From IMG/VR virus record IMGVR_UViG_3300037246_001803, positions 1 to 48,257 of that record: a stretch of 48,257 nucleotides of DNA; one strand, written 5' to 3'. Origin of the DNA: a virus. The position numbers and the translations under genes were made by a program. Below, piece after piece: positions 1 to 48,257 of this stretch (the stretch's first letter is position 1; every line of letters begins with the position of its first letter). The notes under the pieces are model-generated. The model was not told the origin of the DNA, made no database searches, and worked only from the letters and a program-made list of their open reading frames with translations.

Positions 1-578
1 CTGCATTCGTAGAAGAGAGCGGCAGTAAGACCGTGCTGACGCTCGCGGAGTGGAACAAGATCGACGACATGCGGTGCAGCATCCGCAACCACCCGATCGC
101 CGTGAAGATCCTTGATGATGCGGGGTACGCAGAGTATTCGTTCGTCTGGATCGACGAAGACTCGGGTGCGCTGTGCAAGGGGCGTGTCGATTGGTTCGGT
201 CGACTGTGGGGCAACGCGGTGGTCTGCGATTTGAAGTCCACGCGCGACGCATCCCCGCAGGGTTGGCCGAAACAGATCGCCAACTTTCAGTACCACGTCC
301 AAGCCTCCTTCTATATGGATGGCTTGAATACGGTTGCACCCTCGAAGGATCGCACCTGGCTGTGGCTGGCGGTCGAGAATGCAACGCCGTTCTGTTCGGC
401 GGTGTATCAGGCCGAGCCAGGCATGCTCGACGAGGGACGTCGGCGCTACAAGAACTACCTGGCAAAATGGGTGCAGTGCCAAGAGACCGGAGTGTGGGCG
501 GGCTATCCCGCGGGACTGAACATGGTGGACATCCCGCATTGGGCATACACGAGCGATGAAGAAGAGGGGATCTTCTAA
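1..578 (+). CDS. RecE-like exonuclease, 3' part (duplicate end)
   Basis: This is the C-terminal two thirds of the gene seen whole at 46393-47241; its first 270 bases are cut off by the window edge. The nuclease core is present: the GRVD acidic motif, the DLK motif and QxxxY follow each other as in DUF3799/RecE-type PD-(D/E)xK exonucleases. It overlaps the next gene by one base (TAATG). It is not a separate pseudogene: it joins the right end of the window if the molecule is closed into a circle. Confidence 0.85.
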   Translation, partial: AFVEESGSKTVLTLAEWNKIDDMRCSIRNHPIAVKILDDAGYAEYSFVWIDEDSGALCKGRVDWFGRLWGNAVVCDLKSTRDASPQGWPKQIANFQYHVQASFYMDGLNTVAPSKDRTWLWLAVENATPFCSAVYQAEPGMLDEGRRRYKNYLAKWVQCQETGVWAGYPAGLNMVDIPHWAYTSDEEEGIF

Positions 579-1405
579 TGAGTGAAGACAAAGCAGTGAC
601 AGCAGTACCCATGACCGGGCGCGGGGTTGCGCTGACCACGATGGAGGATGCGTGGCGCTTTGCCACCGCCATCGTCCAGTCGGGTGCAGCACCGTCCATG
701 GGCAAGGGCAGAAAGATGGACGTGGCCACGGTGTTCGCCGTGGTGCAGTCCGGGATGGAGTTTGGACTGACACCCATGTCAGCCCTGACCAACATGAAGT
801 GCGTGAACGGGCGCACCGGGCCGATGGGGAAGGTGGCGAAAGCCAAGGTGATCGCCAGCGGCAAGGTGAAGGGCGCCATCGTGGACGAGATGGTGGGTCA
901 GTACGGCGAAATGGACTACTGCTGCGCGATCACATCGACCCGCAAGGACACCGGGGTCGAGATCACGACATCCTTCTCGATCGGGGACGCCAAGCGGGCG
1001 GGATTGTGGGGGAAATCAGGCCCGTGGACCGAGTACCCCAAAGGCCAGCTCTACTACCGGGCGCTGGGGTTTCACCTCGATCGCGTCTACCCGGATGTGC
1101 TGATGGGGTTCGACATCGCCGAGAGCCTGATGGACTACCCCGACGAGGTGGAAGTCCACGGCGTGGTGCTCCAGCCGCTCGACAAGCCCGGCAACGACCC
1201 CCTGCTGGACCTGCTGCCCGAAGGGAAGACCGCGGACGATCTGGAAGAGGTGTTCGACCCAGGCGAGCCAGAAGTGGCTGTCATGAGCCACGAGAAGCGA
1301 GACGACATCCTAAAACGGCTGGAGGCCGCGGACGTGACGGTGGACGAGGCAGACGCGGCCAATGCCAAGCCAGAGGGCGCCGAAGAACAACCGGACATGC
1401 TGTGA
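578..1405 (+). CDS. RecT-like single-strand annealing protein (duplicate copy)
   Basis: Identical to 47241-48068, where it is described. The 275-aa product would anneal complementary single strands produced by the exonuclease just upstream; the pair is translationally coupled through TAATG. Its core carries the GLTPMSAL and DAKRAGLWGKSGPW motifs seen in RecT-superfamily phage proteins. The C-terminal 80 residues are acidic and look unstructured. Confidence 0.8.
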   Translation: MSEDKAVTAVPMTGRGVALTTMEDAWRFATAIVQSGAAPSMGKGRKMDVATVFAVVQSGMEFGLTPMSALTNMKCVNGRTGPMGKVAKAKVIASGKVKGAIVDEMVGQYGEMDYCCAITSTRKDTGVEITTSFSIGDAKRAGLWGKSGPWTEYPKGQLYYRALGFHLDRVYPDVLMGFDIAESLMDYPDEVEVHGVVLQPLDKPGNDPLLDLLPEGKTADDLEEVFDPGEPEVAVMSHEKRDDILKRLEAADVTVDEADAANAKPEGAEEQPDML

Positions 1406-1469
1406 GCCATTGTACGAAGGGCCGGGATACCATAGACTCAGAAGCGACGGAAGTACCCAAGTGTGAGGA

Positions 1470-1503
1470 CGCCCCGGAATCTACCCCCATGGATTCTGGG
1501 GCG
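1470..1503 (+). terminator. GC-rich stem-loop after the annealase gene
   Basis: Arms 1470-1481 and 1492-1503 pair over 12 bp with one G-U wobble around a 10-base loop. The sequence after the stem (TTGTCGTTTG) is only moderately T-rich, so it may be a weak or factor-dependent terminator, or an RNA element that attenuates the gene at 1584. The ATG of the small frame at 1489 sits in the loop. The same structure occurs at 48133-48166. Confidence 0.5.
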
Positions 1504-1584
1504 TTGTCGTTTGTGATCATGGACGACGAAATCTGGAAGAACGGTCACCGCGTGCGTCCCTGGGAAGAGACGGAGGACTGGTGA
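1489..1584 (+). CDS. Possible 31-aa leader-type small protein
   Basis: An open frame from ATG 1489 (or ATG 1519, 21 aa) ends in TGATG overlapping the start of the next gene. Composition is Trp- and Glu-rich (VRPWEETEDW at the end). There is no good ribosome-binding site, but the five differences from the right-hand copy fit this frame: two silent, one Ile/Val, one Glu/Leu. This suggests, without proving it, that the frame is translated, perhaps to couple translation to the downstream gene. Confidence 0.4.
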   Translation: MDSGALSFVIMDDEIWKNGHRVRPWEETEDW

Positions 1585-1919
1585 TGAACCGCCTCGAAGA
1601 GATGCGGCGGCGGGCCCAGTATTACCACTACGACCACCCCGAGGTGTGGGAACTGTTCGTGCGGTTCGCCTTCCAGAAGATCGACCTCGGGTACGGGCAC
1701 TACGGAGCCAAGGCGATCATGGAGCGCGTGCGATGGGAAACCGATCGTGGTGCGAAAGATCCAGCGTTGAAGGTGAATGATCACTATACGGCCTTCTACG
1801 CACGTCGGTTCCACCGGCTCTACCCAAGATACGATGGGTTCTTCCGCAACCGGGTCCAGAAAAGCGTGGACCGGCCCGCCACTGGGCTACCGGAACCGAA
1901 TCGCTACAGCGTGGGTTAG
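1584..1919 (+). CDS. Conserved phage hypothetical protein
   Basis: 111 aa, start ATG 1584 behind GGAGG at 8-base spacing; GTG 1581 is the alternative. The chain is rich in aromatic and charged residues, with motifs of the kind YGAKAIMERVRWET and NDHYTAFYARRF. I recall similar small proteins of unknown function in many temperate-phage recombination clusters, often near exonuclease or annealase genes. No catalytic signature is visible. It is the last gene of the rightward unit that crosses the contig junction. Confidence 0.7.
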   Translation: MNRLEEMRRRAQYYHYDHPEVWELFVRFAFQKIDLGYGHYGAKAIMERVRWETDRGAKDPALKVNDHYTAFYARRFHRLYPRYDGFFRNRVQKSVDRPATGLPEPNRYSVG

Positions 1920-1936
1920 AAGCAGCGCCAGCACCA

Positions 1937-1952
1937 GTGGTGAAGACACCAC
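1937..1952. terminator. Small hairpin between convergent genes
   Basis: GTGGTG and CACCAC pair perfectly around AAGA in the 51-base gap between convergent gene ends (1919 plus, 1971 minus). The position suits a bidirectional terminator, but the stem is only 6 bp and no T-run follows on either side. Confidence 0.3.
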
Positions 1953-1970
1953 GCAGTAGGGCGCCCGCGT

Positions 1971-2333
1971 CTATGGAAGAATGAAGGGTGGCACAGGGTC
2001 GGGAAAGAAGGCTGTGCCAGCCACCTCCGGGACCAGGGGATTGCTGGGGTCGATCAGGAACGCAGCCTCGCCCACCCGTCCGCTGACAGAGAAGCTGACC
2101 ACTGTCTGGCTCTCCACTTCCAGTATCTCGACGCTGCCCGCTGGATCGATGATGCCGTCGAACGTCACGGTGTAGCCAGAGGGCACGTTGGACGTGCAGT
2201 AGGACATCGTGCCGTCCTTGCCCAGCCACACCGTCTGGTCCTGTTCGGGTGGGTTCAGGCAGATGGCGTCGGCTGCCCACGCCGCGGGTGAGAGAAGCAG
2301 GGTTGCGCACAGCACGAGCAGCCGGGCCATCAT
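1971..2333 (-). CDS. Small secreted protein with Sec signal peptide
   Basis: 120 aa, last gene of the long leftward unit. Residues 1-21 form a classical signal peptide: basic start, LLVLCATLLL core and an AWA-A cleavage site. The mature part is about 100 residues with two Cys (possible disulfide), Pro-rich ends and a probable beta-sandwich character; no enzyme motif is visible. ATG 2333 overlaps the upstream stop (TGATG). A phage protein exported to the periplasm or outer surface could act in superinfection exclusion, host surface change or lysis timing; nothing here decides between these. Confidence 0.75.
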   Translation of the reverse strand: MMARLLVLCATLLLSPAAWAADAICLNPPEQDQTVWLGKDGTMSYCTSNVPSGYTVTFDGIIDPAGSVEILEVESQTVVSFSVSGRVGEAAFLIDPSNPLVPEVAGTAFFPDPVPPFILP

Positions 2334-2473
2334 CAGTAGTCCATGCCTTTCTTGTACGACATGCCTTTCTTTTTGGCACCCTTTTTCTTGTAGGACATCT
2401 TCTTCTTCCCAGTTTTCTTCTTGCTGCCCTTCTTGTACGACTTCATCTTCCCGGTCTTGCTGTCATACGGCAT
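2333..2473 (-). CDS. 46-aa lysine-rich microprotein with SYKK repeats
   Basis: Read from ATG 2473, overlapping the upstream stop as TAATG, and ending in TGATG with the next gene. Nearly half of the residues are Lys, and the unit [MK]SYKK[GK] occurs three times, with a final MDY. It is extremely basic and lacks hydrophobic core residues, so it probably binds nucleic acid or an anionic surface. Similar tiny Lys-rich proteins occur near structural genes of environmental phages, without known function. Coupling on both sides supports it being real. Confidence 0.7.
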   Translation of the reverse strand: MPYDSKTGKMKSYKKGSKKKTGKKKMSYKKKGAKKKGMSYKKGMDY

Positions 2474-2625
2474 TACTTTTTCCGATACGCTTGGTAGTTG
2501 GACGGGTTCAGCTTCTTCTTCTTGCTGGCCTTCTTCTTCTTCGGCTTCGGGCCATAGCTGTCCATCGACACCTTGGACCCGCGGACCACCTGGACCTTCC
2601 CACTCTTGCCGCTCTTCTTCGGCAT
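2473..2625 (-). CDS. 50-aa lysine-rich microprotein
   Basis: ATG 2625 lies directly after the stop of the lipoprotein-like gene (2627), behind GAGGGAGTGAT. The product starts MPKKSGKSGK, has a middle VQVVRGSKVSMDSY stretch and two Lys runs (PKPKKKKASKKKK). It is strongly basic like its downstream neighbour but has a different pattern, so the two may be a diverged pair. Possible roles are DNA condensation in the virion or membrane/wall binding at lysis; neither can be shown from sequence. Confidence 0.7.
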   Translation of the reverse strand: MPKKSGKSGKVQVVRGSKVSMDSYGPKPKKKKASKKKKLNPSNYQAYRKK

Positions 2626-2626
2626 A

Positions 2627-2881
2627 TCACTCCCTCAGTTTGTCGATGGCTTCTGAGTAGCGGTCGATCTCTCCGAGCCACTGCTCCAGATGAACTGGCG
2701 TCGGGTCGGCTGCCAGGCATACACCCAGTTCCCAGATGACTTCCATCGAGGCCACGGGCACCGGGGGTGGCTTATTTGTCCAGATGTTGTTCGCGCAACT
2801 TGCGGACAGCACGAGCGCGCATGCGAGCGAGCAGGAACCCGCCCTTCGCCACCGGCTGTGCCAGGATTTCGTCTGCATCAT
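2627..2881 (-). CDS. Lipoprotein-like outer-membrane spanin candidate (Rz1-like)
   Basis: Start taken at ATG 2881 (or 2878). Basic N-region, hydrophobic CSLACALVL, then SASC as a slightly atypical lipobox; the segment after the Cys contains KPPPVPV, a Pro-rich stretch typical of Rz1 o-spanins. The first 110 bases overlap the upstream inner-membrane gene in another frame, which is the usual nested Rz/Rz1 arrangement. Mature length of about 65 aa fits. If correct, it is anchored in the outer membrane and, with its partner, fuses the two membranes in the last lysis step of a Gram-negative host. Confidence 0.55.
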   Translation of the reverse strand: MMQTKSWHSRWRRAGSCSLACALVLSASCANNIWTNKPPPVPVASMEVIWELGVCLAADPTPVHLEQWLGEIDRYSEAIDKLRE

Positions 2882-3020
2882 CTCGCTTCTCCGCACCGAG
2901 CCGTAACGCCTCGGCAATCACCGCTTCCCGGATCTCTTTGCGAATGCGGTATCCGAACCACAGGAACCCAGCCATCAGGATCACTGCAAAACCCATCTTC
3001 ATGGCGCCTGCGTAGTCCAT
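2772..3020 (-). CDS. Inner-membrane spanin candidate (Rz-like)
   Basis: 82 aa from ATG 3020, overlapping the upstream stop (TAATG). Residues 8-25 form one transmembrane segment (MGFAVILMAGFLWFGYRI), followed by a charged, helical, probably coiled-coil periplasmic part. This N-in/C-out type II layout, together with the overlapping lipoprotein gene, is the pattern of i-spanins, although the ectodomain is shorter than in lambda Rz. It belongs to a cluster of four small membrane proteins at 2627-3808. Confidence 0.55.
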   Translation of the reverse strand: MDYAGAMKMGFAVILMAGFLWFGYRIRKEIREAVIAEALRLGAEKRDDADEILAQPVAKGGFLLARMRARAVRKLREQHLDK

Positions 3021-3298
3021 TACAGCATCAACCCCCCGGCGACGGCACCCAGGAACACCGACACCCAGAATACCCCATTGTCCAGCAATGGGTCCCACCA
3101 CACATGGGCCCCATTGTAGAACTGATTGCGCTCGCGGTGGGACCAGTACCAGGCACTGAAGCAGGACGCTGCCAACCCCATCGCCCAGCCCATCGCGAAG
3201 GGAATTCCCCACGCTACAACAAATGGTGTTACCCCGGTTGCCAGCCCCCAGAGTGAGTGGGCTATTTGGTCGATGATCTGCTTTTTGGTTTCAGTCAC
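3020..3298 (-). CDS. Small multi-pass membrane protein
   Basis: 92 aa with GTG start at 3298, just before the previous gene's end. Three hydrophobic segments are visible (about residues 15-31, 34-50 and 73-90), with Trp-rich flanks and a charged SHRERN loop. It could be a holin, antiholin or other lysis-cassette membrane protein. A separate holin/endolysin pair exists at 30806-31404, so its role is open. Confidence 0.65.
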   Translation of the reverse strand: MTETKKQIIDQIAHSLWGLATGVTPFVVAWGIPFAMGWAMGLAASCFSAWYWSHRERNQFYNGAHVWWDPLLDNGVFWVSVFLGAVAGGLML

Positions 3299-3539
3299 AC
3301 ATCGCGCCTTTCAGTTCGCCTGCATCGCAAAGTTTTTTGATCATGGCCTTCTCGGCGTCGCTCACCGTCTCCTGGCGAACGTGGATGGCTGTCAGCGTCT
3401 TCACAGCCTTGGCCATGTCCGCCTGCTCCTTGGCCTGCTCGTCAGAGGCCCGAGCAAACCCTGCCATCCACCAGAGACCGCCCGCTGGGATAGCCAGCGC
3501 CGCCAGGATCGCTCCGATTGCCATGATCTTCTGGACCAT
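3291..3539 (-). CDS. Membrane-anchored small protein with coiled coil
   Basis: 82 aa, ATG 3539 overlapping the preceding stop (TGATG). Residues 5-27 are one hydrophobic helix, followed by a charged helical stretch and a C-terminal tail with two Cys (KKLCDAGELKGAMCD). It has the same one-helix-plus-ectodomain layout as the i-spanin candidate downstream, so which of the two pairs with the lipoprotein is uncertain. No enzymatic motif. Confidence 0.65.
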   Translation of the reverse strand: MVQKIMAIGAILAALAIPAGGLWWMAGFARASDEQAKEQADMAKAVKTLTAIHVRQETVSDAEKAMIKKLCDAGELKGAMCD

Positions 3540-3808
3540 CACGCAGGCCCTCCGAATAATTTCATCAGCCCACCGCTGATCGTCGCGCCGAATCCTGCCG
3601 CCAGCCCCGCCGCCCAGATCACGCGGTACTCGACTGATTGCATACGCTTCTCCAGCGAGGTGAACCGAGAGGCGTTGTCCTTGTTCAGCGCGTGTTGCAT
3701 GTCCCACCACGCATCGATCCGCCCATCGTGGGCGTGAATCCACGACGCAGCATCTTCGAGGGAGTCAATCTTCGCAGGCACGTCAGCATCCCATCGGCGA
3801 GTCGTCAT
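3539..3808 (-). CDS. XhlA/holin-associated-like membrane protein
   Basis: 89 aa. The N-terminal 60 residues are a polar, helical, coiled-coil-type region; residues 65-83 form a single C-terminal transmembrane helix (VIWAAGLAAGFGATISGGL), ending LMKLFGGPA. Tail-anchored proteins of this design, for example hemolysin XhlA-type, are common next to phage lysis genes and tail genes. ATG 3808 overlaps the upstream stop as ATGA. It probably acts at the cytoplasmic membrane with its neighbours; exact function unknown. Confidence 0.6.
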   Translation of the reverse strand: MTTRRWDADVPAKIDSLEDAASWIHAHDGRIDAWWDMQHALNKDNASRFTSLEKRMQSVEYRVIWAAGLAAGFGATISGGLMKLFGGPA

Positions 3809-4614
3809 AGGTTCACCACAGTAGCAATCGCGTTGCGGAACATGATCGGTCCCGCAATGAGCGTCATCGTGTACTCGATTCGCACGCGCTGTCCTAATTG
3901 GAGCCCAAGATTCCCTGCTTCTCCAGTGAAGATGTCAAAAGAAGTGCTGGGAAGCGTTCCCCTGAACCCCCAGGCGGGATCTCCTTCTACGGTGGTCGCT
4001 ACGGTGGTTGGGAAGGTGCCGAAGCCCAACAGCGCGATGTTGGCACCCGTCTCGATCGAGCAGGCCACAGAGTTGCCCGTAGAGCAGTTGGAAGCCAGCG
4101 CGGAGTCAAGCACCAGGAAGTCGTCGAATACCTGGATCACCTTCTCGACGTGGAACGACGTGCTCGTAGCATCCAGCGACACGCTGCATCGGTCCCCCAG
4201 GCTCCAGCCAGACGTGTCCTTCACACTGATGTGCGTGGTGTTGGTCAGCAGCGTGTAGCGTCGGATCACCGAGCCCTTCGCGGCTGCCGAGTCCAGGCCG
4301 CCACTGATGAGGAACGAATCAGCCGTCAGTGACAGGATCGCGTCCTCGCGGACAGTGCCATCGTCCAGGTCAATCCGAATGAAGTCCAGCGGGAAGAAAC
4401 CCACGGTAGATTGCACCGATAGTGTGCTCTCCGCCGCGGCCTCGTCCTCAGACAGCGTGGTCTCCAGCGCGGTGACGTAGGTGTCCTTGTTGGAATCGAA
4501 CAGCTTGACGTTGACCACCGTGGTGCCTTTGGGAACCGGCAGCCCAGTGGTGCGGTCGACCGGGCCGAGCAGCTCGATCAGGTTGTCGCTCTTGAAGTCG
4601 ATGACGTTGGCCAT
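3805..4614 (-). CDS. Beta-rich tail/virion protein
   Basis: 269 aa with alternating hydrophobic and Thr/Ser-rich strands, few charges and few helices: a probable beta-sandwich structural protein. The sequence contains two passages of the form STVGFFPLDFIRIDLDDG and TSGWSLGDRCSVSLDA, which look like related domains binding to a common scaffold. It sits at the distal end of the tail-gene block next to the lectin-like protein, so a tail-tip or fibre-accessory role is inferred. ATG 4614 overlaps the upstream stop (TGATG). Confidence 0.65.
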   Translation of the reverse strand: MANVIDFKSDNLIELLGPVDRTTGLPVPKGTTVVNVKLFDSNKDTYVTALETTLSEDEAAAESTLSVQSTVGFFPLDFIRIDLDDGTVREDAILSLTADSFLISGGLDSAAAKGSVIRRYTLLTNTTHISVKDTSGWSLGDRCSVSLDATSTSFHVEKVIQVFDDFLVLDSALASNCSTGNSVACSIETGANIALLGFGTFPTTVATTVEGDPAWGFRGTLPSTSFDIFTGEAGNLGLQLGQRVRIEYTMTLIAGPIMFRNAIATVVNL

Positions 4615-5882
4615 CAGTGTACCCCCAGATCACCATGCAGCATGGGCTGCGTGTGGGTGTCTGCCCCCATCATAGGCTGGATCGTGGCGCTCGCTGCCAT
4701 CAGTGGCGTGATCTTCGGGGTCCCGCCCAGCATCTGTCGAAGGCTCACCTCGGCTTTCAAGGGAGCCGTTAAGCCTGAGCCTGGCGTGACCGGTGCGGTT
4801 GATTCGGAGATCATCAGCCTGCCGCCAAACCTGGGCCGAACGTCAACGTCGCCAGACTTCCAGTTGTACCTCCCCAGGCTCGGACTGCCTGGGCCAGACT
4901 TGGATGATGGATCGACGATGGCATTGCCATAGAGCTGCGCGCGCAGTGACGGGTCGGCATCCATCATCGATTCGACGATCGGATCGCCAGACAGCATCGC
5001 ACTCAAAGATGTGTCAGCTCGGAAAAGTGGTCCTACCGCGGTGTTGGCATGTAGATCGAAGATCAACTGTCCAAGGCGGCGTTGGCGGCGCTGCGGATAC
5101 AGCACCTCGAAAGGTGCCGATGCGAATGCCATATGTTGTTGCGCATCCCAGCCGTGGGCAGAAAAGCCAGCCATCGCAATGTCACCGTTCCAACTGAAGA
5201 ATTGCCCACCACCCGGGTAGCTTGCAACGTAGAATGTGCCGTCGTCTCCCGCAGTTGTCATGCTCGTGGTTTTTGAGCCGACCCCAATCCTGCGTCCATC
5301 GAAAAAAAGCTGAATGTTGAAGATGATCAGATTATTGATCACCGACACGGCGAAGGTGTGTAGCTCGCCATCATTGGCATTCCACGGCACAGTGGCAGAA
5401 AACTGTGCGACAGGTGGCGCGGTTTCTGACCAGTACAGCCGGTTGGTGTTGCCGTTGTACTCCATCCTCCAGTTCGCCCCACCACACAGCGCCTTATTCA
5501 CAGCAGCAGTGTGAGTGGTAGATGCCACCGCGAACATGGTGGCACTGTTACTGGCTGAAACATTCAGGATGTCCTGGTTTTCTGATTTCAGCGAACGTGA
5601 GTTGTTGATCTTTTGCCCGCTGGTGTTGCTGAACTTGCCGACAACGCCGCACTCGCGAACTCCATAGGTAGGCAAGAAAGTGTCGCCGTACCCCGGCACG
5701 TAGGCTTCGTGCGGAGAAACCACATCGAACTCGTTTCCGTGTAGCACGGTTCCCAGCCCGCCCTCGCGTTCCGGGCTCCACAGTGCCTGGATCTCCCGCT
5801 CCTGGGCGTAGGTTCTGTTGTACGACGGAGTGAAAAAGCCAGCAGGCTTGTACATGTACTTGTTGTTGATGCCGTATCTCAT
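4614..5882 (-). CDS. LamG/concanavalin-like tail protein with C-terminal repeats
   Basis: 422 aa. The middle (about residues 80-270) has the look of a jelly-roll lectin/glucanase domain: FSNTSGQ, ...NDGELHTFAVSV, ...LFFDGRRIGVGS and ...WNGDIAMAGF are typical strands. The C-terminal 130 residues carry degenerate repeats around SLSAMLSGDP, SLRAQLYGN and SLRQMLGGTP, followed by MMGADTHTQPMLHGD. The N-terminus (MRYGINNKYMYKPAGF) is basic and aromatic and may attach to the tail. A sugar-binding or adhesin role in host recognition is inferred. ATG 5882 overlaps the upstream stop (ATGA). Confidence 0.65.
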   Translation of the reverse strand: MRYGINNKYMYKPAGFFTPSYNRTYAQEREIQALWSPEREGGLGTVLHGNEFDVVSPHEAYVPGYGDTFLPTYGVRECGVVGKFSNTSGQKINNSRSLKSENQDILNVSASNSATMFAVASTTHTAAVNKALCGGANWRMEYNGNTNRLYWSETAPPVAQFSATVPWNANDGELHTFAVSVINNLIIFNIQLFFDGRRIGVGSKTTSMTTAGDDGTFYVASYPGGGQFFSWNGDIAMAGFSAHGWDAQQHMAFASAPFEVLYPQRRQRRLGQLIFDLHANTAVGPLFRADTSLSAMLSGDPIVESMMDADPSLRAQLYGNAIVDPSSKSGPGSPSLGRYNWKSGDVDVRPRFGGRLMISESTAPVTPGSGLTAPLKAEVSLRQMLGGTPKITPLMAASATIQPMMGADTHTQPMLHGDLGVH

Positions 5883-6241
5883 AGGCTGAGGCCATCAGCC
5901 ATGATCTTCACCTTGGCCTTGATGATGTTCGTGGGTATGAGATCACCATTGCTGATCTGGACTGAGAAGTACCTCGCACCGATCGAATCGACTGAGAAGA
6001 TGATTCTCTTTGTTCCGAACCCGAACGAACGTGTCGGCGTTGGCGTCTGTGACGTAGTGACACCATCCAATGACAAGAGAATGGATGCACGCCAGACTTG
6101 CGAGGGTGTCGGGGTAGTGTCGTTCCGCAACACCTCCACCTCGGCTGACGAGCCTGGCTCCATCTCGAAGATGACTGTCTGATCAACGCCACCAGCCGTC
6201 ACGCAGTCCAGGTCCTCTTCTACGACAGCTTCCCACGCCAT
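5879..6241 (-). CDS. Small beta-rich structural protein
   Basis: 120 aa, ATG 6241 in TAATG overlap. Strands alternate regularly (QTVIFEMEPGSSAEVEVL, RIIFSVDSIGARYFSVQIS), suggesting a small beta-sandwich of head-tail accessory or decoration type. Coupling on both sides places it in the tail block. No specific family recognised. Confidence 0.65.
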   Translation of the reverse strand: MAWEAVVEEDLDCVTAGGVDQTVIFEMEPGSSAEVEVLRNDTTPTPSQVWRASILLSLDGVTTSQTPTPTRSFGFGTKRIIFSVDSIGARYFSVQISNGDLIPTNIIKAKVKIMADGLSL

Positions 6242-6579
6242 TACAGATCGATGTACTCCACGGGTGGCATCTTCGGTGCCACATTTGCCTCTCGGAACAG
6301 CCTACGCTGCTCGCGGTATCTATGCTTCAGCCGCTGGTTCCGCTGCACCACGTTCATGCCTTCTGGGAACTGAATCGTCCCGCCGAATTCGTAGGACAGA
6401 TCACCCTCTGACAACTTCAGCTTCTCGTCGGGCTCGAATAGCACCAGGATCTCTTCACCCAGTTCAGTGATGGGCGTGAGGGGAAACTTCTGGCCGAGTC
6501 GGATGAACCGTGTGACGTATAGGTAAATGACAGACACTGCCAGGTCCGTCTGCTCGTAGATTATGATTTCTCTAGCCAT
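6241..6579 (-). CDS. Hypothetical tail-region protein
   Basis: 112 aa from ATG 6579 (MAREIIIYEQ), overlapping the end of the upstream gene by 19 bases; a longer upstream frame is only a shadow of that gene. N-terminal half probably beta, C-terminal third strongly basic and helical (RNQRLKHRYREQRRLFREAN). This could mediate contact with DNA or an acidic partner. Family unknown; position suggests virion assembly. Confidence 0.6.
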   Translation of the reverse strand: MAREIIIYEQTDLAVSVIYLYVTRFIRLGQKFPLTPITELGEEILVLFEPDEKLKLSEGDLSYEFGGTIQFPEGMNVVQRNQRLKHRYREQRRLFREANVAPKMPPVEYIDL

Positions 6580-7010
6580 ATCCCGTTGTCCACTACGAGT
6601 CGTTGCAGGTTGCGCTGCGCCTTCATGGCGTTGGGTTGGGTGGCGGCATCCACCACCGATTTCCAGGAAGGCCACTGCGCTGTCAACAGCCGCGCCTTCA
6701 GTGCCCGCGTGAACCGCGGGTTGACGCGCGTTGCCTCGCCCGTGTCTTCGTAGTGCATCTTCGCCTCGGCAGAGTAGTGGCTGTCCACCGCCTGATTGAT
6801 GCGGAGTGACACGGCGTACTGATCGCGGCTCGCGAAGTGCTGAAGGAACCACATCCTAAAGAACACGTCGCGTGTACCCGAGTGGTACGGCATCACCCAC
6901 GCATCGTTCAGGCTGCCCGGGTAGACAACGATGTCATCTACTTCTGGGCACGCATCCAGATCGTGAAGCAACACTGATTGCATTTCGTTGCGCGCTCGTT
7001 CTGCGCTCAT
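6561..7010 (-). CDS. Hypothetical protein after the tail fibre
   Basis: 149 aa, ATG 7010 overlapping the fibre gene stop (ATGA). Mixed alpha/beta, rich in Trp, Arg and Ala, no transmembrane segment and no clear motif. Its place directly downstream of a receptor-binding protein would fit a fibre-assembly chaperone, a common neighbour of fibres, but nothing in the sequence proves it. Confidence 0.65.
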   Translation of the reverse strand: MSAERARNEMQSVLLHDLDACPEVDDIVVYPGSLNDAWVMPYHSGTRDVFFRMWFLQHFASRDQYAVSLRINQAVDSHYSAEAKMHYEDTGEATRVNPRFTRALKARLLTAQWPSWKSVVDAATQPNAMKAQRNLQRLVVDNGIWLEKS

Positions 7011-8647
7011 AGTTCGGCACTCGCGTCAGCGTGAAGCGCCCATGCAAAATTGAAACCCCCACCCGTAATATAAATGAGACAGCGAGTACCGGTTTGAGTT
7101 TGCGAGGGTGCCCAAGCAATATCCGATGAAGGCAGTCTGGTGACATTCCCCACTGTGGCATTCAGTGGGTTGTACGTGACGATCGTTGGCGTCACTCGCA
7201 TCATCTGCGGGTACGTCCACGTCAATGTCATATTTCCCAGTGTGTTCGTGTACGCCATGATCGTCCCGTCCAGTGTGGTGTCGTCAGCTGGCGCTTCTAG
7301 GTAGTCGAAGGTCTTGTTGTAGTAGCGTTGGCAGCGCGCCAGCTCTTCGGCAAAGGTCGTGCCCTGGTAGTCAGTCGAGCTGCTGGCGATTTCCAACTGC
7401 ACGCCCGAGAAGGACACCGTGTCGTTAAGGGCGAAGTCAGTAGAGTCCACGTACAAGAGCAGCCCGAAATTCTTCGCGTTGGTGTGGCCTGACAGGTCAA
7501 TCCCCTGGACGTTGGCGGTGTATTGCGTCCAGGTCGCGGATGCAGTGAGCTGCCCGGTGTCCATCACCTTCTCCCAACTGCCAGAAGGGGTGGGCCCGGT
7601 GCCATCGCCTGCGGACTGCCAGTCGGCGATGGGGTCAGCCGTGGTCATATCTTCGGCGCCAGTCCATTTCAGCAGCATCGCTCGCACGTTGGTCACGATG
7701 CCGACGACCTTGCAGTAGAACGACAGGCTCACGGTGCTGTTCATCAGCACGACGGAGTCGCTACCCTCCATGACCTGGAACACACCCGCCCGTTCGGGGT
7801 CGGGGTCTGCTGCAATATCCGCGGTAGCTGTCATCTTCAGAGCGGACCAGAAGCCAAGCGGTACATCCGTGGTGTCCAACGCCACATCGACGATGTTATC
7901 GATGTCTCCAGCACCAATCCCCGACAGCAGTCGCCATCGATCGCACACGTAGCCGTTGTCATCGTTTGGGTAGGTGGTGGTGTCGTCGATGGTGAGGCCA
8001 CGCTGCCAGATTTTGAACTGTGAGTTCATCGTCAGGTTGCGGTTGCCCACCTCGGCGGCTGCGATCACGGCTGCGAGGTCGGAGCCTTCGAGCGTGGCCG
8101 CATTGATGTCCCCATTATCGAGCAGGGCGGCTGTGCCCAGGTCATCAATGGACGGGATCTCGGGCGGGTCCTGGGCCAGCGTGACGCCAATCGGCGAGTA
8201 CCCCGCCCGACCCACGAGGTCTTTCATGATGGCGCCTTCGAGCTTGTTGGTATTGACATGAACGTCGGCGCCACCGTCCACATCGATCACGAAGGTCGTG
8301 TCAGGCGACCCGAAGCTGGGGATACCGTCGATGAAGCCGTACTGGAAGCCACCACCCGACTCGGTGAGTCGCACACGGGTCTTGTCTGGGTACTTCAGGA
8401 TGGCGCTGCTGGTCCCATCGGACGTCGCGATGACCTCGGTGGCGCTGCCTCTCGCCACGGTGTAGTTGTCGTCGTCCTCGGTGAGCAGGTCGATCCACTC
8501 GGGGTTCTCGTAGAAGCGGCGCAGAACTGCCATGCCCTCGCGAGCGGAGTTGTTCACACCGCTGCGAGCCATGCCCTCGGGCCAACCATCAGGCGATGCG
8601 TCGGTGTTGTTGGCATCGACCTGTGACCAGTCTTTGATTTCAGACAT
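7007..8647 (-). CDS. Tail fibre / receptor-binding protein
   Basis: 546 aa. Residues 1-55 closely resemble the start of the upstream tailspike: both have a D-x-x-N acidic lead, a GW-x-EGMAR motif, VNN-(S/A)AR and RRFYEN-x-EW-(I/L)DL. This shared part is most likely the virion anchor. The middle has a short collagen-free linker, and from residue 205 a domain of the type NSQFKIWQRG...RW-x(n)...LSFY-CKV, a carbohydrate-binding-like beta-sandwich common in phage fibres, followed by ELARCQRYYNKTF and a C-terminal trimer region. It probably recognises host polysaccharide. Confidence 0.8.
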   Translation of the reverse strand: MSEIKDWSQVDANNTDASPDGWPEGMARSGVNNSAREGMAVLRRFYENPEWIDLLTEDDDNYTVARGSATEVIATSDGTSSAILKYPDKTRVRLTESGGGFQYGFIDGIPSFGSPDTTFVIDVDGGADVHVNTNKLEGAIMKDLVGRAGYSPIGVTLAQDPPEIPSIDDLGTAALLDNGDINAATLEGSDLAAVIAAAEVGNRNLTMNSQFKIWQRGLTIDDTTTYPNDDNGYVCDRWRLLSGIGAGDIDNIVDVALDTTDVPLGFWSALKMTATADIAADPDPERAGVFQVMEGSDSVVLMNSTVSLSFYCKVVGIVTNVRAMLLKWTGAEDMTTADPIADWQSAGDGTGPTPSGSWEKVMDTGQLTASATWTQYTANVQGIDLSGHTNAKNFGLLLYVDSTDFALNDTVSFSGVQLEIASSSTDYQGTTFAEELARCQRYYNKTFDYLEAPADDTTLDGTIMAYTNTLGNMTLTWTYPQMMRVTPTIVTYNPLNATVGNVTRLPSSDIAWAPSQTQTGTRCLIYITGGGFNFAWALHADASAEL

Positions 8648-8655
8648 GGGTTCCT

Positions 8656-10710
8656 CTATTCCAACCGCAACCAGGAGCGACGGCCGAGGGTACTGTCGTC
8701 TCCGTATATCGTGACAGTTGACGCCCCCGAACTGTCAAAAGTCCAGTAGATGCTATCCCCCGCGGCTGGCACCGCCTCGACCCCGTAGATCACGGTGGTG
8801 TAGTCATGGTTGCCAACAGGCGTAGCCGGGTTCGCCTTGATGGTAAGTAGCAGCGTGTCGCTCGTTGGCGTGCCGGTCGTCGTCCCCATCCGTAGCCTGA
8901 TTTCCGTCGAGCTACCACCTGCAGTCACTCGCCATGTGAGAGCACCACTGATCTTGTACTTCGTCACCCCATCGAAGTCAGCCAACGGTGCTGCAATGAG
9001 AAAGCCCGTGTATGCCTCCGCTGAGGTTGAAGCGATCACGAACTCTGTAGCGTTGGGCACGTACTCGTTGTTGACGTTCTTCAGGTCCGTTCGAGTGCCG
9101 CCGTCCTCGATGGCGTCGAGTGTGATCGATGCCATCATGTTGTTCGACACGCTGATGCCAGTCGCTGCCGCCGATACGGTAATGCCGTTGGCGGTCATCG
9201 TTTCAATCGAGTTGTTGGTGACGTTGGTTTTCGTCGAGCTACCACCAATATTGATGCCCGTGGCGCCGTTCGCAATCGTGTTGCCATTGATCACACAGTT
9301 GTCACCGCTTGAGCTGATCCCAGTGCCGCAGTCAGTGAACGTGTTGTCAGACACGATGCAGGAGAGCGCATCGGCCAGCATGCTGACCCCGATAGCCATT
9401 TGGCCGAAGCTGCATCCGACCACCCGGTTGCGCTCAGTGCGATCGGTTGCACGGGGCTGGTCCATGATGACACCATCAGCCGAGCCACCCGTGAGATTGA
9501 ACGAGCAGCCAATGACACCGATGTCGCGGCCGTTGATCTGGACACCCACTGCGTTCAATCCAATGCCTTGGAAGTGGCACCCGGCAATCGTTGACTCTCT
9601 GCCTGATTCATCCTCTGGCGAGGCGGAATCCTTCTGGTGGCACAGGACCCCGTACTGCGTGAACGACGCAGCGTTCAGTTTGAAGGTGCAGTTCCTGATG
9701 TGGATCTTGCCTGCGAAGTTGATCCCCGCACCACCCGTGATCCGGTCAGACATGTCTTGAAACGTGCAATTCTCGATGAAGATTTTCTCTGTTCCATTGA
9801 ATGTATCGGGTATCAGGATGCAGTCCTGACCGTTTTCGTTGAAGGTGCAACCGTCGACCAGTACGCTTTGAATATTGGCTGCGATCTCCAGGCCATGGCC
9901 CCACGAGTCTCGAAACGTGCAGTCGGCAAGATGAATGCCGAAGGCATCCAGCTTCAGCAACCCGAGATCGTCATTGTCCGTGTCTTGCAGTGCTGACTGC
10001 CCATCGAAGATCACTCCATCCAACACGCAAGAACCGTTCCCTGTGATCAGCATGATCTCCTCGTTGAGATCAGCTGTGGCGCGCAGCACAGCACCATTGC
10101 CGATGATGCGTGTGTTGGGATTTAAGATGGTCACCTTGTCAGAGATGACATAGATCGCGGCAGCATCGAGGTAGATCGTGACAGCACCGCCTTCATCGAG
10201 AACCCTCTGCAGATCAATCGCATTGTGGACAGTGACGGTTTTGATGAAGTCACCGGCCCATGCCATACGACCAACACTCGGAGTGGAGTGCAGACGGACT
10301 GCTTGCGTTGTACCCGTCGGCACACCAGTGGCATTGGACGTGACTTCTACCGTGACATCGATGTTGGCGCCATTATCTGCAGCGGAGAGGACGGTGGCAT
10401 ACCACGGAGAGACCGATCCCCCCGTCAACTCGATGCGGCGACCCGGGGTGAAGTATGTCACGCCAGCGCGACTCGCCACCCGGAAGACGAAGTCGGAGAA
10501 GCGACTGACAGTGGTCGTACCATCCGCATCGGTGGTGGTCAGGTCGAGCCACTCGGTGTTTTCGTAGAAGCGACGAATGGCACCCATGTCGGCACGCGCC
10601 GCATTGTTCACGGACGATCGCGCCATCCCCTCGGTCCAGCCACCCTCTTCGGCAGTGAAGTCGTTGGAAGCGTCGAGGTCACTCCACTCTGCAATCTCTC
10701 GGGTTGCCAT
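8656..10710 (-). CDS. Tailspike with right-handed beta-helix
   Basis: 684 aa. Residues 1-55 share the anchor of the neighbouring fibre. Residues 180-580 show rung-like repetition typical of a pectate-lyase-type parallel beta-helix: NPNTRIIGNGAVL, SCVLDGVIFDG, KIHIRNCTFKLN, CIVSDNTFTDCG, CVINGNTIANGATGI and KTNVTNNSIETM. Such spikes commonly degrade or bind capsular or O-antigen polysaccharide. A C-terminal beta-sandwich (residues 590-684) may trimerise or bind sugar. Catalytic residues cannot be assigned by eye. It follows the ejection-protein gene by one base. Confidence 0.85.
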   Translation of the reverse strand: MATREIAEWSDLDASNDFTAEEGGWTEGMARSSVNNAARADMGAIRRFYENTEWLDLTTTDADGTTTVSRFSDFVFRVASRAGVTYFTPGRRIELTGGSVSPWYATVLSAADNGANIDVTVEVTSNATGVPTGTTQAVRLHSTPSVGRMAWAGDFIKTVTVHNAIDLQRVLDEGGAVTIYLDAAAIYVISDKVTILNPNTRIIGNGAVLRATADLNEEIMLITGNGSCVLDGVIFDGQSALQDTDNDDLGLLKLDAFGIHLADCTFRDSWGHGLEIAANIQSVLVDGCTFNENGQDCILIPDTFNGTEKIFIENCTFQDMSDRITGGAGINFAGKIHIRNCTFKLNAASFTQYGVLCHQKDSASPEDESGRESTIAGCHFQGIGLNAVGVQINGRDIGVIGCSFNLTGGSADGVIMDQPRATDRTERNRVVGCSFGQMAIGVSMLADALSCIVSDNTFTDCGTGISSSGDNCVINGNTIANGATGINIGGSSTKTNVTNNSIETMTANGITVSAAATGISVSNNMMASITLDAIEDGGTRTDLKNVNNEYVPNATEFVIASTSAEAYTGFLIAAPLADFDGVTKYKISGALTWRVTAGGSSTEIRLRMGTTTGTPTSDTLLLTIKANPATPVGNHDYTTVIYGVEAVPAAGDSIYWTFDSSGASTVTIYGDDSTLGRRSWLRLE

Positions 10711-13700
10711 CTATTTCCCCTGCCTGTCCCGCCGCTTCCTGGCTCTGCGGTTCTGCGCGCGAACCTGTCGATTGACAATCTTCATCAACGACAGCCGTTC
10801 CTTCTCGATCCGTTCGATCGAATTGAAGCGTTCGCGTGATGTCGCGTGCGGGTCCAATGTGCCCCAGCGCAACAGTCGCTGCTCTCTGTGCATGGCCTGT
10901 AGCGAATCGGAAGCACGACCCAGCCAGGCCGACTGCCCGGCTTGCGCTTTCAGCACCGGGTCGTCCATCAGTTCGTTGTAGTCTTCGCGGTTGCCCTCGG
11001 CCATGTACCGGTTCAATGTCCCCTTGATCATCGCGGCCGTGCGCAGGTTGTCGTAGAAACCTGTCGGGTCCGAGCTGTATTTCTCAGGCGATGCGTAGAA
11101 GCGGCGGATGCCGGGCAGGTCATCGATGTCCATGTCCGGGCTCGGCCCGTAGTAGAACATCTGGTCAGAGAATTGCAGACCCATGTTGGCCCAGTGACCG
11201 AACAGGCCACGCAACAGCGCCTCGCCCCTGGCCGCACCCATGTTGATGTTCTTGCCAGTGACGCGACCGATCTCCTGCATCGTGCGGGTCTGGTTGGAGC
11301 GGTATCGCTCCTGTGGCAACACCCCTTGCATCGCAGGGGTCTCGATGTCCGCACCGGTGAAGGCAATCTTGTTGAACAGCTGCTCGAATGCGATGTCGAT
11401 ACCCACCGGCAGGGGGATGGGAACCGGCGAACCCGAGGAACCGGCTTCGGGCAGGTGGACACCGAACGTCGCCAGAGCCTGCTGCCCTGCTTCCCACCAC
11501 AGGTTGCGGTGGTCGTCGTCGATGTCGTTCAGGCCACCCTCCATCGCCAGCTCGGCCCAGGTGCCCACCAGCCCAATCTCCCAGGGCTTTGGCAACATGA
11601 AGTGACGGAACTTGGTGGGCCTACCCGTAGCGCGGTCGAACTCGGTGGGGACGTAGCTGTGCCAGTAGGCGGCACGCGCCCATGGCGGCAGCCCCTTCCA
11701 GTCGACCATCTGCTTGCCGTTCTCGTCTTCGAGGTCACCGTAGGTATCGGCCAACCACTCGTTGAGCATGAAGCCCGCGGCGCTCATGACCCCCAGCGTG
11801 GCAATCTTCGTAGCCGTACCCGCACGTCCATTGGGGTCGCGGAAGTTCGCTCGGTAGATACGGTGCTGCCCAGCGATCATCGCGCTGAAGAATGGGATCG
11901 TGGCATTCGCGAACCCGATCAGGCCCATCGAGTCGCCCTTGCGCGAGAAGTCAGTCGACACCTCGCGCGCCAGGAAGGCACTGTGCCGCTTGCCCATCCC
12001 CTTGTTCACGCCACGCACGTACTCGCCAACGCGGTTCCAGTTCTCGATCGACCGGCCGATCTGGTTCATGAACTTCACCGGGTTCATCATCACACCAGTC
12101 GGATTCAGGTTCTCTCGTTTCAACTGGCGCGTCATCTGCTTCTCGCGCTCTTTCATGTTCTTGCGAAAGACCGAACCAGCGCCACCGTTCAGTGCGAACT
12201 CTTTGTACTGCTTGGTCTGGAACACGGTGTGGTACATGCCGTTGATGCCCGCGGTCAGGTGTTGCTTGCCCGTACGGGTCATGATGTTCGCAGAGATGGT
12301 GTCCCGTGCCAGGTTGGCGAGGATGAACCCAGGCTCAGCAACGATCATCATCGTCTTGAAGGCTTTTAACCGCCCCCAGGTTTTCAAAACGTCCTGCTGC
12401 ATCGGCCGGTTCATCGCAGCCACCGCACGCACCAACAACTGGTCGTTCAGGTGGTAATACTCTCGCCTGCCGTTGCGGATGATGGTCATCACGTTCGGGT
12501 CGAGTGGCTTCGAGCCACCCAGGAAGATCGCGATCTCCTCGATCTTCTCGGGCATGCCACCCAGCCACTTCAGAGCAGCCTTCATCTCTGCGGGGTCCCT
12601 GATGCCGTAAAGATCATTCAGCTCTTTTTCCATGAACTTCGTCAGCTCGGCACGAGACAGCATCACACGCTCGTGACGCTCGGGAACCCGCGACAGGAAC
12701 TTGCCAGCACCCTTAACACCCTGTGGGTTCTGTCCCTGGAAGTACGTCTCGTCGATCGGTCGCATCTGTGGGTGGATGTTCTCTGCCGCGGTGGAAACAT
12801 TCGACACATCAGCCAGCTCGGTGCGCGCACGGTTCTTGAAAGCCGCATCGATCATGCGTGCCGGGCCATCCATCAGGTTCTGGAGCGGCTCTTTGAGCTG
12901 CCGAGCCGAGCCGAACATCCGCTCGACGCCCATGATGCTGGCGAGTTCGTCTCGCTTGCCACCCAGACCCTTGCGGCCTGCGCTCATCTCGCGGTGGAAG
13001 CTGAACATATACATGCGGCGCATCCACATCGCGCGCTGCTCCGCGCTGAACAGGCCCATCTGCTGGCCGAAGTCGGCCACTTCGTTCATATACTTCATCA
13101 ACCGAGTGGCAGCCTTCTCGAACTCCGGTGTCGCTTTCATCTCGCCAGCCTGGATCGCTTCTTCGGGCAGCAGCTTCTCGCGGGTTCGCCCGAGGTTGAC
13201 ATCCTCTTGCGTCGCCTTCACCACCTCGCCGTGCTTGCCAAGCGCCTGACCCTTCAACTCCCTGGCCTGCACCGCAACGGCGTAGAGCATAAAATCCTGC
13301 TGGGCGTGCTTGGGCGTGCGGTACTTGTTCCCCATCGCGTCACGCTTTATACGGCCCACATCGAGCATGATTTCCAGGGGAATCTCGCCATCAGAGCGCC
13401 ACTCGAATTCGTCCATGCGACTCTTCGGGTTGACCTTCAACTTCGGGGCCCCGTTGGACCACATCATCTCGCCGATCTCTGTCGTACTCCGCGTCCGGTA
13501 GAACGCTTCCGAGACGTTGTTCGCATCCTCGATGCCCAGCCTTCGTACCATGTTCGTCACACCATGGAAGTCATCGACGTTCTTCTGGATCTTCTCGTCA
13601 GCCCAGGTGTGCAGCACTTCGCCCGGGTCCTTCGCTGGGCCGATGCTGCCTTCGAGGATGTCGCCAGGTGGCTGCTTGTAGTATTCGCCAATCTCCTGCT

Positions 13701-15456
13701 GGGCAGTCCGCAGCGCCTTCAGCTGATCCGGTGGCAACTTCGAGAGTGCCGCCTCGAAACGCGCGAACGCATTGGGTGCTTCTTTCATCAGGTAGTTTGG
13801 GTTCGACAGCCAGTGCTTGACGAATTCCGCGAACCCCTCTTCCACCTTCCGCACGTCGTAGGACAGGTGGTGCAGCTCCTTCAACCAGGACGGCAGGTTC
13901 TCGACCAGCACCCGCTGGCCACCATGTGACACGGGCGTGTAATACTTCGCCTTGATCGCCGGGTCCTGGTGCATCGCCTTGCCCAACGGGCTGAACGAAG
14001 ACAGGTTGTGACCGAACTCGTGGACGTGTGTCGGCAGGTCCCCGCGGCGCAACACCGTCAGATGCTGGGAGAATTCATCCGCTGACAAACCGCCATTCGC
14101 TGGTTCGTGCGAACGCTTGAACTGTCCCTTGATCACCTTTGGGGCACCCTGCAGGGGTTCTTTCAGACCGGAATAATCGACACCCACCCCGAACGCCTTG
14201 AACAGCTTGGCGATCACGTCCGGGTTTTTGATCACCTCCTTGCCATCTGCCTTGCGGCTCTGGCCCGGCTTCGGATCAAAACGAATCTGGCTTTCCTCAT
14301 TGTGGGACCTGCCCTTCAAATCCAGGCGCCCACCGTTCTCGTCAACCGCATCGGGTCGCTTGTAGTCGGTCGGCTTCGTACGAATGGCGTGCTGCTCCAG
14401 TTCAGTCGCCCCGCGCGCAACGGGCCTCTCCCCCAGTCGACCCCCATCCGCCTGGGGTCCGCTGCGCGCGGGAGCTTCTTGACCTATGTCCACCCGACGC
14501 AGGTTCTCTGCCGCGGACGTGTCGGGCATGATCGCCTCGACCGCTTCCCGCTGCTTGACGAGACCTTCGACGCGGGCGTTCTCTTCGATTCTGCCGACGT
14601 TGAATTCATCCATCACCTGGTTTTGAACCACTGCGTCTTCCTGGCTGTTCTTGATCTTCTCTTTGGCCAGGGCCTGGGCGCGGGTCGGCTTGCCCTGCAG
14701 ACGCAGGATCGGGTCGATGGCACCGCGCGACTTCGACCAGGCCATCATGCCAGCCATGGTGAGAGATTCGCTCAGCCGTTTATCGATCGAATCGTTTGGG
14801 TCGGACATGCCGTACACCGCGCCGCCCATGATGGCCGCACGCATGGGGCGAGACAGATGCTGGAGCGCGGGGAACATCGCACCGAACGCAGCCCCTTCGA
14901 GCCCGGCCTTCATCGACTCGACAAAGCCAGCCTCGGAGGCGCCAATCGCACTCTGCGCGCCAATGCCGATCGCAGGCGCCAGTATCGCTGCCGTTGCTCC
15001 TGGCACGCCAAGCGCCATCAGAGACGCGGCAGTCGTACCGATGGCTGCCATCCCGGCACCCACATGGATCGGAAGCCCGCCAATGACTTCCGCCAGGGTC
15101 TCACTGAAGTCCGCGTCCTTGGGTGTGGGGTTCTTGTCGTAGATGTCCTTCGTGAACTCGCGGAGTTTTTCGATGACACCGTCCTTACCCTCTCCGCTGT
15201 CACCCGGGATTAACTCCAGCGCGTTCGACGCCCAGTACGCCTGGTCGGCCATCGCCTTGGACAAACCACGCTGCATGGCTGCGATGTGCTCGTCTTCTGG
15301 CTCGAATTCCTTCAGGAACTTCGAGATCATCTTCTTCTGCGACGCCTCGGGCAGCTGCTGGAAGCCCGGATAGGCATCCGTCAACGCAGCCACCTGCTGC
15401 GGCAGTGCGGCCGACCGAAAGTCTGCCGATCCGAACAGTTCCGCGGCGGCGCTCAT
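10711..15456 (-). CDS. Giant internal virion / ejection protein with metallopeptidase motif
   Basis: 1581 aa, largest gene here; ATG 15456 overlaps the upstream stop (TGATG). Residues about 125-195 contain long Ala/Gly-rich hydrophobic stretches able to enter a membrane. HEFGH at 479-483 plus EGFAE ending at Glu544 is the HExxH...E pattern of gluzincin metallopeptidases, suggesting a wall- or envelope-processing activity. The second half (about 1010-1580) is helical and basic, with VAEPGFILANLARDT near 1038, a pattern I associate with large polyvalent (LPD38-type) domains. Inferred role: expelled with the DNA to build the trans-envelope channel, like T7 gp16. Confidence 0.8.
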   Translation of the reverse strand: MSAAAELFGSADFRSAALPQQVAALTDAYPGFQQLPEASQKKMISKFLKEFEPEDEHIAAMQRGLSKAMADQAYWASNALELIPGDSGEGKDGVIEKLREFTKDIYDKNPTPKDADFSETLAEVIGGLPIHVGAGMAAIGTTAASLMALGVPGATAAILAPAIGIGAQSAIGASEAGFVESMKAGLEGAAFGAMFPALQHLSRPMRAAIMGGAVYGMSDPNDSIDKRLSESLTMAGMMAWSKSRGAIDPILRLQGKPTRAQALAKEKIKNSQEDAVVQNQVMDEFNVGRIEENARVEGLVKQREAVEAIMPDTSAAENLRRVDIGQEAPARSGPQADGGRLGERPVARGATELEQHAIRTKPTDYKRPDAVDENGGRLDLKGRSHNEESQIRFDPKPGQSRKADGKEVIKNPDVIAKLFKAFGVGVDYSGLKEPLQGAPKVIKGQFKRSHEPANGGLSADEFSQHLTVLRRGDLPTHVHEFGHNLSSFSPLGKAMHQDPAIKAKYYTPVSHGGQRVLVENLPSWLKELHHLSYDVRKVEEGFAEFVKHWLSNPNYLMKEAPNAFARFEAALSKLPPDQLKALRTAQQEIGEYYKQPPGDILEGSIGPAKDPGEVLHTWADEKIQKNVDDFHGVTNMVRRLGIEDANNVSEAFYRTRSTTEIGEMMWSNGAPKLKVNPKSRMDEFEWRSDGEIPLEIMLDVGRIKRDAMGNKYRTPKHAQQDFMLYAVAVQARELKGQALGKHGEVVKATQEDVNLGRTREKLLPEEAIQAGEMKATPEFEKAATRLMKYMNEVADFGQQMGLFSAEQRAMWMRRMYMFSFHREMSAGRKGLGGKRDELASIMGVERMFGSARQLKEPLQNLMDGPARMIDAAFKNRARTELADVSNVSTAAENIHPQMRPIDETYFQGQNPQGVKGAGKFLSRVPERHERVMLSRAELTKFMEKELNDLYGIRDPAEMKAALKWLGGMPEKIEEIAIFLGGSKPLDPNVMTIIRNGRREYYHLNDQLLVRAVAAMNRPMQQDVLKTWGRLKAFKTMMIVAEPGFILANLARDTISANIMTRTGKQHLTAGINGMYHTVFQTKQYKEFALNGGAGSVFRKNMKEREKQMTRQLKRENLNPTGVMMNPVKFMNQIGRSIENWNRVGEYVRGVNKGMGKRHSAFLAREVSTDFSRKGDSMGLIGFANATIPFFSAMIAGQHRIYRANFRDPNGRAGTATKIATLGVMSAAGFMLNEWLADTYGDLEDENGKQMVDWKGLPPWARAAYWHSYVPTEFDRATGRPTKFRHFMLPKPWEIGLVGTWAELAMEGGLNDIDDDHRNLWWEAGQQALATFGVHLPEAGSSGSPVPIPLPVGIDIAFEQLFNKIAFTGADIETPAMQGVLPQERYRSNQTRTMQEIGRVTGKNINMGAARGEALLRGLFGHWANMGLQFSDQMFYYGPSPDMDIDDLPGIRRFYASPEKYSSDPTGFYDNLRTAAMIKGTLNRYMAEGNREDYNELMDDPVLKAQAGQSAWLGRASDSLQAMHREQRLLRWGTLDPHATSRERFNSIERIEKERLSLMKIVNRQVRAQNRRARKRRDRQGK

Positions 15457-16715
15457 CAGTTACCGATCCCGAGGATGCCTTCGCGCAAGCCCTGCATCAG
15501 ACCACGGGGCTCCGACGACCCACTGCCTACCGACAGTGCCGTACCCGCCGAGACGGAGGTCGGGTCGTCCACCGGGGTGGCACCTTTGAGCTTATCTGTC
15601 ATCTGCTTCTCCACCCGTGCGCCTGCGCTCAGATTCGCGGACAACTCATCCTCGAATGTGGGGTTCGCATTGACCTCGCCGTTTGCCTTGGCATCTGCCT
15701 TCAATCCGAAATACTCCGCGAGCGCCTGTATCTTGCGCCACGTCCACATGAAAACTCCCTCGCTATCCGTTTCATCGTTGACCTCACCGGGGCCGATGCC
15801 CTGTCCGATGTCACCATTGGTGGTCAATGCCATGATCACCTTCGCGGCGTTCGTCGGGCCAATGGAGAAATTAAGATCGGAAGCCCAATCATCGATACCC
15901 GCTTGTTCCCGCAGCAGCTTGCGAGCTTCGGGGGTCATGGCTGCCATCGTGGCCCGGCCGTATGCGAGATGGTCTTTGGGGTGAGTGTAATCGTGCATCG
16001 CCTGGCCGAACGCCAGCCTTTCGAGTAAATCGCTGGAGTCGTCTCGCCTTCGCCAGTAGCCCAGCGGGTCCATCGCCGCGGCTTGCCACTCTTGGATCTT
16101 GTCCTGGTCCGCGTCTGCCCCCTTGGACTTTTCGGTTTCGATGCGGGCTTCCAGTTGATTGCGGAACTTACCCATGTGATGCCGCTGCGTAGCGCGCGCG
16201 GTCGATCCAGAGTTGCGTGACAAAATCTGACCCGCGGCAGCGTGGTCACCGCCACTCAGCGGGACCATCGCAGCGAAGGTGGTGCCAATCCGTTCCATCA
16301 GCGCAGACCGTTGAATCTGCATTTCCTCGCTGCCCCACCACTGCTTGAACGCACTCTCGCCGCCGCTCGGCTCTGCTTCACCCTCGCCAGAAGTTTGCCC
16401 ACCGAGGACGTGCATGAGCCCCTGGTTGGCACCACCAGCCACACCGGTCGGCACATCTTCGCCGCGGTCCTCTGCGGCTGCCGCCGAATCGTTCATGATG
16501 TTCTGTGTTTCAGGGGCCTGGGCGGGCTTCTGTACCTGGGCCTGCTGTCCAGCCTTGGTGGATGGCAGGTTCTGCAACTCGTTGATGATCCCAGGCGCCA
16601 GTTGCGATTCCGCAGGCGCGAAGTTCGGCAAGTTGCCCTGGTTCGGGTCAGGCTGTTGCGGATACCCTTGGGGCCCGCCCGGGAATACGCCCCCGCCTTG
16701 TGCGATATTGACCAT
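15456..16715 (-). CDS. Internal virion protein candidate
   Basis: 419 aa, coupled to both neighbours by TGATG/TAATG overlaps. The N-terminal 130 residues are Pro/Gln/Gly-rich and disordered (GGVFPGGPQGYPQQPDPN); the rest is mainly helical with charged heptad-like stretches. No enzymatic motif. Its place between the ejection protein and the Gly-rich membrane-active protein suggests an internal core or ejection component. Confidence 0.65.
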   Translation of the reverse strand: MVNIAQGGGVFPGGPQGYPQQPDPNQGNLPNFAPAESQLAPGIINELQNLPSTKAGQQAQVQKPAQAPETQNIMNDSAAAAEDRGEDVPTGVAGGANQGLMHVLGGQTSGEGEAEPSGGESAFKQWWGSEEMQIQRSALMERIGTTFAAMVPLSGGDHAAAGQILSRNSGSTARATQRHHMGKFRNQLEARIETEKSKGADADQDKIQEWQAAAMDPLGYWRRRDDSSDLLERLAFGQAMHDYTHPKDHLAYGRATMAAMTPEARKLLREQAGIDDWASDLNFSIGPTNAAKVIMALTTNGDIGQGIGPGEVNDETDSEGVFMWTWRKIQALAEYFGLKADAKANGEVNANPTFEDELSANLSAGARVEKQMTDKLKGATPVDDPTSVSAGTALSVGSGSSEPRGLMQGLREGILGIGN

Positions 16716-17650
16716 TACAGTGATCCTTGCAAGTACATCGCCATCAGATCATCCTGGCTGGAGAATCTTGCGTAGGGGTTCTCGCGTGGACCACCAAGCT
16801 GTGGCGGACTGATCGATGGGGGGCTGATCCCAGCGGCCTGCCCGGTTCCGTCGGAGTCATCACCACCACCCATCAGTTGGGATGCCCTCGTCAGGTTTTC
16901 CCTACTCGTCAGGTTTTCCTTGCTGAACGTATCCTTCAGCGAACTCTTCATCGAATCCATCATGGAAGGCTGCTGAGCGCCACCCGAGCCAGAGGTACTC
17001 TGCGGGGCTGCCGAAACTGCGTCACCAACGAACTGCGGTGGCGTGCTTTGCATGGGACTCGATGGCGCGTTGATCGATGGACCACCAGACCCGGCTTGCC
17101 CGCCCATCGGTTGATTGGGGAACATCGGATCGACAGCACCCGGCATTGACGGATTGGCCCCAGGCATCTGGGTTCCGCCGCCCATCGCGTTGACTGGGGT
17201 CTGTCCACTCAGGCCGTGGATGCCTGCGCTCGCGCCTGGGTTGCCACCAGCCGACATGCTCTGCATCAACCCCTGTGGGGCCTGCGCGAACGAACTACCC
17301 GTACCACCAGCCACACCGCCACCCCCTTCGACCACACCGCCAGCGACACCTTCAATCAAACTACCCGCTTGCCCAGCGGTCCCAGCGACGCCCTCCGCGC
17401 CACCGCCGAAAATTCCCGCAATGCCTTCGGCGGCTCCACTGACAGCACCACCCACGCCTTCCACCACACCACCAGCGACGCTGGCAATCGAGCCACCCAA
17501 AGAACTCGCCGCACCACCAACGGTGCTCGCCACGGTGCTCGCCGCACCACCAATGGCGCTGCCGACTGCACCGGCAGCCGTGGCGACGCCAGTTCCGATG
17601 GCCGACGCAGCCGCACCGACTGCACCCAGGACTCCTAGCAAAAACGGCAT
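16715..17650 (-). CDS. Gly/Ala/Ser-rich membrane-active virion protein
   Basis: 311 aa behind an AGGGAG ribosome site. Residues 1-120 are an almost uninterrupted Ala-Gly-Val-Ser run with small-xxx-small spacing (AVGAAASAIGTGVA, VGGAASSLGGSIASVAGGVV), able to insert in a bilayer as glycine-zipper helices. The rest is Gly/Pro/Met/Ser-rich and disordered, with a polar helical segment near 225-260. Such proteins are frequent in ejection gene blocks, and glycine zippers are known in channel-forming proteins. Inference: part of the DNA-translocation pore. Confidence 0.65.
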   Translation of the reverse strand: MPFLLGVLGAVGAAASAIGTGVATAAGAVGSAIGGAASTVASTVGGAASSLGGSIASVAGGVVEGVGGAVSGAAEGIAGIFGGGAEGVAGTAGQAGSLIEGVAGGVVEGGGGVAGGTGSSFAQAPQGLMQSMSAGGNPGASAGIHGLSGQTPVNAMGGGTQMPGANPSMPGAVDPMFPNQPMGGQAGSGGPSINAPSSPMQSTPPQFVGDAVSAAPQSTSGSGGAQQPSMMDSMKSSLKDTFSKENLTSRENLTRASQLMGGGDDSDGTGQAAGISPPSISPPQLGGPRENPYARFSSQDDLMAMYLQGSL

Positions 17651-17659
17651 AACAACTCC

Positions 17660-18493
17660 CTATCCTGGCCCGCCACCACTGGGCATCGGCATCAATGCGC
17701 TCCCGACCATTCCGATGTAGTCCATCGTGCCGAGCTTACTGGTGTTCTTCGTCGTGCTGAACTGGCTACCCGATTGGATGTACTGCTGGAATTGGCTCAA
17801 CGCTTCGTACGGCGCGTACTGCTCGAAATTGAATCGGTCCATCATCTCGTTGATCTGCAGCTGCGCGTACTGGAACTCGTCGCGGCCCGCCGCAGCCAAG
17901 GCACCTTGCTCGTTGAACTGCTGCTGGCGCAGACCCAGTTGCGCGCCTTGGAGTGACACCGCCTGGTTGCCAGCCTCGAACTGTCGGCCACGCTCTGCTT
18001 CGTAGGCACCGGCATACAGACCCGAGTACATCTGGCTCAGCTCTTGGCCCAGGTCGCGGCGCCCCGCGCTCATTGCCGCCCCTTCGGCATTCATCCCGGT
18101 GTTCGGACCCATCGAGCGGCCCGCACCACCGAAGCGGCTCGCAATCGCTGGCGCCACGGTACGGCTGTACGAGCGGGTGATGTCTTCTGCAGCCGCGTCA
18201 CCCGTCGCTCGAAGATTCGGGTTGGTGAATGGAGACAGGTACTCGCCCGACAAGGTCCGCTGGTTCTGATCCAACGCACCGCCCAACGAGTCGATATTGA
18301 AATTGCCCACCAGGTCGGAGATGTTCTGCGTCGCCTGGCTGGAATACTCGTGACGATCGGCAAGCGTCTGGCCGGGGAAGTATTGGAGCGGCCCCTGGTC
18401 GTAGAGCGCATTCGCCTCGGCGTACAGTTTTTCCAGCTGTATCCCGTGTGGCTTCCAGGGCTTGGTCTCTGATTTCTGGCTACCCGTACTCAT
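17660..18493 (-). CDS. Internal virion protein (gp14-like position)
   Basis: 277 aa, ATG 18493 in an ATGA overlap. Start is basic and polar, then helical with many Ala, Gln and Tyr (SGLYAGAYEAERGRQFEAGN, QLGLRQQQFNEQGALAAAGR), ending in a Gly/Met/Pro-rich hydrophobic tail. The ITRSYSRTVAPAIASRFGGA and MGPNTG segments resemble those I know from podovirus internal core proteins. It is probably ejected early to form part of the channel. Confidence 0.7.
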   Translation of the reverse strand: MSTGSQKSETKPWKPHGIQLEKLYAEANALYDQGPLQYFPGQTLADRHEYSSQATQNISDLVGNFNIDSLGGALDQNQRTLSGEYLSPFTNPNLRATGDAAAEDITRSYSRTVAPAIASRFGGAGRSMGPNTGMNAEGAAMSAGRRDLGQELSQMYSGLYAGAYEAERGRQFEAGNQAVSLQGAQLGLRQQQFNEQGALAAAGRDEFQYAQLQINEMMDRFNFEQYAPYEALSQFQQYIQSGSQFSTTKNTSKLGTMDYIGMVGSALMPMPSGGGPG

Positions 18494-18981
18494 TCCAACA
18501 CCTTCTCGAATGCAGTCGCGACTTCTTTGTAGTCCTTCAACATGCGCCCCCAGCCACGACGTCCTTCAGCGGTGACGGACACGCAGCCTTCCGATCGCGC
18601 GAAGGCTTCTATCTGTTCCAGGCTCTTCGTCATCACATGGGTCTCCGTCAACCCGTGGGTCGTCGCCCCCACGTCCGTTCCGCATAGAATCATCTTCAAA
18701 ATCTTGGCGCCGCTCACGAAGACCACCATCTCGGTCACGACGCAACCAATCGTTTCCTTGTCCTCGATCAGCATCCAGATTTGCGCCATCCCACTGTCGT
18801 GCATGTGCATCACATCTTCGAGCGCCATCTTTCCCTTGACCATGGCCAACGGCTTCTCCAGATACTTTGCGATCTTCTCCTTCAGATACGGACCCGCCGT
18901 ACCAGGCGGCAGTACCAGGCATTGGAACTCAGCCGACGAAGACGACGAAGAATTTTCGATCTGTTGATGGATCTGAATCAT
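18490..18981 (-). CDS. GNAT-fold-like virion-associated protein
   Basis: Start taken at ATG 18981 (MIQIHQQI); TTG 19002 is an in-frame alternative with no ribosome site. 163 aa overlapping the upstream gene by 53 bases. The arrangement of strands and helices, with LEQIEAFARSEGC then EGRRGWGRMLKDYKEV, matches the GNAT-like protein that sits between nozzle and internal core genes in many podoviruses. The acetyl-CoA-binding P-loop (Q/RxxGxG/A) is not evident, so it is probably a structural relative of acetyltransferases. Confidence 0.6.
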   Translation of the reverse strand: MIQIHQQIENSSSSSSAEFQCLVLPPGTAGPYLKEKIAKYLEKPLAMVKGKMALEDVMHMHDSGMAQIWMLIEDKETIGCVVTEMVVFVSGAKILKMILCGTDVGATTHGLTETHVMTKSLEQIEAFARSEGCVSVTAEGRRGWGRMLKDYKEVATAFEKVLE

Positions 18982-19261
18982 GATGAATGGTGGCACTCCC
19001 AATTTTAGGTTCTACCCACACGTTCATTGTGGACGCTCCCACCGATGCAGGCGTGAGGTTCACGGAGATGTCTGGCCTGCACTTTTCGTACATCACCACT
19101 GTTTCCGTGGTATCTGGATCGATGTCCACTGTGAACTGGTTGTTCGTCTGTCCAGAGAGCGCCTGGTTCGTCGCGTCTCCAAGTTTCCTGAGATGCTCCA
19201 TATCGTCATTCCAAAAGACGGGCACCTTGACGCTCTGTCGCGGCTTGTTCTGATGGCTCAT
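18929..19261 (-). CDS. Hypothetical structural protein
   Basis: 110 aa, start ATG 19261 overlapping the upstream stop (ATGA). N-terminal 40 residues helical and polar; the rest beta-rich (QFTVDIDPDTTETVVMYE, STMNVWVEPKIG). It lies between the nozzle and the GNAT-like gene, and its last 53 bases are read in two frames. Possibly a small tail or neck component. No family assigned. Confidence 0.6.
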   Translation of the reverse strand: MSHQNKPRQSVKVPVFWNDDMEHLRKLGDATNQALSGQTNNQFTVDIDPDTTETVVMYEKCRPDISVNLTPASVGASTMNVWVEPKIGSATIHHDSDPSTDRKFFVVFVG

Positions 19262-20802
19262 TTCATTCCCGATGATCGACTGGCGATGTCGCAGCCGATG
19301 GCGTTGTCGAATGTCGGTGGAAGGTTCACGCGGATGCGGTGGTAGCGACCATCTGACCGTACCGAGCAGGCCCCGTGATCTTCCTGCCCGGCCGCACGTC
19401 CATACTGCAGCACCACATCCGGGCGCGGGCGTCGCGGCAGGCCAGCCACCTGCACCGTGACATCGGCGCCATCCACCAGCGGCCTGACCTGCGTCATCAG
19501 GGCGCGGCCACCGGGTGTCAGCTCGATGTCACCCGTCTCGATGATGCCATTCAGGTTGGAACCCGTGAAGGTCGATAGTATGTTCGAGCTGTCGTAGGCA
19601 CTCAGCGTGGCCGACCCCACCGGCGTCACCCGCTTGTCGAACGACTCCACGTCCTGGGGCGGGTCTTCCAGTTCGTCTGGATCGTCTGGCGGGTTATGGA
19701 CAGAATCCAGGTCGGCGCCCGGTGTGAACGACCAGCAGAGCACCTCTGCAGTCACCTCGGCATCGGTGAACTGGTCGAGCGCCCAGTCGTAGATCAGCAT
19801 CTTGTTGGGTGTACCATCCGCATCGTGGCCCGAGCCCGGGTACAGCACGTAGACGCGCGTCTCGTTCGGGTCGCGGATCGCAGTAACCCGGTAGAAGAAA
19901 TCTTGGTCGATGTCCGACAGGATTTGCTGGTTGACCTTGTCTTTTCCGATCGGCTTGCTGGTCGTGTAGTCGAACAGGTAGAAGCCGTCTTCGGACAGAT
20001 AGAAGACGTGTCGCCCAATCGGGACTGCCAACTTGGGGATCAGCAGTCCACGGTTGGGTTCCACGCGATTCAGGGCGAAGACCACGTCACCCCCTACATA
20101 ATCCATGCGCCAGACGGCGTGTTCCTGAAAGATGGCGCCCACCTCAGAACCAGAGACGACGGCGTTGATGTGCCCACCCGAGCCTTCCAGCCGTTGCTTG
20201 TCCGACTGGCTCGACACCGCCAGGTCTGAACCGCGCTGTGGCCACGACAGCGGGTTGTTGATTGTCGCCCAGGAAATCGCATCGGTCTGCAGACCATCGA
20301 CCGGGTCATAGATGTTCCCGGCCACCAGGAAGTTGTCGATCACGCCAATGTGCCGGGCGCGTGGCACCGCGGGGGCGAGGGTCAGGTCCTCCACGTTCTT
20401 GAACTTGGCCGTAGCCGAGAAGTCAAGAATGTTGAAATACTGTATCGGATCGATGAAGTTCGTGGCGAAGACGGTCTCGCCGAACGCCGCGAACTCCCAG
20501 TAATCCTCGATGCCAGACTGGTAGCCAATCGTCCGAGACACATCGGTCGTGGCGGTGTCGCTGGTCGCGTAGAGCTTCTTCTCATCGCCCGCGAAGGCGT
20601 AGACGTTGGTGGCGAAGTCCGTCCCGCCAATCGCACCGCGCGCATAGTCGTCGAGCGCACCAGCGTTCGGACGATTCGAGAGCGATGCCAGCGGGCCATA
20701 GCCACCGCCAATGGGGACCACATTGCGCGCGACCGTGGTGCCCTGCTGGTTGACCAGCGGCGGCAGGTCAGGCACCCAGGGCCCGAACATGTACCGCTTC
20801 AT
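19258..20802 (-). CDS. Tail nozzle / DNA-stabilisation protein
   Basis: 514 aa from ATG 20802 (MKRYMFGPWVPDLPPL), in ATGA overlap with the adaptor. The body shows blade-like repeats (AISWATINNPLSWPQ, HAVWRMDYVGGDVVF, VFYLSEDGFYLFDY) as in beta-propeller nozzle proteins of podoviruses, and NARN-type VNQQGTTVARNVVPIGGG near the start, a hallmark of this family in my experience. It would close the portal channel and form the short tail tube below the adaptor. Confidence 0.75.
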   Translation of the reverse strand: MKRYMFGPWVPDLPPLVNQQGTTVARNVVPIGGGYGPLASLSNRPNAGALDDYARGAIGGTDFATNVYAFAGDEKKLYATSDTATTDVSRTIGYQSGIEDYWEFAAFGETVFATNFIDPIQYFNILDFSATAKFKNVEDLTLAPAVPRARHIGVIDNFLVAGNIYDPVDGLQTDAISWATINNPLSWPQRGSDLAVSSQSDKQRLEGSGGHINAVVSGSEVGAIFQEHAVWRMDYVGGDVVFALNRVEPNRGLLIPKLAVPIGRHVFYLSEDGFYLFDYTTSKPIGKDKVNQQILSDIDQDFFYRVTAIRDPNETRVYVLYPGSGHDADGTPNKMLIYDWALDQFTDAEVTAEVLCWSFTPGADLDSVHNPPDDPDELEDPPQDVESFDKRVTPVGSATLSAYDSSNILSTFTGSNLNGIIETGDIELTPGGRALMTQVRPLVDGADVTVQVAGLPRRPRPDVVLQYGRAAGQEDHGACSVRSDGRYHRIRVNLPPTFDNAIGCDIASRSSGMK

Positions 20803-21488
20803 GTTGTATTGCTCTGGCGCCCGCGGAACGAGTGGCTGTCGTTCGGCTGCATGTCCGGTCGGATCTGCAGCGGTCCACCCCCCGTACGGTTGCGATACTC
20901 CATCTGCTTGTACGACATCTTCGCGCGCTCGTAGAGCTGTCCCCACAGCACGGTTCGCGCGTCATCCCCGATGAACGGCGCCGAGTGCATCAGCGCGCCA
21001 TACAGGATGCAGTCGGGTGCATCTTCCAAAACCTTGTTGGACGGGTTCTTCTGGCTCAGCGGTGCCAGCGCCCCGCGGTAGATCAGCGTGTAGGTGTCCG
21101 TGGTGGTCGGGGTCGGTGCCAGGTACAGCCGCTTGCCAACCATCGCCGCCGCCGACGGCAGGGTGTTCGCACGGCCGTTGGTTCGGATGTCGTTCAGCTT
21201 GTCGATGCTGACGATGTTCAGGCTGTAGGCCGAGCTGGTGTTGATACGGATGTGGCGCAGTGTCAGCAGGTTGCTGGGCAGCTCGATGAACTCGTCGTTG
21301 CCCGTGAACTCTCCGTCCACGACGTACTCGGAATCGCGCAACGGAATGTCGCGCTCCAACTCGTGTTCGACCAGTCGGATGAAGTCCGGGATCTGGTCCA
21401 TCAGGTCGCTGCGCCCGAGCGTGTCCGCAATCGTCTGCACGATTTTCTCGAAGGTTTGCAGTCCTCCAGCAGACAGCGGCGCGGTCAT
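20799..21488 (-). CDS. Head-tail adaptor protein
   Basis: 229 aa. Helical N-terminus with IPDFIRLVEHELERDI followed by beta segments (DEFIELPSNLLTLRHIRIN, TYTLIYRGALAPLSQ) and a C-terminal helical region (YERAKMSYKQMEYRNR) ending disordered. This fits the P22 gp4/T7 gp11-like adaptor that binds under the portal and recruits the nozzle encoded by the next gene, with which it overlaps by 4 bases. Confidence 0.75.
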   Translation of the reverse strand: MTAPLSAGGLQTFEKIVQTIADTLGRSDLMDQIPDFIRLVEHELERDIPLRDSEYVVDGEFTGNDEFIELPSNLLTLRHIRINTSSAYSLNIVSIDKLNDIRTNGRANTLPSAAAMVGKRLYLAPTPTTTDTYTLIYRGALAPLSQKNPSNKVLEDAPDCILYGALMHSAPFIGDDARTVLWGQLYERAKMSYKQMEYRNRTGGGPLQIRPDMQPNDSHSFRGRQSNTT

Positions 21489-21877
21489 GAGTCAAGCACC
21501 TTGTTCGAGGAAGTAGATCCGCGGAAATAATTGCGGAATGGCTTCTTGCCCAGATGCCCAGTCGACGTGCGCAGAAACGCCCAGTCGGGGTCATCGAGCT
21601 TCGACATCAGCTTCGGGGTGTCCGCGCTGTCCCACCAGCGGATGCCCTCTTCCTTGTACCACTTGTCGAGGATCACGAACGGGATCGAGGCGGCATGGCG
21701 CATGTCGCGCGAAGGTGTGTAGCCGTCCATCCCGGAGTTTTTGAACTTCTTGTTGCGCTCCAGGACGTCCGTGCAGTCCTGCACCTCGATCGTCTTCAGG
21801 ACGTTGTCCGACTCGTCGACCTCGATGCCTGTACGGACGCCGCCAGGCTGGTGATCCATGTCCCAAATAATGCCCAT
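21485..21877 (-). CDS. Hypothetical head-region protein
   Basis: 130 aa from ATG 21877 behind GGAATGGT; the next ATG (MDHQPGG) is an alternative. Polar, with Trp/Asp/Lys clusters (GIRWWDSADTPKLMSKLDDPDWAFL) and a basic C-terminus. No catalytic motif. It is coupled to the adaptor gene (ATGA) and probably belongs to head completion or neck assembly. Confidence 0.6.
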   Translation of the reverse strand: MGIIWDMDHQPGGVRTGIEVDESDNVLKTIEVQDCTDVLERNKKFKNSGMDGYTPSRDMRHAASIPFVILDKWYKEEGIRWWDSADTPKLMSKLDDPDWAFLRTSTGHLGKKPFRNYFRGSTSSNKVLDS

Positions 21878-21884
21878 ACCATTC

Positions 21885-22280
21885 CTAAAAGTTTTCGAGT
21901 GCGATCTGGACGAAGTCCAGGGTGTTGCCGCTGTTCGCGTCCTCTGGGAAGTACACCAGGAAATGCGTGTAGCCATGGGTCTGTACGATCACGCCAGGCT
22001 GCCCCATCATCAGTCGCAACCCATCACCCGCGACCACGTCACCCACCACGGGCGGATCGCCAGCCGCGTTCCTGGGGCCTGCGAGCGCCGCGCCGAGCCA
22101 GTCGCCGTAGACGCCCGCGGTGCCCGTATCCGATTGCGTGGCCTGGATGTAGACGAACTTCGGCTTGTTGCCGCTCAGTCCCACCTTGATCAATACCAGC
22201 GCATTGGCCGTCGTGACAGCAGTGTCACTGCTCGACGTCTGACCGTATGACAGAACTTCCAGTGAGTTGCTGTGTCCCAT
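21885..22280 (-). CDS. Small beta-rich head protein
   Basis: 131 aa, ATG 22280 after GGAAGG. Sequence is strand-rich and Gly/Ala-rich (NALVLIKVGLSGNKPKFVYI, GYTHFLVYFPED). It does not share the EYH/PIPxSGY signature of the four upstream paralogues, but size and place are alike, so it may be a further head decoration or stabilising protein. Confidence 0.55.
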   Translation of the reverse strand: MGHSNSLEVLSYGQTSSSDTAVTTANALVLIKVGLSGNKPKFVYIQATQSDTGTAGVYGDWLGAALAGPRNAAGDPPVVGDVVAGDGLRLMMGQPGVIVQTHGYTHFLVYFPEDANSGNTLDFVQIALENF

Positions 22281-22282
22281 GG

Positions 22283-22681
22283 CTACCTTCCGAACGTGAC
22301 GATGAAGGCTGCGGAGCCCAGCGTGCTGCCACCATCACTGATGATTTCGAGCCCGCACGCAGTGTTCGCCGCGAGCAGGTCCAGGTGTTGCGCTTCTCGG
22401 ACGAGGTTCCCTGTCGATTTCGAGAATTCCACGACGTGTGTTCTGCCGACCGCAGCGGCCGTATTCGTGATGGTCAGCGTCTGTGCTGACACGATGCTTC
22501 CGATCTCGAAGGTGATCACGGAAACGTCACCGGTATGGAGAGCCACTTCGATTGCCGTCACCCGTTTGAGATACCCAGCCTGGGGAATCGGAATGAACGC
22601 GAGGACGCCGCCACCAGCAGTGGCGACCACTGGCACATAGATGTGGAACTCGGAAAGATCGTGCTGTTCGACTTTGGCCAT
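22283..22681 (-). CDS. Tandem paralogue 4: beta-rich head protein
   Basis: 132 aa, ATG 22681 in TAATG overlap with paralogue 3. It carries the family pattern: DLSEFHIY near residue 8, FIPIPQAGYLKRVTAIEVAL at 29-48, SVITFEIGS, HVVEF and a closing LEIISDGGSTLGSAAFIVTFG. All four copies follow this order with roughly 25-40% apparent identity by eye. Inferred as a small beta-barrel/sandwich protein, possibly a capsid decoration or spike, made in several variants. Confidence 0.7.
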   Translation of the reverse strand: MAKVEQHDLSEFHIYVPVVATAGGGVLAFIPIPQAGYLKRVTAIEVALHTGDVSVITFEIGSIVSAQTLTITNTAAAVGRTHVVEFSKSTGNLVREAQHLDLLAANTACGLEIISDGGSTLGSAAFIVTFGR

Positions 22682-23094
22682 TACGCTCTCCCTATCGTTA
22701 CGATGAATGCGGCTTCGCCGGTGTCGCCGCCACCCACCCCGGCCCACCAGAAGATGCTATCACCGAAAGTCAGTGTATCTCCTTCCTCTGCACCATTCGC
22801 CAACCGATTCTGGCCAGCCGATGGCTTGGCGAATTCCTGCACAAAACATTTGCCAAGCTCACTGCCTTGCGTGATGGTCATTGTGAACGTGCCTCCATTC
22901 ACTCGAAGGGTGTTATTCGTCAAATTGAAAGTAATCACAGATGAAGCGGTGAGCTGGACAACATTGATGCACACCGTGATTTTCTTGATGTATCCTGCGG
23001 CTGGAACGGGTACATAGACGGGTGTAGAATTGACATCGAAGTTCCCAGTGTAGATGTGGTAGTCGCTCAAGGGGTGTTGGAAAACCTTCGGCAT
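22681..23094 (-). CDS. Tandem paralogue 3: beta-rich head protein
   Basis: 137 aa from ATG 23094 (MPKVFQHPLSDYHIY). Family pattern: LSDYHIY, YVPVPAAGYIKKITVCIN, SSVITFNLTN, CFVQEF, and FWWAGVGGGDTGEAAFIVTIG at the end. The Trp pair in the C-terminal loop sets it apart from the sister copies, perhaps reflecting a different surface contact. Coupled through TAATG to copy 4. Confidence 0.7.
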   Translation of the reverse strand: MPKVFQHPLSDYHIYTGNFDVNSTPVYVPVPAAGYIKKITVCINVVQLTASSVITFNLTNNTLRVNGGTFTMTITQGSELGKCFVQEFAKPSAGQNRLANGAEEGDTLTFGDSIFWWAGVGGGDTGEAAFIVTIGRA

Positions 23095-23095
23095 C

Positions 23096-23482
23096 CTATT
23101 TACCCACCACGATGGTGATGTGAATCGAACCCACGGTGCCACCACCATTGGAAATAATCGCTAGCGAACTTCGATCGGCGTCTATGTCTCCATCCTGGGA
23201 CACCTTGCAAGCAGTCAGCGGATTCTCGCTGAATGTGATGGAGTGAATGTCGCCGATAACGGCATCTGCTGGAATATCGATCTGGTTCACGAGCGACACG
23301 AACCCCAACCGAAACTTGATCGCGCAGATGGCATCCATGTTCGCCCGCACCACAGCAATAGCGCGAAGGACGTGGCCAGATCGTGGAATCGGCATCACCG
23401 TCAACGTCACCGGATCGAACGTGTCGAGGGTATTGGCGTACATGTAGACTTCGGAGAGATCGAGTTGTTCATTGACAGACAT
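23096..23482 (-). CDS. Tandem paralogue 2: beta-rich head protein
   Basis: 128 aa, shortest of the four. Family pattern: QLDLSEVYMYANTL, VMPIPRSGHVLRAIAVVRAN, CAIKFRLGF, HSITF, SLAIISNGGGTVGSIHITIVVG. One base separates its stop from copy 3. The His of the EYH signature is replaced by Tyr/Met here, so this copy has drifted most at the N-terminus. Confidence 0.7.
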   Translation of the reverse strand: MSVNEQLDLSEVYMYANTLDTFDPVTLTVMPIPRSGHVLRAIAVVRANMDAICAIKFRLGFVSLVNQIDIPADAVIGDIHSITFSENPLTACKVSQDGDIDADRSSLAIISNGGGTVGSIHITIVVGK

Positions 23483-23484
23483 GA

Positions 23485-23904
23485 CTACTGCCTCACTGTG
23501 ATGATGAAAGAGTAGACAGAGTCGGCTGTAGTCTCCCCGTCACCGATGATTTCCAAAACGCAGCCGTCAGTGATCACGTCACCGTGCTCTGCTTCCAGTG
23601 CAACTAAATTCCCGCCAGCAGAGGGCCGATCGATCTCCACCACATGGCTGTCACCCGTCACATCAGCGGCCAACAGCGTGATCGCCGCAGTCGCTCCGTC
23701 CGACTTCAGCAGCACACCATCCAGCTCGAAGGTGATGTCAGTGGCAAGATTGAGTGCAATGTCAGTAGCCTGCGCAACGATTCTAGTGATGTATCCAGAC
23801 TGCGGAATCGGAACCCAGACAAGCGTCTCCGCAATCTGTGTCACCGTCACCTGCGCAACGCTCAGATGGTATTCCGCGAGATCCGGTTTGATCGCAAGTG
23901 CCAT
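23485..23904 (-). CDS. Tandem paralogue 1: beta-rich head protein
   Basis: 139 aa from ATG 23904 (MALAIKPDLAEYHLSV). Family pattern: DLAEYHLSV, WVPIPQSGYITRIVAQATDI, TDITFELDG, SHVVEIDRPSAGGN, VLEIIGDGETTADSVYSFIITV. It is the copy next to the capsid gene, 55 bases downstream. That position, directly after the major capsid protein, is where decoration proteins are commonly encoded, which is the main support for the inferred role. Confidence 0.7.
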   Translation of the reverse strand: MALAIKPDLAEYHLSVAQVTVTQIAETLVWVPIPQSGYITRIVAQATDIALNLATDITFELDGVLLKSDGATAAITLLAADVTGDSHVVEIDRPSAGGNLVALEAEHGDVITDGCVLEIIGDGETTADSVYSFIITVRQ

Positions 23905-23959
23905 GAGCCACCTCAGAAGCCGCCGCAGCCATTTACACAACTGCGGCGGCTTCCAGTTT

Positions 23960-24985
23960 CTACGCGACTGTGAGGTCTGCGACGATGCCCGAGGCGTGCG
24001 GGTTGCTGGCGCGGAGCGTGTACTCCACCAGCAACATGCGCTTCTCGGAGTCACCGGTCTTCGCCAACGGGAACTGGCGGAACCCTCGCAGGTAATCCAC
24101 CGACCACATGTTCGGCGTGATCACCAGCACCGAGCGTTCTCGACTGAACCGGTTCGGAACGATGCGGCACTCGCCGAAGTCCGACACGTACACGTCGATC
24201 GCAGTGACCAGCCGCATGTCCTCTGAGCGGTCGAACCGGGTCGTGTTACCACTGAACGCCGATGCGGCCTGCTTGTTGAACGATCCGGTCATGACCACGG
24301 TGGGGTCTCCACCCTGATCCCAGCACTGCTTGATCACGTCTTTCAGGTCGGCTTCCGCGAACGCGCGCTGCGTTCCGTGCACCACTGCAGCCGTGGGCTC
24401 GAAGCCATCCGTGCTGGCTGGGGCGGTGGCATCGGCCGCGTAGTTCGCGGGCTGATGGCTGCCAGTCCAAGCTGCTGAAAGACCGTCGGTCATCCAGGTC
24501 TCGTACGGCGTCAGCTTCCGCGTCGGAGCGGTGGTGGTGCCTGCCAAGAACAGCTGCGGAACCGCCGCGGCCGTGGCGCGCCCAGCAATCAGGATCGTCT
24601 CCATGTCCCGTTTCAGCTCTTTGGCCCTCTTCGCGAGTTGGAATGCCAGCTCGCTCTTGCGACCTGCCTTGTCCACCGTCTCCGAAGTGCCCGTGATCAG
24701 CACGGTCTTGTTGCTGATCTGGCTCCGGTTCTGGATGCGCGTGGTCTGTGCGACTTCCGCGAACGTGGCCTCGTCACCTTCATCGTTGAAGTTGGCGACA
24801 TCGACGTCCAGCAGATCGTCCACACTCCACTCGTGCGTGGTGTTGGTCGCCGTACCGCGTCCGATCATCATCATGAACGGTGTTTCGGTCGGCGAGATGT
24901 TGTAGATGATGTCCGACAGGTCTTCGCGCATCGCACCTGCGGTTCCGAGATCGTACGTGTCTACGGCGTTCGCAATGAGTGCCAT
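23960..24985 (-). CDS. Major capsid protein (DUF5309/SU10-type)
   Basis: 341 aa, ATG 24985 overlapping the scaffold stop (TAATG). The N-terminus DLSDIIYNISPTETPFMMMIG, the NRSQISNKTVLITGTSETVDKAG passage and the C-terminal RILVVEY-type strand (KRMLLVEYTLRASNPHASG) are those of the DUF5309 (SU10 major capsid) group, which has an HK97 fold. It forms the icosahedral shell. Order portal, scaffold, capsid is canonical. Confidence 0.85.
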   Translation of the reverse strand: MALIANAVDTYDLGTAGAMREDLSDIIYNISPTETPFMMMIGRGTATNTTHEWSVDDLLDVDVANFNDEGDEATFAEVAQTTRIQNRSQISNKTVLITGTSETVDKAGRKSELAFQLAKRAKELKRDMETILIAGRATAAAVPQLFLAGTTTAPTRKLTPYETWMTDGLSAAWTGSHQPANYAADATAPASTDGFEPTAAVVHGTQRAFAEADLKDVIKQCWDQGGDPTVVMTGSFNKQAASAFSGNTTRFDRSEDMRLVTAIDVYVSDFGECRIVPNRFSRERSVLVITPNMWSVDYLRGFRQFPLAKTGDSEKRMLLVEYTLRASNPHASGIVADLTVA

Positions 24986-26091
24986 TAGTCTATCAGTGCC
25001 TCCATCAGCGCAGCCGCGTCCATATCGGACCCTGTTCGTTTCAGGTTCGACACGCGCGCGTTGTGCTGTTTCTGAGCGGCATTCCGGTCATCCCCACGTC
25101 GTGCGCTCGACTTGAGCGAACCGCGTGTGGATGGAAGTCGCTTCAGCTTCTCGATCTTCTTGGGGGCCTGCTTTTGTAGCTGGTGGAACTTTGCTGCCTG
25201 ATACGCCACCAGGAGGAACCGGTGGTCTACCAACCCATTGATCTCTTCCTGGTTGAACCCGGATTCGACCAAAAAATTCTGCACTTCTGTCATCGCACCG
25301 GCTGCTGTCTCTTGCTTCTTCCAGTCGGGCATCTTGCGATGAAGGACTTCCATCTCGCGCTGGCGCTGGCCAGCCGAGGCGGTCTGTACGCCGGTGTCTC
25401 GCTGGTTTTCCATGCGTTTGAGCGCATCCACCGCTGCGGCAATCTTGCCGTGCGCGTCCTGCTGCTTCTGCTTCATGATCAGGTACGCAGTGGGATCTTC
25501 CTGCTCTAACGCCTGCCAATTCACGTTGCCGAATTCGGCCTGGATGATGTCGATGGCGACCTTCGTATGCGCCGCCAGCTGCGTCGCCTGCTCAGACCCC
25601 TGGGCCTGCAGCTGCTGGTCCATCGCCACCAGGCGCTCTTCGGCAGCCTGGATCTGGTGCCAGCGGTCGGCCGCTTCGGGCGCAATGCGGAACGATTCCA
25701 GCGCAGAGGCCAGCGTGACGGTCCCGTTGGGGCCTTCGACTTCGAGGTGGTTGAGAAAGTCTTCCTCGGGCATCTCGAACTCGCGGGCCAGATCGGCCAG
25801 CGTGTTGATGCCACGGTCCTCGCCTTCGGGCTCTGCTTCTGGCGCTTCTGGATCAACTTCGTCAGCCGCTTCGGCCGCAATCGGCTCTTCGGGCTCTTCG
25901 CCAGCCTCGTCAGGCGCCGCAGCGAGCGGCTCCTCGGACTCTTCGGGCGGAATCTCTTTTTCAGACCGTGGGGTTTGGGTAGACGGGTCTACCGGAGCTT
26001 CTTGCGTGTCCACTTCCAGAAAGGACTGCAACCGTCCATGAATGTCTTCGGTCTCAATGCTGCCCGCTTGGGGCGGTGTCGGCGCTGCCAT
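24985..26091 (-). CDS. Scaffolding-like protein
   Basis: 368 aa. N-terminal 110 residues are very acidic and low-complexity (Glu/Pro/Ala runs), the centre has long helices (QAAEERLVAMDQQLQAQGSEQ; KQKQQDAHGKIAAAVDALKRM), and the C-terminus is basic (KKIEKLKRLPSTRGSLKSSARRGDD). This acidic-helical-basic design is typical of internal scaffolds, whose basic tail touches the capsid lattice. Overlaps the upstream small gene by 38 bases and the capsid gene by one. Confidence 0.75.
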   Translation of the reverse strand: MAAPTPPQAGSIETEDIHGRLQSFLEVDTQEAPVDPSTQTPRSEKEIPPEESEEPLAAAPDEAGEEPEEPIAAEAADEVDPEAPEAEPEGEDRGINTLADLAREFEMPEEDFLNHLEVEGPNGTVTLASALESFRIAPEAADRWHQIQAAEERLVAMDQQLQAQGSEQATQLAAHTKVAIDIIQAEFGNVNWQALEQEDPTAYLIMKQKQQDAHGKIAAAVDALKRMENQRDTGVQTASAGQRQREMEVLHRKMPDWKKQETAAGAMTEVQNFLVESGFNQEEINGLVDHRFLLVAYQAAKFHQLQKQAPKKIEKLKRLPSTRGSLKSSARRGDDRNAAQKQHNARVSNLKRTGSDMDAAALMEALID

Positions 26092-26380
26092 CCCAGCCTG
26101 CTATTCGTCGCTCCTGGGCTTCTATATCCTGCCGATCGGATTCACTTTTCGCCGCCATCTTCCCTGTCTCGATGATGTGTGTCAACTGCCTTCTGAATTC
26201 CTTGCACGCCGCCAGCATGCGATACGCCTCTTCGCGTACATCACCCTGTGACAAAGCTGAATTCATCCAAGCCGATGTGAACTTGTTCTCTATGGTGTCC
26301 AAGCATTCCTGAAGTAATTCATTATCCAGCAAATTTTTTGCTTGCCGACCCCGCACCATCTCCAGTTCGGAATCAACCAT
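26054..26380 (-). CDS. Small helical protein between portal and scaffold
   Basis: 108 aa from ATG 26380, overlapping the portal end by 8 bases. Predominantly helical and charged (LLDNELLQECLDTIENKF, YRMLAACKEFRRQLTHIIETGKMA). Similar small helical genes often lie between portal and scaffold in podoviruses with no assigned role; a head-assembly helper is inferred. Confidence 0.6.
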   Translation of the reverse strand: MVDSELEMVRGRQAKNLLDNELLQECLDTIENKFTSAWMNSALSQGDVREEAYRMLAACKEFRRQLTHIIETGKMAAKSESDRQDIEAQERRIAGWDGSADTAPSGQH

Positions 26381-28481
26381 CGTCGTTGTCGTCGTTGATG
26401 CGCGCGACAGCCGTGGTGGCATCGGCCTGAATCTTCGAGATCCGCTCTTGCATGGCTAGCCGCTCGCGTTCGAGTTCCGCCTTCTGTGCCAGTTCCTTCT
26501 GGCGGAAGTTGTCCATCACCTTGTCGTTCATCAGCTTGACCTTCAGCTCCTCGGCGCCCAGCAGAACTTCCTGCCTGTTGTCGCGCTCGCGTCGCTTCGA
26601 CTCTTCCTCGCGTTGGCGACTCTTCAGCTGCTCGGCCTGCAGGTCCGGGTCGGGCGGCGGCTCCGCGGGCTTGTCGTTCGGGTCAGTGAAGTACATCTCC
26701 GCGTTGCGCAGCCCCATCGCTTCCATCAGCTTCACAGCGGCGTTGTAGCTGTTCTGCTGGGTCACGGTATCCAGGCCGCGGGTGGCCATTTCGCCCTGCA
26801 ACTGCAGTACCTGCATCAAGAAGCCAATTCGCTCCTGCGACTGGCCGACGCCCAGACCCACCTGCACCTCGCAGTCCATCTCGGCATTCCAGGTCGACGG
26901 ATCGATCTCCACCCACTTGCCGCGCATGCGGATCACGCGCTGCTGGACCGGGTTCGCGATCATCAGCTTCAGCTGCTTGCGGAACAGATCGCGTACGCCC
27001 TCGGCGAAGATGCGCGCGATCAGCTCGATCCGCGCGTACGACGCGCTCATCATCTGGGACACGCCGGTTGCGGTGGTGTTGGCGAAGGACGACGCATCCA
27101 GGCCCTGGTTGTGCTGCCCAGCTCCGGTACGCATCGTTCGCACGCCTTCGAGGAATTCCATCATGTGGAACGAAACCTGGTTGAAGGGCTGGGTCGGCAG
27201 TGGGTTGACCATGCCGGGGGCCGTGACACGCACGATACCACCCGGTCGCGACGTCAACAGATCGTCAATCTCCACTGCGCCGTCAACGACCTCGAACCGG
27301 CCATTGTTCACCAGGTACATGTTGTCGAGCATTTGCCTAAGCAGAGTCGAGCGAATCACCTGAAGGTCAGAAACCTGGTCGGCAATCGACAGGCCGAAGA
27401 ACTTGTGCGGCATCGGGATCGGTGTGATCGACGTGAACGGCTGGTTGTTGATTTCGATGTCTTCGAGGATGGTGATCGACTGCTCGCCCACCACGGTGAT
27501 CTTGCGCAACTCGGCATAACCATCGCCATCTTCATCGAGTCGCACGTAGCACTCGGTGGTCCAGATTTCGCGCGATGCCGGGTCGGCACGCTCGGCGGTG
27601 GTGACGGGGAACGATTCGTCTTCGGTGAGCCGCTCGATGCGGCCTTCGGTGTACTCGGGCGTGTCGTCACTCGGTAGTGTCGTCACGATGTCGCGATCGA
27701 AGCCCAGTGCGATCAGGTCCGACACGGTCACCTTCTTGCGGTGCGCGGTGAACGCGGTGGCGTCGTTCAGCTCGATCGTGCGCCGTGCGATCAGGAACTC
27801 TTCCGGTGGCACGAGATCGATCTTGATCTGGCCCACAGGAACTCGCTGGCGGATGCGGATGTCGTAGGTGCCATCTTCTCGCTGGTCGAACGCAATCGGC
27901 TCCTTGGTGTTGTCCTGCAGCAGCAGCTGCACACCCGAGCCGGTCAGGCCCCGGTAGGTCTCCACCTTCGGCTCCAGGCGCTCTTCGTAGTACGTCTTCA
28001 CGATGCCGTTCTTCTCCAAGAGCGCATCCTTGAACCAGTCGTGCAGTACCTGGAAGCCACGGTTCTCGTTCATGAAGGTCTGGTTGATGTACTCCGTGGC
28101 CTGCTCACAGCCCTCTACATCATCGGGGCCGCGCGGCAGGAAGCGGGCGATGTACTGACCACCCGTGAACATCCGCATCAGTGATGGAAGAATCCACTCG
28201 ATCGTGTCGGCGACGTCGGTCAGGATCACTTTCGACCGGCCATCGACCTCGTTGCCGAATTCGCGGCCATAGTAGAAGCGCAGCGCGCGGATGCGCTCTT
28301 CGTTGACCTGGGACCCGAGGCCACCGAGTGCATCTTCGATCTCGTGTGACAGGATCGATTTGACCTGCATCTCATCGAGCGGCTCATCTTCCTTAACGAG
28401 TGCAACCGGATGGTTGCCACTGTAGTCGATGGGGCGCTCTTCAAACTCGCCGTCGCCGTACACGTAGTCGTCTTCAGCCAT
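26373..28481 (-). CDS. Portal protein
   Basis: 702 aa from ATG 28481 (MAEDDYVYG) behind GGAG; an earlier in-frame ATG is less likely. Typical podovirus portal features: RIRALRFYYGREFGNEVDGRSKV, DTIEWILPSLMRMFTGG near 90, the KNGIVKTYYEE segment, a crown-forming helical C-terminus (residues 610-700, long Glu/Arg/Gln helices). It forms the dodecameric ring through which the terminase packages DNA and to which the adaptor binds. Size, 702 aa, fits P22-like portals. Confidence 0.85.
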   Translation of the reverse strand: MAEDDYVYGDGEFEERPIDYSGNHPVALVKEDEPLDEMQVKSILSHEIEDALGGLGSQVNEERIRALRFYYGREFGNEVDGRSKVILTDVADTIEWILPSLMRMFTGGQYIARFLPRGPDDVEGCEQATEYINQTFMNENRGFQVLHDWFKDALLEKNGIVKTYYEERLEPKVETYRGLTGSGVQLLLQDNTKEPIAFDQREDGTYDIRIRQRVPVGQIKIDLVPPEEFLIARRTIELNDATAFTAHRKKVTVSDLIALGFDRDIVTTLPSDDTPEYTEGRIERLTEDESFPVTTAERADPASREIWTTECYVRLDEDGDGYAELRKITVVGEQSITILEDIEINNQPFTSITPIPMPHKFFGLSIADQVSDLQVIRSTLLRQMLDNMYLVNNGRFEVVDGAVEIDDLLTSRPGGIVRVTAPGMVNPLPTQPFNQVSFHMMEFLEGVRTMRTGAGQHNQGLDASSFANTTATGVSQMMSASYARIELIARIFAEGVRDLFRKQLKLMIANPVQQRVIRMRGKWVEIDPSTWNAEMDCEVQVGLGVGQSQERIGFLMQVLQLQGEMATRGLDTVTQQNSYNAAVKLMEAMGLRNAEMYFTDPNDKPAEPPPDPDLQAEQLKSRQREEESKRRERDNRQEVLLGAEELKVKLMNDKVMDNFRQKELAQKAELERERLAMQERISKIQADATTAVARINDDNDDG

Positions 28482-28695
28482 TACGTTTCTCCAAACCATC
28501 GGGGTCTACGCCCAGTTCCAGCTCGCGAAGCATCGCGGGGCGACGTGTGGGTGGCATCGTGTTGCCGCTCTTTCCGACCTTCTCGTTGTAGGCTCGCTCC
28601 AGCCTGATATAGCGTTCCGTCAACTCGGAAACATCTTTCTGTAGCTGCTTGATGTCGCGGTCATGATCTCGAACCGTCGCGGGGATACTTTTCAT
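28474..28695 (-). CDS. Small coiled-coil protein
   Basis: 73 aa overlapping both the terminase end (ATGA) and the portal start. Residues 5-40 form a heptad-like helix (VRDHDRDIKQLQKDVSELTERYIRL split over two turns); the remainder is polar. No known domain. Being wedged between terminase and portal, it might assist packaging or portal assembly. Confidence 0.65.
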   Translation of the reverse strand: MKSIPATVRDHDRDIKQLQKDVSELTERYIRLERAYNEKVGKSGNTMPPTRRPAMLRELELGVDPDGLEKRNG

Positions 28696-30023
28696 ACAAT
28701 GGCCATTGGCGGATAGTTGACTTTCCGGTCGTCACGAATCTGACGCATCCCGACTGCCAGCGTCCGAAGCGCATCGGCGGGGTGAGAGGCCCAGTTGTGC
28801 AGGGGTTTGTCGCGGAAGACGGACTCACCGTTCACGCCCGCTTCATCGCTGATTTTCTCTTTGGTGTACTGCCGCAGCCCTTCGATGCCATCCTTGCACT
28901 TCTCTTCATCGATCCAGCAAGTGGGCAGCATCAGCCGCACGGCATTGATCCCATCGGTGAGCGAGATGCGTTGCACGACGCGCATGCGTAAACCGAACAG
29001 TCGGGCCTGTTCCACACGGGTTTTGCCCGTGCCCAGCTCACGCATCATCGCGTCGTGCGGTACGAGGTGTTCGCTATACACATACGGCTTCTCATGAAGA
29101 ACCTTGGCGTAGTGTTCCAACCCCACCCCGCTGGACTGGTAGTAGTCGATCAGGTGATTCTCTCGTCCCACGCGCTGGTGGAACCAGATGCTGGTGGCAT
29201 CGGCCATGCCCAGGTCCCAACTCGTCGTGACGGGAAGGCCCGGTTCATGGGGAACGGACGTGATGCGGTGCGTCTCGCGCTCCCCTTCCATCATCGCCTG
29301 TAGCTGATCGCCCCAGTACGAGCCGACCAGCGGCGCATCGAACGAGCAATAGAATTCCTGCTGCACCATTTCTTCGGGCATTCCCTCGGCTCGCTCGTCC
29401 TCGATCACTTCTAACGGCGGTACACCCGTTCGGTCGGATGTCAGTACCTCGGCAAACCAATTTTTCGATTTCTCGGCCATTCGCAGCGTTCTATAGCCGT
29501 GATTCCGTCCGCGCGGGGTGTAAATGAACACCGCCCAGCCACCGTTCTCGGCGAGAATCGGGCGCAGCAGCTCCCACACAGTGGGGCTCATCAGCGACCA
29601 TTCGGAAAAGATTACACCGATGGGGTTCGCACCAACGAGACGATCAGGTTCGTCAGCCCCGACCACCTGGTAGGACGAGCCGTTGGCGAACCAGAGTCCC
29701 ATGGTGTCTTGTCGCTTGCGAACAATGGGGCTTCCTTCTTCCCCGATGTGGTCATGTCCAGGGAAGTGATCCAAGAAGGCCCGACCGTCACGAGTGCGCC
29801 CTTCCCAGACCACCTTTCGACCCTGATTGTAGGTCGGTAGTACGTGCCAGTAGAGGCCAACCCTTTGAAAGACTTGGCACGCACACCAGTTGATGGCGAA
29901 CAAATCCTTCCCGGCGCGCCGATGCCACACGAGGGCGCTCCGTTTCTTACCCGCTTCCAACGCTTTCCAGGCTGCGGCCTGGTATTCACGCGGTCGCCAT
30001 TTGAAGGGGAGGTCAATTTCCAC
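28692..30023 (-). CDS. Terminase large subunit
   Basis: 443 aa with a GTG start at 30023 immediately after the upstream TGA. ATPase: Walker A WHRRAGKD at 33-40, Walker B GVIFSE at 136-141 with Ser in place of the usual Asp before Glu141, coupling motif around Thr169 (FIYTPRGRNH). RNase-H-like nuclease: Asp270 (SWDLG), Asp323 (PHDA) and Asp416 (HPADALR). It cuts and pumps the genome into the prohead through the portal encoded just downstream. Confidence 0.9.
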   Translation of the reverse strand: MEIDLPFKWRPREYQAAAWKALEAGKKRSALVWHRRAGKDLFAINWCACQVFQRVGLYWHVLPTYNQGRKVVWEGRTRDGRAFLDHFPGHDHIGEEGSPIVRKRQDTMGLWFANGSSYQVVGADEPDRLVGANPIGVIFSEWSLMSPTVWELLRPILAENGGWAVFIYTPRGRNHGYRTLRMAEKSKNWFAEVLTSDRTGVPPLEVIEDERAEGMPEEMVQQEFYCSFDAPLVGSYWGDQLQAMMEGERETHRITSVPHEPGLPVTTSWDLGMADATSIWFHQRVGRENHLIDYYQSSGVGLEHYAKVLHEKPYVYSEHLVPHDAMMRELGTGKTRVEQARLFGLRMRVVQRISLTDGINAVRLMLPTCWIDEEKCKDGIEGLRQYTKEKISDEAGVNGESVFRDKPLHNWASHPADALRTLAVGMRQIRDDRKVNYPPMAIV

Positions 30024-30164
30024 TCACATCTCGTTGTATGGACTCTTCTTGGGTTTCTTCTCCGCTTCCCGCATATTCGGCCGCGGCCTTTGCTTCAGAA
30101 CGCGGGGCGGGGGTAGCAGGTTCGGCGACGGTGCGGGTGCCTTCTTCTCTTCGTCTTTCGGCAT
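30024..30164 (-). CDS. 46-aa Pro/Lys-rich microprotein
   Basis: Read from ATG 30164, 1 base after the previous stop, with GGAG 8 bases upstream; it ends exactly where the terminase GTG begins. The chain is Lys/Glu/Pro/Arg-rich (KDEEKKAPAPSPNLLPPP, EAEKKPKKSPYNEM) and certainly unstructured alone. Its tight coupling suggests that it sets terminase translation or is a small terminase accessory. No family. Confidence 0.6.
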   Translation of the reverse strand: MPKDEEKKAPAPSPNLLPPPRVLKQRPRPNMREAEKKPKKSPYNEM

Positions 30165-30165
30165 G

Positions 30166-30456
30166 TCACACTCCGTTGGGAATTTTGGTGGACGGCATCG
30201 AGCCCTCGTGCTTGGCGATGAACTGACTCGCTGCATACACCAGGTTGGATGGGCTCTGCGGTCGCACGCGACGCATCTTTGATAGCGCCTCTGTGAAGAT
30301 GCCATAACAGGCGGTAGCAACGGGTAGGTCCCATTGCTGGGCCAACAGCACGACATCGTCGTATTCCGGGTCGGTCATCATCACACGTACCTGTCGGCGG
30401 CGTGCGATCTCGCTGATGGGTTTTCCACTTCCGTGGCGGGGGCCACCTTTACTCAT
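30166..30456 (-). CDS. Ribbon-helix-helix-like small protein
   Basis: 96 aa, ATG 30456 with an 8-base overlap. A basic lead (GSGKPISEIARRRQ) is followed by VRVMMTDPEYDDVVLLAQQW and a second helix, the strand-helix-helix order of CopG/Arc-type DNA-binding proteins. It may regulate or, given the position before the large terminase, help recognise packaging DNA. Assignment is tentative. Confidence 0.5.
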   Translation of the reverse strand: MSKGGPRHGSGKPISEIARRRQVRVMMTDPEYDDVVLLAQQWDLPVATACYGIFTEALSKMRRVRPQSPSNLVYAASQFIAKHEGSMPSTKIPNGV

Positions 30457-30805
30457 GGGGGATTTCCTTTATGGCATCGACATTGGCAGCGATTTCCTTC
30501 GCAGCCGTGATGTCGATGTCGATGGTGTCCTGACCGCCGTCGTAGAGACGATTGATTACGATGGTCAGGTTGTTGGCAGTCTTCTGCCCACCGGTGTCTT
30601 CGCGCGCGTCGGGTCGCCCCCATGCCTGGCTGAGCAGGTCCATTGACGCCTGTCGGCGCACGTTCGGTGGAACTTTCTTACCGTTCATCAGCGTGGCCAG
30701 TGTGCTGATGGCCTTCGACGTATGCTTACGCGCAGCCTCGCGGACCTGGCTATTCAGGCCCGATTCAAAGGCGTTGACCAGCGATACGTCGTCGATGTCT
30801 TTCAT
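30449..30805 (-). CDS. Possible small terminase / DNA-binding protein
   Basis: 118 aa starting directly after the holin stop. Residues 18-65 (VREAARKHTSKAISTLATLM, then NVRRQASMDLLSQAWGRPD) resemble a helical module that I know from many phage proteins encoded just ahead of large terminases. That makes it the best small-terminase candidate of the region, although the protein is short and the oligomerisation part cannot be recognised. Confidence 0.5.
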   Translation of the reverse strand: MKDIDDVSLVNAFESGLNSQVREAARKHTSKAISTLATLMNGKKVPPNVRRQASMDLLSQAWGRPDAREDTGGQKTANNLTIVINRLYDGGQDTIDIDITAAKEIAANVDAIKEIPHE

Positions 30806-30994
30806 CTACTCGGTGACAGCCTTGGCTTTGTTCGGCATCGCGTAGACGAACACGAGGGCCATCACGCTCGTCAGGGCCGTTGACAGGCCCGATGACGTGA
30901 TCTCCGTCAGCCCGATTTGGTGGGCGAGCGGAAGCAGCCACGGTACGGCGAAGGCTACGAGTGCTTTGGCGACGTTTTGCAGTATTGCGATCAT
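30806..30994 (-). CDS. Holin
   Basis: 62 aa with two hydrophobic helices (residues 8-25 VAKALVAFAVPWLLPLAH; 37-54 LSTALTSVMALVFVYAMP) and a charged C-terminus (NKAKAVTE), as in class II holins. It overlaps the endolysin by 4 bases (ATGA). Accumulation in the inner membrane would open it for the endolysin or depolarise it. Confidence 0.7.
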   Translation of the reverse strand: MIAILQNVAKALVAFAVPWLLPLAHQIGLTEITSSGLSTALTSVMALVFVYAMPNKAKAVTE

Positions 30995-31404
30995 GTTCTT
31001 TCCCCCAGTTCAAAGTGTCCAATGTCCATGAAAGTCTGGTCGTACTGGTCCCAGTCCTGGTCCCAATCGCCACCCCACCGCACGCTTTCATCGTGATCGT
31101 ATGCGAAGGCCATGATCACACCCGCTAGCAGGATGAACTCTTTTTTGTGTTCCCAGCGGATATGTGGCTTCGTTTTGTGGTAAGGGGCGAGATCGACTGC
31201 AAGGGACGGGTCTTGGTTGTGCTTCGAGTTTGGCCACTGCTTGGTGGATGCACCCGACTCGAAGGCTTCGGTTTGCTTTTGGATGTCGCGATGGCCGCAG
31301 ATGACTTTGAAGTCGAGTAGCTCGATGGCGTCGCTGAGTATTGGCCACCAGCGCGCGTCGAGCGTGCCGATCTTGTCCTGCGAGCTTTGGCCAAATTTCG
31401 GCAT
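30991..31404 (-). CDS. Endolysin, M15-family L-Ala-D-Glu/D-Ala peptidase
   Basis: 137 aa. The zinc-site motifs of peptidase family M15 are clear: SKHNQDPSLAVD (His62, Asp71) and DIGHFEL (Glu132 catalytic region, His130). The preceding CGHRD, QTEAFESGASTK is also typical of phage T5-type and A500-type peptidases. It would cut the peptide cross-bridge of peptidoglycan. No signal peptide, so release depends on the holin encoded next. Confidence 0.85.
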   Translation of the reverse strand: MPKFGQSSQDKIGTLDARWWPILSDAIELLDFKVICGHRDIQKQTEAFESGASTKQWPNSKHNQDPSLAVDLAPYHKTKPHIRWEHKKEFILLAGVIMAFAYDHDESVRWGGDWDQDWDQYDQTFMDIGHFELGERT

Positions 31405-32354
31405 CAGCGTTCGTACGTGTCCATCTTTTGCATCACCTTCTTCACGTACTCCCGTGTCGACTTCGGCCGTTGGGAAAAGCCGTTCTTCTTCATGTTGCCC
31501 ATGCCCCAGTTGTATTCGGTAAGGGCCATCTCTATATCGCCGTTGTTCCGTTTGAGCAGTTTGGCGATGTAGCGCGCGCCACCGAGCAGGCTTTGGGAAG
31601 GATCTTCGGGGTCTGTGACCCCCAGCTCTTTGGCCGTTTCAGGCATCAGCTGCATCAGGCCAATCTCTCCACTGGTCCCTTTGGCCTTGGGGTCCCAGGA
31701 AGACTCCACTGCTGCGACAGCAGCAAGCAAATGTGGATCGATTTTGTGTGCTTCCGCGGCACCCTTGATGTGGGCTTCGTTGTAGCGGCGTGTGCGCGTC
31801 GCTTGGGTCTTGGGCGGTTTCGATCGCGGTACGGCCTTGACCACGGTCGCTTCTTCTGTCGGACGCTGTATTCCTTCCCGGACCAGTGCGTTCACCGCTC
31901 CCGACTCGCGGCCTAACGACTCGCCAAAGTCCCTCATTGTGGAACCGATCCTGCTGGACGCCAGGTATTCGGAGAGTGACGGTTTATCCCGGTTGGCGTA
32001 GGCGTCGGCCTTCTCGAAGAAGTCGCCAAAAGACGTTTGCGGGTCCGGGGTGACCTGCTTCATCTCGTCGATGATGGCTCTGGCCATGCCGTGGTTGCCG
32101 ACTTTCAGCAGCATGCGTCGGGCGGCGCCACGCAATCCTTCCCCTCTCGGGGCTTCTGGAAATTCGTCTTCGACGAAGTCAGGTTTGGGTCCTGCGGCTC
32201 CCCAGCTCCGCTCCATGGCATCGGGGGCAGCGTCGTGGTCGTCTGCTGCCGGGTCGTGGACGGGTTCGGGTTCAGTCGCTGGTTCTGAGAGACGGAAGTT
32301 TGGGTCACGTCCTTCGGGTGTGTAGATGTCTTCGTGGGCGTACGGCTTAGCCAT
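31404..32354 (-). CDS. SLT-type lytic transglycosylase
   Basis: 316 aa from ATG 32354 (MAKPYAHEDI) behind GCGAGG, overlapping the sulfotransferase stop by 8 bases; a longer upstream frame is spurious. Residues 1-185 are acidic and disordered then helical; residues 200-312 are a transglycosylase domain: catalytic Glu217 in AVESSWDPKAKG, GLMQLMPETA at 232-241 and YNWG at 281-284. No signal peptide. It could be virion-borne (opening the wall at entry) or a second lysis enzyme; location near the endolysin leaves both possible. Confidence 0.85.
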   Translation of the reverse strand: MAKPYAHEDIYTPEGRDPNFRLSEPATEPEPVHDPAADDHDAAPDAMERSWGAAGPKPDFVEDEFPEAPRGEGLRGAARRMLLKVGNHGMARAIIDEMKQVTPDPQTSFGDFFEKADAYANRDKPSLSEYLASSRIGSTMRDFGESLGRESGAVNALVREGIQRPTEEATVVKAVPRSKPPKTQATRTRRYNEAHIKGAAEAHKIDPHLLAAVAAVESSWDPKAKGTSGEIGLMQLMPETAKELGVTDPEDPSQSLLGGARYIAKLLKRNNGDIEMALTEYNWGMGNMKKNGFSQRPKSTREYVKKVMQKMDTYER

Positions 32355-32877
32355 ATTTGAACCTCGCGGCCTGTTTGCGGAGGGCCTCTTCGGCGTCCCC
32401 CACATCAGACCATTCGAGTTTGATCCGCTTGTCGGCATTTTCGCCTTCGTGGACCACATCACCGAGTCCCTGGATGTCTTCGAGGCGGATGCGCGAGTCG
32501 GCCATCGTTTCGCACCCTTGGGTCCAGTGAATCCAGAATTCGGCAATCGACTCCATATCGGTGAAGTCGAGAATCTTCACGCCGGTGTGGAGTTCCTGCA
32601 TCGACCAAAACGCTGGAAACGAGCCGCCCTCGCGCGAGATCGAGTCGATCACCTTGAGCGGGTGGCGCACGAGGTGGATGATCTGGTCAAAACTGTACTG
32701 GGTCCGACCCGGCTCTTTGAACGACGGGTCGCCGGGGATCAGCCAGGCAGCGTTGACGGTGCCGTCTTCACCCATGCGTTCGTGGTGGACGCGCATGCCG
32801 AACCGCTGCAGCAGCTTGGCGAAGAACTGCGTCCCGGATCGTGGAGATCCGACCACGAGCAGGCGCTTGGCATCCAT
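32347..32877 (-). CDS. Sulfotransferase-family protein
   Basis: 176 aa. The 5'-phosphosulfate-binding loop VVGSPRSGTQFFAKLL at 8-23 and the 3'-phosphate segment IHLVRHPLKVIDS at 67-79 (Arg71, Ser79) are diagnostic of PAPS-dependent sulfotransferases. Between them lies HHERMGEDG, whose His/Glu could take the acidic/basic role. At 176 aa it is shorter than typical enzymes (250-300), so acceptor-binding parts are reduced. It overlaps both neighbours. A phage enzyme of this type might sulfate host surface polysaccharide or a small metabolite; substrate unknown. Confidence 0.75.
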   Translation of the reverse strand: MDAKRLLVVGSPRSGTQFFAKLLQRFGMRVHHERMGEDGTVNAAWLIPGDPSFKEPGRTQYSFDQIIHLVRHPLKVIDSISREGGSFPAFWSMQELHTGVKILDFTDMESIAEFWIHWTQGCETMADSRIRLEDIQGLGDVVHEGENADKRIKLEWSDVGDAEEALRKQAARFKYG

Positions 32878-33122
32878 CAGCGCGTTTTGGAGGTGTGCTC
32901 CCGCTCCATCGGGCTCATCATGAGCCTGGTGGGGCCGGGGTGGTCGAACTCCTTGTTGCCAACTTCCTTCGTGCTGTCGGAAATCTTGGTGACGTCGATG
33001 AACGGCAGGTCCTGGCCATCTTCACGGGTGCCAGGTTCCAGCACGAAGTTCGGCTTGATGCCCTCTGGGGCCGTGCCGAGACCCGCGCATTGACGTGATT
33101 TGGTGTTGAGATTGTGTTCCAT
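32877..33122 (-). CDS. First gene of the late leftward unit, unknown
   Basis: 81 aa from ATG 33122, preceded by GGGGGA; ATG 33125 is equally possible. Polar, with DLPFIDVTKISDSTKEVG and a Met/Arg-rich tail; no motif. It ends in TGATG overlap with the sulfotransferase gene. Its leader contains the large inverted repeat 33140-33200. Confidence 0.6.
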   Translation of the reverse strand: MEHNLNTKSRQCAGLGTAPEGIKPNFVLEPGTREDGQDLPFIDVTKISDSTKEVGNKEFDHPGPTRLMMSPMEREHTSKTR

Positions 33123-33139
33123 CATTTCCCCCTGGGCGC

Positions 33140-33200
33140 CAGTCGGGCGGTCGGACAGTAGTGGGGAGCATTCCACCCAGCCCGACCGCCACTCCGACTG
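33140..33200. promoter_or_regulatory. Long inverted repeat in the leader of the late operon
   Basis: Left arm 33140-33154 (CAGTCGGGCGGTCGG) pairs with 33182-33190 and 33194-33200 (CCGACCGCC, ACT bulge, CCGACTG). The loop itself holds a GTGG/CCAC hairpin. The structure begins 18 bases before the first gene of the 31-kb leftward unit and 76 bases before the rightward gene at 33276. It could be an operator for divergent transcription or an RNA element for antitermination. Confidence 0.55.
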
Positions 33201-33243
33201 ACATGACGCCGCGGAACCTACCTGATCGGGCGATAGGGGGCCA

Positions 33244-33256
33244 AATTCGCTATACC
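33244..33256 (+). promoter_or_regulatory. Candidate -10 promoter motif, shared
   Basis: AATTCGCTATACC precedes the AGGAGG site of the gene at 33276. A near-copy, AATCCGCTATATC, lies upstream of the minus gene at 35347 (11 of 13 identical). The TATAYC core fits a sigma70 -10 box; no convincing -35 is seen. The shared flank suggests common regulation. Confidence 0.4.
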
Positions 33257-33275
33257 GGTAACAGGAGGAAACAGG

Positions 33276-33515
33276 ATGGCAACGATCGAATCACCGAAGT
33301 ACAGCGACGGCACGAGCGTCACTTACATCGTGCAACCTGACACTACGGTCTACACGCCGATGGCGGTCAGCGATGTGATCAACAACATCTCGGAATCGGA
33401 CACGCCGTTCATGACGGCAACGGCAATCGTCGAGACGGTGCATCGGGTGGCGGCGGAAGCCCGCGCGAAAGAGAAAAAGGCCGAAAAGGTCGACGCATAC
33501 GACTGGTGCCTATGA
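33276..33515 (+). CDS. Mini-protein resembling a capsid N-terminus
   Basis: 79 aa with a strong AGGAGG site. Residues 29-47 (MAVSDVINNISESDTPFMT) align well with residues 20-40 of the capsid protein (DLSDIIYNISPTETPFMMM), and TYIVQPDTTVYTP matches the N-arm layout TYDLGTAG. After that the similarity stops and a basic helical tail follows (AAEARAKEKKAEKVDAYDWCL). It may be a relic of a DUF5309-type capsid gene or a functional partial mimic. It opens a rightward unit of six overlapping genes. Confidence 0.65.
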   Translation: MATIESPKYSDGTSVTYIVQPDTTVYTPMAVSDVINNISESDTPFMTATAIVETVHRVAAEARAKEKKAEKVDAYDWCL

Positions 33516-33712
33516 AAAAGCACCTCTGGATTCCGGTGGGTATGAGCGAGTTCCAGTGCCGAAAATGCGACTGGAAAGTGGCTTCGACCCACCTGTTCAA
33601 CGGCGGTGGAATCAGCCGCTTCCCCGACTGCCCCCACACCCCACCGCCTGCCGTGAAAACCCGATCGGGCGCCAAAAAGGGCGGGCCGCGGTTCCCGGTG
33701 ATCGATGGATAG
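33512..33712 (+). CDS. Small Cys-containing protein
   Basis: 66 aa, ATG 33512 in ATGA overlap with the capsid-like mini-gene. FQCRKCDWKVAS gives one CxxC knuckle, and a third Cys plus His follow in FPDCPH, which could complete a zinc site. The C-terminus is basic (KTRSGAKKGGPRF). Probably nucleic-acid-binding; unknown family. Confidence 0.6.
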   Translation: MKKHLWIPVGMSEFQCRKCDWKVASTHLFNGGGISRFPDCPHTPPPAVKTRSGAKKGGPRFPVIDG

Positions 33713-33929
33713 GATCAGGCTCTGGATCGAGGCAAAGCGGATTCGGCTGGCCACATGGCTCGATCCGATCGCGATGGCCCCGGATGGCGGGATGCTGCTC
33801 CAAATTCAGCGTGAGACGAATCTGGCGCAACGACACCGGATCGACGTCCTTCAGGCGGAAAATTTCCGTCTGCACGTCGAAATCTGCGAATTTTACGAAA
33901 AAGAGCGTTTGGAAAGGGAAAATCGGTGA
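33705..33929 (+). CDS. Helical small protein
   Basis: 74 aa overlapping the previous gene by 8 bases. Amphipathic N-terminal helix rich in Arg/Ile/Leu/Trp and a charged coiled-coil-like C-terminus (VLQAENFRLHVEICEFYEKE). No known domain. Confidence 0.6.
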   Translation: MDRIRLWIEAKRIRLATWLDPIAMAPDGGMLLQIQRETNLAQRHRIDVLQAENFRLHVEICEFYEKERLERENR

Positions 33930-34120
33930 ATGAGACCGAAATCATGCTCGAAATGAAGAAAATGCTCCGATATGAGCCGAAATCCTACAAATCGGGCCCA
34001 GAAAGGATGAGGAACCGCGGATGGAACCTGGCATTGCACGCATTGGCACGGAAAATGACGAAAACGGACGTTCTCGACCCAAGCCCGCTGGACGGGCTCG
34101 CAAACGCCGAAAAGGAGTGA
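33926..34120 (+). CDS. Small basic protein
   Basis: 64 aa with GTG start in a GTGA overlap. Lys/Arg/Met-rich start (LEMKKMLRYEPKSYKSGPER) and a helical middle (WNLALHALARKM). Weak ribosome site but good coupling. Unknown function. Confidence 0.5.
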   Translation: MNETEIMLEMKKMLRYEPKSYKSGPERMRNRGWNLALHALARKMTKTDVLDPSPLDGLANAEKE

Positions 34121-34350
34121 AAGTCAAGAAGAAAATCCACAAGTTGAACAGGGTGGGGGGCTCGTGGACCGAGTGCGGCATGCACGTCGACCAGCAAACG
34201 ATCGAGTCTACTGTTCATCGCATGGTGCTTCGCAAGAAACCACTGAAAAGGACTGAAAAATGGCGAAAAGTGACCTGCAATCTGTGCAACCGCACGAAAC
34301 CCAGGTCGAAATCGACGCTCCTGAAATTCTGGGATCGGTTCCACCTGTAA
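34117..34350 (+). CDS. Zinc-knuckle-like small protein
   Basis: 77 aa from GTG 34117 in a GTGA overlap; ATG 34021 with GAGGAA upstream is an in-frame alternative adding 32 basic residues. Four potential ligands: ECGMH and VTCNLC, separated by a basic helix, give a zinc-ribbon-like pattern. Its last 91 bases are also read in another frame by the next gene. Confidence 0.5.
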   Translation: MKVKKKIHKLNRVGGSWTECGMHVDQQTIESTVHRMVLRKKPLKRTEKWRKVTCNLCNRTKPRSKSTLLKFWDRFHL

Positions 34351-34811
34351 ACCAGCCAGATCAGTGCCCCACCTGCGGGCATTGCCAAGAAGACTGGTCG
34401 AGCAACCGCGGTGCGCTGAAAGGCATGTCGGTCAAAAACACCGAGGACCGGGCATCGGCGTACCGGGCCTGGCGCATGGGACTGGGGTTCGGTGGGGTGA
34501 CCGACATCGATCAGGTCGAGTGGCGAGGGGGAAAGCCCGCGGCACTTTTGGAACTGACCCGGGTAGACGGCAATTACCGCACTCCACCCAAGTATTTCCG
34601 CTCCATCGAAGACCGGATGCTGAAAAGAGACGCTCAGGGGCGTTTAGCGCGGGAATTGGCCGAAAAACTCCAAATTCCCGCGTATATCGTCGCATTCCGC
34701 TGGGATCTCTCCGAATTCTACTGGAGACCCATATTTGGCCCCGCACCCGTCCATATGGCATGGGAACACGGCAATTCCGACGAATACGTCGAGTGGCTAC
34801 GACGAATGTGA
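34260..34811 (+). CDS. Possible PD-(D/E)xK-like protein with zinc knuckle
   Basis: 183 aa, ATG 34260 with AAGGA 9 bases upstream, starting 91 bases inside the previous gene. CPTCGHC at about residues 36-42, then a folded domain: RASAYRAWRMGLGFGGVTDIDQVEW, KPAALLELTRVDGN, LAEKLQIPAYIVAFRWDL. The order Asp, then E-x-T on a hydrophobic strand, then a late strand, is reminiscent of restriction-endonuclease-like folds with the Lys lost. This is a structural guess only. Last gene of the rightward mini-unit. Confidence 0.5.
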   Translation: MAKSDLQSVQPHETQVEIDAPEILGSVPPVNQPDQCPTCGHCQEDWSSNRGALKGMSVKNTEDRASAYRAWRMGLGFGGVTDIDQVEWRGGKPAALLELTRVDGNYRTPPKYFRSIEDRMLKRDAQGRLARELAEKLQIPAYIVAFRWDLSEFYWRPIFGPAPVHMAWEHGNSDEYVEWLRRM

Positions 34812-34824
34812 GCAATTACTCGCA

Positions 34825-34849
34825 TTTAACACTACGTGCCAGTGTTAAA
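34825..34849. promoter_or_regulatory. Perfect 9+9 palindrome
   Basis: TTTAACACT and AGTGTTAAA pair perfectly around ACGTGCC, 14 bases after the last gene of the rightward unit. The symmetric, AT-rich arms look like a dimeric repressor site; the stem could instead end transcription from both convergent units (34811 and 35072), though no T-run follows. The rest of the gap to 35071 shows no gene. Confidence 0.55.
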
Positions 34850-35071
34850 CGGATACCACTCACTATCCCTTGATTTTTGATTAGCTTGCATGTTACACAC
34901 GCGCGAGGCGCTGCCACGAACACTCCTCTGTCCGAAACACTCCGAGACCTAGCTCCTGATTCCTCCAGTTCCCGGAACCGCCGAAACCCGTGACCACCTC
35001 GGCAGAAAATCACCCGGGGCCCTGTGAAGCCCTTCAGCTGTGAACGCAAACCCCGGCGCGAGAGCCAAATG

Positions 35072-35347
35072 CTACGAAAACAGCCCTTTTTTTCTGGATT
35101 TCCGTTTCTTCTTGGGCTCCTCTTCCTCAGCCTCCTCGCTGCGGCCCTGATCCAACGCTGCATCGGCTGACAATTCGCTAGAAACACTCTCCATAGGCGA
35201 ATTGTTCGTTTCGGGGGCCTTCGCAGCCTTCTTGTCGTCCACCGCGTACTGCTTTCCGCACAATAAACACTGCCCAAACGCTTGGCGGAAACTGGCGCGG
35301 GTCTGAATCACCTCGCCATTGCATCCAGCGCATTTCGCGAATTTCAT
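35072..35347 (-). CDS. Zinc-ribbon protein with acidic linker and basic tail
   Basis: 91 aa behind GGAGG. Residues 5-30 form a four-Cys zinc ribbon (CAGC, then CLLC 19 residues later). The linker is Asp/Glu/Ser-rich and the end is EEEEPKKKRKSRKKGL, a bipolar acidic/basic tail. It resembles small phage regulators or host-RNA-polymerase-binding proteins, but no family is recognised. It carries the shared promoter motif at 35385-35397. Confidence 0.65.
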   Translation of the reverse strand: MKFAKCAGCNGEVIQTRASFRQAFGQCLLCGKQYAVDDKKAAKAPETNNSPMESVSSELSADAALDQGRSEEAEEEEPKKKRKSRKKGLFS

Positions 35348-35384
35348 CCAAAATTCCTCCGGGCGGAAAATTCCACCCCACGGA

Positions 35385-35397
35385 GATATAGCGGATT
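35385..35397 (-). promoter_or_regulatory. Candidate -10 promoter motif, shared
   Basis: On the minus strand this reads AATCCGCTATATC, the partner of the motif at 33244-33256. It lies 38-50 bases before the zinc-ribbon start, with a GGCCAAAT block upstream as also near 33241. A TATATC -10 with no clear -35. Confidence 0.4.
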
Positions 35398-35445
35398 CGA
35401 GGCCGATTTGGCCGTATGAGTGTGGAGTCTGGACCCGTTATTAGA

Positions 35446-35468
35446 GGGACCCAAAGCGTAGGGGTCCC
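35446..35468. promoter_or_regulatory. 7-bp inverted repeat
   Basis: GGGACCC and GGGTCCC pair perfectly around nine bases. It stands between the minus gene ending at 35712 and the one starting at 35347, so it may end the first transcript or control the second. Together with the tract at 35491-35700 it fills the 364-base gap without genes. Confidence 0.4.
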
Positions 35469-35490
35469 AAAGGGGGTCGGGGGGGCGGCC

Positions 35491-35700
35491 GCATGCGCGC
35501 GCGCGGTAGCGGAATCGCGTGCACGCGCTACCCACGCGCGGGCGGGCCCAGGCGCGCACTCGCACGCGGACACGCACGCACGCACACACCCGAGCGCATG
35601 CCCGCGGACACATGCGCGCCCGATCGCGAGCACACGCACACCCGCACACGCACATGCGGGGGCGCGCACCCACGCACCCGGGCACGAGCCCGAATGCGTG
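35491..35700. other. Alternating purine-pyrimidine (Z-DNA-prone) tract
   Basis: About 210 bases made almost wholly of CG, CA and TG steps: GCATGCGCGCGCGCGG at the left, then long CACACGCACA-type runs. Such sequence readily adopts left-handed DNA under negative supercoiling. Open frames across it are Cys/Arg/His/Ala low-complexity artefacts. It may be an origin or promoter element, or simply expanded simple sequence. Confidence 0.7.
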
Positions 35701-35711
35701 GGGATTTCACC

Positions 35712-35945
35712 TCACTTCTGGATCTTGCGGGTGGCGTTCACCCCGATGCGAATATCACCCAGGTTGCCCTGGAACATGGCGAGCCTGGTGCTCACCCCGT
35801 TCTTGCTGATACCGAAGTCCACCTCCCCGGACAGGTCCACGAGCAGGGTGAGGGTTTGCTCTTGGACGTCCCAGGTCCCGGACACGCCCTCGCCCATGAT
35901 CTCGATCTGCTTTCGGGTGGATTTCGCTACGTTGGGATTTGCCAT
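35712..35945 (-). CDS. Small beta-rich protein with hairpin leader
   Basis: 77 aa from ATG 35945, GAGGAG 6 bases upstream. Strand-rich (QIEIMGEGVSGTWDVQEQ, LTLLVDLSGEVDFGI, STRLAMFQGNLGDIRIGV), no Cys, no known motif; perhaps a small OB-like or beta-sandwich protein. Its leader has three successive hairpins, the last matching the leader of the divergent gene at 36564. It stands alone between two Z-prone tracts. Confidence 0.65.
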   Translation of the reverse strand: MANPNVAKSTRKQIEIMGEGVSGTWDVQEQTLTLLVDLSGEVDFGISKNGVSTRLAMFQGNLGDIRIGVNATRKIQK

Positions 35946-35957
35946 CGTGTGCTCCTC

Positions 35958-36016
35958 GCCCCAGTGGGGCAGTTTCCCCCCGTTTCCGGGGAGTGTGGGG
36001 TTTTTCCCACGAACAC
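35958..36016 (-). promoter_or_regulatory. Three-hairpin leader of the 35945 gene
   Basis: Read on the minus strand: GTGGG/CCCAC around AAAAAC, CCCC/GGGG around GGAAAC, then GCCCC-ACT-GGGGC (35958-35970) touching the ribosome site. The last hairpin with its lead-in ACTGCCCC equals the one at 36536-36551. It could mask or expose the ribosome site, or bind a protein. Confidence 0.5.
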
Positions 36017-36102
36017 ATGATGGCACAGCCCCCGCGGGGACGCAACTGTGGGCCGAAACCTACGGGTAAATCCCCACAGTGGGTGGATTTCACCCCGATC
36101 CC

Positions 36103-36178
36103 TGCCCGCGCGGGGGTGCGCGTGTGCGCGGGCGCCTGGGCCCGCTCGCGGGTGTGCACGCCCGTGCGTGCGCGCTGC
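36103..36178. other. Second alternating purine-pyrimidine tract
   Basis: GTGCGCGTGTGCGCGGGCGC and neighbours repeat the CG/TG alternation of the tract at 35491-35700. Each tract is bordered on its inner side, towards gene 35712-35945, by GGATTTCACC (35702-35711 and 36085-36094), so the gene is bracketed by a repeated arrangement. Confidence 0.6.
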
Positions 36179-36190
36179 GACGCCCCGCGC

Positions 36191-36281
36191 CACGTCATCG
36201 GATGCAGAACACGCCCCCCACGTCATCGGATGCAGAACACACCATCACATCACCCGCCCTGCGTCGTCGGATACAGAGCCT
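36191..36281. repeat. Iteron-like direct repeats
   Basis: CACGTCATCGGATGCAGAAC plus AC occurs exactly at 36191-36212 and 36219-36240 (28-base period), with a degenerate third copy at 36260-36281 (15 of 22). Such repeats in a long gene-free, divergent region suit a replication-origin iteron set or a multi-copy operator. The rest of 36282-36458 holds the inverted repeat below and no gene. Confidence 0.6.
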
Positions 36282-36346
36282 GCCATCCCCCGCTATGGGG
36301 TCAGGTCTCGGATGATGACCCCATACATCACCGCATCGCCCGCTTC

Positions 36347-36374
36347 GGCCCGTGATCACGTCACATCACGGCCC
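36347..36374. promoter_or_regulatory. Near-perfect inverted repeat
   Basis: GGCCCGTGAT and ATCACGGCCC face each other around CACGTCAC with one mismatch. It lies about 85 bases before the candidate promoter at 36459 and beside the iteron-like repeats, so an operator or origin element is plausible. Confidence 0.45.
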
Positions 36375-36458
36375 ATCGCCACGATCCAGTAGGGCAACAG
36401 CCCGGGCGGGGGCTGCCAGCTGATCGGGCCTTAGATGGATCGCCCGGCCCGGTGGAAT

Positions 36459-36486
36459 TTGCGCTTTTTTCCATTTGTGATAAACT
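36459..36486 (+). promoter_or_regulatory. Candidate promoter of the rightward operon
   Basis: TTGCGC, a 16-base spacer and TAAACT (4 of 6) lie in an AT-rich island (36457-36510) inside very GC-rich DNA, about 75 bases before the first gene. A -35 weak in its second half suggests an activator or a non-sigma70 factor. Confidence 0.45.
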
Positions 36487-36535
36487 GTGTTTGTAAGTTT
36501 TGAAATCCCTCCGGTGCGGCGCGGTCGCATCACAT

Positions 36536-36551
36536 ACTGCCCCGATGGGGC
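36536..36551 (+). promoter_or_regulatory. Leader hairpin matching the divergent gene's leader
   Basis: ACT-GCCCC-GAT-GGGGC ends 2 bases before the GGGAG ribosome site of the gene at 36564. The same ACT-GCCCC-N3-GGGGC stands at the same place before the minus gene at 35945. Two divergent genes with the same leader element suggests shared translational control. Confidence 0.5.
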
Positions 36552-36563
36552 CAGGGAGTCACA

Positions 36564-37157
36564 ATGTCCACAGCATCCGTCATCCGTTTCATCGTCACCG
36601 TCGATACCGATGGTGGCACCACAGCCGAGGGCCAGCGCCTCGACGCCCCGTACTTCAGCGATGCCATCTGGAAGGCCGTCGAGCCCCACAGCGCGTCGTG
36701 CAGCGTCGTGGTCCAGCGCGACGGCTGGCCTGACCAGGGGCGCCACGTCGAGGACGTCGCCGATGCGTGCAGTGGCCTCGACCCCGAGCGCACCGTCGCC
36801 GAGCGCCTCGCCACGTTGGAGGGCGCGCTCTACGACCACACGTCGAGCCCTGCGGTGCATGGCGTCGTCCGCGATGCGCTGGAGGAGCACGAGGCGCGGC
36901 TCGATGCGTCCGACAGACACCAGCGTGACCTGGCGGTCACCGCTGACATCCGCAACGTCGAGGGGCGGCTGCATGCCCTGGAGCGGCGCGTCGAGCTGGC
37001 GCCCACCAACGAGGGCCGTGACGAGCTGGACCGCCACTACGCCACCCGCTGCGCGGCGATCGAGTCCCGGCTGAACATCGCCGAGGCCGTGTACGAGGAT
37101 CTGGCCAACGCCGTCAACGACCATCTGGTGGAACACACCACGGGCGGTGACGTCTGA
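36564..37157 (+). CDS. Acidic coiled-coil protein, first of the rightward operon
   Basis: 197 aa behind GGGAG. Residues 1-70 look like a small alpha/beta domain (IRFIVTVDTDGGT, CSVVVQRDGW); 75-197 are long charged helices (ERLATLEGALYDH, LEEHEARLDASDRHQRDL, IESRLNIAEAVYEDLAN) with heptad character. No known family. It leads a train of eight tightly coupled genes ending with the ATPase and VWA genes, which suggests a common system. Confidence 0.65.
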   Translation: MSTASVIRFIVTVDTDGGTTAEGQRLDAPYFSDAIWKAVEPHSASCSVVVQRDGWPDQGRHVEDVADACSGLDPERTVAERLATLEGALYDHTSSPAVHGVVRDALEEHEARLDASDRHQRDLAVTADIRNVEGRLHALERRVELAPTNEGRDELDRHYATRCAAIESRLNIAEAVYEDLANAVNDHLVEHTTGGDV

Positions 37158-37354
37158 TGGCGCGCCTCGTAGACCACGACGCCATCCGGTTCGTGGATGC
37201 CATCGAGTCGGGGGAGTTCCTGTTCCCCCGGCCCGGTGCCGTCGCCACGATACAGCCCACCCGGGACCACAGCGGTCCCCCCACACGGCTCGTCGATCTG
37301 GTCGACGGGCCCACAGCCGAGGCGCTGCTGGCGCTGCTCGGTGAGGACGACTGA
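37157..37354 (+). CDS. Small hypothetical protein
   Basis: 65 aa, ATG 37157 in TGATG overlap. Acidic with LVDLVDGPTAEALLALLGEDD at its end, which may form a short protein-binding helix. No motif. Supported by coupling on both sides (one base to the next start). Confidence 0.6.
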   Translation: MARLVDHDAIRFVDAIESGEFLFPRPGAVATIQPTRDHSGPPTRLVDLVDGPTAEALLALLGEDD

Positions 37355-37355
37355 C

Positions 37356-37805
37356 ATGACCGACATGCCCAAGTGGCACGCCAAGCTGACCAAGGGCCAG
37401 CGAGAGCAGGCCGACAGGATGCTGGGCCAGCTGTTCCGCATGTTCGACAAGGTGGTCACCGACGTACCCAACGCCACCGACTTCGAGCAGTGCGCGGTGC
37501 AGCTGCTGGCTGGGACACACATGCTGCACAAGATGGCCAAGGACATCTGCAACCACATCGGCCTGGAGGACATCAGCGCACTGTCCGACAAGCTGTCGTC
37601 CCTGCCCGACGGCGGCACCAACGCCTTCGACGACCTGCCCGACGAGGTCAAGGCCGAGGTGCACGCCGAGATGGCCAAGCGGGGCGTCAAGCCCGAGGAC
37701 GTGAACATCACCGTGCTGGAGATTGGCGGCTCATCGTCGAAACAGAGCGCCGACGACGACATGTTCGCCGGGTTCACCAGCGAGACCACCGGGAGGAGCA
37801 ACTGA
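37356..37805 (+). CDS. Helical hypothetical protein
   Basis: 149 aa from ATG 37356 (MTDMPKWHAKL). All-helical first 100 residues (KGQREQADRMLGQLFRMFDKV, LLAGTHMLHKMAKDI), then a short alpha/beta end with a disordered acidic tail (SADDDMFAGFTSE). Longer upstream frame is a shadow. Unknown family; operon member. Confidence 0.65.
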   Translation: MTDMPKWHAKLTKGQREQADRMLGQLFRMFDKVVTDVPNATDFEQCAVQLLAGTHMLHKMAKDICNHIGLEDISALSDKLSSLPDGGTNAFDDLPDEVKAEVHAEMAKRGVKPEDVNITVLEIGGSSSKQSADDDMFAGFTSETTGRSN

Positions 37806-38104
37806 TGCTGACCATGGACCACACACTACCGAGTGCCGAGGAAGGCACCATCGAGAAGATCACCGGCCGGGGCGGCGTGTACGACCCCGCCAAGCTGGAA
37901 GCCGCGTACAAAACCGGCGAGCTGACCGACATGAACCTGCGCATCATCGCCATCAACCAGAACAACGTGCAGCTGATGGGACTGGCGTCCATCGACCACG
38001 GGCTCGACGAGATCCGTGTCACCGCCAAGGTGCTGCGGGTCGGCGTGTTCATCATCGCTGGCATCGCTGTGATCGACGCAGTGATCCGCTGGGGGACGGT
38101 ATGA
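37805..38104 (+). CDS. Tail-anchored membrane protein
   Basis: 99 aa, ATG 37805 in TGATG overlap. Polar helical N-terminal 75 residues and one C-terminal transmembrane helix (VGVFIIAGIAVIDAVI), leaving only a few residues outside. It would display its soluble part in the cytoplasm at the inner membrane, where it could recruit operon partners such as the AAA+ ATPase. Confidence 0.65.
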   Translation: MLTMDHTLPSAEEGTIEKITGRGGVYDPAKLEAAYKTGELTDMNLRIIAINQNNVQLMGLASIDHGLDEIRVTAKVLRVGVFIIAGIAVIDAVIRWGTV

Positions 38105-38316
38105 CCGACGCAACGGCACACACCATGATGGCCGGGTTCAACCAGGCGCTGTGCATCGGTGTGGTAGCTCTATTCAAGTCGGGTGTGCCAGAGGGATGTG
38201 TACCCTGTATGCCCTGGCGGCGACTTGAAAAGCACCTCGCCACGGACCTGTCGGGCATCCCGCAGGACGTACAACGCACCATGCAATCAAGTGAGGTGGC
38301 CCGTGATAGTGATTAG
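38101..38316 (+). CDS. Small Cys-containing protein
   Basis: 71 aa, ATG 38101 in ATGA overlap with the membrane protein. A hydrophobic stretch around LCIGVVALF and the CVPCMPW pair are followed by a helical polar end. The CxxC could be redox-active or bind metal. Family unknown. Confidence 0.55.
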   Translation: MTDATAHTMMAGFNQALCIGVVALFKSGVPEGCVPCMPWRRLEKHLATDLSGIPQDVQRTMQSSEVARDSD

Positions 38317-38674
38317 CAACCATGCGATGTGCGACATGTACAAGGGCGACCTGATGTCGTTGCGGATTGCCCGAGACGGGGCGACCCGCGGCGGACACAC
38401 CGAGACGGCACCGGCGAGGGGCGTGATGGTCAACGTCAGGATGCTGCTCGACGAGATGATCGAGCAGATCGAGGACGCCATGGCCGTGTGGGACGGCAAC
38501 CACGCCAAGTCGGAGGTGTGGACCAACGAGGACCTGTTGGGCCGCATCGTCATGATCGAGAACGAGAACCGAGAGCTACGCACCAAGATCGCCTCGCTGG
38601 AGGGTACAGCCCACAACTGGCGAGGGATGCACCGGGCGGGAATCACCCCGGCCGACACGAACGAGAGGGATTAG
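38303..38674 (+). CDS. Coiled-coil hypothetical protein
   Basis: 123 aa from GTG 38303, with GAGG upstream. Helical C-terminal half (LDEMIEQIEDAMAVW, RIVMIENENRELRTKIASLE) predicted as a coiled coil. It ends 4 bases before the ATPase start. Possibly an adaptor of the ATPase; inference from place only. Confidence 0.55.
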   Translation: MIVISNHAMCDMYKGDLMSLRIARDGATRGGHTETAPARGVMVNVRMLLDEMIEQIEDAMAVWDGNHAKSEVWTNEDLLGRIVMIENENRELRTKIASLEGTAHNWRGMHRAGITPADTNERD

Positions 38675-38678
38675 CACC

Positions 38679-39524
38679 ATGCTGAAGCACCCCGAAACAG
38701 CAAGCACCAAGCGGTGGAACCTGTACGAGCAACTCCTGGTCATGGCAGCCGAGGAGGAGTCACTGCGGACCATGTACGTGTCGGGGCCCCCGGGCATCGG
38801 CAAGACCTGGCTGGCGTACCACATGGGCGTCAGCAGCAACCAGAAGCTGTGCGCCATCACCCTCACCGACGAGACCCCGGCAGCCGAGCTGCGGGGCCAC
38901 TACCTGATCGCTGAGGGTGGGCACACGTACTTCCACTACGGCCCGCTGTCGGTGGCGATGAAGGAGGGCTCGCGGCTCGTCATCAACGAGATCACCCGTG
39001 GCAATGCGGACTGCATGGCCATCCTGTACCCGTTTCTGGAGGACCCGTCGACCGCACGGCTGACGTTGCCCAACGGCGAGACGCTGCTGCCCACCAAAGG
39101 GTTCCACGTCATCGCCACGGACAACTACGAGCCCGACAAGCTGCCCGAGGCACTTCAGGACCGCTTCCAGGTGTTCATCGAGCTGAGCGATCCACACCCC
39201 GCCGCACTGGCACTGCTGCCCCCCGAGTTCTGGCTGGCTGCGGTGATCGAGCGGCACGAGTACGAGGACCTGTCGGGCATCAGCGCACGGCAGTGGAACA
39301 ACCTGTGCCTGATGGACGCCAAGTTCGACCTCAAGGTGTCCTGTGCACTGGTCTGGGGCCCCAAATCCGGGCGCACCGTGTACGACAACCTGCTGGGCAT
39401 GTGGGCCAAGAGGACCGGCTGGACCGCCACGGAACCCCACACCTGCCGCCAGGCAGCACGGGAGCAGGCGATCGAGCAGTTCGGCATCAAGGAGCTGGCT
39501 GCGGAGGTGACGGATGCTGGGTAA
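38679..39524 (+). CDS. MoxR/CobS-like AAA+ ATPase
   Basis: 281 aa behind GAGAGGGA. Walker A GPPGIGKT at 36-43; Walker B LVINEIT at 100-106, where Asn103 replaces the usual Asp while the catalytic Glu104 stays; sensor 1 HVIATDN at 143-149; Arg finger in LPEALQDRF at 155-163. These are the marks of MoxR-clade AAA+ proteins, which usually remodel targets together with a VWA partner. The next gene, overlapping by 11 bases, is exactly such a partner. Likely a hexameric chaperone/activase; target unknown. Confidence 0.85.
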   Translation: MLKHPETASTKRWNLYEQLLVMAAEEESLRTMYVSGPPGIGKTWLAYHMGVSSNQKLCAITLTDETPAAELRGHYLIAEGGHTYFHYGPLSVAMKEGSRLVINEITRGNADCMAILYPFLEDPSTARLTLPNGETLLPTKGFHVIATDNYEPDKLPEALQDRFQVFIELSDPHPAALALLPPEFWLAAVIERHEYEDLSGISARQWNNLCLMDAKFDLKVSCALVWGPKSGRTVYDNLLGMWAKRTGWTATEPHTCRQAAREQAIEQFGIKELAAEVTDAG

Positions 39525-41016
39525 CGAAAAACACTACCGCCCACTGCCCAACTGGTACGACCCGAGGGGGGTGAAGGCCCCCCGCTACCGGGTGGTTGAC
39601 TCGAACGCCATGCGGAATATCGCCGGGGCCACCGACAAGGAGGGTGGCGTGATGTTCGTGCCGCTCGACGAGGAGGGGCGCATGATCGTGAACCACGAAC
39701 TGGGCCATGTGGCCTGGAGCCCGGTGGCACCACCCGATGGCAAGACGCTGGTCAACGCCTGCTACATCGCGCTGGAAGAGGCCCGCGTCAACATGGGGCT
39801 CGATGTGCTGGGCCACCCGCTGCGGTTCAAGGAGGCGGGGAAACACGTCAAGGCGTTCGTCAAGGTGCTGGGCAACCCCAGCGGCCGCTATCCACGAGAC
39901 GTGGTGTTCTCGATGCTGAGCCTGTTTGGCACGGACATCGAGGCCCACACATGGAAGCGGTTCCGCGCCGACCTGGAACGAATGGGTCCGAAGAGCGCGC
40001 AGCGCGACAGGCTGGTACGTGTCGAGCGCATCATCATGGATGCCAGGGACCGCATGAACAAGGCGTTCATGCGGTCCAAGGGCGTGGTGCCACCGCAGCC
40101 GGTGATGATGGCACTGGCACGCTGGCTGGCCAAGCGGCTGCGGAGTGCCGAGAAGGCGCACAAGAAGGCGGGCGGACGCACGCCGTTCACCCAGAGTGGC
40201 AGCAGTCCCCGGACGATGTGCGGCTATGGCAAGCCGCCGCCCTCCGAGGGCAAGCCCAGTGGGCAACCCATGGGGCGGGTCTGGGGGCCAGCACGCGACG
40301 AGCGGAAGAATGCGTGGTTCGACTCCGAGACGTACCGCGACCCCGACAACATCAGGCTCAACGGGTTCCCCATGCCGTACAAGGGGGACGTCATGCCGGG
40401 CCGCATGACCGTGGAGGAGCCTGCGCGGCCGCACGACTGCGAGACCATCAAGGACCACAAGAAGCGGACCTGGAGTGCCGCGGAAGAGGGCACGCAGATC
40501 GGCGATGTGTACCGGATCATCACCGACCAGCGGGTGTTCAAGCGGAAGCTGAAGCGCAAGCGTGGTGGTGGCACGGTGCTGTTCGACATCAGCGGCTCGA
40601 TGGACGAACTGGCCGACTGCATCAACGAGGTGATTGCCGCCAACCCGGCAGCCACCACCTGCGCCACGTACTGCGGCGACGGCTCACGCGGCACGCTGAA
40701 GGTGATCGTGCGTGACGGCTCGAAGGTCGAGCCCGTCGAGATGGAGCCCGAACATGGTGGCAACGTGGTCGACCTGCCCGCAGTGGACTGGCTGAGCCGC
40801 ATGCCCGAGCCACGGGTGTGGGTGACCGACCAGGGTTGCACAGGCCAGAACGACGAGGGCAGCCCCGAACTGCTGCGGATGTGCCTCAAGCTGTGCGACG
40901 CCCACAACATCAGCATCGTGGAGTCACCGTGGAAGGTGGCCGAGTTCCTGAAGGACTGGTCCGAAGGCATGACCAACACCCGACCGAAGTCACGCTGGCT
41001 GGAAGAGGACGAATAA
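39514..41016 (+). CDS. CobT-like protein: HExxH zincin domain plus VWA domain
   Basis: 500 aa. HELGH at 61-65 and ALEEARVN at 86-93 recreate the HExxH...(E/D)xxR pattern of metallopeptidase-like domains in CobT/DUF2201-type proteins. Residues 150-350 are a basic, partly disordered linker. The VWA domain starts at VLFDISGSMD (355-364) with the metal-site residues Asp358, Ser360 and Ser362, and a later Asp439. With the ATPase it forms the MoxR-VWA pair known from RavA-ViaA, NorQ-NorD and CobS-CobT-like systems; CobS/CobT-like pairs occur in some large myophages without settled function. Confidence 0.85.
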   Translation: MLGNEKHYRPLPNWYDPRGVKAPRYRVVDSNAMRNIAGATDKEGGVMFVPLDEEGRMIVNHELGHVAWSPVAPPDGKTLVNACYIALEEARVNMGLDVLGHPLRFKEAGKHVKAFVKVLGNPSGRYPRDVVFSMLSLFGTDIEAHTWKRFRADLERMGPKSAQRDRLVRVERIIMDARDRMNKAFMRSKGVVPPQPVMMALARWLAKRLRSAEKAHKKAGGRTPFTQSGSSPRTMCGYGKPPPSEGKPSGQPMGRVWGPARDERKNAWFDSETYRDPDNIRLNGFPMPYKGDVMPGRMTVEEPARPHDCETIKDHKKRTWSAAEEGTQIGDVYRIITDQRVFKRKLKRKRGGGTVLFDISGSMDELADCINEVIAANPAATTCATYCGDGSRGTLKVIVRDGSKVEPVEMEPEHGGNVVDLPAVDWLSRMPEPRVWVTDQGCTGQNDEGSPELLRMCLKLCDAHNISIVESPWKVAEFLKDWSEGMTNTRPKSRWLEEDE

Positions 41017-41112
41017 TGCAAGCGTGCAGCCGGGGCAACCGCGACAGGAACGGTACGGGTGCTGCTGAACCTGTGCCCCGGCTGCACACCATTGCGCCCG
41101 ATAGGAGTGCGG

Positions 41113-41364
41113 GTGAGACGAGTATTCGAGTTTGCGTTTTGGTTGGCAGGCACCGCGATGAGTATCGCTGTGCTGCTCATCATGGTGCGGTGTATATCCA
41201 ACACCGCAGTAGGAGATTGCGATGGAAGTGAGTTTGACCGACGAGCAGCGAGCGGAGACGTTTGTCCAGAACGCCTACGACACGACCAAGGTGGTGCTGA
41301 CGGAGTACCCGCTGGAATCGAGCCGGTTCCCCGTTCGGCTCTGGAAATACACCGCGTTCGTTAA
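41113..41364 (+). CDS. Uncertain small membrane protein
   Basis: GTG 41113 with AGGAG 6-8 bases upstream opens a frame of 83 aa whose residues 5-25 form a transmembrane helix (EFAFWLAGTAMSIAVLLIM). It overlaps the well-supported next gene by 143 bases, so only the first 37 codons are free; a competing frame from ATG 41016 is Arg-rich and looks artificial. The 205-base gap 41017-41221 holds nothing better. Confidence 0.3.
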   Translation: MRRVFEFAFWLAGTAMSIAVLLIMVRCISNTAVGDCDGSEFDRRAASGDVCPERLRHDQGGADGVPAGIEPVPRSALEIHRVR

Positions 41365-41557
41365 CGACGACAAGGTGGGCGGCTGGGTGAGCAACACGAT
41401 CGAGACGGCCATCTACGGCGGGTCACACACCCCGTCCGAGGTGCGTGAGATGCACGCCGGGCGGCTGCTGCACGTCTACGGGGTAGCCGAGCTGGCCCAG
41501 ATGATGAAGGCAACAGAGCACGACCCCGACGACGTGCCCGACGAGATCGACGTATGA
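41222..41557 (+). CDS. Hypothetical alpha/beta protein
   Basis: 111 aa behind AGGAG. Mixed fold (TTKVVLTEYPLESSRFPVRLWKY; GRLLHVYGVAELAQMM), acidic tail. No motif known to me. It is coupled by ATGA to the zinc-knuckle protein, itself coupled to the integrase, so these three are co-translated. Confidence 0.65.
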   Translation: MEVSLTDEQRAETFVQNAYDTTKVVLTEYPLESSRFPVRLWKYTAFVNDDKVGGWVSNTIETAIYGGSHTPSEVREMHAGRLLHVYGVAELAQMMKATEHDPDDVPDEIDV

Positions 41558-41721
41558 CAATCGTGACGTGGAGATGTGTCATCTGCAATGACCTGAACAG
41601 CGGCTACGGCAACAACCCGGCCCCGGTCAGGGACACTGGGCGGTGCTGCAACGACTGCAACGCCGTCGCCGTGATACCGGCACGCCTGGAGCAGATATTC
41701 CGAAGGGAGCACGAAGAGTGA
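41554..41721 (+). CDS. 55-aa zinc-knuckle protein
   Basis: From ATG 41554 (ATGA overlap) to a TGA overlapping the integrase GTG. Two Cys pairs, CVIC at 8-11 and CCNDC at 31-35, are placed to bind one zinc; the C-terminus is a short helix (ARLEQIFRREHEE). Too short for usual gene finding, but start, stop and Cys layout are convincing. It may be an excision or regulation helper of the integrase, judged only from coupling. Confidence 0.65.
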   Translation: MTIVTWRCVICNDLNSGYGNNPAPVRDTGRCCNDCNAVAVIPARLEQIFRREHEE

Positions 41722-42299
41722 AATATCCCCCCCACCCGTTGACGCGAGATCAGGTCGTTAGGCTGATCGAGTTCGCGTCACGATCCAGGTGCGGCCTGCG
41801 TGAAGCGGCACATCTCACCGTGCTGTATCGCACTGGGATGCGCTGCGCCGAGAGCTGCAACCTGGATATGGCGGACCTCCGCTGCCACGGAGAGTCCGCC
41901 ATGGTGGTGCGGGTTACGCACCCCAAGGGCTGGCAACGGGGGGCGATGCCAAGAGAGATTGGGCTGGACCCCAAGGCTGCACGGACACTGCGTATGTGGC
42001 TCGTGCAGCGGGGTTCGGAGGCGGGCCCGGTGTTCATTACCGCAGGGGGACTCCGGGTCCGTCCATCGCACATCCGCAGGCTGATCCCACGGCTGGCACA
42101 CGAGGCGGGCATCCACCGCCGCTGCCACCCGCACGCCCTGCGACACACGTTTGCACGCGAGCTGTACGACGAAGGCGTTGGCCTCGTCGAGATCATGCTC
42201 GCGCTGGGTCACACGTCGCTGGCGACGACCCAGAAATATCTTCGGAGCATCGGAGCAACGGAAGTGGTCAATGTGACCGCTGGCCGTGGTGGGTGGTGA
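41718..42299 (+). CDS. Tyrosine recombinase (integrase), catalytic domain only
   Basis: 193 aa, GTG 41718 with GGGAG 8 bases upstream. All catalytic residues are visible: Arg42 (TGMR), Lys70 (HPKGW), His139-x-x-Arg142 (HALRH), His165 (LGHTS) and Tyr174 (TTQKY). The usual N-terminal arm- and core-binding domains are missing, giving a short XerC-like or minimal phage recombinase. It could integrate the genome or resolve dimers. No attachment site could be identified nearby. Confidence 0.85.
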   Translation: MKYPPHPLTRDQVVRLIEFASRSRCGLREAAHLTVLYRTGMRCAESCNLDMADLRCHGESAMVVRVTHPKGWQRGAMPREIGLDPKAARTLRMWLVQRGSEAGPVFITAGGLRVRPSHIRRLIPRLAHEAGIHRRCHPHALRHTFARELYDEGVGLVEIMLALGHTSLATTQKYLRSIGATEVVNVTAGRGGW

Positions 42300-42343
42300 C
42301 ACCCGCGTGAACCGCTGGGCACTGACGCCCACTGGAGAGGACC

Positions 42344-42919
42344 GTGAAAGTTATGAGCAAAGCACAGGGCGCCACCTGGAACCACGGCAACAAGAACGTC
42401 CGCAAGTACGTGTGCTTCGAGAAGGGGTGCGACTTCATCGGCCCCAGCGGGCTGCAACTGGGCAAGCATTTCAAGGACCACCCCGAGCACCGCACCGACG
42501 AGCAGCGCGAGAAGTGGCTCGCCAACGTGGCGTCCACCGCAGCGCGTGATCGGGTCAAGCAGCACAACCTCGATCTGGAGCAGGACCGCATCGCCGCCCG
42601 CAAGAAGCAGAAGTCCAAGGCTGCGAAGTCAGCCCGGGTCAGCGAGACGGCTGCCGAGCGGCGCGCACGGCTCGACCTGAAGAACATCGCGCAGAACGCA
42701 GCGCGGAAACTGGGCAGAGCCGACCGCCCGTTGGTGGTCAAGCGGACACGCGGCAAGGGCAAGCCCAAGACGAGCAAGGCCAAGGCCAAGAAGGACATGC
42801 AGCGCACGCTGCGCAACCACTCGATGCGGGGCAAGGACCACAAGTTCTGCACGAGCTGTGGCGGGCCACGGGCTGGCACGTTCAAGTTCTGCGCCCACTG
42901 CGGCTACAAGCTGCTGTGA
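42344..42919 (+). CDS. Two-zinc-finger basic protein
   Basis: 191 aa from GTG 42344 behind GGAGAGG. N-terminal C2H2-type finger (YVCFEKGCDF...LGKHFKDHPEH), a long Lys/Arg/Ala-rich helical centre with GKGKPKTSKAKAKK, and a C-terminal zinc ribbon (CTSCG...CAHCGY). The mix of a C2H2-like finger and a ribbon is rare in bacterial phages. DNA- or RNA-binding is inferred; target unknown. Confidence 0.65.
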   Translation: MKVMSKAQGATWNHGNKNVRKYVCFEKGCDFIGPSGLQLGKHFKDHPEHRTDEQREKWLANVASTAARDRVKQHNLDLEQDRIAARKKQKSKAAKSARVSETAAERRARLDLKNIAQNAARKLGRADRPLVVKRTRGKGKPKTSKAKAKKDMQRTLRNHSMRGKDHKFCTSCGGPRAGTFKFCAHCGYKLL

Positions 42920-42969
42920 CCGACTGCGACACCCTACCACTCACCACATAGGAGCGATGGAGATATGCA

Positions 42970-43284
42970 ATGGGCAAGCTGCGAGTGGACCTGGGGTCCG
43001 GGGGTGAGGTCACCATCCGGTTCCCAGCTCGGACCTGGAACAAAGCACACCGCGAGATCGAGAGCCTGCGCGATGACCCACCGCGGGGCTACAAGCTGCG
43101 GGGTTCGCAGGTGACACCGAAAAACAAGAGCGGCACGCGGTGCAACCTGAAGATGACGTTCGACTACGTGGACACCCGAGAGCCGGTGTTCACCATGAGC
43201 GAAGCCCACGACTGGTTCGGGGACTACGCACGGAGGGCAAGCAGTGGCAAAGACACTGAAAAAACAAGGGCTACACAGCCATAA
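42970..43284 (+). CDS. Hypothetical protein
   Basis: 104 aa behind GGAG. Strand-rich N-terminal part (LRVDLGSGGEVTIRFP), basic centre and polar end. Ends 40 bases inside the next gene. No family recognised. Confidence 0.55.
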   Translation: MGKLRVDLGSGGEVTIRFPARTWNKAHREIESLRDDPPRGYKLRGSQVTPKNKSGTRCNLKMTFDYVDTREPVFTMSEAHDWFGDYARRASSGKDTEKTRATQP

Positions 43285-43597
43285 GACCCACGTTATGCCC
43301 ATCAAGCGCCTGCGACTAGCGAAAGGCTGGTCGCAGGCGCGGCTGGCAGGCATCTCGGGGGTCAGCGTGGTGCGTGTCGCTGCGCTGGAGGCCAACAAGC
43401 AGAGCGTGTACCTGGCGATGAAGATCCGCACGCTCTGCAAGCTGGCGATGGCGCTCGATTGCGCGCCGTCGGACATCCTGCCGTTTCTGGAGGCCCGACC
43501 GAAAGCAACCGCGTTCGACGATGCCGTCCGGGGCCAGCTGGTCACGGACACGAACCCACACCCATCACAGAGGAGCAAGGATGTCGACGAGAGATAA
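43244..43597 (+). CDS. XRE-family HTH regulator
   Basis: 117 aa, GTG start behind CGGAGGG. Residues 19-75 are a Cro/CI-type helix-turn-helix (IKRLRLAKGWSQARLAGISGV then VAALEANKQ; LCKLAMALDCAPSDILPFLE). Such small regulators at the end of an early operon typically act like Cro. It may compete with the repressor at 45977-46297 for operators near 46340. Confidence 0.75.
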   Translation: MAKTLKKQGLHSHKTHVMPIKRLRLAKGWSQARLAGISGVSVVRVAALEANKQSVYLAMKIRTLCKLAMALDCAPSDILPFLEARPKATAFDDAVRGQLVTDTNPHPSQRSKDVDER

Positions 43598-43964
43598 GCG
43601 GATACAGAGCAGATACGACGGGTTCCGAGACGAATTGGGCGACGCCGTCCGATTCAAAATGGATTCAGAGCGCCTGAAGATACGCGAGTTGGCAGCCGAG
43701 TTGGGCATCAGTGCGTCATCGCTGTCCCAGATCCGTATGGGGTCAGCGGGAACAGAGCGCGCGGTGCCGAAATTGGAACACCACTTCCGCGTGCTGCACT
43801 GGCTGGATGCGCCACTCGGTCAGTTCGAGTCCAATGTCGATGGAACCAGAGCAGAATCCAGCATCAACGACGTGTGGGACGTGATCATGCGGCTGAAACT
43901 GCCCGCACGGAGTCGCAGCCAGATGGCCGAGGTGATCACGGTGCTGTGGGAGAATCAGGTTTGA
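43581..43964 (+). CDS. HTH DNA-binding protein
   Basis: 127 aa from ATG 43581 with AGAGGAG upstream; earlier in-frame ATG is within the preceding gene. ELAAELGISASSLSQIRMG at 38-56 is a helix-turn-helix. The C-terminal part (VWDVIMRLKLPARSRSQMAEVITVLWE) is helical and may dimerise. Last gene of the rightward operon; ends 10 bases inside the convergent resolvase. Confidence 0.65.
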   Translation: MSTRDKRIQSRYDGFRDELGDAVRFKMDSERLKIRELAAELGISASSLSQIRMGSAGTERAVPKLEHHFRVLHWLDAPLGQFESNVDGTRAESSINDVWDVIMRLKLPARSRSQMAEVITVLWENQV

Positions 43965-44455
43965 GAGACTACACCGACATTCCCGTCATCATCGGACTGG
44001 CTTTGACCATGCTTCTCGGTGGGTACGCTCTCGGTCTCAGTCACGGTGATTCGGACGTACTCTTTCCCGCGGGGGACTCCGAACCAACGCACGATCGGTT
44101 CACCAATGCAGGATGGTTTGTCACTAGCAATGACCCCGCACCCTACACTCACGACGAGCTTTCCCGTCTTGCGGAGAGCAACGCTCTGCGGCTGGAGGCC
44201 ATCCAGGAGTGGCTTAATCGACGCCATTAGGTTGTCGTGGTCAGGCGGCTGCCCTGACCGGTAGCAGTCGAACAGGACCGTGGCCCTCTCGAACGGCTGA
44301 GGGGGCCACTCCGGTCCCATCTCCTCGCGCACGGCCCACACCACCGCCTCGCGCCACATCCTGCGTTCCTTCGCCTGCTTGCTCCAGTGTCCCTTGCTGT
44401 ACGCATTCGGAAGACTGGGCGCACCCTTTACATCGAAATTCAGCTCGAAATTCAA
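43955..44455 (-). CDS. RusA-like Holliday-junction resolvase
   Basis: 166 aa. The core GQPPDHDNLMASIKPLLDGL gives Asp72 and Asp74 and a third acidic site at Asp85 or Asp112 (GVIASDKP). This matches RusA in order and spacing, but the Lys of the DNxxK motif is Ala78. The C-terminal 30 residues are an unrelated polar tail. It would cut recombination branches made by the exonuclease/annealase pair before packaging. Convergent with the HTH gene and antisense to a TTG frame at 43961-44230. Confidence 0.8.
   Translation of the reverse strand: MNFELNFDVKGAPSLPNAYSKGHWSKQAKERRMWREAVVWAVREEMGPEWPPQPFERATVLFDCYRSGQPPDHDNLMASIKPLLDGLQPQSVALRKTGKLVVSVGCGVIASDKPSCIGEPIVRWFGVPRGKEYVRITVTETESVPTEKHGQSQSDDDGNVGVVSQT
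43961..44230 (+). CDS. Doubtful antisense membrane protein frame
   Basis: 89 aa from TTG 43961 (TTGA overlap, GGGAGAA upstream). Residues 6-25 form a clean transmembrane helix and the rest looks protein-like (WFVTSNDPAPYTHDELSRLAESNA). It lies almost wholly antisense to the resolvase gene, which is the better supported reading. Kept as a candidate because its start context is good. Confidence 0.3.
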   Translation: MRDYTDIPVIIGLALTMLLGGYALGLSHGDSDVLFPAGDSEPTHDRFTNAGWFVTSNDPAPYTHDELSRLAESNALRLEAIQEWLNRRH

Positions 44456-44700
44456 AGAAACAGTTCCAGTTGTCCGTGTCGGATGGTCAGCTTCAATTCG
44501 ATCGGCGCCTGCGGGATGCGCTTGCGGGGTTCGAGCCGCGCGGTCAATTCACCGTGCTTGTCGCGCGAGAACACGCACGTCACGCTGAACGACACCTGCC
44601 CAATGTCCATTTCGCACGCCTTGCCAATCTCGTCGAGTTCGCCGTGCAGTAGGCGCGCGAACTGCGAGCCGATCTCTGCTGCTAGTTGTGTGTCCGCCAT
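44452..44700 (-). CDS. Hypothetical protein of the recombination cluster
   Basis: 82 aa overlapping the resolvase start by 4 bases. N-terminal helices (LAAEIGSQFARLLHGELDEI), then strands (VSFSVTCVFSRDKHGELTARLEP). A small single-domain protein, perhaps an accessory of the ATPase or the resolvase. No family. Confidence 0.6.
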   Translation of the reverse strand: MADTQLAAEIGSQFARLLHGELDEIGKACEMDIGQVSFSVTCVFSRDKHGELTARLEPRKRIPQAPIELKLTIRHGQLELFL

Positions 44701-44701
44701 A

Positions 44702-45631
44702 TTAATCCTTCAATCTGAAGTCGCTGCCACCCACTGCACGCAGGGGTGTACGACGTTCGGTAGGGGTGAATTGCTCGAACCGACAGGTCCGATGGTTGCG
44801 TAGGTAGAGCCCCATGGGTCCTTCCCCACCCGTGCGGCGTGACGCTTGCAGGAAGAGTTTGACGGGAACGATTCCTGTGTTTGTGACATCCGCGACCTGC
44901 TTCTCCAATTTCACCACCTGATCGGCCCAGAATTGCAGGTTGCCACCCTTCGCTTGGCCCAGCTTGTTAGTCTCACTGACGATCAAGAAGGAAACAGAGC
45001 CATTCGACATGCGCCGCGCCACCATGGCCCACAGCGAGTAGTCCCGCAGCGTGCGCAGGTAGTCGCGGCCGCTCATTTCAGCAATCGTGTTGATTGAGTC
45101 CATGCAGACAAGTACCGGTGGACCATTTTCATCCGTGGCGATGGCGATGTCGCACTGAACATCTTCGGGTGTCTGGCCTTTGCCAATATGGAGCACATGC
45201 AGGAAGTTTTGCGCATCAATGCAGCCAGGGTGGGCCTGGAGGTAGCTTCCAATCCGGTACGACAGTTCTTGCATGTCTAACTCGGCGGATAGGTACACGA
45301 CTTGCCAGTTCATCGTGGCTGCCGCTTCGATGCACTGCGAAAGCGCAAAGAATGTCTTCCCACACTTCTCGGAGCCAAGCACGACAGACAGACCGTACCC
45401 GCCACCACAATGTGTCATCAGGTAATCCACGCCAGGCGTTGGCCAGCGTGGGAGCCGATCTTCGAGCAATGGATTGCCGAAGTCGATCACTTGCCTTTCG
45501 TTTTCGAGTTGCGGAAGCAGAGCAATCTCTGTCGCCGCCTGCGCTTTCATCCCCGGGGGTATCTCTGGGTCCCCAAAAAATCGTTCCTGACTGTGCTTCG
45601 CTTCCCAGAGAGTATCTACCCACGTCGTCAC
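44702..45631 (-). CDS. RecA/Sak4-like recombination ATPase
   Basis: 309 aa. Walker A GSEKCGKT at 86-93, candidate catalytic Glu117 (YLSAELDMQ), Walker B VLVCMDS at 173-179, then RLRDYSLWAMVARRM and the SFLIVSETNKLGQ strand: the order of RecA/RadA/Sak4-type cores. Phage Sak4 proteins are single-domain RecA relatives that assist annealing. The KaiC/DnaB-like helicases are the alternative; no second domain for that is present. It shares the region with RusA, exonuclease and RecT-like genes. Confidence 0.75.
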   Translation of the reverse strand: MTTWVDTLWEAKHSQERFFGDPEIPPGMKAQAATEIALLPQLENERQVIDFGNPLLEDRLPRWPTPGVDYLMTHCGGGYGLSVVLGSEKCGKTFFALSQCIEAAATMNWQVVYLSAELDMQELSYRIGSYLQAHPGCIDAQNFLHVLHIGKGQTPEDVQCDIAIATDENGPPVLVCMDSINTIAEMSGRDYLRTLRDYSLWAMVARRMSNGSVSFLIVSETNKLGQAKGGNLQFWADQVVKLEKQVADVTNTGIVPVKLFLQASRRTGGEGPMGLYLRNHRTCRFEQFTPTERRTPLRAVGGSDFRLKD

Positions 45632-45975
45632 TTCTTTCCCCCCATGATGACACTAAGAAAACCAACCACTTGCGTTTCCCCGAACTGATCACGCTCTTTC
45701 CAATAGGCTTCATCCATCCGCTCCTGTTCGTCCTGCGCTTGCTGTATCTCCGCTCTGGCACCCGCTTCGCGCGCCCGGGTCAGGTCGGTGAAGGTGAGCC
45801 TGGACCACCACGATCGCACGGCCCTCTTGTGCTGCTTGTATCTCTTCGTCTTGTACGCAGGCCATGCGATCCAATGCCACCACGCTTCTACATCCTTTGG
45901 GTCAATCTCGATTCCCAACGGGTTCTCGATTGACAGCTCCCTGAAAAAATCAGGCCCGAAGACGGGCTTTTCCAT
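45628..45975 (-). CDS. Small Trp-rich protein, possible helicase-loader type
   Basis: 115 aa, ATG 45975 just after the repressor stop; its end overlaps the ATPase start by 4 bases. VEAWWHWIAWPAYKTKRYKQHKRAVRSWWSRL split over residues 29-60 has the W-rich, Lys-rich pattern seen in DnaT/primosomal C-terminal domains. The rest is a charged helix. A replication-loading role would suit a genome lacking its own polymerase, but this is speculation. Confidence 0.5.
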   Translation of the reverse strand: MEKPVFGPDFFRELSIENPLGIEIDPKDVEAWWHWIAWPAYKTKRYKQHKRAVRSWWSRLTFTDLTRAREAGARAEIQQAQDEQERMDEAYWKERDQFGETQVVGFLSVIMGGKK

Positions 45976-45976
45976 G

Positions 45977-46297
45977 CTACCCCCATACGATGTTCTTCTG
46001 TCGGTTTTTAACTCCTCTGCGCCCCTTGTTTCCTGCGGGGGTCAGCTGCATGTAGAGCGGCTGATCCTCGTAGAAGTCTTCGAGCTGCACGTCTGGCCAC
46101 AGCACGGTGCAAATCTCGACTGCAGTGCGTAGCTTCACGTCGTAACCGAGGGTGCGTCGAGACTTCTCGCGCCCTTCGAGGTTGCGCAGTGTCGGGGGAG
46201 AAACCCCCTTCATCCGCTTGCACGCTTGGTAGATGGTCCAGCCTCGTGTCGTGCGAGCCGCTGTCAATTTGCCCGCCAGCTCTGCACGCGATGCCAT
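45977..46297 (-). CDS. Repressor-like HTH protein
   Basis: 106 aa from ATG 46297; an upstream extension to 46390 would run through the control region. Residues 5-45 are XRE-type (LAGKLTAARTTRGWTIYQACKRMKGV split here, then SPPTLRNLEG). The C-terminus is basic and disordered (NKGRRGVKNRQKN). It stands divergent from the exonuclease gene like a CI/Cro switch. No autoproteolysis domain, so it would not be cleaved like lambda CI. Confidence 0.7.
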   Translation of the reverse strand: MASRAELAGKLTAARTTRGWTIYQACKRMKGVSPPTLRNLEGREKSRRTLGYDVKLRTAVEICTVLWPDVQLEDFYEDQPLYMQLTPAGNKGRRGVKNRQKNIVWG

Positions 46298-46303
46298 GAA
46301 ATC

Positions 46304-46331
46304 AATGTATCTCGAACGAAAGAACCTGCAA
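46304..46331 (-). promoter_or_regulatory. Candidate promoter giving a near-leaderless repressor mRNA
   Basis: Minus strand: TTGCAG (46331-46326), 16-base spacer, TACATT (46309-46304, 4 of 6). Transcription would begin at or very near the A of ATG 46297, and no good ribosome site precedes that ATG. Lambda cI made from PRM is leaderless in the same way. Confidence 0.45.
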
Positions 46332-46334
46332 CCC

Positions 46335-46351
46335 GTGACCGCATCTGTCAC
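46335..46351. promoter_or_regulatory. Candidate repressor operator
   Basis: GTGAC-N7-GTCAC, a 17-bp site with perfect 5-base arms, lies just upstream of the repressor -35 and about 42 bases before the exonuclease start. Dyad size and place fit an XRE-type dimer binding both promoters. Confidence 0.5.
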
Positions 46352-46392
46352 ACTGCCGTGGCAATATCCGACTGACACATAAAGGAGCAATC

Positions 46393-47241
46393 ATGAAGGC
46401 ACCGGAACCGGGGGTCTACCCTGGAATACCAGCCGAGGACTATCACCGCTGGGATGCGGCGAACTACTCGACGTTGAAGCAGTTCCAACGATCCGCAGCA
46501 CACGCTCGCGACATCCTGATCAATCCACCCGAGCAGAGCGAGGCGATGGTCCAAGGCCAAGCCCTGCACGACGCAGTGCTGGAACCAGAGCTGTTTGCCA
46601 AGGAATATGCGGTGGCACCCGACGTGGGTGACCGTCGCTTCAAGGCAGCGAAGGCAGAGTGGGCTGCATTCGTAGAAGAGAGCGGCAGTAAGACCGTGCT
46701 GACGCTCGCGGAGTGGAACAAGATCGACGACATGCGGTGCAGCATCCGCAACCACCCGATCGCCGTGAAGATCCTTGATGATGCGGGGTACGCAGAGTAT
46801 TCGTTCGTCTGGATCGACGAAGACTCGGGTGCGCTGTGCAAGGGGCGTGTCGATTGGTTCGGTCGACTGTGGGGCAACGCGGTGGTCTGCGATTTGAAGT
46901 CCACGCGCGACGCATCCCCGCAGGGTTGGCCGAAACAGATCGCCAACTTTCAGTACCACGTCCAAGCCTCCTTCTATATGGATGGCTTGAATACGGTTGC
47001 ACCCTCGAAGGATCGCACCTGGCTGTGGCTGGCGGTCGAGAATGCAACGCCGTTCTGTTCGGCGGTGTATCAGGCCGAGCCAGGCATGCTCGACGAGGGA
47101 CGTCGGCGCTACAAGAACTACCTGGCAAAATGGGTGCAGTGCCAAGAGACCGGAGTGTGGGCGGGCTATCCCGCGGGACTGAACATGGTGGACATCCCGC
47201 ATTGGGCATACACGAGCGATGAAGAAGAGGGGATCTTCTAA
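46393..47241 (+). CDS. RecE-like exonuclease (DUF3799, PD-(D/E)xK)
   Basis: 282 aa behind AAAGGAG. Start MKAPEPGVYPGIPAEDYH is typical of this family. Active-site signs: GQALHDAVL (His59), GRVDW (Asp154), CDLKST (Asp167, Lys169) and QASFY (Gln191, Tyr195). It would degrade one strand of linear duplex DNA, making substrate for the RecT-like protein encoded next (TAATG overlap). It is the first gene right of the putative switch, so probably under repressor control. Confidence 0.85.
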   Translation: MKAPEPGVYPGIPAEDYHRWDAANYSTLKQFQRSAAHARDILINPPEQSEAMVQGQALHDAVLEPELFAKEYAVAPDVGDRRFKAAKAEWAAFVEESGSKTVLTLAEWNKIDDMRCSIRNHPIAVKILDDAGYAEYSFVWIDEDSGALCKGRVDWFGRLWGNAVVCDLKSTRDASPQGWPKQIANFQYHVQASFYMDGLNTVAPSKDRTWLWLAVENATPFCSAVYQAEPGMLDEGRRRYKNYLAKWVQCQETGVWAGYPAGLNMVDIPHWAYTSDEEEGIF

Positions 47242-48068
47242 TGAGTGAAGACAAAGCAGTGACAGCAGTACCCATGACCGGGCGCGGGGTTGCGCTGACC
47301 ACGATGGAGGATGCGTGGCGCTTTGCCACCGCCATCGTCCAGTCGGGTGCAGCACCGTCCATGGGCAAGGGCAGAAAGATGGACGTGGCCACGGTGTTCG
47401 CCGTGGTGCAGTCCGGGATGGAGTTTGGACTGACACCCATGTCAGCCCTGACCAACATGAAGTGCGTGAACGGGCGCACCGGGCCGATGGGGAAGGTGGC
47501 GAAAGCCAAGGTGATCGCCAGCGGCAAGGTGAAGGGCGCCATCGTGGACGAGATGGTGGGTCAGTACGGCGAAATGGACTACTGCTGCGCGATCACATCG
47601 ACCCGCAAGGACACCGGGGTCGAGATCACGACATCCTTCTCGATCGGGGACGCCAAGCGGGCGGGATTGTGGGGGAAATCAGGCCCGTGGACCGAGTACC
47701 CCAAAGGCCAGCTCTACTACCGGGCGCTGGGGTTTCACCTCGATCGCGTCTACCCGGATGTGCTGATGGGGTTCGACATCGCCGAGAGCCTGATGGACTA
47801 CCCCGACGAGGTGGAAGTCCACGGCGTGGTGCTCCAGCCGCTCGACAAGCCCGGCAACGACCCCCTGCTGGACCTGCTGCCCGAAGGGAAGACCGCGGAC
47901 GATCTGGAAGAGGTGTTCGACCCAGGCGAGCCAGAAGTGGCTGTCATGAGCCACGAGAAGCGAGACGACATCCTAAAACGGCTGGAGGCCGCGGACGTGA
48001 CGGTGGACGAGGCAGACGCGGCCAATGCCAAGCCAGAGGGCGCCGAAGAACAACCGGACATGCTGTGA
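47241..48068 (+). CDS. RecT-like single-strand annealing protein
   Basis: 275 aa. The family pattern is seen in VVQSGMEFGLTPMSALTNMK, VNGRTGPMGKVAKAKV, SFSIGDAKRAGLWGKSGPW, YPKGQLYYRALGFHLDRVYPD split here by position 60-190. Residues 195-275 are acidic, with a LLDLLPEGKTADDLEEVF segment that might bind a host partner. Anneals strands and promotes recombination with the exonuclease. The same gene is at 578-1405. Confidence 0.8.
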   Translation: MSEDKAVTAVPMTGRGVALTTMEDAWRFATAIVQSGAAPSMGKGRKMDVATVFAVVQSGMEFGLTPMSALTNMKCVNGRTGPMGKVAKAKVIASGKVKGAIVDEMVGQYGEMDYCCAITSTRKDTGVEITTSFSIGDAKRAGLWGKSGPWTEYPKGQLYYRALGFHLDRVYPDVLMGFDIAESLMDYPDEVEVHGVVLQPLDKPGNDPLLDLLPEGKTADDLEEVFDPGEPEVAVMSHEKRDDILKRLEAADVTVDEADAANAKPEGAEEQPDML

Positions 48069-48132
48069 GCCATTGTACGAAGGGCCGGGATACCATAGAC
48101 TCAGAAGCGACGGAAGTACCCAAGTGTGAGGA

Positions 48133-48166
48133 CGCCCCGGAATCTACCCCCATGGATTCTGGGGCG
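48133..48166 (+). terminator. GC-rich stem-loop (duplicate copy)
   Basis: Same 12-bp stem and 10-base loop as 1470-1503, unchanged in sequence. See that entry. Confidence 0.5.
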
Positions 48167-48247
48167 TTGTCGTTTGTGATCATGGACGACGAGGTCTGGA
48201 AGAACGGGCACCGCGTGCGTCCCTGGTTAGAGACGGAGGACTGGTGA
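48152..48247 (+). CDS. Possible 31-aa small protein (variant copy)
   Basis: Same frame as 1489-1584 but with five base changes; the end reads VRPWLETEDW instead of VRPWEETEDW, and EIW becomes EVW. The next gene's start (ATG 48247) overlaps its TGA, and that gene is cut by the window end after 11 bases. Confidence 0.4.
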   Translation: MDSGALSFVIMDDEVWKNGHRVRPWLETEDW

Positions 48248-48257
48248 TGAACCGCCT

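Follow-up and report, generated by a model that had tools for sequence, protein, structure and literature searches.

A MoxR-type ATPase gene overlapping the gene of a zincin-like/VWA partner in a small temperate phage genome and in uncultured viruses

We identified a pair of overlapping genes in a viral DNA of 48,257 nucleotides (IMG/VR record IMGVR_UViG_3300037246_001803, the whole of which is called the window here) that very probably encode a MoxR-type ATPase, designated A, and a partner with a zincin-like N-terminal region and a VWA domain, designated Z. This type of pair is already known from jumbo phages, where it was reported in 2021, and the compact two-gene version described here is new. 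The reading that we favor, with close to an even chance of being correct, is that A and Z constitute a MoxR-VWA remodeller acting in phage recombination or replication. Judged by its sequence, Z represents a common viral family that has not been catalogued.

The gene pair and its genome

The gene for A (281 aa) lies at positions 38679–39524 of the plus strand and the gene for Z (500 aa) at 39514–41016 of the same strand, and their 11-nt overlap (39514–39524) is exactly that given in the initial annotation. The overlap is a conserved arrangement, as 71 of 77 homologous pairs among the matches listed overlap by 1–53 nt; the other six have a gap of 216–446 nt, usually with a small gene inside. 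A small ORF lies 3' of Z on the plus strand (41222–41557, 111 aa); the small gene in this place in the other viruses (family 6) is not detectably homologous to it. The pair is adjoined by a tyrosine integrase gene (41643–42299, plus strand; Phage_integrase, 4.1e-29). Further along are genes for a RusA-like Holliday-junction resolvase (43955–44455, minus strand; phrog_34, 5.1e-8), a RecE-type exonuclease VIII (46393–47241, plus strand; phrog_412, 5.2e-78; DUF3799, 1.5e-28), and a RecT-like annealing protein (47241–48068, plus strand; phrog_561, 4.6e-21). The pair shares this region with the genes for integrase, RusA, RecE and RecT and is on the strand opposite the structural genes.

The ends of the window (1–1594 and 46664–48257) are a direct repeat with five mismatches, all of them after base 1529. 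Because the ends of the record repeat, the virus genome is about 46.7 kb in length and probably circular or terminally redundant. Through these repeated ends the RecT gene appears twice in the record, its second copy being at 578–1405. The portal protein is closest to those of LUZ24-type and other podoviruses and, together with the tyrosine integrase, bears out the earlier description of the genome as small, temperate and podovirus-like. Upstream of the early genes, a stretch that looks non-coding contains three copies of a short direct repeat (CCACGTCATCGGATGCAGAACACGCC) and a 12-base tandem repeat rich in G+C (36190–36284 and 35553–35579 of the window).

A is a MoxR AAA+ ATPase of the NorQ/CbbQ type with complete motifs. 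Every ATPase element named in the initial annotation could be located, with Walker A (GPPGIGKT) at 36–43, Walker B (VINE) including N103 and E104, the sensor at Asn149, and the arginine finger at R162. The Pfam AAA_5 model matches with an E-value of 1.2e-19. Walker A, N103, E104, N149 and R162 are all invariant in the family alignment. Asn103 had been singled out as unusual for its Walker B position. However, an Asn-Glu Walker B is present in all 75 A homologues among the matches listed, and a conjugative element encodes a distant ATPase that has it as well; Asn103 is therefore a feature of the lineage. We also considered Asn103 as the mark of a dead ATPase, and rejected this because asparagine is the family norm.

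The best sequence relatives of A in the PDB are Midasin, NorQ and CbbQ. Foldseek matches an AlphaFold2 model of A, built from nine sequences (mean pLDDT 73.5, with a weak C-terminal part), to NorQ structures (E = 5.4e-15), among them complexes of NorQ with the VWA domain of NorD; ranks 1–21 of the search are all NorQ or CbbQ. The prediction agrees with the AAA+ fold that had been proposed, and the profile search places A in the MoxR class with the CbbQ/NorQ/GvpN type.

The motifs of Z fall in two regions. A zincin-like block (39694–39786, plus strand) carries HELGH at residues 61–65 and LEEARVN with E88 and R91. The VWA domain (residues ~354–484; 40573–40965, plus strand) carries DISGS at 358–362, which supplies the MIDAS residues D358, S360 and S362, together with N417 in loop 2 and D439 in loop 3. 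The HELGH, ALEEARVN and DISGS elements first noted in the partner are therefore all present. Z has the DxSxS and the loop-2 and loop-3 ligand positions of a VWA/MIDAS domain, and it has the gluzincin layout of HExxH followed by a Glu ligand on the next helix. In an alignment of 40 sequences, H61, E62, H65, E88, R91, D358, S360, S362 and D439 are invariant, and the loop-2 Thr position is taken by an invariant N417; as these sequences were chosen on HELGH, it is the invariance of the MIDAS and of E88 and R91 that is informative. A hidden Markov model of 65 viral relatives scores Z at 162.8 bits across both the N-terminal block and the VWA region. Because the match extends over both domains and the motifs are invariant, the motifs are not a product of chance. 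A zinc site is probably formed in Z of the window.

Z is not recognized by NCBIfam or PADLOC, nor by Pfam at E-values up to 1. Its sole clear library match is in the VWA region to phrog_33218 (3.9e-9), a small PHROG without known function. In a model of moderate to low confidence (mean pLDDT 62.7), the consecutive helices 56–66 and 78–98 carry HELGH and E88/R91, respectively, and the VWA region has alternating strands and helices. The PDB matches of this model are VWA domains at weak E-values (0.1 or worse), and no zincin is among the hits listed. Given a poor model and weak PDB matches, the assignment of a zincin fold rests on the motifs and the placement of the helices. With A being NorQ-like by both sequence and fold, and Z assigned by its motifs and the HMM, the proposed pairing of a MoxR AAA+ protein with a zincin-VWA partner holds.

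Distribution of the family and loss of the protease motif

Relatives of Z are readily missed. There was no match by tblastn when Z and two relatives were compared with 50,697 isolate phage records, nothing useful when Z was searched against phages and plasmids even at an E-value of 10, and no relative in exact-peptide scans of IMG/VR. One alignment (A1) contained no stretch conserved enough for scanning, and a scan based on another (A2) gave 257 candidates, none of which was confirmed. A degenerate DNA pattern for HELGH[VA]xW[ST]P identified at least 80 loci in IMG/VR, encoding proteins of ~475–520 aa with the same layout as Z. Since pattern scans find a family that tblastn and exact-peptide scans miss, a null result in such searches does not indicate absence. 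An A homologue is directly upstream of Z in 76 of 80 loci among the matches listed, and in the remaining four Z is at the edge of the available stretch. The window pair belongs to this family, as Z matches the profile in both regions and A is directly upstream. Z is 23–28% identical to its viral relatives, and A 33–35%.

By BLAST, A and Z are both closest to A-Z pairs carried on a small number of bacterial MAG contigs, assigned to Planctomycetota, a Deltaproteobacterium and an unclassified bacterium, with 37–45% identity for A and about 30–35% for Z. Scanning a collection of cellular genomes revealed eight loci of the family. Z occurs in two of 294 Planctomycetota genomes, both among the genomes already found, and the family is rare in cells. 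Contigs with a related large terminase (L007 and others) are without the pair, and these contigs are partial.

A sample selected on HELGH cannot be used to judge how well HELGH is conserved, and we therefore scanned IMG/VR a second time with the VWA motif GGTxLxDxSGSM alone, blind to the N-terminus. This gave at least 69 loci that include the N-terminus, 46 seen before and 23 new. HExxH is lost in 15 of 69 such N-terminally complete loci among the matches listed, being replaced by LQLGH, TELAH or HQLGR (Glu-helix motif altered too), or by no recognizable motif. Mapped onto a tree of the VWA region, the motif must have changed state at least three times along well-supported branches, and parsimony puts the number of changes at five. 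Conversely, all 66 loci picked by the zincin motif among the matches listed have an intact MIDAS. In all motif-less loci checked, A keeps Walker A, NE and DRF, and where sequence suffices the loci with a dead zincin keep the order of A, Z, small gene, exonuclease and single-strand annealing protein (SSAP). The conserved core thus appears to be a MoxR-VWA machine with an optional metal-protease site. Because HExxH has been lost repeatedly while A, the MIDAS and the gene order stay, proteolysis does not appear to be the core function of the pair. Z of the window is itself complete in HELGH, E88 and R91, and the losses in its relatives do not imply that it is inactive.

These observations bear on whether A and Z form a two-component ATP-dependent metalloprotease, an FtsH-like split machine in which A would unfold a substrate, possibly a host or defense protein, and the HELGH/E88 zinc site of Z would cut it. 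A review of jumbo phages proposes peptidolytic processing for a MoxR and metallopeptidase-vWA pair (PMC7824862), and Z of the window, like most of its relatives among the matches listed, has the full set of HELGH, E88 and R91. However, the zinc ligands and catalytic Glu are exactly what close relatives with the same gene order have lost, and the structure search did not confirm a zincin fold. We regard this explanation as unlikely. Of the suggestion in the initial annotation that Z could be a peptidase, the complete motif stands, and the losses in relatives weigh against the rest. Its view that an intact HExxH is unusual in a VWA protein is not upheld, as such proteins are common in phages and integrative conjugative elements (ICEs), with examples in jumbo phages, N4 gp25, the cyanophage 'peptidase' and conjugative elements.

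Genomic context and candidate clients

In the main virus clade the gene order is A, Z, a small gene, an Mre11/SbcD-like exonuclease (phrog_284, 4.7e-41), and one or two Rad52-like annealing proteins (phrog_3290, 2.3e-10), as found in 37 of 39 loci with enough sequence among the matches listed. The large terminase in this clade is on the strand opposite the pair. We rejected treating the 37 exonuclease/SSAP loci as independent cases since they are a single clade, and they count as one evolutionary observation. The Rad52-like protein (family 2; L084, L155, L156 and others) is encoded by two tandem copies of ~185 aa in many loci and by one longer gene elsewhere. The early operon of the clade of 40-kb viruses also encodes a SET-domain protein (PF00856, 4.8e-10; L089 10386–10700; family 21, 18 loci), which to our knowledge is unusual for a phage.

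Recombination or replication genes accompany such pairs elsewhere. In cyanophage S-RIM50 (L219) and Pelagibacter phage HTVC008M (L226) the order is gp47 and gp46 (recombination genes of the T4 type), 'peptidase', CobS, and sliding clamp/clamp loader. An ICE-like island has the order MoxR, x, ssb, bet, (exo position), DUF3150 position, and zincin/VWA. In a Pirellulales MAG contig (L158, 1509–3826) the next gene after A and Z, overlapping by 4 bases, encodes a RuvB-like protein that has RuvB_N (4.9e-27), lid and RuvB_C domains. Such a recurring neighborhood suggests a client from recombination or replication.

Several observations count against such a role. In the window, RecE and RecT are 5.4 kb from the pair with opposite-strand genes between, which means that the pair and RecE/RecT are not in one operon. 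In the nearest viral relatives of the window on the tree (L063, L102, L195; support 96/70, long branches), A-Z instead adjoins a terminase-like gene, called from its length and a Walker-A-like sequence. Two bacterial A-Z contigs have metabolic genes on both sides, and the partners in cyanophages, ICEs and N4 appear only distantly related to Z. Recombination genes are usually found in early regions, and their closeness to the pair can therefore be incidental.

The terminase-like neighbor would fit a chaperone of virion assembly or maturation. This role was proposed for the jumbo phage pairs (PMC7824862) and also, according to the Hardycor1 paper with reference to Scheele 2011, for p618/p892 of Acidianus two-tailed virus (PMC7911831). 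However, the pair is encoded on the early strand in both the window and the main virus clade, with the structural genes on the other strand. Elsewhere it adjoins exonuclease/SSAP or gp46-gp47/clamp genes, and we consider a virion chaperone improbable. An anti-defense or host-takeover remodeller, whose client would be a host protein unrelated to phage recombination, is about as improbable. The pair does resemble an accessory gene of the early region beside an integrase, and bacterial MoxR-vWA pairs also form conflict systems (PMC7159879). Against this, PADLOC returned no protein-wide match for the pair and nothing beyond a weak IetA hit restricted to the P-loop (E = 0.015), and fixed presence and gene order over a large virus clade fit a core role better than a variable accessory one.

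The remodeller reading accounts for the pairing itself, as A precedes Z in all 76 loci with upstream sequence among the matches listed. The initial annotation had predicted a remodeller, and this is in keeping with NorQ, including the NorQ-NorD VWA complex, as the best fold match and with the conservation of both the pairing and the MIDAS. In the established picture of NorQ-NorD, RavA-ViaA and Midasin, the MoxR ATPase is a hexameric ring, and the VWA/MIDAS partner bound to it presents the client. By analogy with NorQ-NorD and other such pairs, A would form a hexameric ring and dock on Z via the VWA/MIDAS. Recognition and binding of the client would fall to the N-terminal region of Z, and ATP hydrolysis by A would remodel or dislodge the client. 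More tentatively, the client might be a phage recombination or replication protein or a protein-DNA complex, with the exonuclease, the annealing protein, the replisome or a host protein in the way as candidates, and the action might occur early in infection. The zinc site would then be an optional addition, and cleavage would not be the conserved function. ComM, a branch-migration helicase, illustrates that AAA+ proteins resembling RavA and magnesium chelatase in structure are able to act on DNA in recombination (PMC11612176), which makes a DNA-linked role plausible and is no test of it. Overall, we place a recombination or replication role for A and Z at slightly below an even chance.

Related systems and the cobalamin label

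Comparing A-Z with known systems reveals a shared layout. The closest class for A by fold and sequence, NorQ-NorD and CbbQ-CbbO, has the same MoxR-VWA pairing; Z differs in being viral with a zincin-like N-terminal region, and A in its NE Walker B. In jumbo phages, as here, the MoxR gene adjoins that of a vWA protein with an N-terminal metallopeptidase domain (PMC7824862). In contrast, and by description, A-Z is in the early region of a genome of ~46.7 kb, and its relatives often have a dead zincin. The 'peptidase' (phrog_459) and CobS (phrog_249) of cyanophages and Pelagiphages share with A-Z the HExxH...E(D/E)xR and MIDAS-VWA motifs, the adjacent MoxR gene and the recombination/replication neighborhood. 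However, this 'peptidase' is about 700–785 aa with an acidic linker, precedes the ATPase gene, and has only local similarity to the Z profile. The CobS/CobT-like genes of ICEs similarly include a MoxR protein with an Asn-Glu Walker B, an HExxH-VWA protein, and recombination genes (lying between the two in the ICE); unlike Z, the ICE VWA protein matches the Pfam CobT and VWA models, is distant in sequence, and is accompanied by an extra DUF3150-type gene.

N4-like podoviruses also have adjacent genes for an ATPase (gp24) and a metallopeptidase-VWA protein (gp25), which are kept as core genes (PMC4193335). However, gp25 matches DUF2201_N and DUF2201, and Z matches neither model (PF13203/PF09967) in Pfam and shows no relationship to gp25 by profile comparison. 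Compared by profile with the ICE, cyanophage and N4 proteins, Z gave matches that were weak or absent, and hence we claim a similar layout and not membership. N4 gp25 (L031 1165–2307) carries a DUF2201_N putative metallopeptidase domain (3.1e-87) with HELWH and a DUF2201 VWA-like domain (1.4e-46) with DTSGS; it is labelled an HNH endonuclease, including in phrog_1314, and looks misannotated. Gene 101 of Gordonia phage Phendrix (L003 5633–7903) lies near a MoxR-type gene and is annotated as an AAA-ATPase; it has no confident Pfam or PHROG match and reads as a zincin (HETGH...EELR) joined to a VWA domain. Beyond the large myophages named in the initial annotation, MoxR-VWA pairs are found in N4-like podoviruses, in 45-kb haloviruses such as Hardycor1 with its AAA-vWA pair (PMC7911831), and in many viral contigs of ~40 kb.

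The cobS gene and its 'peptidase' neighbor have long been reported among the core or auxiliary metabolic genes of marine cyanophages, with no agreed role (PMC3037559, PMC2984593, PMC8651126). A 2021 report on cobST pairs of tailed viruses, in which cobT frequently carries a peptidase annotation, proposed that they serve cobalamin synthesis (PMC8651126). By extension, A and Z could be a viral CobST that, together with CobN of the host, increases cobalamin synthesis, and A does match the CobS PHROG (phrog_249, 1.2e-15). However, NorQ and Midasin are closer relatives of A than CobS is, and Z has no match to the CobT or CobT_C models (PF06213, PF11775) at E-values up to 1, on which ground we rejected CobT membership. 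No CobN or other cobalamin pathway gene was recognized among the window proteins scanned, which leave out some small ORFs. We consider a viral CobST very improbable. In the initial annotation the partner was called CobT-like and a profile search against CobT and DUF2201 was suggested; the layout survives from this name, and neither family matched in Pfam. The same results agree with its statements that no cobalamin gene is nearby and that a phage-specific target is to be preferred over cobalamin.

It is possible, though doubtful, that the cyanophage, N4-like, ICE and uncultured-family pairs are one class of MoxR-VWA remodellers of recombination or replication protein-DNA complexes. These would have been misfiled as cobalamin genes, peptidases and HNH nucleases, and their zincin domain would be active in certain lineages but in others a dead module that binds the client. 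The Z family is frequent in uncultured viruses and was missed by the family libraries searched and by isolate collections. Because the pair is widespread in uncultured viruses and tends to adjoin recombination genes, the label of 'vitamin B12 gene' for such viral pairs is doubtful. A compact pair in a 46.7-kb phage, with natural losses of the protease motif and a recombination neighborhood, makes the question of B12 or another role answerable.
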